This document shows positions 1 to 32,880 of a stretch of 32,880 nt of DNA, piece after piece. A program made the position numbers and the translations under genes. The notes beneath the pieces are model-generated. The model was not told the DNA's origin and did no database searches. It worked only from the letters and a program-made list of their open reading frames with translations. How positions within the stretch are numbered: position 1 is the first letter of the stretch; each line of letters opens with the position of its first letter. Source of the stretch: an uncultured Myxococcales bacterium (GTDB lineage Bacteria > Myxococcota_A > UBA9042); contig CALENB010000519.1 of assembly GCA_937910235.1 (NCBI GenBank), positions 1 to 32,880 of the forward strand, written 5' to 3'.

Positions 1-45
1 TGCGACGACAGTGTGACCAATCTTGTGGTTCAGAATGCTGTTCAT
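1..45 (-). CDS. 5' end of an unidentified gene (partial, 15 codons)
   Basis: Only the first 15 codons lie in the window, reading MNSILNHKIGHTVVA, and the frame is still open at base 1. The start is chosen because a strong Shine-Dalgarno (AAAGGAGA, bases 58-51) sits 6 bases before the ATG at 45-43. It lies 84 bases downstream of the trypsin-like lipoprotein gene on the same strand, with a GC-rich hairpin in between. Too little is visible to assign a family or function. Confidence 0.6.
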   Translation of the reverse strand, partial: MNSILNHKIGHTVVA

Positions 46-88
46 CTCTCTCTCCTTTGTGCGCGAGTGCTGCTGCTGCAGTCCGATT

Positions 89-114
89 GGGGCGCGCGAT
101 TCACCGTGCGCCCC
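89..114. terminator. GC-rich hairpin, terminator-like
   Basis: Bases 89-98 pair with 105-114 in a 10-bp stem (one G-U pair) around a 6-base loop. It lies just past the stop of the trypsin-like gene and before the next minus-strand start. There is no T-tract on either strand, so it may be a weak or Rho-assisted terminator or an mRNA 3'-end stabiliser. Confidence 0.35.
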
Positions 115-129
115 ATGCGCCGGTGGTGA

Positions 130-1179
130 TTACTTGAGTCGTTGTTCCCAAGCGACGCGACCGAGGGCGACGATGCCGCAGGCCTGCTTGGTCATCTTCT
201 TCGGGTTGACGAGGACCACCGCGTACACGCCGGGACCAGGGGTGCCCCACGCGGCGAAGAGGTTCTTCGTCAACAAGCCTTTGCTCATCAGGCTGCTGCC
301 GCGAACGAGGCCGAAAAACAGGGGCGTTCCCTCGGTCTGGAACTGCACGGCCGCGATGATGTCGGCGGTCCCGACGACCGCGATAGGCGCGACGATCTTC
401 TGGCCGGGGTTGAGGCAGAACTTCCGCTTCACCGCGAACGCCATCGGCAGCTTGCTCGGCTGGAAGGCCTCCTTGAGCGTCGCGCCGCCGTTGCGTTTGC
501 CCTTCTTAAGCACACGATTCACAACCCAGGCCGGCGTCGCGAAAGACTGCCGCAGCCGCAGGTTGATGCTCTTGTTGATGCCGATGAGCCGGCCGCCGTC
601 ATCGAACAGCGGCCCGCCGGAGCTACCGGAGGAGATGTCGGCGCTGTGGACGATGTTCTCGTAGTTGCCGCGCTTGAGGTAGTTGGTGACTTGACCGTTG
701 TAGACCGAGAGGCCCTGCCCGCCGGTGTTGCCGATGGCCAACACCTTCGTGCCGCGCAGCTCTTTGGGGTCATCAGGGCGCTCCTCGAGCACCTCGGTCG
801 CGACGCCGTCATTGCCGCGTGCGGCGTGCAGCACGGCGATGTCGTTCGACGAGTCCAGCGCCATGATTTTGGTGAAGGTGAACGTGCGACCCCGGTCATC
901 CACGCCCTGAAGGCTCAACGCGCGCGTGGCGACGTGGGCGTTGGTGACCATGGTGTGCTCGTCGATCCAAACCCCCGAACCAGCCCACCCGACCGGCGCC
1001 ACCGAGGTGCCTTTAAAGGCGTATCCCTTGGCTTTGAGCGCCAAAGTCTGATCCCGCCACTGGTTGGCTGGGCTGCAGGCGCCGAGCCCAAGCGTCACGA
1101 TCAGGGCGAGGCCCAGGTTGCGTGTGAGGCCCGCGTATCGGACGACCCATGCTGCAAACATCGTCGATGTCCTGCTCAT
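130..1179 (-). CDS. Trypsin-like (S1C/DegP-type) serine protease lipoprotein
   Basis: A 349-residue exported serine endopeptidase without a visible PDZ domain. The start at 1179 is preferred over the longer frame because AAGGAAAGAGG precedes it and a basic n-region plus hydrophobic segment follows directly. The lipobox LGAC places the lipidated Cys at residue 35. The catalytic triad is visible: His82 in TNAHVAT, Asp113 in SSNDIAVL and Ser187 in GSSGGP. About 130 residues after the protease core, rich in beta-strand-like sequence, match no family I can name. A sigma70-like promoter about 130 bases upstream suggests transcription apart from the M48 gene behind it. A periplasmic quality-control or processing role is inferred from the family. 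Confidence 0.88.
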   Translation of the reverse strand: MSRTSTMFAAWVVRYAGLTRNLGLALIVTLGLGACSPANQWRDQTLALKAKGYAFKGTSVAPVGWAGSGVWIDEHTMVTNAHVATRALSLQGVDDRGRTFTFTKIMALDSSNDIAVLHAARGNDGVATEVLEERPDDPKELRGTKVLAIGNTGGQGLSVYNGQVTNYLKRGNYENIVHSADISSGSSGGPLFDDGGRLIGINKSINLRLRQSFATPAWVVNRVLKKGKRNGGATLKEAFQPSKLPMAFAVKRKFCLNPGQKIVAPIAVVGTADIIAAVQFQTEGTPLFFGLVRGSSLMSKGLLTKNLFAAWGTPGPGVYAVVLVNPKKMTKQACGIVALGRVAWEQRLK

Positions 1180-1312
1180 GTTCCCTCTTTCCTTGCCGCG
1201 CGTCGGGGGTCGGTCCGTCAGCCCTACGTCAGGCCTCAGGGTGGTACGACGCCCGTGCGCGCGATTCGATCCAAAAAAGATGCGGGGGTTGCCCACGTAA
1301 TTGGTACCCAGG

Positions 1313-1341
1313 CCCATATCGCCCGACCATTGCAGCGTCAA
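1313..1341 (-). promoter_or_regulatory. sigma70-like promoter for the trypsin-like lipoprotein gene
   Basis: On the minus strand TTGACG (1341-1336) and TATGGG (1318-1313) are separated by exactly 17 bases. This gives a predicted leader of about 130 bases before the start at 1179. The -35 box matches consensus at 5 of 6 positions and the -10 at 3 of 6. Confidence 0.45.
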
Positions 1342-1386
1342 CCTGCTGAACTCGAAGGGTGATCCCCCAGGTGATGGCGAGCGCGC

Positions 1387-2307
1387 CTACTGGCTGAACT
1401 CGGTTTGACTCAGGCCCGGCGGCACCGGGATCGCCATCTCTTCCCGTGGCGGCGCCATGGCGCGCTGCGGCTCCACGCGGGCGGCGAGCGGTCGCGGCGC
1501 GACGTCGGGCAGGCCCAAGCCCCAGGCCTCGCCGGCGAGGATGACGGACTCCATCCGCTCTAAGTTTGGCGGGTACGTCGAGTAGAACGTCAGCAGGGTG
1601 ACGCCGATCTGCCGCTTCGCGCTGCGCCACTGCTCCCGCGCCGCGACCAGGTTGGTGCGGGCGGCCATGGTGATGCCGACCGTCATGCTCATCAGCCCGC
1701 GCAGCGCGATGCTAGTGTCGCCAACGCAGGCCAGCGCGATGCGATCGCACGACAGCTCCATGCAGCGGCGGTGGTACATGCCGAGGAACGGGATCCACGC
1801 GCCGAGACGCACCAGCCGATACTTCCAGTCGAGGTGGCCACAGGCGTGGTGACCCATCTCATGACCCACCAAAAAGCCGAGATCTTCGGGATCTCCGCCC
1901 AACATCAGCGCGTCGACGGCGCCGCTGTAGAGCACGATGATGCGAGAGCCGACGGTCTTGGCGGCGAAGGCGTTCCACAGGCTCTGCTGCACGATGTAGA
2001 CCTCCGGCCGCGGCACACCCAGCCGCCGCGAGAAGTTCTCCGCCATGGCGTCGATCTCTGGGTACTGCGCCGGTCCCACCAACATGCCGTGGCCACGAAA
2101 GTAGGACAGCATCATCCACTCCAGCGCGAAATAGAGCGCGGAGTAGCCCGCAGCGATGAGCAGCAGGAGCCCGAGGCTGATGACCGTGTAGACCAGCAGC
2201 ACGATGCAGGCTGGGATCGCGCCGAAGAGCATGAACTTCTCAGCGCTCAACTCCCCAGGATCCCGCGTTTGAGTCAGATCGATCGGGGTAACTGGCCAGG
2301 GATGCAT
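1387..2307 (-). CDS. M48-family membrane zinc metallopeptidase
   Basis: A 306-residue membrane-anchored metallopeptidase of the M48 (HtpX/Ste24-like) family. Two hydrophobic segments (about residues 26-42 and 43-63) precede the catalytic domain. The zinc site is visible as HEMGH at residues 149-153, and the third ligand is expected to be Glu184 in ELSCD. The start at 2307 is chosen because CTGGAG precedes it; the longer frame would run into the S9 peptidase gene. The roughly 35-residue C-terminal tail is rich in Pro, Ala and Arg. The gene begins 62 bases after the S9 gene on the same strand and is probably co-transcribed. In this family the role is usually membrane-protein quality control; the substrate here is unknown. 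Confidence 0.87.
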   Translation of the reverse strand: MHPWPVTPIDLTQTRDPGELSAEKFMLFGAIPACIVLLVYTVISLGLLLLIAAGYSALYFALEWMMLSYFRGHGMLVGPAQYPEIDAMAENFSRRLGVPRPEVYIVQQSLWNAFAAKTVGSRIIVLYSGAVDALMLGGDPEDLGFLVGHEMGHHACGHLDWKYRLVRLGAWIPFLGMYHRRCMELSCDRIALACVGDTSIALRGLMSMTVGITMAARTNLVAAREQWRSAKRQIGVTLLTFYSTYPPNLERMESVILAGEAWGLGLPDVAPRPLAARVEPQRAMAPPREEMAIPVPPGLSQTEFSQ

Positions 2308-2369
2308 GGGGATCTCCAGAGGGTTGGGTGGGTACGCGACCCAGGGTAGAGCACCGTCGGGCTCAACGG

Positions 2370-4496
2370 CTACTCTTTCTGCGCGGCCTTGGCGGACTTT
2401 TTCTTCGCGGCTTTTCCGAGCACCCACCGGTCAAACCACGCGACATCCCACGCCATCTTGGCTTGGCGATGGGTGTACGTCGTCAGTCCGTGCCCCTCAC
2501 CTGGGTACACCACCAGCTCGGTCGGCACCTTGAGGTACTGATCAAGCGCGCGAAACAGGCCGCGACTGTGCTGCGCCGGCACGCGCGGGTCGTGCTCGCC
2601 GACGTGGATAATCGTCGGCGTTTTGACCTTGTGCACGTTGTAGAGCGGCGAGCTCTTGGTCATCGCCGCGGCGCTCTCCCATGGCAGACCCTTGTTGTAG
2701 TTGATGACGTGACCTGGGGTGTCCTCGATCATCCACTGCATGGCGGTGTCGAACACGCCCGCGCCACTCGACGCCGCCTTGAAGCGCGTCGTCGCGGTGA
2801 TCAGGCAGTTCGTCAGGTAGCCACCGTTGCTCCACCCCATGACGCCGAGCTTGTCGGGGTTGGCGATGCCCCGCTTCACCATCGCGTCGACGCCAGAGAG
2901 GATATCAGCGACGTCGCGGTCGTTTTTGTGGCCGATCAGGTCGACGAGGAACTTGTCCCCGTAGCCTGTGGAACCCCGGTAATTCGGGCTCAGCAGCGCC
3001 CAACCGCGTGCGGCGAACAGCGTGCGACCGTAGATCCAGAAGCGCATCTCGAGCGCGGACGCGGAGGTCGGCCCGCCGTGAATCTCCACCACCATCGGCA
3101 AGGGACCGCTGCCCTTCTTGTAGCCCGGCGGCAGCTCGAGGATGCCCTCCACCGTCGTGCCGTCTTTGCTCTTCCAACGCACCGCTTCGATCTGCGGCAG
3201 CTTCCAGGTGTCGACCTGCGGGTTGACCGTGGTCAGGCGCTTGTACTGCGTCCCGCCCTTCAGCGGCAGCGTGAACACCTCTGGTGGGTGAGTCAGATCG
3301 CTCATGGCGACGGTGACGTCACGGCCGTTGCGGCTCAGATCGTACGCGTAGAGGTTGCCGCTCTTGGCTGCGGTGACGCGGCGCTGCGCCCCTTGCGTGC
3401 CGCCGTGCACCTTGGCCCAGCAGTACAGGCCGTGACGGGCGTCGCGGATGCCCTGCACGCAGAGCTCACTCTTGGCGCCATCCGCGCCGGGTTTCCAAGC
3501 GGCGTGTCCGCTGAGCGTGACCTCCCCGCCGCGGGGCAGCTTCCACGTCGCGCCCTGCTTGGTGCCGCTCACCGCGACGACGACGACCTCGCCCGGATAG
3601 CCGTCAAAATCAACGCGAAAGGCGAGTTTGTTGCCGTCGGGCGCGAAGGTCGGGCTCGTCAGCCAGCCGTAGGGCGACGGGGCGTCCTTGCGCCACAGAT
3701 CATCGTTCAACTCGGTCCACTGCTGGCTAGCTACGTCAAAGATCGCGACCTTCGACCACCCCTCATTGTCGATCAGCTGCCGGGTCGGCACGGTGATGGC
3801 GACGATGCGGGTCTGGTCGGACGACAGCGCGAGGCTGCGCACATAGCGGTCGGCCTTCTTGGTCAGTCGCCGCGTCCGCCACGTGCCCAGATCCAGGCGC
3901 CAGATGTGCGTCAGACGCGCCACGCCGCGGCCGTACGTGAGCTTGCCGTACTTGCCGCGCAAGCCCTTGTGCGGCCCAGAGGCGACGTGTTTTTTGCCCG
4001 TCGTGTAGACGATCGCGTGGCCGTCACCGCTGACCAGGAACGACTCGACGCCGCCCGATACACGCGTCACCGCCATGAGCCCGCTGCCATCTGGCCGGAT
4101 CCGCCAGACCTGTCGTTTGCCGTCGTAGGGCACCACGGCCGAGGGTCGCTTGCGATTGGACGCAAAGTAGATCCACGCGCTGTTGGCGCTCCACTGCGGG
4201 TGCAGATCCGCGGCGCTGTCAAACGTCAGGCGCTTGGTGGCGCGTGTGCGGGTGTTCACGACCCAGAGGTCGACGTTGCGGAGGGCTTGGCCTTTGACCC
4301 AGCGCGATTCGGCCCAAACGACGGCGGATCCGTCAGGTGAGATGGCGACTTGGGCGACGTGGGCGACGGTGAAATAATCGGCCGCGACGATGTCATGCGT
4401 GCGTGCGGCGAAGGCTGGCGCGGGGCAGGTGAGCAGCGCCGTGAGCGCGAGCGGGGCGAACAGACGCGGACCGATGGAGGGCGAGAGGCGTGGCAT
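2370..4496 (-). CDS. S9-family (prolyl oligopeptidase-like) serine peptidase, exported
   Basis: A 708-residue peptidase of the S9 acylaminoacyl/dipeptidyl peptidase type. The start at 4496 gives a clear signal peptide (residues 1-30, ending APAFA). Residues 40-430 carry WD/PD40-like beta-propeller repeats of the ISPDG and FAPDG type. The C-terminal alpha/beta-hydrolase domain has Ser556 in GWSNGGY, Asp636 in EHDPRVP and His669 in EGHG as the triad, plus the HGGP oxyanion segment. The tail is Lys/Ala-rich. It follows the nitrilase gene by 75 bases and precedes the M48 gene by 62, suggesting one transcript. It probably trims peptides in the periplasm. Confidence 0.92.
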   Translation of the reverse strand: MPRLSPSIGPRLFAPLALTALLTCPAPAFAARTHDIVAADYFTVAHVAQVAISPDGSAVVWAESRWVKGQALRNVDLWVVNTRTRATKRLTFDSAADLHPQWSANSAWIYFASNRKRPSAVVPYDGKRQVWRIRPDGSGLMAVTRVSGGVESFLVSGDGHAIVYTTGKKHVASGPHKGLRGKYGKLTYGRGVARLTHIWRLDLGTWRTRRLTKKADRYVRSLALSSDQTRIVAITVPTRQLIDNEGWSKVAIFDVASQQWTELNDDLWRKDAPSPYGWLTSPTFAPDGNKLAFRVDFDGYPGEVVVVAVSGTKQGATWKLPRGGEVTLSGHAAWKPGADGAKSELCVQGIRDARHGLYCWAKVHGGTQGAQRRVTAAKSGNLYAYDLSRNGRDVTVAMSDLTHPPEVFTLPLKGGTQYKRLTTVNPQVDTWKLPQIEAVRWKSKDGTTVEGILELPPGYKKGSGPLPMVVEIHGGPTSASALEMRFWIYGRTLFAARGWALLSPNYRGSTGYGDKFLVDLIGHKNDRDVADILSGVDAMVKRGIANPDKLGVMGWSNGGYLTNCLITATTRFKAASSGAGVFDTAMQWMIEDTPGHVINYNKGLPWESAAAMTKSSPLYNVHKVKTPTIIHVGEHDPRVPAQHSRGLFRALDQYLKVPTELVVYPGEGHGLTTYTHRQAKMAWDVAWFDRWVLGKAAKKKSAKAAQKE

Positions 4497-4571
4497 GAGG
4501 CGTCCTGGGTTGGGCGCGCAGGATGGTCGGCGGACGTGCGATTGGTCAACGCGCGCCGACACATCCTGGGC

Positions 4572-5591
4572 TCAGGCGCGACCGGCCCGGCGACGCTTCG
4601 GTTTGGTGGGCAAGCTCACCGCCTCGCCATACAGGTCGTCACGACGATCTTCGACGAGGCGCCACCCGCTGGGATCGTTGAGCCGGGACACCCGCGCCGG
4701 TACGTCGAAGAGCACCAGCTCCGGCACGCTGCGGTCCACCGGCGCGCGGCCATCGGGACCCGCGACATAGCTGCGACCGTAGAACGGCTGGCCCCAGGGC
4801 GGCTCCGCACCGAGTCGATTCGAGCCCGCGATCCAGACCCGGTAGCGCGCGGCGTCGACCGGAAACTCCAGCTCCCACATGCGCTCGGATTGCGCGCCAA
4901 ACGTCACGGCTGGCGCGAAGATGAGGAGGGCGCCGTTGGCGGCCAAAGAGCGGTGCACCCCGCCGAAGTGGCGGTCGTAGCAAATGCTGACGCCGATCGG
5001 CAGCCAGCGGGTGCGGAACACCGGAAACATCGGGTTTTTGGAGATGTTCGAGCCAGGCACCTGCACAGGAGCCGGTCCGTCGGGGGCCTGGTAGTAGAAC
5101 CGCTCGTGGAAGCTGCCCCGCTCATTGCTGCCGTCCGGCACGTGCGTCTTGCGGTAGCCGCCGAGCACCATCCCGTCCGCGTCGATGACCACCGCGGTGT
5201 TGTAGCGGACGCCTGTCGTGCGGCAGCGCTCGTAGATCGGCGCGACGATGACGACCTCAAGCTCCCGCGCCACGGCGGCGAAGCTGCGAACACTCGCCCC
5301 TTCCAGCGGATCTTCGGCGAGCGCCAGCCACATCGGATGACGGCTCAAGGCAAAGTAAGGCGTCGTGCAGAACTCCCCCAGACCGATCACTTGCGCGCCC
5401 TTCGCCGCGGCGGTGCGAATGAGGCCGATGTTGTGGGCGACGTTGGCCGCGCGCAGATCCTCGAGATGCGGGGCGAGGTCGTCTAGCTCGCGGACGTGTG
5501 CGGGCATATCAGCGTAGGCGTTGCGCGTCTCGGTCATGGCGCAACGCACCATCGCTGGGGGGCTTGTGGGGGATGTGATCGATCGGCTCAT
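4572..5591 (-). CDS. Nitrilase-superfamily carbon-nitrogen hydrolase (beta-ureidopropionase/N-carbamoyl amidase-like)
   Basis: A 339-residue cytoplasmic amidase that is expected to hydrolyse an N-carbamoyl or amide substrate. The nitrilase catalytic triad is visible: Glu73 in GLGEFC, Lys148 in YRKTHVPD and Cys204 in SICYD. The start ATG at 5591 shares one base with the stop of the upstream M20 gene (TGATG), so translation is probably coupled; a GTG one codon earlier is an alternative. The N-terminus is unusual: about 45 mostly polar or helical residues replace the usual first beta-strand of the fold before the first catalytic motif. Together with the M20 and XDH-like neighbours it points to ureide, purine or pyrimidine breakdown. 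The exact substrate cannot be read from sequence. Confidence 0.88.
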   Translation of the reverse strand: MSRSITSPTSPPAMVRCAMTETRNAYADMPAHVRELDDLAPHLEDLRAANVAHNIGLIRTAAAKGAQVIGLGEFCTTPYFALSRHPMWLALAEDPLEGASVRSFAAVARELEVVIVAPIYERCRTTGVRYNTAVVIDADGMVLGGYRKTHVPDGSNERGSFHERFYYQAPDGPAPVQVPGSNISKNPMFPVFRTRWLPIGVSICYDRHFGGVHRSLAANGALLIFAPAVTFGAQSERMWELEFPVDAARYRVWIAGSNRLGAEPPWGQPFYGRSYVAGPDGRAPVDRSVPELVLFDVPARVSRLNDPSGWRLVEDRRDDLYGEAVSLPTKPKRRRAGRA

Positions 5592-6856
5592 CACGCACGC
5601 TCCGCTTCGGTGGCCGGCGCTGGCTGCTCAGCGAGGCTCACCAGGGTTCGCAGCAGCACGTCGGCGCCCGCGATGAGGTGATGGGCGTCGGTGTGCTCTT
5701 CGACGTTGTGACTGATGCCGTTGACGCTCGGCACAAAGATCATCCCCGCCGGACACCGCCGACCGATGATCTGCGCGTCGTGTCCCGCGCCGCTGACCAT
5801 GGGTTTGTGCTGCAAGCCCAGCGCTCCGGCGTGTTCGGTGATCAGCGCGGCGACAGCTGGGTCGAAGGTGTGGGGCTCAAAACGCGCCATGCGCTCCTTG
5901 CGGAAAGTCACGCCCTCAGCGCCACAGACCGCCGTGACGAACGCGTCGAGGTCGGCCTCGGCCCGGGCGAGCTCTGCACCGTCGGTGTTGCGCAGGTCGA
6001 CCGTCATCTCCACCTGATTGGGCACGACGTTGACGAGGTTCGGCCCCAGCTGCAGGACGCCCACCGTGCCCACCATCGCTCCGGCATAGCGCTGCGTCAT
6101 GGCCCGCACCTCGCACGCGATGGTGGCCGCCACAAAACCGGCGTCGTGGCGCATGGCCATGGGGCACGTGCCGGCGTGATTGCTGACGCCACGAAAGAAG
6201 AAGCGCTGCCATGAGATGCCCTGCACCGCCGTCACAACACCGACGTCGAGCTTCTCAGCGTCGAGCACTGGGCCCTGCTCGATGTGCAGCTCAACGAAAG
6301 CGTGTGGCGTAGCGCCCGGCAACGAGGCGCCGCCAGCCTGACCGATGGCGAGGCACGCGTCGCCCGCCGCGACGCCCGCAGTGTCCGTGATCGCCCGCGC
6401 CTCGGCGAGGCTGAGATCGCCCACATACACCAACGAGCCCATCATGTCGGGCGGAAAGCGGCAGCCCTCCTCATTCGAGAAGATCGCCACCTCCAGCGGC
6501 CGGAGCGTGGTGATCTCCCGCGCGTTTAGCGTCTCGATGACCTGCAGCCCGGCGAGCACGCCGAGGTTGCCATCGTAGTTGCCACCGGTGCGCACGGTGT
6601 CGATGTGCGAGCCGGTCATCACAGCCGGCAAGCCGTCGTCGCGTCCCGCGCGACGACCGATGATGTTGCCGATCGGATCCACACGAACCTGCAGGCCAAG
6701 CTCCGCCATCCAGCCCGTCACCAGCGCCCGCCCGGCCTGGTCTTCCGCCGAAAAAGCGAGCCGACAGACGCCGCCGCCAGGCAACGCGCCGATGGCGCCG
6801 AGACTTTGAAGTCGGGCGAGCAGGCGGAGTCCGTCGATGTGTAGGTCGTCATCCAT
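5591..6856 (-). CDS. M20-family N-carbamoyl-amino-acid / allantoate amidohydrolase
   Basis: A 421-residue Zn-dependent amidohydrolase of the hydantoinase/carbamoylase group, which includes allantoate amidohydrolase, N-carbamoyl-L-amino acid hydrolase and beta-ureidopropionase. Visible metal-site residues are His84 (GSHIDTV), Asp95 (GGNYDGNLG), Glu129-Glu130 (SNEEG), His191 (ELHIEQGP) and His383 (GISHNVEEHTD). His227 in SNHAGT lies in the lid/dimer domain. The start at 6856 has GGAG about 9 bases upstream. It overlaps the nitrilase gene by one base (TGATG). Two carbamoyl-type hydrolases made in equal amounts from one message suggests consecutive steps on one ureido substrate, but which one is open. 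Confidence 0.92.
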   Translation of the reverse strand: MDDDLHIDGLRLLARLQSLGAIGALPGGGVCRLAFSAEDQAGRALVTGWMAELGLQVRVDPIGNIIGRRAGRDDGLPAVMTGSHIDTVRTGGNYDGNLGVLAGLQVIETLNAREITTLRPLEVAIFSNEEGCRFPPDMMGSLVYVGDLSLAEARAITDTAGVAAGDACLAIGQAGGASLPGATPHAFVELHIEQGPVLDAEKLDVGVVTAVQGISWQRFFFRGVSNHAGTCPMAMRHDAGFVAATIACEVRAMTQRYAGAMVGTVGVLQLGPNLVNVVPNQVEMTVDLRNTDGAELARAEADLDAFVTAVCGAEGVTFRKERMARFEPHTFDPAVAALITEHAGALGLQHKPMVSGAGHDAQIIGRRCPAGMIFVPSVNGISHNVEEHTDAHHLIAGADVLLRTLVSLAEQPAPATEAERA

Positions 6857-7032
6857 CCGTCATCTCCATCGGCGAGGAAAGCAGGCGAAAGGGCATGCTG
6901 CCGCATGCCACGATCGATGCAAGCGCTTGGGTGATTCTTCCGCTTTGCCGGCCAGCCAGTCCACCAAACGTCGCCCTGGACGGCGAGCTTGGCGTCAACG
7001 TCGACCTCGACCTGGCCTCGACTTCGGGTCGG

Positions 7033-9633
<2,601 letters not shown>

Positions 9634-9681
9634 GGTGTGCTCCGAGAGTCTGACGTGGCCGTGCGCGGGTGAGGCCGCAGC

Positions 9682-10797
9682 TTACCCCGCCGAGCGTGGT
9701 GGTGTCAGCACAGGCGTCGACCCTGAGTCCAGCGCCGGGTTCAGCGTCGGGTTCAGCGCCGGGTTCAGCGCCGCGGAGAGGATGGCCGTGGCGACTTGCA
9801 GGTCGGCGTCATCGACGTCCAGATGCATCACCGCGCGAAAGTGCTCGCCGTCACCCGTGATGCGGACGCCCGCGGCGGCGAGCAGCGCTACGAGGCCGGC
9901 GCTCTCGCCTGAAAGTCGCAGCGGGTGCGCCGCCGCAAGAGAGAATCGGACGAGGTTGGTCTGGGGCGGCACGACCTCGACATGGGCGATCGCGGCGAGC
10001 GCCGCGCCCAGGATGGCGGCTCGTCGATGATCTTCCGCCAAACGCGGGATGTGGTGGGCGAGCCCGTAACGCGCCGCCGCCGCCAGCAACCCGGTCTGCC
10101 GCATGAGGCCACCGAGGTAGCGGCGGATCCGCACGCCGCGCGCGCAGTGTTCGTGTGTACCGACGAGCAAGCTGCCGACCGGCGCGCCGAGTCCCTTGCT
10201 CATGCAGACGCTGAGCGTGTCGAACGGCGCCGCCAGCTCGGCCGGATCGGCGCCAGACGCCACCGCCGCGTTGAACAGTCGGGCGCCGTCGAGATGCATC
10301 GCGACGCCAGCCGGGCGCGCCAACGCGGCGACGGCGGCGGCGTGGCCAGCGGGCAACACCACGCCGCCTCGGTCGTTGTGGGTGTTCTCCAGACAGATGA
10401 GCCCAACCGGCGCGCTGCGACCCGCCGCAGCCATTGCGAGGTGGTGACGCACGTCCGCCAGCGGCAAGGTGCCGTCGACGCTGTCGAGCGGTCGCAGCAT
10501 CACACCCGAGATCGCCGCCGCGCCGCTGTATTCATGGTCGAGAATGTGGCTGGCCGCGTGGCACAAGACCTCATCGCCAGGCTGCGTCTGCAGACGAATC
10601 GCGATCTGATTGGCCATCACGCCCGATGGCACAAACAGCGCCGCCTCCTTACCCAACATCGCCGCGATCTCGGCCTCCAAGGCCAGCTGCGTCGGGTCAT
10701 CGCGGAACCCGTCGTCGCCGAGCTCCGCGGCCATCATGGCCTGTCGCATGGCCGCGCCAGGGCGCGTGACGGTGTCGCTGCGCAAATCTACGGTCAT
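9682..10797 (-). CDS. Low-specificity L-threonine aldolase (PLP enzyme)
   Basis: A 371-residue fold-type I PLP enzyme that cleaves L-threonine or allo-threonine to glycine and acetaldehyde. It begins MTVDLRSDTVTRP, the family signature, after a textbook GGAGG spaced 8 bases from the ATG, which settles the start against a longer frame. The PLP lysine is Lys201 in SVCMSKGLGAPVGS; His84 in SHILDHEYSG and Asp170 in HLDGARLFNA are the other cofactor and active-site residues. The last 25 or so residues form a Pro/Asn-rich extension (LNPALNPTLNPAL) encoded by a 12-base tandem repeat and are not typical of the family. It is the first gene of the minus-strand run, with a sigma70-like promoter 45 bases upstream. 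Confidence 0.93.
   Translation of the reverse strand: MTVDLRSDTVTRPGAAMRQAMMAAELGDDGFRDDPTQLALEAEIAAMLGKEAALFVPSGVMANQIAIRLQTQPGDEVLCHAASHILDHEYSGAAAISGVMLRPLDSVDGTLPLADVRHHLAMAAAGRSAPVGLICLENTHNDRGGVVLPAGHAAAVAALARPAGVAMHLDGARLFNAAVASGADPAELAAPFDTLSVCMSKGLGAPVGSLLVGTHEHCARGVRIRRYLGGLMRQTGLLAAAARYGLAHHIPRLAEDHRRAAILGAALAAIAHVEVVPPQTNLVRFSLAAAHPLRLSGESAGLVALLAAAGVRITGDGEHFRAVMHLDVDDADLQVATAILSAALNPALNPTLNPALDSGSTPVLTPPRSAG
9731..9772 (-). repeat. 12-base tandem repeat in the threonine aldolase C-terminus
   Basis: AGCGCCGGGTTC occurs three times in a row (9731-9766, the middle copy with one change) followed by half a copy. On the coding strand it gives the four-residue unit A-L-N-P. Being in frame with period 12, it can change length without breaking the gene. 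Confidence 0.8.
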
Positions 10798-11129
10798 CGT
10801 GTTCACCTCCGAGGCGGTCCGCGTCGCACTCACAAGTGGCGCGAGGCGCAGGCTACCGGCGCGCTGAGAGGGTGACAACGGCTGACCAGCGCGCCGTGAG
10901 CGCGAAGAACGCGAGGTTTGCGCGCTGCCAGAAGGGCGCGTTTTGGGGGCGGGTCTTGGCAAGCGGCCGCGATCTGATCCATGCTCGCCGCCGCGCCGCG
11001 CGCATTCCGCGCTGCCATCTCCGGCAGCCGTAGCGCACCACCGGCGCGTGCATCGCAGCTAGAGATGGCCTGAAGCAGACAAATTACGGCCGGTTAGGGT
11101 GGATTCTACCGCCGGAAAGAGAGCATAGC
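10798..11129. other. Divergent intergenic region, 332 bp
   Basis: This gap separates threonine aldolase (minus) from a small plus-strand gene. It holds the aldolase promoter and leader on the minus strand and a weak GC hairpin with four T's (10921-10944, plus strand) with no plus-strand gene before it. The last 40 bases are relatively AT-rich and end in a purine-rich ribosome site for the gene at 11130. I see no convincing -35/-10 pair for that gene and no other coding sequence. Confidence 0.5.
10850..10878 (-). promoter_or_regulatory. sigma70-like promoter for the threonine aldolase/XDH operon
   Basis: On the minus strand TTGTCA (10878-10873) and TAGCCT (10855-10850) are 17 bases apart. The predicted leader is about 45 bases and ends in GGAGG before the ATG at 10797. 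No other promoter-like pair stands out in this gap. Confidence 0.45.
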
Positions 11130-11381
11130 ATGACCAAGCAGTCCGTCATTCGGGTGAGCAACTCCTTCACGCGAAACGAGATCAGGATCTTGAAAGAGAT
11201 CATCGATACCGCGACCACGTCGGAGTTTCGCGGCCGCAACCACCTGCTCAAGTTCATCGAGAACCCGCATTTCAGCCAGCTCTACCGAAAGCTCGCGTCC
11301 ATGCAGGATAAGGCCGATCGCTTGCACAACGAGCGCCGTGACGACGTCGCGCGCGCGAAGATCAGCAAGATCAACGACTAG
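11130..11381 (+). CDS. Small charged hypothetical protein (83 residues)
   Basis: I do not recognise the family. The protein has no signal peptide or membrane segment, is rich in Lys, Arg, Glu and Asp, and looks almost wholly helical. A conserved-looking block reads RVSNSFTRNEIRILKEI near the start, and a possible coiled-coil lies at about residues 50-75 (KLASMQDKADRLHNER). GGAAAGAGAG sits 7-16 bases before the ATG. Its base composition is visibly less GC-rich than its neighbours, although third positions remain mostly G or C. It stands alone between the aldolase operon and the YyaL-like gene. An opposite-strand frame of 122 codons over the same bases has no ribosome site and reads like a shadow. 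A nucleic-acid-binding or scaffold role would be a guess. Confidence 0.65.
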   Translation: MTKQSVIRVSNSFTRNEIRILKEIIDTATTSEFRGRNHLLKFIENPHFSQLYRKLASMQDKADRLHNERRDDVARAKISKIND

Positions 11382-11515
11382 GGCAGCCTTGGCGCGGCCA
11401 CGCTCCAACGCCGGGCTGATGTGCCCCCAGCGAGTGACCCAGCGCCGTACGGACCCGTCCCCCAGACCCCGCATCGCATCCAGTTAGCCCAGAGCCGCGA
11501 CCGCCGCGACCGCGC

Positions 11516-14080
11516 TCAGTGGGGGTCCATTGGCGCGAGCAGCTGTGTGCGTAGCGTCTCGGCATCCGTGGTCGGCAGCTTGCAGGCCCCCTCTACGCAG
11601 ACATAAGCCGTCGCCTTGCCGTGGCGCGTGACTTTGCCCAGGACGAGCGGGCTCAACGTCGCGAGGGCGCCGCCCGGCGCCGCGTCGGCGCTGCCTTCTG
11701 TGAACGCGATGACCACCCGATGGGGCTGCCATGTCGCTCGCAACACCCGCCGCATCGGACCTGCGTCGCCGCCTTTGGGCATAACCAGCACCACCTCACG
11801 CATCGGCCACGCCAGGGCCTCGACGGCCAACAACGCCTCGCTCATGGCATGCGGCGCGCGCTGAAGTCGACCGGCGAACGCCCAGAGGGTCCTTCGCGCG
11901 CGATTGGTCCAGCTGCGATCTCCGGTCAGCGCGCCGAGCCGCACGAGGTTCATCGCGCTCACGGAGTTGCCGCAGGGTCGCGCGCCGTCGTAGTCCGGTT
12001 TGGCGCGGGCCAGCAGCGGCGTGGCGTCGGCCGCAGTGGAGAAGTAGCCGCCGGCCGTGGCATCAAGAAAATCACGATCCTGAATCCGCTGCAGCGCGAG
12101 CGCCGCGGCTAGCCAGCGGGCCTGCCCGGTCGCTTCGAACACATCGAGCAGGCCGCTGATGAAGAACGCGTAGTCGTCCAAAACCCCGGGAACACGGGCT
12201 CGTTCGCCCCGCGCGATGCGCAGCAAGCGGCCGTCTTTGCCTCGCATGTGCGCGAGCAACCACGTCGCCGCCTCCGCTGCTGCACCCGTCCAGGTCGGCT
12301 CACCAAGGTGGAGCCCCGCGTAGGCCAACGCCCCCACCATTAGCCCATTCCAGGCGGTGATGATCTTGTCGTCGAGGAGGGGTGGGATGCGCTTGCGCCG
12401 CGCGATGTCGAGCTTGTCGAGCGCGGTGCGCACCTGCTTGGTGAAGGCAAGCGGGGCGATCTTGCGCGCCGCCGCCTCCGACTCAAGGCTCTGACGCAGG
12501 TTCAAAATGGTGCGGCCCTCGAAGTTACCGCCAGCCTCGACGCCGTACACCGACCGAATCAGCGCGCCGTCCTTGGCGCCCAACACCGCGTCGATCTGGG
12601 CGGGTGTCCAGAGGAAATAGAGGCCTTCTTTGCCCTCGCTGTCAGCGTCCGTCGCCGAGTAGAAGGCGCCGCCGGGATGACGCATGTCACGCAACACGTA
12701 CAGCGACGTCTCGGAGATGGTGCGGGCCAACTCGGGATCTGGCGCAGCCAGCCACGCCTCGACCAACGCCCGCAGAATCAGCGCTTGATCGTAGAGCATC
12801 TTCTCAAAATGCGGCACCAACCAACGCGAGTCGGTGCTGTAGCGTGAGAACCCGCCGGCGACGTGGTCGTAGATCCCACCGCGCGCCATCTTCTTGAGGG
12901 TGGTGACCGCCATCGCGCGGCTGTTCGCGTTGCCGGTGCGCAGGGCGTGGCGCAGCAGCGCGCGATACGGCGTATTGGACGGGAACTTCGGCCGCCCGCG
13001 ACGCCCGCCGTGCTCTGCGTCATAGACGCCGCTGAACTGTGAAACGAGCCGGTCGACCACCTGGGGACCCACCACGCCGCCGCTATGTCGCGCCGCTAGG
13101 TTGGCCCGAATGCGCTGGGCCACGGCCTCGCCACTGGCCACGACGTCCTTCGGCGACGCCTTGAAGCGGTCGGCCAGCTCCGTGATCAGGCCGAGGAAAC
13201 CGCGACGCCCGCCACGAGCGCCGGTTCTGGGCGGAAAATACGTGCCGGCGAAAAACGGCACGCCGTGGAGCGCTTTGCCCGGCCCTGCCTCACCGGGCGC
13301 GATCCAGACCGACATCGGCCAGCCACCGTTGCCGTGGAGGGCCTGCACGGCGGCCATGTAGACCGCGTCCACGTCGGGGTGCTCCTCGCGGTCGACCTTG
13401 ATGGGCACGTAGCGACTGTTGAGCGTCGCGGCGATCTCCAGATCTTCGAAGCTCTCGTGCTCCATCACGTGGCACCAGTGGCACGTGGCGTAGCCGATGC
13501 TCATGAAGATCGGGCGCCCCAGGCGCCGCGCCTCCGCAAACGCCTCGCGGCCCCAAGGGCGCCAATCGACCGGATTATGGGCGTGCTGGCGCAGGTACGG
13601 GCTCGCCTCGAGCAGCAGGCGGTTGGTGAAGTTGGGCTTGGCGCCCGGCGGCGCCACCGGATCCCCGGCCCCACCGTGGCCGCCATGGGTCTGATGCTCG
13701 GTGCCGCCGTGATGGCGCGTGCGCGGCCGGTACGCCGCCGGGAGCCCGGCGCGCGCGGCCGCGACGCGCTGGTGTAGGTCGTCTGACCACCGCACGGTCC
13801 CGGGATGGCGGTCCAAACGATCGCGTGACATGACGGGCCTCGGCGGGGGGTTGGTGGGCGCGGGGGCGATGGGCGCGACGGTCGTTGACGACACCACGGC
13901 GGCTGGTCGCGCCGCCACTGGGGGCTGCGGCGGCCGCTCCGTGGCCGGGCGCCGACCGCAACCGGCAAGCTGCAGGGCGCAACCGGCGAGCAGCAGCGCG
14001 CGCACCGTGGCGCTGCGAAGCTCGGGCCGGGCGGTTGTGGGCGGGACCGTGGTCACAGAGAAGGAGACAGGTTCGTTCAT
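11516..14080 (-). CDS. YyaL/DUF255-family thioredoxin-like protein, lipoprotein form
   Basis: An 854-residue member of the DUF255 (YyaL/SSP411, human SPATA20) family. Residues 150-310 form the thioredoxin-like domain with the hallmark CHWC at 201-204 after FMSIGYAT. The rest is an (alpha/alpha)-barrel like N-acylglucosamine 2-epimerases, with family marks [20 protein letters not shown] and [12 protein letters not shown]. The usual length is near 680; here about 150 extra residues precede the domain. They contain a hydrophobic segment with lipobox-like LAGC at Cys34 and again at Cys41, a Pro/Ala-rich linker, and a His/Gly-rich patch (residues 124-139). The start at 14080 is preferred to an earlier ATG because it gives this signal. 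The family's reaction is not firmly established; the envelope location is inferred. Confidence 0.88.
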
Positions 14081-14167
14081 GGTGGCAAGGTAGCGTCGAG
14101 CACAGCGCTTGCACAGGCGCTTGCGCGGCGCTGCCACGCTCGGCTACGCACGCACCGCCGTGGCTGC

Positions 14168-14197
14168 TTGGCGCAAGGTCGCCTCCGCTGGTACCCT
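14168..14197 (+). promoter_or_regulatory. Possible sigma70-like promoter for the PEGA protein gene
   Basis: TTGGCG (14168-14173) and TACCCT (14192-14197) are 18 bases apart, about 37 bases before the start at 14234. Both boxes are weak matches. The same 153-bp gap must also drive the divergent YyaL-like gene, for which I see no clear boxes. Confidence 0.28.
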
Positions 14198-14233
14198 CGC
14201 CGCGCGAACACCGTCTGCCCGAAAGGCCCCCCC

Positions 14234-15916
14234 ATGCCGAACCCCATCTGTACGCCCGCAGCCGCCACCCTGAGGCCCACGCTCGTCGCGTTGGCGGCTG
14301 CGTGTGCGGTGTGTCTGGTCAACCTCGCACCGAGCGCGGCGCACGCGACCTCCGCGGACGAGATCGCGTTTAACAAGCGGCCGCGCGCGCGCACGGCCAT
14401 GGCCATGGCGCGGAGCTACCTGTCACAGCGCCGCCACGGACGCGCCGTCAACTGGGCCAATCGGGCCGTGAACTGCGCCGACGCGACGCCGTCGATACGC
14501 GCAGAGGCGACGCGGATGGAGCGAGACGCGCGATGGCAGCTCCACGACCTCGGATTCGGTCTAGTGGAGGTCCGCGTCACGCCGACCACGGCCGAGTTGA
14601 CCGTGGACGGTCAGCAGTTTCGACCGGCGAGCGCACGGTTTCGAATCTGGCTCCCTGGCGGAAGTCACCAGCTTGAGGTGCGCAGCACCGGCTACCACGA
14701 CGTTCGCAAAATCATTACCGCCAAGGCAGGCGAGCAGCGCCGCCTGAACATCGCGCTCGTCTATGCGGTCCGGCCGATCGTCCGTTTCAAGGTCGCGCAC
14801 GTCAATGCGGAGGTGTGGCTCTCAAAGGACTTCATGGGATTTACCGGCGGCCGCGCGATCACGCTGCCGGTGGGCAAGTCGTTGATCGAGATCAGAGCGC
14901 CGGGCTACGCCAGCTGGGTGCGCACGCTGACCCTCGCCGCGGGCGAAAAGCGCACGATCGCCGTGGTGCTGGACCGAGCGATCATGCGCGGGCACAACCG
15001 TACGACAGCCTCGAACGTACGCCGCGAGTTGACGCCGCTCGAGCGCGCTAATCGCGGCGAGCGCCATCGCCTCGGCCACCGGCCGGGTCCCACGCGTGAG
15101 CGCCGCAAGGCCTATCATGGCAGCGGCGAGGCGCCGAATGTGGCCACAAGCGAGGGGCCGGCGTGGCGCAAAGTCGTGACCGCGGGAGGTGGCCAGCCGA
15201 GCGTCCACGTCCCGCCGCCGACTCGAACCGAGGCGACCGGGCCAAGCGACACCGCGTCGTCTGGCGGCGGCGAGGTCGGCGGAGGTGCCGATGGTGCGGT
15301 GACCGCGACGGCCTTCTCCAGCGCCGCCAAAGGGTGGATGTACACCGGCATTGGCGTGGCGCTGGTCGCCGCGGGCGTCACAGGATCGGTGATGGGTGTA
15401 GGCCAAGCGCAGACCGCGAATGGTCTCAGCTTGGGCGACGCGGGCTACGATTCGGCCTACAACGACGCCGCGAATCTCACCTATGCGGGCTACGGCGCCG
15501 CAGGAATCGGCCTGGCCTCCATGTTCGTGGGTGGGCTCTACCTGTTCGCTGAGGATGGCCTGAGCAGGTCCGGCCGCGGCTGGTTCCTCGTCGGAACGGG
15601 TTTGGCGACCGGGCTCGCAGGCGCCTGGCTGGTCACAGACGCGATCGCCACGGCGAAGACCGCCAACGGCCTGCCCATCCGGCACTTCAGCTACGACACG
15701 AACTTTGACGGTGCGGAGGCCAACTGGCGCGTGGGCGTGGTCGCCGCGGGCGTCGGTGGCGCCGTGGTGTTGACTGGCGCGTGGCTGCTGCTCACCCGTG
15801 AGGGCAGCGCCGCAGCCGAAGCGGACCGTGACGAGCCATCGTGGCTGGCGCGCGCGTCTTTCACCCCGACTTTCTGGGCTGGCAGCGCCGGGGCACGGCT
15901 CACGCTCGCTTGGTGA
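14234..15916 (+). CDS. PEGA-domain membrane protein with a duplicated transmembrane module
   Basis: A 560-residue exported protein. The start at 14234 follows GAAAGG and gives a signal peptide cleaved near residue 38 (APSAAHA). Residues 40-105 look helical and TPR-like. Two PEGA-type beta domains follow at about 108-177 and 181-247, each ending in a GYxxxxxxxxxxAGExRxxxIAxV pattern. A low-complexity Gly/Pro/Arg linker spans 255-365. The C-terminal part has four hydrophobic segments (about 368-390, 416-438, 449-471, 499-521) arranged as two copies of one unit, each with a TANGL motif and a following YD. The last residues (RLTLAW) resemble a beta-strand end. No catalytic motif is visible. PEGA domains are thought to bind surface polysaccharide or protein partners; a structural envelope role is inferred. 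Confidence 0.8.
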   Translation: MPNPICTPAAATLRPTLVALAAACAVCLVNLAPSAAHATSADEIAFNKRPRARTAMAMARSYLSQRRHGRAVNWANRAVNCADATPSIRAEATRMERDARWQLHDLGFGLVEVRVTPTTAELTVDGQQFRPASARFRIWLPGGSHQLEVRSTGYHDVRKIITAKAGEQRRLNIALVYAVRPIVRFKVAHVNAEVWLSKDFMGFTGGRAITLPVGKSLIEIRAPGYASWVRTLTLAAGEKRTIAVVLDRAIMRGHNRTTASNVRRELTPLERANRGERHRLGHRPGPTRERRKAYHGSGEAPNVATSEGPAWRKVVTAGGGQPSVHVPPPTRTEATGPSDTASSGGGEVGGGADGAVTATAFSSAAKGWMYTGIGVALVAAGVTGSVMGVGQAQTANGLSLGDAGYDSAYNDAANLTYAGYGAAGIGLASMFVGGLYLFAEDGLSRSGRGWFLVGTGLATGLAGAWLVTDAIATAKTANGLPIRHFSYDTNFDGAEANWRVGVVAAGVGGAVVLTGAWLLLTREGSAAAEADRDEPSWLARASFTPTFWAGSAGARLTLAW

Positions 15917-15951
15917 CACGCTCGAGCGGGGTCGCGCCGAAACGCGGTTCG

Positions 15952-18633
15952 CTACGGCGCCATCGTCCGCCCAGACACCGCGCTGAGCTCTGACTCGACC
16001 TCGACCATCCGACGCTCGACGTCGGCGAGCCTGGGACCACCGCCGCGCTGCGTGAGGTAGTTCACGTAGGAGCGCAATCCGGTCAACCGGTGGACGAGAT
16101 CGCCCATGTCTCGCAGCGTCGCCAGCGCCTCTTCAAACGCCTCAGTCGCTTGATGGTCCACCGCGGTGCTGTTGCCGTCGACCTCGGTCAACGCCCGCGT
16201 GCCCAACACACAGCCGCGGACCAACAACGCCAGCGCGACCTGCACCTGCGCCCCGCTCTCGCGCGCGACCTCGACGGCCTGCTGGCTATCGAGATCCGCC
16301 GTCTCCAGGGCTTCACGCTCCAACGAGATCGACGATTGCACCCGGTAGATCCCGCTGAGCAGCTCTGGATCATTGATTTCGCGAGCCACGTCGAGCGAAT
16401 CGAGCATCACGGCGGCGGCCTCCTCCCAGCGCCCGATCGCGATGAGCGTCTCGGCCTGTAGAATCACGCCCTGGATACGCCGCGAGGGATCGCCGACTTC
16501 GTGGGCGAGCTCAACCGCTTGCTGCCAGACCGCCAGCGCGGCGCGATGTTTGCCTGCCGCACCGTGGACCTGCCCAAGCACCATCAGCGCCTTGGCGGTG
16601 CCCCACCGGTCCTGAATTTGCTCGCCGATTTGCACGGCCTCTTTCGCGGTGTCCATGGCGTCGTCAAAGTGCCCCCGCGCGAGCTGCACCTGCGCGATGT
16701 GACACAGGCTGCGCGCCACGACACGGCGATCGGTCGCGCGCCGTCGGAGCGCGAGCGCTTTGAGAAAGTGCGCCAGGGCTTGGCGATAGGCTTCCTTCTC
16801 GCCACGCACGAGGTGCACGAGGCCGATCTCATCCATCACGTCGGCGATCCAGCGATGGGCGCCAGCGACCCGCAAGTGCTTGAGCGCGCCCTCCAGAAAT
16901 CGCAGCGCCACCGCGTAGCGTCCGGACACACGCGCGACCTGCGCGACGCGCAGCTGAGCGACGCCGCACCGCTCGTCATCGTCGAGACACCGAGCGAGGC
17001 GCAGCGCTTCGAGCAAGACTGGCTCGGCCTCCGCGTGGCGACTGAGGCGCAGCAGCGCGCCGCCGTGGGCGATCCGCAGGTCGGCGCCGAGATCCGCGTC
17101 GTCGGTGTCGGTGAGGCGCGCGCCCGAGGCAAAGAGCGTCACCGCGCGCTGCGCTTGACCCACGCCGCGCGCAGCGGAGCCCGCCTCAAGATAGCGCTCC
17201 GCGGCGAGGCGCAAGCGTCCACCCTGCTGGTAAAGCTCTGCGATGGACGCCGCGTCAGCGACGGGATCCTGGCGCGGACGCGCGTTGAGCCACTGCGCGG
17301 CGAGGCGGGCGATGCGACGGCGACGATCAACCGCCAACGCCGACGTGAGGCGCGCCGCGTCGCCTGGATGTTCGAAGCGAAACTGCAGCTCGCGGCTCAT
17401 CTTCGAGTGCTCGACGAAGGTGATGAGCTCCATCCCCTGCATGTGCATCAGCGTCTGCTTGAGTCGTGCGCGATCGCGGTCGCTCATCGTCTCCGCGGCG
17501 TCGTCGGTGGTGCCACGCCGAACGCTGAGCAGTCCGCCGAACCAGAACGTTTGGCCAAAGGCTGCCGCGGCCTCAAGGACGCTGCGCAGCTCATCAGGCA
17601 GGCGCGCCAGACGCGCCGGTAGGCCTCGCTCTTCCGCCTCCATGTCGACGACCGGCAAATAGGTGGTGACGCCGGGCTCCGTGTGACCACGCCAGCGCCA
17701 CTGCCCCTCCTGCACTTCAATGTCGCGGGCGGCCACCATGCCACGCACGAGATCGAGCAACCGCTCCGGATTGCCCATGCCCCGGTTGACGATCTCTTCA
17801 GCCAGCCCCGCTGGCGCGCCGTCGAGATCGCTCAGCAGATGCGCGACCAGCCGCACCGCGGCGGTCGAGTCGATCGGCTCGAGCGCCATCTCCAGACCCC
17901 GAAGCCCACGCGGCGGGGGGATCCGCGCCTCGACCAGCACGGCGGCGGCGATGCCAGCGAGCGCGTCGCTCATGCCACTGGCAAAATGCGCCACCTCGTC
18001 GATGCCGCCACGGGTCGCGTCGAGATGAATGACAAATGGCCCAACACGGCCACGGCTGCGCAGCAGGCTGCCCGCGAACTGAATCGCGACGTCTTCTGGC
18101 GCTTCCCGAGTGCGAAACCCGGCCGCCTCATCCTCGTCCGGATGCCGCAGACCGACGAGCGGCGAGACGATGTTCATGCACTCTGTGGCGTGTTTCTCGC
18201 CGACGAGCTCCTCCAGACGCAGCAGCGCCCGGCGCCATGGCGTCGCGTCATTCATGACGGCCTCGCCGCCCAGCAGCTCCAGGAGGACCTTGCCGACGAG
18301 CGTCGGTGGCCCTTCTCGCGCGGTGCTGATCTTCATCCAACCGACGCCGCGGCGTTCCGGCGCGACGGCGCGCTCCAGCTCCATCAGCAGGCGCGACTTC
18401 CCAACGCCAGCGGGACCGTAGATCCACGCCACCTGCACCTCGCGGCGGTTCAGCGCATCCCGTACCGCGTCATACACACCCTCAAGCTGCGTTCGCCGAC
18501 CCAGAAATGGCACGCGCTTGCCGAGCAGCGTGGTCTTTCCGCTACCGCCGGCCTCGCCCCACGTGCTGCGGCCAGGGGCGGATTCGAGCGCGATGGGAGG
18601 TGTGCCGGCTTCTGCGTCGTGCATGGTGTTCAT
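15952..18633 (-). CDS. AAA/STAND-type ATPase with C-terminal TPR array
   Basis: An 893-residue cytoplasmic protein. A FLGR segment (43-46) opens the ATPase domain, with Walker A GPAGVGKS at 73-80 and a Walker B-like FVIHLDA (Asp205). The Walker B lacks the usual second acidic residue. A winged-helix-like middle (about 340-450) leads into helical repeats from about 470 to 880, typical TPR spacing with A-L-R-R and Y-x-x-A-L motifs. The layout is that of myxobacterial AAA-16/TPR regulators, often fused to a Ser/Thr kinase; no kinase is present here. A GGSGKTT string at 29-35 mimics a P-loop just before the domain. The start at 18633 (or 18624) is favoured because a strong promoter occupies the bases of the longer frame. 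Its partner and signal are unknown. Confidence 0.82.
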   Translation of the reverse strand: MNTMHDAEAGTPPIALESAPGRSTWGEAGGSGKTTLLGKRVPFLGRRTQLEGVYDAVRDALNRREVQVAWIYGPAGVGKSRLLMELERAVAPERRGVGWMKISTAREGPPTLVGKVLLELLGGEAVMNDATPWRRALLRLEELVGEKHATECMNIVSPLVGLRHPDEDEAAGFRTREAPEDVAIQFAGSLLRSRGRVGPFVIHLDATRGGIDEVAHFASGMSDALAGIAAAVLVEARIPPPRGLRGLEMALEPIDSTAAVRLVAHLLSDLDGAPAGLAEEIVNRGMGNPERLLDLVRGMVAARDIEVQEGQWRWRGHTEPGVTTYLPVVDMEAEERGLPARLARLPDELRSVLEAAAAFGQTFWFGGLLSVRRGTTDDAAETMSDRDRARLKQTLMHMQGMELITFVEHSKMSRELQFRFEHPGDAARLTSALAVDRRRRIARLAAQWLNARPRQDPVADAASIAELYQQGGRLRLAAERYLEAGSAARGVGQAQRAVTLFASGARLTDTDDADLGADLRIAHGGALLRLSRHAEAEPVLLEALRLARCLDDDERCGVAQLRVAQVARVSGRYAVALRFLEGALKHLRVAGAHRWIADVMDEIGLVHLVRGEKEAYRQALAHFLKALALRRRATDRRVVARSLCHIAQVQLARGHFDDAMDTAKEAVQIGEQIQDRWGTAKALMVLGQVHGAAGKHRAALAVWQQAVELAHEVGDPSRRIQGVILQAETLIAIGRWEEAAAVMLDSLDVAREINDPELLSGIYRVQSSISLEREALETADLDSQQAVEVARESGAQVQVALALLVRGCVLGTRALTEVDGNSTAVDHQATEAFEEALATLRDMGDLVHRLTGLRSYVNYLTQRGGGPRLADVERRMVEVESELSAVSGRTMAP

Positions 18634-18656
18634 CCAGCGGACGCGATGCGTCGGTG

Positions 18657-18675
18657 TGTCGCCCTTTCGGCGACA
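18657..18675 (-). promoter_or_regulatory. Hairpin at the predicted 5' end of the AAA-TPR mRNA
   Basis: TGTCGCC pairs perfectly with GGCGACA around a 5-base loop (GAAAG in the mRNA). With the predicted start site near 18678, the stem would be almost at the very 5' end, a position typical of mRNA-stabilising stems. Confidence 0.4.
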
Positions 18676-18684
18676 GTTGCGGCG

Positions 18685-18714
18685 ATGATAGAAGGCCGCC
18701 TCAGACAGTGGCAA
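18685..18714 (-). promoter_or_regulatory. sigma70-like promoter for the AAA-TPR gene
   Basis: On the minus strand TTGCCA (18714-18709) and TATCAT (18690-18685) are 18 bases apart, each matching consensus at 5 of 6 positions. The leader would be about 45 bases. This is the best promoter by sequence in the window and it rules out a start at 18714. Confidence 0.6.
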
Positions 18715-18770
18715 GGCGGCGCGGCGTCCCTCGTCTCACCGACGCCTGTCCTGTACCACGGGAGCTTGAG

Positions 18771-21227
18771 ATGGCAACGTCCTCCGATGTATTGCAGCTG
18801 CAGCGGGTGCTGACCGCCCTCGCGCAACGGTGCCAGACCGACCGAGGCGCTGCCGACGCCCGATCGCTGCCGCGCGCCCCGGATGCGGCGGCCGCACGTC
18901 GCCGTCTAGACCGGAACGGCGAGGCCAAGAACCTCGCCAACGAAGCGCTCGTGCCGCATCTCTACGAGCGACTCGACTTCAACGCTGGCACCGAGCTGGC
19001 GCGGCGCGGCGGTGTGTTGGACGGTAGCGTGCTGCGTCCGCTTGGCGCGCTGCTGAAGTGCGGCGTCCGACTGCATGACGGCGCGAGCACGTGGCAAGCC
19101 CATGCCCCAACCTTGGCGGCCGAGGCCGGCGCGCTGCCCACCCTGCGACATCTGGCCTTCAGCCTCTCGGACGCGTTCGACGAGGATGACCGGCTCGTCG
19201 ACGAAGCCAGCGCGGAGTTGGCGCGGCTGCGAGACGACGTGCGCCGCCGGTCCGTCGGGCTGCGGCGCCGGATCAACGACCTGATGAAGGACACCGAGGG
19301 TCAAGGTCTGCTGCAGGATGACTACTGGACCGTGCGAGAGGGGCGGTACGTCTTGCCCGTAAAATCAAGCGATAAGCGCGCTATCGACGGCATCGTGCAC
19401 GGCAGCTCTCACACTGGCGCCACGACCTACATCGAGCCAACGGAGCTCGTGGTTGGCAACAACGCGCTCGCGCTGGCGATGGAGGCGGTGAAGCGCGAAG
19501 AACACCGGATTTTGCAGGCGTTCAGCGAGTCGGTGGGCGCCGGCGCTGAGGACATCGCGCGGCTCTCCCGCAGTCTGGCGCGTCTGGATCTGGCCTTTGC
19601 CAGCGCGGCGTTGGCCCATGATCTCGGCGCGTGGCGGCCCATTTTGGGCGACCGACTGACGCTGCGAGGCGCCCGACATGCGGTGCTGTTGTTGGAAGGG
19701 GTCAGCGTGATCCCGAACACGATCGCGCTGACGCCGCCGGCGCGATGGCTGGTGATCAGCGGCCCGAATGGCGGCGGTAAGACCGTCACGTTGACGACCG
19801 TCGGATTGGCAGTAGAGATGGCGGCCCATGGCCTTGAAGTGTGCGCGGCGGAGGGGAGTGAAGTGCCATGGGTGACCGCCACCCATGTGGTGCTGGGGGA
19901 TGCGCAGGATCTCGATCGCGGCCTGTCGACCTTCTCCGGGCACCTGAGTCGTATTCAGGAGGCGCTCGCGGCCTCCGCCGTGCGACCCGCCGCAGATCCG
20001 GCCGATCCGGCGCAGCGGACGTTGATCCTGCTGGACGAGCTGGCCGCCGGCACCGAACCGAGCGCAGGCGCTGCCTTGGCGCGAGCGGTGCTGGAAGCGT
20101 TCGCGGAGCGACCGTGTCTGGGTTTGGCATCCACCCACTTTGAAGCGGTCAAGCTGCTGGCCGTCGCCGATCCTCGGTTTGCCAACGCCGCGCTCGCCCT
20201 CGATCGCTCCTCGTTGGCGCCGAGCTTCACGCTGGCTCTCGGCGCGGTGGGGTCCTCAAGCCCGCTCGCGCTCGCGGCACGCATGGGCTTGGAGCGCGGT
20301 GTGGTCGACCGGGCCAGCGCCCTGATCGGCGGTGGTGGCCAGGAGGCGGAGCGCGTCCTGGAGCAGCTGCAGGAGATGCGCCGTGAGTTGGCGAACGAGC
20401 TGCAGGCTGCGCAACGGCAACGCGCCATGGCCGACGAGGCGCGCGAGCGGCTGGAGCGGCAACGGCAGATGGAGAAACGCGCCGCAGATCGGCGGATCAT
20501 TCAGCTCGCCGGAGAGACGCTGACGGCGCTCGACGCGGCGCTTGAGGCCGCAGCTGAGGCGCAGCGCAACCTCGCGGACCCGAAGTTCGACAAGGCCGAC
20601 GTCGCGGGATTGTCGCGCCGACTCGCCGCCCACCACAAGCAGACGCGCGCAGCCCGGCAGATGGCGCAGGGGCCCGACACACCAGCGGTGGTCGGCGCGA
20701 ATGTGGACGCTGAGTCCCTGAGCGCGGGCGACTCGGTGTGGCACACCGGCCTGAATCGGGCGGTCACGGTCGTGGAGGTCGACGTGCGGCGCGGTCGCGC
20801 GCGGGTGAGCGCCGGCGGGTTTGAGCTGCAGGCCAAGGTGGCTGAGCTGCGGCCGATCGCGGCGGAGCAGCGGCCCAAAGCCAAGAAAACCGGCTGGAAA
20901 GACGGCGGCGGCGCCCAACAGAGCGCCGCGGCCCCGACCATGGGCCCGGCCGACGATGATGACACTGCGAGCTTCCGCAGCGGCGAATGGACCTGCGATC
21001 TGCGCGGCAATCGTGTCGAGGAGGCGTTGTCGGAGGTCGATCGTCACCTCGACAAGGCCATCATGAGCGGTGTCGTTGGTGTCTGTATCGTCCACGGCAT
21101 GGGGTCCGGGGCGCTACGCGAAGCCGTCACACGCCACCTCGCGCGTCACCCGCAGGTCGCGCGCACGCGGTTGGGCCGCAGCGGCGAGGGTGGCGACGGC
21201 GCGACGCTCGTCTGGATGCGGCGCTAG
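18771..21227 (+). CDS. mutS2: MutS2 family ATPase/endonuclease
   Basis: An 818-residue MutS2. The MutS core and clamp regions fill residues 1-310, with the typical segment VREGRYVLPVKSSDKRAIDGIVHGSS at 188-213 (pieces only quoted in part by families). The ATPase has Walker A GPNGGGKT at 331-338 and Walker B LILLDE at 418-423 with the AGTEPSAGAALA block. A coiled-coil with many Glu, Arg and Gln (about 520-640) follows, and the Smr nuclease domain closes the protein with DLRG, HGMGSGALR and its C-terminal strand. The start at 18771 has GGGAG 7 bases upstream; longer frames run into the divergent AAA-TPR gene. In the family, the protein suppresses homologous recombination or splits collided ribosomes (RqcU); which applies here is not decidable. 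Confidence 0.95.
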   Translation: MATSSDVLQLQRVLTALAQRCQTDRGAADARSLPRAPDAAAARRRLDRNGEAKNLANEALVPHLYERLDFNAGTELARRGGVLDGSVLRPLGALLKCGVRLHDGASTWQAHAPTLAAEAGALPTLRHLAFSLSDAFDEDDRLVDEASAELARLRDDVRRRSVGLRRRINDLMKDTEGQGLLQDDYWTVREGRYVLPVKSSDKRAIDGIVHGSSHTGATTYIEPTELVVGNNALALAMEAVKREEHRILQAFSESVGAGAEDIARLSRSLARLDLAFASAALAHDLGAWRPILGDRLTLRGARHAVLLLEGVSVIPNTIALTPPARWLVISGPNGGGKTVTLTTVGLAVEMAAHGLEVCAAEGSEVPWVTATHVVLGDAQDLDRGLSTFSGHLSRIQEALAASAVRPAADPADPAQRTLILLDELAAGTEPSAGAALARAVLEAFAERPCLGLASTHFEAVKLLAVADPRFANAALALDRSSLAPSFTLALGAVGSSSPLALAARMGLERGVVDRASALIGGGGQEAERVLEQLQEMRRELANELQAAQRQRAMADEARERLERQRQMEKRAADRRIIQLAGETLTALDAALEAAAEAQRNLADPKFDKADVAGLSRRLAAHHKQTRAARQMAQGPDTPAVVGANVDAESLSAGDSVWHTGLNRAVTVVEVDVRRGRARVSAGGFELQAKVAELRPIAAEQRPKAKKTGWKDGGGAQQSAAAPTMGPADDDDTASFRSGEWTCDLRGNRVEEALSEVDRHLDKAIMSGVVGVCIVHGMGSGALREAVTRHLARHPQVARTRLGRSGEGGDGATLVWMRR

Positions 21228-21279
21228 GCTCGAGGCTGCGGGTGCCTGATCGCGGCAGCGCAAGACGGCGCGCACGACG

Positions 21280-21477
21280 TCACGCCGCGGCAGATCGCCT
21301 CGGATTCGCGGGCTCAAGCACGACGCTCACCTCGCGCGCGTCGAGTCGCACCAGCCGGCCGTCACACGACATCTCGATGATGCGGTCCGACTTCCGCAGC
21401 ACCTTGCCGTCGTAGGTCGTGTCTCCCACGCACAGAATGTAGGTACGGCCAGGAACAATGATGGTCAGTAGATCCAC
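21280..21477 (-). CDS. Small beta-rich hypothetical protein (65 residues, GTG start)
   Basis: The start is a GTG at 21477 with an almost perfect ribosome site, GAGGAGG, a few bases upstream (around 21482-21489), which is the main reason to believe the gene. The sequence alternates short beta-strand-like blocks (TIIVPGRTYILCVGD, YDGKVLRK, RIIEMSCDG, LVRLDAREVSVVLEP), compatible with a small SH3- or Sm-like barrel. There is no signal peptide. I do not recognise the family. It is convergent with mutS2 (52 bases between stops) and lies about 100 bases after the NlpC-like gene on the same strand, so it could be the second gene of that transcript. Confidence 0.7.
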   Translation of the reverse strand: MDLLTIIVPGRTYILCVGDTTYDGKVLRKSDRIIEMSCDGRLVRLDAREVSVVLEPANPRRSAAA

Positions 21478-21581
21478 GGGGTCCTCCTCAGTTCGCCTCA
21501 GGTGCCGTCAGTCTCAGCTGGTCCAGTGATCACGCAAGAATTTCACCACGCTGGGCCTGCGCCGCGCCAAAAGCGGCGATC

Positions 21582-22454
21582 CTACGGGCGGGCATAGCCG
21601 GCCCAGCACTCGCCGGCGGTCCGCGGCTGGGACTCGCCGGGCCAACGCACGAGGCGCGTATTGCGGACGCGGCCGTTGTCGTCACGAATGAGCTTGGGCC
21701 GCTGCGTCGAGAGCGACATGCGCCTCACTTTGCCGGCCCGCTGCCCAAGGAAGAGCACGCGCTCAGGTTCGACCCGCTCCACGATCGCCGCCCAGGTCAC
21801 GCCATCGTCGGGGCGCTCATTGCCGTTCAGGTCGAGGGTGTCCCGAAAAAAGACGACGTCGCCAGGGCGCGGCCGGCTCACGCGCCGCCGAGCCAGGGTC
21901 TGCCACAAGGCCGCTGCGTACGGGCGCCCCGACTCGACGAGCACGGCCGCCCCAGCGGCGTGCAAGACATGGTCAACAAAGGCGCGCCGACCGAGCCCTG
22001 CGGTGCCGAGCAGCCCGACAGCGGCCGCGACGCGCTGGTGCGCGGCGAGCTTTGAGGCCGGGGCGCCAGGGTGTACGCCGGCAGGTGTGGCGCTGCGACG
22101 CGGCGGCGCGGCCCCGCCGGTCGGCGCCGGCGACGACTTCGACCGGCGCACCGAGGCGATGCGACGCGGGACCAGGCGGGTCTGTGCAGGCCCGGCGGGG
22201 CGCCGTTGGGCGCGCAGCCGCTCACGCAACGGAGCCGGTACGAATGGCGGGGCTGGTGGCAAAAAGTGACCATCTTCGCCATCGCTCAGGAGCGCCGAAT
22301 CGCCCGACATCGTCGGCACAGCGGGCATGATCGGCGGCGCACCGCCGCACCCGCCACCGCAGAGCGCAGCCATCAACAACCAGACCAAATTCGTACCTGA
22401 ACCGCGCAAATGCTGCCTCTCGTTCCATCCGTGGCGCCCACGAGTCGCCCTCAT
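21582..22454 (-). CDS. NlpC/P60-like lipoprotein lacking catalytic residues
   Basis: A 290-residue predicted lipoprotein. A hydrophobic stretch (22-35) ends in LCGGGC with Cys36 as the candidate lipid site. A long Pro/Arg/Ala-rich linker (40-135) follows. The C-terminal 150 residues have the layout of NlpC/P60 or CHAP amidase folds: RRAFVDHVL at 156-164 where such enzymes have a Cys before a GFV-type motif, PGDVVFF at 197-203, and WAAIVERV at 221-228 where the family has HVGIV. Neither the Cys nor the His is present, so it is probably a non-catalytic fold. The start at 22454 is tentative; an ATG at 22505 is an alternative and neither has a strong ribosome site. It diverges from the three-repeat lipoprotein gene. 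Confidence 0.7.
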   Translation of the reverse strand: MRATRGRHGWNERQHLRGSGTNLVWLLMAALCGGGCGGAPPIMPAVPTMSGDSALLSDGEDGHFLPPAPPFVPAPLRERLRAQRRPAGPAQTRLVPRRIASVRRSKSSPAPTGGAAPPRRSATPAGVHPGAPASKLAAHQRVAAAVGLLGTAGLGRRAFVDHVLHAAGAAVLVESGRPYAAALWQTLARRRVSRPRPGDVVFFRDTLDLNGNERPDDGVTWAAIVERVEPERVLFLGQRAGKVRRMSLSTQRPKLIRDDNGRVRNTRLVRWPGESQPRTAGECWAGYARP

Positions 22455-22576
22455 TTCGGCCGATTCACGGCTATCAGCATCTCCGCCGTTGCCAATGTCG
22501 TCCATTTTCCCGACGCTGCAGCAGATTTGGCGCAACTTGCCGCGCGAACCGAATAGACACGGTCATGGTTCGTTGT

Positions 22577-22600
22577 GGTGCAAGCGGCGTTACTTGCGCC
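22577..22600 (+). promoter_or_regulatory. Inverted repeat upstream of the three-repeat lipoprotein gene
   Basis: GGTGCAAG pairs with CTTGCGCC (8 bp with one G-U) around an 8-base spacer, about 50 bases before the start at 22649. As DNA it could be an operator for a dimeric regulator in the shared 194-bp divergent promoter region, or as RNA a leader hairpin. I see no clear -35/-10 pair beside it. Confidence 0.3.
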
Positions 22601-22648
22601 TGTTAGTCCGCGTTTGCCCATTGGCCGAGCCCCTCCGAGGAGACCACC

Positions 22649-23782
22649 ATGATTCACCTGACGACCCTAGTCCGAAGCATCCCGGCGCAGCTGGCGCTGA
22701 CGCTGACCCTCGTGGCGACGATGACGCTGAGCGGCTGCATTGTGCAGTCCAACGGCAACACCGGCGTCTTGGAGGTCAACTGGACGCAGAGCGTCTGTAG
22801 CACCGCGAGCACCGTTCGAGTTCGCGCGTCGCGTAACGGCGCCGTGGAATCAGAGGTGACAGGGATTCTCTGCAGCCATGGCACGCAGTCGCTGTTTGTG
22901 ACGCCGGGCACCTACAACGTGACGATCGACGGCGTGGCGAGCAACGGCAGCGTGGTTGGCTCCGCGACGCTGGCGAACCTGACCGTCTTCAGCGGGCAGA
23001 CCACGGCGACCGCCCCCATCTCGCTGACCGGCGGATCGGGCAGCGGCGAAGTGCAACTTCACTGGACGATCGCTGGCGAGTCCGCGAAATTCGGGTGTGC
23101 CAAGGCGGGCTTGACGACCGTCGTCGTCAGTTTGCTCGCACCCACCGGCGGCACCGTGCTCTCCACTGCGCAGACGACCTGCAGTGACGGTGGCATCAAC
23201 CTCACGGGCGTCGCCGCCGGCACCTACCGCCTGCAGCTGGACGGCCGCACGTCCGGTGGCGCCTTGACGTGGGGTAACGCGCAGCCCACCGAGGCCTTCA
23301 CGGTCGCGCCGGGCACGTCGGTCATCGTCCAGAACCCGATCGAACTGGTGGATTTGCGCGCCGCGGTCAGTCTCAACTGGCAGTTCTCCGACAACGCCAC
23401 CTGCAAGTCCAAGAACGTCGATTGGGTGTTGATCGACGTCCGCGACGGCGCCAACAAGATCGTCGTGCCGATGACGGACCCCTACGCCAAGAAGCCCTGC
23501 GACATCGGCCCCAACAGCGAGTACGACTTCCGTGTCATCGACATGCAGTTCGCCAAGCCGACCTGCGCGATTCCGCCGAACGCGAAGGGGCTCATCATCT
23601 GCGGGATCACCGACAAGGCGATCGGCGTCTCGGTGACGACGATTGACGCCTTCACCGGCGCACTGCAGTACGGCGGCTTCATCAAGATCGAGAACATCCC
23701 GGCCGCGCAGCACACGGCCATCACGACGCCGCTTTACCTGTCCCCTTGCAACGACACCAACAACGTCTGCTCCGCACCCTGA
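22649..23782 (+). CDS. Lipoprotein with three Cys-containing beta-sandwich repeats
   Basis: A 377-residue exported lipoprotein. A strong ribosome site (CGAGGAG) precedes the ATG. The signal ends in the lipobox LSGC, Cys30. The mature part consists of three related domains at about residues 39-125, 132-230 and 235-370. Each opens with a strand of the type VNW/LHW/LNW, holds two to four cysteines, and has a central TPGTYNVTIDG or AAGTYRLQLDG strand like carboxypeptidase-regulatory or Ig-like folds. I do not recognise a named family, though many Myxococcota-type genomes carry similar lipoproteins. A strong intrinsic terminator lies 21 bases after the stop. Function unknown; surface or periplasmic structural role is a guess. 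Confidence 0.82.
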   Translation: MIHLTTLVRSIPAQLALTLTLVATMTLSGCIVQSNGNTGVLEVNWTQSVCSTASTVRVRASRNGAVESEVTGILCSHGTQSLFVTPGTYNVTIDGVASNGSVVGSATLANLTVFSGQTTATAPISLTGGSGSGEVQLHWTIAGESAKFGCAKAGLTTVVVSLLAPTGGTVLSTAQTTCSDGGINLTGVAAGTYRLQLDGRTSGGALTWGNAQPTEAFTVAPGTSVIVQNPIELVDLRAAVSLNWQFSDNATCKSKNVDWVLIDVRDGANKIVVPMTDPYAKKPCDIGPNSEYDFRVIDMQFAKPTCAIPPNAKGLIICGITDKAIGVSVTTIDAFTGALQYGGFIKIENIPAAQHTAITTPLYLSPCNDTNNVCSAP

Positions 23783-25893
23783 CGCGGTCCAGAAGGCAGC
23801 ATTGCGGTGTCGCAGGCTTTCAGGCCTGCGGCGCCGCGCTGGTTTTTTTGTCGACGCCGCTGCTGGGAATCGGCGTGACCACATGGCCGACGGTGAGCTG
23901 GGCGGCGTCTGAGCAACGAGACGGCGTCTCCCGTGATCTCCCGGGCGCCGCGACGGCTACCGCTGCGCGCCGCGGCGTCACGACTGGCAACGTCACCGTC
24001 GATGGTCACCGCCGCTCCCGTCTCGCTCGGCGCGAAGCCGCCGACGTGGCTGTGGTGTCGCGACGCGCGCTGCACCAAGAATCACGCGACCTCAGCGACG
24101 CGCTGGATCTGCTTCCCGGCCTGCATGTCGTCCGCGTTGGCGGCCACGGTGCGGCCACACACGTGCAGGTGCGCGGCGCGACGGCTGCCCAAACGCTCGT
24201 CGCGCTCGGGGACATTCCGCTGCGATCGCCGACGGGACGTCCCGTCGATCTGGAGGCGATCCCGGTGCTGGCGCTGGGCAGCATCGAGGTCTGGCGGAGC
24301 CGCGGACCCGCCAGTCTGGGCGACACGCCCATCGGCGGGGTCATTCGTCTGCGGCCCCGGAAAACCGGGCCAGGAGCCGAGGCCCGCGCTGGCTACGGCA
24401 GCTACGGAGCGACCCTCGTCGAGGCGCGCGGCGCCTGGGGCCAGCGCCACGGTGACGGCGGCAGCGCCAGCGCGCGCTGGCTCACCGGCGACGGCGATTT
24501 CCCGTATCTGCACGACGCCGGCACGCCGCTGGACCCAAGCGATGACTACCTGAGGCGGCGGGGCAACAACCGCGTGCGACGACTCAGCGGTCTGCTCCGC
24601 CAACGCCTGCACCTCGGTCGGCGCTGGCGTGTCGGCCTCACTTGGCTGGGCGGCTGGCGATCCCAGGGGCTGCCCGGGCTCGCGGTCGCAGAGGCCACAC
24701 GAGCCAACGCCGAGACGCACCACCACAACGTCATCCTGCGCGGATCCAACAATCGCGCTGGCCACGCCACTGAGGTCTGGGCACACGCCGCGACGGAGCA
24801 GCTCAACGTGCAAGACCGGCTCGGCGAGCTCGGCCCGGTGCAGGCGCGCACGCAGGACGTTCGAGCCGGTGAGCTGGGTGTGCGCTGGCGACTCGGGCGT
24901 GGCGCGATCCGACCACGCGCAGCGCTCGCAGCCCGCCTTGGCGGCATCCGCACGGACGACCAGCTCACCGGACGTGCATCCCCGCAGGCGACGCAGGCCG
25001 CCGCCACGCTCAGCCTCGGCGCAGATCTGCGGGGTGAGCGGTGGCGCGTGTCGCCGACCGTCCGGGCGACGGGCATTGGCAGTCGCCGCTACGAGGACCA
25101 GGGCTGGGTCGCCCATTGGACGACGGTGGACGCGCCGACACGAGCGCTGCTGTCAGGCGAGCTCGGCGGCGCGGTGCATCTGACGCCGCGTTGGGTCGCT
25201 CGGGTCGGGCTTGGGTTGGCCAACCGCGCCCCCACGCTCGTCGAGCTCTTTGGCAACGACGGCACAGTACGACCCGCGCCGCGACTGCGCGACGAGCGAG
25301 CCCTCACGGCGACCTGCGCGTCGGAGCTCCGGCTCGGTCGAGACACCCGTGGCGGCACCCTGGCGATCAGCGGGTTCTTGAGCGACAGGACCGATCTCAT
25401 CCAGCTGGTCCGCGCCGGGCCAGGCCAAGCGATTCACACCAATGTCGGTCACGCCACCGTCGTGGGCGCGGAGGTGGCGACGACAGGTCAGTGGGGCGAT
25501 CACCTGTTTGCGCAGGCCTCCTGGGCGGTGCTGCGAGGCCGCGATCAGAGCGCAGATCCAGCGTATGACGGCAACGCCCTGCCCTTGCGGCCGGCGAGCC
25601 GTTGGCACGGCGCGGTGGCGTTGCGGCGACTGCGCGTGGCCACGCACGTGCATGCCGGCCTTCGTGTGGCGACCCGCTGGCAGGCCGGGAGCTTCGCGGA
25701 TCGGGCCAACCTTGTGGTGATCCCGGCGCGCGCTGAGGTCGACGCGTCGGCGGATTTAACCGCCGGCCACTGGCGCGCGTCTCTGCGACTTGATAACGCT
25801 TTCGATGCTGCGCGGTTCGACAGAGTCGGCCTGCCCCTGCCAGGCCGCGTGTGGATGCTCAACTTGGCGTGGCGGATGGCGGAGAGCTCATGA
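23746..25893 (+). CDS. TonB-dependent outer-membrane receptor (BtuB-like)
   Basis: A 715-codon frame encoding a TonB-dependent transporter. The plug domain (about residues 95-205) shows the family pattern: DALDLLPGLHV, VQVRGA, LVALGDIPL, IEVWRSRGPASLGDTPIGGVI. A beta-barrel of alternating residues fills the rest and ends in RVWMLNLAWRM. The start is uncertain: TTG at 23746 gives a basic, hydrophobic signal peptide but overlaps the lipoprotein gene by 37 bases and has no clear ribosome site; TTG 23848 and GTG 23875 give poor signals. A terminator hairpin lies inside this leader. The stop overlaps the next start (ATGA). With a propeller lipoprotein and a BtuF-like protein downstream, the cargo may be cobalamin or another metal chelate. 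Confidence 0.85.
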   Translation: MQRHQQRLLRTLTRSRRQHCGVAGFQACGAALVFLSTPLLGIGVTTWPTVSWAASEQRDGVSRDLPGAATATAARRGVTTGNVTVDGHRRSRLARREAADVAVVSRRALHQESRDLSDALDLLPGLHVVRVGGHGAATHVQVRGATAAQTLVALGDIPLRSPTGRPVDLEAIPVLALGSIEVWRSRGPASLGDTPIGGVIRLRPRKTGPGAEARAGYGSYGATLVEARGAWGQRHGDGGSASARWLTGDGDFPYLHDAGTPLDPSDDYLRRRGNNRVRRLSGLLRQRLHLGRRWRVGLTWLGGWRSQGLPGLAVAEATRANAETHHHNVILRGSNNRAGHATEVWAHAATEQLNVQDRLGELGPVQARTQDVRAGELGVRWRLGRGAIRPRAALAARLGGIRTDDQLTGRASPQATQAAATLSLGADLRGERWRVSPTVRATGIGSRRYEDQGWVAHWTTVDAPTRALLSGELGGAVHLTPRWVARVGLGLANRAPTLVELFGNDGTVRPAPRLRDERALTATCASELRLGRDTRGGTLAISGFLSDRTDLIQLVRAGPGQAIHTNVGHATVVGAEVATTGQWGDHLFAQASWAVLRGRDQSADPAYDGNALPLRPASRWHGAVALRRLRVATHVHAGLRVATRWQAGSFADRANLVVIPARAEVDASADLTAGHWRASLRLDNAFDAARFDRVGLPLPGRVWMLNLAWRMAESS
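23804..23849 (+). terminator. Intrinsic terminator after the three-repeat lipoprotein gene
   Basis: Bases 23804-23817 pair with 23824-23837 in a 14-bp GC-rich stem (two G-T pairs) with loop TTTCAG. Five bases later comes a run of seven T's (23843-23849). It lies 21 bases after the lipoprotein stop and inside the longest TonB-receptor frame, so it may also act as an attenuator for the uptake operon. Confidence 0.7.
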
Positions 25894-27146
25894 TCCCGGT
25901 GTTTTCGACGGCTAGCGCTACACCACGTATCGCGACGCTGGCAGCGAGCCTGATGCTCCTCAGCCAGTGTGTGAGCGGTTGCGTCGACGACACCCTGCGC
26001 GACGCCAGCGGCCACAAAGGCGCGGCGGCGGTGACCGCAGAGCGCCTCCTTGTGGTGGCGACGGACTACGGCAGCACCAGCCTGTCGTGGGTCGATCCGG
26101 CGACGATGACCGTCTCATCGGCGGGTTTTCTACACTCGGGCACGGCGGTCTCAGCCGCAGGCGCCGCGCTGAGTGGCGACGTGGTACCGGGGAGCGAAGG
26201 CCTCCCGGATGGTCGATTCCCGGTGCTCGATCGCAGCCACAGCTCCGTGCTCTGGGTAGGCGGCGAGACCATCAGCCAATGGCCACTGAGCGACGGTTTC
26301 CAAGCTAATCCACAGGACGTCTGGCGCCACGGCGACGAGATCGCCGTGGTACGGTCGCAGCGCGATCCCACGCCGACCGACAGCCTGCTGAGCGGCGGCG
26401 ACGACGTGTTGCTGCTGAACTTCGACGGCGCGCCGCTGGCCCGCGTCCCGCTTGACGGCGAAGCGACGCTGCCTGGCGGCGTCGCTTTTGCGGGGCGTGG
26501 CGTGCGTCTCGGTGACCGGCTCTGGCTGCCGCTGGCCTCCTTTTCAAAGGACTTCAGCGCGATCGGCGCGGGCCGGCTGGTCGAGGTTGACCTCACGCAG
26601 CGAACCGTCGCGCAACACCTCGCGGTGCCGACCCTGCGTAATTGCACCACGCTGCAGTCCTCCAGCGGCGTGCTGATGGGCACGTGCAGCGGCTTCTTCC
26701 AAGAGAGCGAGACCCAACAGGCGTTGCACTCAGGCGTGTTCCGGCTCGATCCGGCGACGGCCGAGGTCAAGGTGGTGTTGACGGGTGACGCGATTGGCGG
26801 CGTGGTGGGCTTCCCAGTCGCGGTGGATGGCAGCCGGCGCGCCTGGATCGTACGACTCGGGCGACTCAACAACCCTCCGCGACCCGATGAAGTGTGGCGT
26901 CTGGATCCAAACGGCGTCGACCCGCCGGCGCTGGTCTGGCAGGGGAGCCGGGGCTTCGCGATCGGCGGGATCTGGTACGACGCGAGCCGGCGGCGCTTGT
27001 GGGTCAGCGACGCTGGCGACGCGGCCGGAGACCTAGTCGTGCTCGACGTAGGCGCGCCGGGGAGCGCGATGACGCTGGCCGCACGCCTTAGAACACAGCT
27101 CGGCGGGCTACCAGCGGTACATCTCGCGCACAGGCCCGCGCCATGA
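25890..27146 (+). CDS. Beta-propeller (YncE/BtuG-like) lipoprotein
   Basis: A 418-residue exported lipoprotein. The ATG at 25890 overlaps the receptor stop (ATGA) and has GGAG 7 bases upstream, so the start is firm. The signal ends in VSGC (Cys31; LSQC at Cys27 is a second option). The mature protein consists of repeating four-strand units typical of a beta-propeller: WVDPATMTV, NPQDVWRHGDEIAVV, VLLLNFDGAPLARVPL, GRLVEVDLTQRTV, GVFRLDPATAEVKVVL, EVWRLDPNG, LVVLDVG. This matches the YncE/DUF5074 type that includes BtuG of Bacteroides, a surface lipoprotein capping the cobalamin receptor BtuB. The family call is by pattern; the role is inferred from its place between a TonB receptor and a BtuF-like protein. 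Confidence 0.75.
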   Translation: MIPVFSTASATPRIATLAASLMLLSQCVSGCVDDTLRDASGHKGAAAVTAERLLVVATDYGSTSLSWVDPATMTVSSAGFLHSGTAVSAAGAALSGDVVPGSEGLPDGRFPVLDRSHSSVLWVGGETISQWPLSDGFQANPQDVWRHGDEIAVVRSQRDPTPTDSLLSGGDDVLLLNFDGAPLARVPLDGEATLPGGVAFAGRGVRLGDRLWLPLASFSKDFSAIGAGRLVEVDLTQRTVAQHLAVPTLRNCTTLQSSSGVLMGTCSGFFQESETQQALHSGVFRLDPATAEVKVVLTGDAIGGVVGFPVAVDGSRRAWIVRLGRLNNPPRPDEVWRLDPNGVDPPALVWQGSRGFAIGGIWYDASRRRLWVSDAGDAAGDLVVLDVGAPGSAMTLAARLRTQLGGLPAVHLAHRPAP

Positions 27147-28126
27147 GGTGCCCATCACGGTCGCTTGGTGGGATGCCCCGTTTGCCTGGGCTCGTTCAGC
27201 GGCGATTATGTCGGACTGCAGCCGGTTGGGCGGCGCTCTGCGTCCTCGCGACTGCCTGTCAGCGCGAAACACCTCGACCTCCGCTGGCTGCGTCGGCGGA
27301 GCGGCCGGCGCTGCCGAACGCCGCACGACGCATCGTGTCACTGTCACCGGCGCTGACTGAGGTGCTGTTCGCGGTTGGCTGCGGCGCCGCCCTGGTAGCA
27401 CGCGATGGCTGGAGCGATTATCCGCCGGCTGCGCTGAAGGCCCAGAAACTCAGCGGACTTGTGCCGCCGGTCGAGGCCGTCGTGGCCGCCCGTCCAGACC
27501 TCGTGCTCAGCCATTTTCCGCCGCAGCGGCTGCGCGCGGGGCTCGACGCAGCGGGCGTCGTCTGGCGCGGACTGGCGCCGCAGCGGCTCGACGAGGTCGC
27601 CGCCACGTTCAGCGACATCGGGCGACTCTGTGGCCGCCCAGCCGATGGCGCTGCCCTCTCGGCGGCGTGGCAGCAGGCCGTCGCTGACGTTCGCGCTGCG
27701 CGCAAAGACGGCCCCCACCCCAGCGTCTACCTCGAGTTGGACCCGGGTGGCGGGCGGCCGCATACCGTGGGTCGCGGCACATTTCTCGACGACGTCATCC
27801 AGGCCGCCGGCGGCCGCAACGTCATGGCAGATGCGGGTCGCTGGCTACAGGTGTCCACAGAGCAGGTCCTCACGGCGGCGCCAGACGTCATCCTGCTCAC
27901 CGTCGCGGCGCGTGACGCCCCGGCACGCGTCGCGGCGCTGCGCGCCAGGGCCGGTTGGCAGCGCGTCCCTGCGGTGCGGTCTGGCCGCATCTTCACCGTT
28001 GACCCAGACCTGATGAGCCGGCCAGGTCCACGGCTGCTCGTCGGTCTCCGCGCGGTCGCCCGCCACTTGTCGCCGCGTGCGCTGCCGCCCTATCCGGCCC
28101 AGCTGCGCGCGCTCATGGGCCAGTGA
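27143..28126 (+). CDS. BtuF-like ABC-transporter substrate-binding lipoprotein
   Basis: A 327-residue binding protein of the cobalamin/Fe3+-siderophore class (periplasmic-binding type III fold). The ATG overlaps the previous stop (ATGA), indicating coupled translation. The signal ends in ATAC with Cys39 as lipid site. Family marks are RIVSLSPALTEVLFAVG at about 63-79, PPVEAVVAARPDLVL at about 107-121, the long linking helix, GGRNVMAD and PDVILL in the second lobe. No permease or ATPase gene follows in the window; the next gene is an unrelated endopeptidase after 209 bases. Cobalamin is the best guess for cargo, with heme or a siderophore as alternatives. Confidence 0.85.
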   Translation: MRCPSRSLGGMPRLPGLVQRRLCRTAAGWAALCVLATACQRETPRPPLAASAERPALPNAARRIVSLSPALTEVLFAVGCGAALVARDGWSDYPPAALKAQKLSGLVPPVEAVVAARPDLVLSHFPPQRLRAGLDAAGVVWRGLAPQRLDEVAATFSDIGRLCGRPADGAALSAAWQQAVADVRAARKDGPHPSVYLELDPGGGRPHTVGRGTFLDDVIQAAGGRNVMADAGRWLQVSTEQVLTAAPDVILLTVAARDAPARVAALRARAGWQRVPAVRSGRIFTVDPDLMSRPGPRLLVGLRAVARHLSPRALPPYPAQLRALMGQ

Positions 28127-28335
28127 GTCAGGCACGACCGGCCCTGTCGCGGCTCCACAATCAGGACGCTCAATGGCCACCGAACCCGTATTTATGGGGT
28201 CGTAGCGAAGATCCAGATTCGGCGACGCTGAAATAACGCTAGCGCTCTGCCGGACGTCTGCTACTTTGCGCAGCGCAGTGTGCATGGTTGTGCGACCCAC
28301 GCGCGCAGTCGCTCCCTCCTTTGCTCAGGTGTTTC

Positions 28336-29502
28336 ATGGCTCACGTCTTTCGAGGCTGCTTGACCTGCCTCACGATCCTCAGCCTCGGTCTACCGGCGGC
28401 GTTCGCGACGACGCCCACTCACCCCAAATCAGCAGCTCAAAAAACCGTGCGTCGCGTCACCAACGCGACACCACAGTCCACATCGACGGTCATCACGCCT
28501 GATGGCCAGCCGGCGCCGGCGCCAGCCAGCTCCACCCCCCGTGGCGGCGCAGCGACGGGGCCCAACGCCGGACTTCAGGCCGTGCAAGGTGTGGCAGACG
28601 CCGTCTGGGCAGCCCGCACGGCACGACGCCAACACCCGGCGTCCCTCATGGTCACGCGAAAGACGCCCAAGGTCAGCTGGGTGCGCGCCCTCACCCGGTC
28701 GCGCGTGCCGGAAGACGTCACGCACGCGCTCGCGCTCGGCGGGACAGGTGCTCCGATCAAGAGCCGGCGTGCGATCTCCATCCGCACCCAGAAGCTGAAG
28801 GTTGAAGAGTCGGTGCGGTCGGTCGCCTACAAGGCGTGCACCTCGCCGCAGGCGCTCGCCGCCGCGAACGATTTGACGTGGGATCCCGAGGGTACGCCCA
28901 TCCCCGCTGGCAGCGTATTGAAGGTTCCGCTGCGATTTCGTGCGGCCTCCGGCTTCTCCAAGGCGGTCCGTTTGCGCACCGCCCCCGGCGTCCGCGCGTC
29001 GCGCGTTCATCATGCGTGGGGTCGTCCCTATGTCGTGCGCCTGCTCCAAGACGCCTTCCGTGCGGTGCACCAGCGCTGGCCAGATCGCCACCCCTTCATT
29101 GTCCACGACGTCTCGCGTTTCGGCGGCGGCAAGCTGGGTCATCACAAGTCGCACCGCGCGGGTCGGGACATCGACATCGGCTATCCGACCCGAGAGGCCA
29201 CGCGCAAGGAGTGGGGTCGCCCGGCGCTGGAGACCATCGACTACGCGCGCCTGTGGTTTGTCATCGATCAGCTTGAGCGGACTGGCTACGTCGCCGCGAT
29301 CTACATGAGTCCGCGCATTCAGCGGAAGCTGTACGATCACGCTGTCGCGCAAGGCGCGGCGCTCGCCCGGGTGGAGACGCTCTTTCAGTATCCGTGTGCG
29401 AAGGGCGCCAAACGCACGTTGATTCGCCACGCCAAGGGCCATCGCGACCACATGCACATTCGTTTTGCGAGCCCGAAGGACCTGCCCGAGCTTGAGTCCT
29501 AA
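28336..29502 (+). CDS. LysM plus MepA-like (M74) murein endopeptidase, exported
   Basis: A 388-residue peptidoglycan hydrolase. The start at 28336 has CAGGTG upstream and gives a signal peptide of about 24 residues (ending AAFA). A Pro/Thr-rich linker leads to a LysM-like module at about 150-198 (VEESVRSVAYKACTSPQALAA and AGSVLKVP), which would bind cell wall. The catalytic part has the M74 zinc pattern: His273 and Asp280 in SHRAGRDID, and HRDHMH at 369-374. E. coli MepA cleaves D-Ala-meso-DAP cross-links; the same reaction is expected here. The 209 bases upstream carry no promoter I would defend. It is followed by the caspase-like lipoprotein gene, which has its own promoter. Confidence 0.88.
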   Translation: MAHVFRGCLTCLTILSLGLPAAFATTPTHPKSAAQKTVRRVTNATPQSTSTVITPDGQPAPAPASSTPRGGAATGPNAGLQAVQGVADAVWAARTARRQHPASLMVTRKTPKVSWVRALTRSRVPEDVTHALALGGTGAPIKSRRAISIRTQKLKVEESVRSVAYKACTSPQALAAANDLTWDPEGTPIPAGSVLKVPLRFRAASGFSKAVRLRTAPGVRASRVHHAWGRPYVVRLLQDAFRAVHQRWPDRHPFIVHDVSRFGGGKLGHHKSHRAGRDIDIGYPTREATRKEWGRPALETIDYARLWFVIDQLERTGYVAAIYMSPRIQRKLYDHAVAQGAALARVETLFQYPCAKGAKRTLIRHAKGHRDHMHIRFASPKDLPELES

Positions 29503-29649
29503 CGCGCTGCCTGACCAAGGCGCGCCGCTGCGCGCATGCGCCGCTTGTATCGGTGTGCCCGCTGCATTGATGCGCCGCCACTTTCGTACACTCCTGAGAA
29601 AACACGTGAAACCACACGCGGATTCGGCTGTGTGACGGCAAATACACCT

Positions 29650-29678
29650 TTGACCGGGTGCCACGCGATGGGTATCCT
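29650..29678 (+). promoter_or_regulatory. sigma70-like promoter for the caspase-like lipoprotein gene
   Basis: TTGACC (29650-29655) and TATCCT (29673-29678) are 17 bases apart and predict a leader of about 45 bases before the ATG at 29730. It excludes the longer frame starting at 29658. Confidence 0.58.
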
Positions 29679-29729
29679 CCTGCGCCTCGCCCAAAGGGCC
29701 ACCGCCGCCCCGTCACAGGATTTGAGCCC

Positions 29730-32372
29730 ATGCGTCGACTCTCTCTCGCCACCGTCCGCCGCGTTCGCCTGCTCACCGCCGCGCTGTCTGTCAGCGCGCT
29801 GGCTGCCGGCGCATTGGCCGCCGGCACAATCGGGCTCGCAGGCTGTGGATCCGACCCCGCGGCGACGGATCCTGGCTTCACGATCCCAGATACGACCGGC
29901 GGCGGCGGCGGCACCGGCGACGGCACGACCGCTGGTGTCGGCGACGGCACGAGCGTCGGCGCAGATGGCACGACGGCTGGCGGCGACAGCGGTATGGGTG
30001 CCGGCTCCGACGGAACAGCCACGCGCAACCCGGACACCGGCGCGACGCAACCGCCCATCGCCAAGCACATTGGCTACAAGAGCCAAGAGCTACGCATCCG
30101 CATCGTCGGCCCGAGCGGCCGACGGCATACGGTCGTATCAGGCGGCGTCGTCGACATCGCAGGGGTGCTCTTCGGCAACGCGGACGAGATCGGCTGGCAG
30201 CACAGCAACGGCTCGGGCGGCAAGGCCTACGGCGCGCCTTTCTTTCAGACTGGCAAGGTCGAGCTGACGCCTGGTGACAACGACATCACCGTCACGGCGA
30301 AGAGAGGCGACGCGATCGCGACCGACCACATCACGATCACCTACAATCCGGTGTTTCAGTTCTCGGACCGGATTCGCGTCGAGCCTCGCGTCATCAAGGT
30401 CGGCAAGGCGACCAACGTGCACGCCATCGTCAGCCTCGGCAAGACGACCAACTTCATCGCCGGCAGCCTGAAGGTGTTTCGCACTGACAACGCAGGCAAC
30501 CAGCTCAAGAACTTCGGACCGATGGTCGATGACGGCAACCTCTCGGCGTCGGGGGACGAGATCAAGGGCGACGGGAACTACTCGCAGAAGTTCAGTATCA
30601 ACGACAGCAAGCCGGGGACGGTGCGCATCCGCGCGTCGATCCTGTTCAAGGTTGGCGCGAAGCAGTACGCCGCGTTCACGGACGTCGCCGAGATCGACAT
30701 CGTGGAGAACATCGCCGTGAGCGACTGCGACGGCATGAAAGCGCTGCTAGAGAAGGCGAAAGGCGCCGCAAAAAGCGCGACGGGCTCGGCCGCAGGGCAG
30801 ACCGCGTCGCTCGACCTCCTCAAGGCGAGCGCGTTGGTCGACTCCGCAGGCAAGGCCGCAGCTGGCGGCGACGGGGTCTGGGTCCGCTTCAAGAATGGCA
30901 TGCTGGCCGCGGTGAACTTGAACCCGGCAGGAACACGCGGTGGCGAGCCGCGCTACGACAGCGTCGAGCAGCTCGGCCTCAGCAATCGGGCGCTCAGCTC
31001 GGTGCGTGTCGAGTCGAAACGCGCGCTCATGTTGGATCCATTCCGCAGTGAGTTTGGCGAGAACGAGATCGGCACCGGCGCGAAGACCATCGCGCAGACG
31101 GCCTGCCCCGCCTACGAGCTCGAGAGTGGCGGCGCGCTGCCAGGTGACAAGGCGACGCTGAATCACTACCGGCACTTCTACCAGTACGGCATCGTGGCCA
31201 TGGCCACCCACGGCGATGCGCTGTTTGGCGAGCTGGATGCGGCTCGACGCGAGGAATACGGCTTTTCAGCGACCGGCAGCCAGGAGATCTTGTGGACCGG
31301 TCACGCCATCCAGTGCAGCTACTTCAAGCAAGCCGCGACGAACCAGACGTGCTCCGAGAAGAAGGCGTGCGGGCCTGAGAGCGAGTGTTTTCTCAACGCG
31401 ACGGGCGGCAACGGCGTCTGTGTAGACCACCTGACCGCCGATTTGCGCCGCGGCCGTGTGATCCTCGGCGCCGACGGTGTGTACGGCATCACGCCAGCGT
31501 TCATCCCACGCCACGCCGCCCGGACCTTTCCCCGCAGCCTGTTCTACCTCGGCGCGTGCCGCTCGCTCTTCAGCGGCAGCATGGCCGCCGAGCTGTTCGC
31601 AGCCGGCGCCGCCGCGGTAGTGGGCTACGACGGCAACGTCACCAACGAGTTCGCGTCCAAATGGGGGAAGACCTTCATCCAGAACGTCATCGGGCAGAAG
31701 AAGCTCTCAGGCGTCGCGCACGTCCAGATCGAGGACGCCGGGCACCCGGGCAGCTTCTTTCGGCTCGTCGGCGCTCAGAACCTCGATGCGTACTTCAGCG
31801 ACCTGCTCAACCCGTCCTGGGAGGCTGGCAATGTCACCGGCTGGATCAAGTCGGGCGACGGTCGTGTCATCGCCAAGCTCGGCAGCACGGTGCCCGTCGG
31901 CGGCAAGTTCATGGGCATCCTCTCGACAGGGCTCGGCTACACCTCCCAGACCGGCGAGCTGCGCCAGCGGTTCTGCGTGCAGCCCGGCCGCAAGACGCTC
32001 TCGTTCTGGTGGAAGTTCTACAGCGAGGAGTTCAAGGAGTTCTGCGGCAGCCAGTACCAGGACGCTTTCCGCGCCGAGCTCGTCGCCGCCGCAGGCAAGA
32101 AGACCATCATCAACGTGAAGGTCGACGACCTCTGCAACAAGGGCTGCGAGGGCAAGGGCGGGAGCACGTGCGGAGGGCAGTACAAGGGGCTCACCAAGGC
32201 CGACGTCTCCTTTGATCAGGGCGACGTCTACATGACGCCGTGGGTCAAGGCGGAGGTCGACGTAGGGCCCTTCGCCGGCAACGGCAACGTGAACCTGCGG
32301 CTCTTCACCACTGACGTCGGCGACTCCGTCTACGATACGGCCATTCTTGTCGACAAGATCGACATCCAGTAG
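29730..32372 (+). CDS. Exported lipoprotein with a caspase-superfamily (clan CD) domain
   Basis: An 880-residue lipoprotein. The signal ends in LAGC (Cys39), followed by a Gly/Asp/Thr-rich linker (about 54-100). Two Ig-like beta domains occupy about 117-205 and 208-325. The central domain (about 330-690) has clan CD marks: a hydrophobic strand ending in His494-Gly (VAMATHGD), then FYLGACRS with Cys610, then AAELFAAGAAAVVGYDG, the helix-strand unit seen in caspases, gingipains and CHAT proteases. Between His and Cys lies a Cys-rich insert (Cys 529, 541, 547, 553, 564). The C-terminal 180 residues form a jelly-roll-like domain (FCVQPG, LSFWWKFYSEEF, ILVDKIDI). No activity is proven; clan CD is my reading of the His/Cys pattern. 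It would act at the cell surface or in the periplasm. Confidence 0.72.
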   Translation: MRRLSLATVRRVRLLTAALSVSALAAGALAAGTIGLAGCGSDPAATDPGFTIPDTTGGGGGTGDGTTAGVGDGTSVGADGTTAGGDSGMGAGSDGTATRNPDTGATQPPIAKHIGYKSQELRIRIVGPSGRRHTVVSGGVVDIAGVLFGNADEIGWQHSNGSGGKAYGAPFFQTGKVELTPGDNDITVTAKRGDAIATDHITITYNPVFQFSDRIRVEPRVIKVGKATNVHAIVSLGKTTNFIAGSLKVFRTDNAGNQLKNFGPMVDDGNLSASGDEIKGDGNYSQKFSINDSKPGTVRIRASILFKVGAKQYAAFTDVAEIDIVENIAVSDCDGMKALLEKAKGAAKSATGSAAGQTASLDLLKASALVDSAGKAAAGGDGVWVRFKNGMLAAVNLNPAGTRGGEPRYDSVEQLGLSNRALSSVRVESKRALMLDPFRSEFGENEIGTGAKTIAQTACPAYELESGGALPGDKATLNHYRHFYQYGIVAMATHGDALFGELDAARREEYGFSATGSQEILWTGHAIQCSYFKQAATNQTCSEKKACGPESECFLNATGGNGVCVDHLTADLRRGRVILGADGVYGITPAFIPRHAARTFPRSLFYLGACRSLFSGSMAAELFAAGAAAVVGYDGNVTNEFASKWGKTFIQNVIGQKKLSGVAHVQIEDAGHPGSFFRLVGAQNLDAYFSDLLNPSWEAGNVTGWIKSGDGRVIAKLGSTVPVGGKFMGILSTGLGYTSQTGELRQRFCVQPGRKTLSFWWKFYSEEFKEFCGSQYQDAFRAELVAAAGKKTIINVKVDDLCNKGCEGKGGSTCGGQYKGLTKADVSFDQGDVYMTPWVKAEVDVGPFAGNGNVNLRLFTTDVGDSVYDTAILVDKIDIQ

Positions 32373-32406
32373 GACTCTGCGGCCAAGGTCGCGCCACCTA
32401 CGCTGA

Positions 32407-32424
32407 CGGTCTGATCGCAGACCG
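32407..32424 (+). terminator. Short hairpin after the caspase-like gene
   Basis: CGGTCTG and CAGACCG form a perfect 7-bp stem with a 4-base loop, 35 bases after the stop. No T-tract follows, so any terminator role is weak or Rho-assisted. Confidence 0.3.
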
Positions 32425-32440
32425 ACTGTCGCATCTCACC

Positions 32441-32470
32441 CACGGCGGGCCTCTCTGGAGGTCCGCCGTG
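32441..32470 (+). promoter_or_regulatory. Hairpin covering the ribosome site and GTG start of the nucleotidyltransferase
   Basis: Bases 32441-32453 pair with 32458-32470 in a 13-bp stem (one G-U) with loop TCTG. The 3' arm contains the Shine-Dalgarno GGAGG (32457-32461 region) and the last three pairs are the GTG start itself. A TTTT follows five bases later, so it might also terminate the upstream transcript. Confidence 0.65.
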
Positions 32471-32880
32471 CGCGCTTTTGTCCTCGCTGCCGGTCTTGGC
32501 ACGCGTCTTCGTCCCCTGACCCGCCTCCTACCGAAGCCTTTGGTCACGGCGGGCGACATGCCGCTCGTCGAGCGCACGATCCGCCAGATCGCCGCGGCCG
32601 GAATCACTGAGATCGGCATCAATCTGTTCTACATGCCCGAGATCATCATCGATAAGCTCGGCGACGGCCGGCGTTTCGGTGTCAACCTGACTTGGTTCGA
32701 CGAACGCCTGCCCCTGCCTGGCGAGTCGGAGCCGCGCAGCGAGCCACTCGGGACAGGGGGCGGCCTCAAGGCTGCACAGGACTTCCTGACAGCGGACGGC
32801 GACGAGGCGTTCCTGCTCGTCAACAGCGACGCGTGGCACACGTTTGACCTGCGCGCAGTCGCCGCCCGGTACGACCCCGC
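32468..32880 (+). CDS. Nucleotidyltransferase (MurU/sugar-phosphate type), 5' part
   Basis: The window ends after 137 codons with the frame open. The start GTG at 32468 is fixed by GGAGG 6-7 bases upstream and by the conserved opening RAFVLAAGLGTRLRPLT, the nucleotide-binding loop of NTP-transferases, which directly follows. LPKPLV carries the conserved lysine, EPLGTGGGLK the sugar/nucleotide loop and VNSD the metal-binding Asp. Closest by eye are MurNAc-1-phosphate uridylyltransferase (MurU) and mannose-1-phosphate guanylyltransferase types; the part that would distinguish them is missing. It joins a sugar 1-phosphate to an NTP to make an activated sugar. Its start is embedded in a 13-bp hairpin. 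Confidence 0.9.
   Translation, partial: MRAFVLAAGLGTRLRPLTRLLPKPLVTAGDMPLVERTIRQIAAAGITEIGINLFYMPEIIIDKLGDGRRFGVNLTWFDERLPLPGESEPRSEPLGTGGGLKAAQDFLTADGDEAFLLVNSDAWHTFDLRAVAARYDP

Follow-up and report, generated by a model that had tools for sequence, protein, structure and literature searches.

The described systems closest to the protein considered here are proteases and protease-like proteins of clan CD. CHAT proteins (PF12770), represented by SAVED-CHAT (8tl0), TPR-CHAT/Craspase and DdvA (8rw5), have a caspase-like fold with ATHG-like and LSAC-like motifs. In Bacteroidales, fragipain and DpnB are C11 lipoprotein proteases that are present on the cell surface and activate other secreted proteins (PMC11169675). 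Self-cleavage after Lys or Arg activates the clan CD enzymes PmC11 and clostripain (PMC4850288), and the self-cleavage site of C11 lies between the His and the Cys. Gingipains (C25; Kgp, 4rbm) combine the catalytic fold with an Ig-type domain and a cleaved-adhesin jelly roll and carry a type IX secretion tail, and separase (C50) is a eukaryotic, cytoplasmic protein without Ig or jelly-roll domains.

The window, i.e. the whole stretch of 32,880 nucleotides analysed from an uncultured Myxococcales bacterium, encodes a protein that shares the caspase-like fold with CHAT and adds to it a predicted lipid anchor, two Ig domains in front, a Cys-rich insert and a jelly roll behind (Table 1). Clan CD and a lipid anchor are common to this protein and the Bacteroidales C11 lipoproteins, but it has no C11 sequence match and its candidate self-cleavage site lies before the core. 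Its Ig domains precede the catalytic domain, unlike those of gingipains, and where gingipains have a type IX secretion tail it has a predicted lipid anchor. The top fold score is to separase, which gives no sequence match and lacks the flanking domains found here. The first-pass annotation had proposed a clan CD lipoprotein with a His494/Cys610 dyad, and this core claim is supported by fold, by matches and by invariance of the dyad; its coordinates and residue numbers all proved correct when checked in the sequence. It had also contrasted a lipid-anchored form outside the membrane with the mostly cytoplasmic caspase-like proteases of defence or signalling systems; for such a form fragipain, as a surface lipoprotein, is a precedent (PMC11169675). 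As candidate roles it had named predation, maturation and surface sorting. The family is a new family-level variant, with lipid-anchored clan CD proteases already known in Bacteroidales, and a literature search turned up no paper on exported CHAT lipoproteins. The best explanation overall, considered rather probable, is that of an exported clan CD cysteine endopeptidase lipoprotein which would activate itself and process envelope or surface proteins.

Table 1. Features of the lipoprotein gene and its surroundings; positions with a locus label (L) refer to homologous loci, all others to the window.
Feature	Position	Strand	Basis
Murein endopeptidase-like gene (M74), upstream	28288..29502	+	Pfam PF03411, E 2.4e-8
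ORF, 880 aa, predicted lipoprotein with caspase-fold domain	29730..32372	+	ATG 29730, stop 32372; homologues
Signal peptide and lipobox LAGC; codon of predicted lipidated Cys39 at 29844-29846	29730..29846	+	sequence
Low-complexity linker (G/T/D/S), residues 40-111	29847..30062	+	sequence
Two Ig-like domains, residues ~119-208 and ~216-325	30084..30704	+	model, fold matches
N-terminal alpha/beta lobe of protease module, residues 326-402	30705..30935	+	domain model
Variable disordered loop with R403-G404 at its head	30936..31016	+	low pLDDT, residues 405-421
R403 codon, candidate autocleavage site	30936-30938	+	[RK][GAS] conservation
Caspase-fold core, residues 430-692	31017..31805	+	model, fold comparison
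Predicted catalytic His494 codon	31209..31211	+	homologue alignment
Cys-rich insert (Cys529, 541, 547, 553, 564)	31314..31421	+	sequence
Predicted catalytic Cys610 codon	31557..31559	+	homologue alignment
C-terminal jelly roll, carbohydrate-binding-module type, residues 691-880	31800..32369	+	VIA-align
Dyad-less paralogue	L114:8335-10974	+
Dyad-less paralogue	L119:1290-3950	+
Dyad-less paralogue	L036, frame 1, behind active copy
Dyad-less paralogue	L039
Large TIG lipoprotein 3' of B-type copy	L184:3705-6683	-
Large TIG lipoprotein 3' of B-type copy	L097:8526-11357 (and 16 other loci)
Small lipoprotein-like gene	L127:8157-8564
Small lipoprotein-like gene	L129:4346-4747
Small lipoprotein-like gene	L131:7321-7725
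Small lipoprotein-like gene	L128:7373-7831
Small lipoprotein-like gene	L121:7756-8220

An AlphaFold model of residues 112-880 was of high confidence (pLDDT 92.1, pTM 0.93), and in its fold comparison the N-terminal part resembled Ig-like tandems. The protease domain was not listed in the fold search with this 769-residue model, which was dominated by Ig and jelly-roll matches, and the domain was therefore folded alone (residues 325-692; pLDDT 92.6, pTM 0.91). The best Foldseek matches of the isolated domain were DdvA (CHAT) and SAVED-CHAT, at E 2-4e-3. With VIA-align, the highest score was to separase (5fby; Z 15.3 over 179 residues, 3.2 A), followed by SAVED-CHAT (Z 12.9), DdvA (12.1), gingipain K (11.6), metacaspase (10.3), TPR-CHAT (10.1) and caspases (8-9). 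The top VIA-align rows were all clan CD and a non-caspase fold was absent among the 50 matches listed. Thus, the structure prediction that had been suggested for comparison with CHAT, C14 and C25 domains returned a caspase-type alpha/beta sandwich with clan CD at the top, and the modelled core of the protein is almost certainly a caspase fold. Residues 691-880 gave Z 13-14 to CBM61/CBM16 and a porphyran CBM and Z 10-11 to the cleaved-adhesin domains of gingipain Kgp with VIA-align; NF038133 (choice_anch_L) matched residues 748-874 at E 6e-5 in NCBIfam, below the cut-off. The two Ig-like domains and the jelly roll of the earlier annotation were therefore borne out by fold comparison. No relative came up when the protein or its profiles were searched against the sequences of solved structures.

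The window protein matched no Pfam family at E up to 1, including Peptidase C25 (PF01364) and CHAT (PF12770); with the CHAT model the best-scoring relative (L128) stayed at 22.5 bits, below the cut-off of 24. C11, C14 and C50 gave no Pfam match to the window protein and were absent from the family list too, and none of the protease models in Pfam or NCBIfam matches the family. In profile alignment with hhalign, the branch of the family without the Cys-rich insert aligned with CHAT domains of related genomes at 94.6% probability (E 7e-8), with the His and Cys motifs of both in register, and the whole family reached 42% over the Cys motif; against C25 the values were 1.3% for the whole family and 20.8% for the insert-less branch, with the dyad unaligned. 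On profile comparison CHAT is probably the nearest of the known families, and, in view of the profile alignments and the Pfam score below cut-off, the appropriate label is CHAT-like and clan CD, not Pfam CHAT.

In the domain model, His494 (context VAMATHGD) follows the strand 488-492 and Cys610 (context FYLGACRS), 116 residues further on, follows the strand 604-608, so that model and alignment agree on the clan CD arrangement of a His-then-Cys dyad at strand ends. Both residues were unchanged in 73/73 aligned homologues, distant ones included, as the earlier annotation had expected. Among the domain sequences, the invariance extended to 87 of 91; the remaining four carry R/S, Q/S, R/P and G/R in place of His/Cys. 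These four paralogues form one clade in a quick tree with SH-aLRT support (SH-aLRT 99), and three of the four dyad-less genes come immediately 3' of an active copy in the same orientation, the fourth being on a short contig. As both residues are gone together and in one clade, the four copies are interpreted as pseudoenzymes and not as a refutation, and joint loss of the dyad in a divergent tandem paralogue reads as a pseudoenzyme pattern. It is highly likely, on the model and the alignment, that His494 and Cys610 constitute an active dyad.

Residues 405-421 are the sole low-confidence stretch of the large model, and this loop, which precedes the core, varies in length and sequence among homologues. 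Nevertheless, an [RK][GAS] motif is present at the head of the loop in 85/85 complete active copies and in 0/4 dead copies; the column of R403 holds Arg in 76 copies and Lys in 6. The absence from the dead copies is weak evidence alone, because the chance of [RK][GAS] in a 24-residue stretch is ~40% by composition, and its loss together with the dyad counts as one observation because the four dead paralogues represent a single evolutionary event. A second basic cluster, directly before the first core strand, is retained in the dead paralogues. By analogy with PmC11 and clostripain, R403 may be a site of autocleavage, a suggestion that conservation supports well and to which slightly less than an even chance is given; R403 could instead be structural. 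Two proposals for residues that determine specificity were set aside: D571 and R576 are both kept by the dead paralogues, and an acidic residue behind the His-Gly as S1 determinant is unspecific, with Gly at this position in active sister sequences.

The five cysteines between the dyad residues had been described as an insert of EGF-like spacing that would gate the substrate or be stabilised by disulphides. The insert is present and its five cysteines are conserved within the class, but no EGF family was matched; the nearest matches were Dickkopf and lustrin (E 0.04-0.06), and EGF identity was rejected, as was a likeness to hirudin (E 1.6-8 in the structure sequence search, chance level). Copies from Photobacterium, an Alteromonadaceae isolate and Ca. 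Schekmanbacteria have none of the cysteines and the Ca. Brocadia copy has a single one. These copies from outside the class keep the dyad at a His-Cys spacing of 82-91, so that the dyad does not need the insert and a general substrate-gating role is unlikely. The spacing of the insert resembles C-x(3-5)-C-x5-C-x(4-10)-C modules in other lipoproteins of this genome. One of these, the TIG-domain lipoprotein beside the second copy of the family in the genome, has five short C-x3-C-x5-C-x5-C-type repeats, so that modules of this kind are a common surface component here. The insert is inferred to be a class-specific, disulphide-rich lineage add-on outside the catalytic machinery.

Of 53 genomes searched, comprising that of the window and those of its relatives, 49 contained a match to the protein, which, together with the constancy of the dyad, makes the observation more than chance. 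In a phylum-wide sample of 284 genomes, long matches fell within the window's class, with little outside it beyond the C-terminal domain and a few partial matches. A scan of GTDB species genomes returned 80 loci, including Photobacterium, the Alteromonadaceae isolate, Ca. Brocadia and Ca. Schekmanbacteria; in the order of one Photobacterium, 1/296 genomes had a match. The family is therefore near-universal in one class of Myxococcota, frequently with at least two paralogues, and sporadic elsewhere. The family is also carried by two metagenome bins from freshwater (L070, L097) whose records are titled Klebsiella pneumoniae, apparently in error. In the quick tree, two fully supported orthologous groups are distinguished within the window's family, A-type (21 rows, including the window) and B-type (19 rows), and the second copy in the window's genome, of the B-type (L184:6819-9530), is 42% identical. 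The window protein was unmatched in phages and the Photobacterium homologue in plasmids, and spread by either was dropped as an explanation. Membership of a defence system was likewise dropped, as no PADLOC model matched the window protein, its paralogue, the distant homologues or their partners.

The N-terminus of the window protein is a signal peptide that ends in a lipobox Cys, LAGC39, behind a hydrophobic stretch, as originally annotated. Of the 82 homologues with sufficient upstream sequence, 73 have a lipobox-like N-terminus; the exceptions are mostly truncated or frame-shifted contigs, and the copies of Ca. Brocadia and Ca. Schekmanbacteria resemble ordinary secreted proteins. From these sequence features the window protein is in all probability a lipoprotein. 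In Myxococcus xanthus, Lys at +2 is a mark of inner-membrane lipoproteins and Ala at +7 of those in the matrix (PMC3222651). With Gly at +2 and Ala at +7, the outer membrane or matrix is the likely location under the M. xanthus rules, and exposure at the surface, as against the periplasmic face, is reasonably probable.

The genes around the two types of copy differ. A-type copies are often near M74 and other housekeeping genes, and the M74 cluster is upstream in 10 A-type loci, a context association with the protease gene in which a functional link is putative. In the window, a cluster further upstream (23746-28126, +) comprises genes for a TonB-dependent receptor (23746-25893) and a periplasmic binding protein (27143-28126) together with an unassigned ORF, which look like metal, siderophore or cobalamin uptake. 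No downstream partner is conserved in the A-type. In 17 B-type loci and in L077, the protease gene is succeeded on the same strand by a gene for a large lipoprotein with a TIG domain, mostly at a distance of 4-90 nt. In the genome of the window, the second gene 3' of the B-type copy (L184:2433-3695, -) encodes a secreted protein with a MYXO-CTERM-like tail, consisting of a Gly-Gly-Cys motif, a hydrophobic stretch and an Arg-rich end. A small lipoprotein-like gene (133-154 aa) lies 3' of the copies in Photobacterium (3/4), Ca. Brocadia and Ca. Schekmanbacteria. The downstream lipoprotein genes are candidate substrates, scaffolds or inhibitors. The gene neighbourhoods single out no particular substrate.

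In the proposed mechanism, the exported lipoprotein endopeptidase, with the CHAT group nearest, would be sorted after lipidation to the outer membrane or matrix, consistent with a +2 residue that is neither Asp nor Lys, the long flexible linker and the CBM-type domain. It would be synthesised as a zymogen and self-cleave behind R403, where the disordered loop opens, freeing the catalytic core from the anchored Ig and alpha/beta part; since this proposed cleavage follows an Arg, a preference for Arg or Lys at P1 would be expected. The activated enzyme would then process other envelope or surface proteins, as a resident function of the lineage, although this processing role is tentative and given somewhat less than an even chance. 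A fuller version, in which a class-wide exported zymogen is self-cut at R403-G404 and partly controlled by its dead tandem paralogues, by analogy with caspase-8 and c-FLIP but extracellular, is unlikely in its entirety.

Alternatively, each copy might act with the lipoprotein of the next gene downstream, processing it or being held by it. The TIG lipoproteins of the B-type loci, the small lipoprotein-like genes of the distant copies and the dead paralogues behind active copies at three loci would all suit such partner-specific maturation, but no partner of this kind accompanies the A-type copy in the window, which is followed by a nucleotidyltransferase gene, and of the small genes the three from Photobacterium are related whereas those of other phyla are barely similar, so that this is a doubtful general account. 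Transduction of an envelope-stress or cell-contact signal, with ligand binding by the Ig and CBM-type domains releasing a CHAT-like activity, is also improbable. It draws on ligand-binding-type domains at both sides of the protease and on DdvA, a CHAT-bearing membrane anti-sigma factor of M. xanthus, among the closest structures, the CHAT domain of which is placed outside the membrane by topology inference only. However, the conserved neighbours of A-type copies include neither a sigma nor an anti-sigma factor nor a kinase, and a lipoprotein has no cytoplasmic part.

Other Myxococcota are predators, and the fold scores of the jelly roll would allow the CBM-type domain to hold prey or particle polysaccharide while the protease feeds on proteins. 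Near-universal vertical inheritance, with one or two clear orthologue groups per genome, is better suited to housekeeping, and a digestive or predatory exoprotease is accordingly regarded as improbable too. The peptidase function of the members is itself a prediction, and fold and dyad might be retained for a different reaction or for binding alone. The dyad is nevertheless constant across Myxococcota, gammaproteobacteria, Planctomycetota and Schekmanbacteria, and its joint loss in the dead paralogues fits catalysis, making a non-proteolytic function very improbable. A self-activating endopeptidase that processes envelope or surface proteins is the reading preferred here.

The family is retained almost universally in a poorly known class and escapes detection by every protease model of Pfam and NCBIfam. 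Studies of bacterial CHAT-type proteases mostly concern defence systems inside the cell, and this family would place a CHAT-like core outside the envelope. Handles on an extracytoplasmic caspase-fold protease in Myxococcota may come from the candidate site of self-cleavage, from the tandem paralogues that have lost the dyad and from the lipoproteins encoded alongside.
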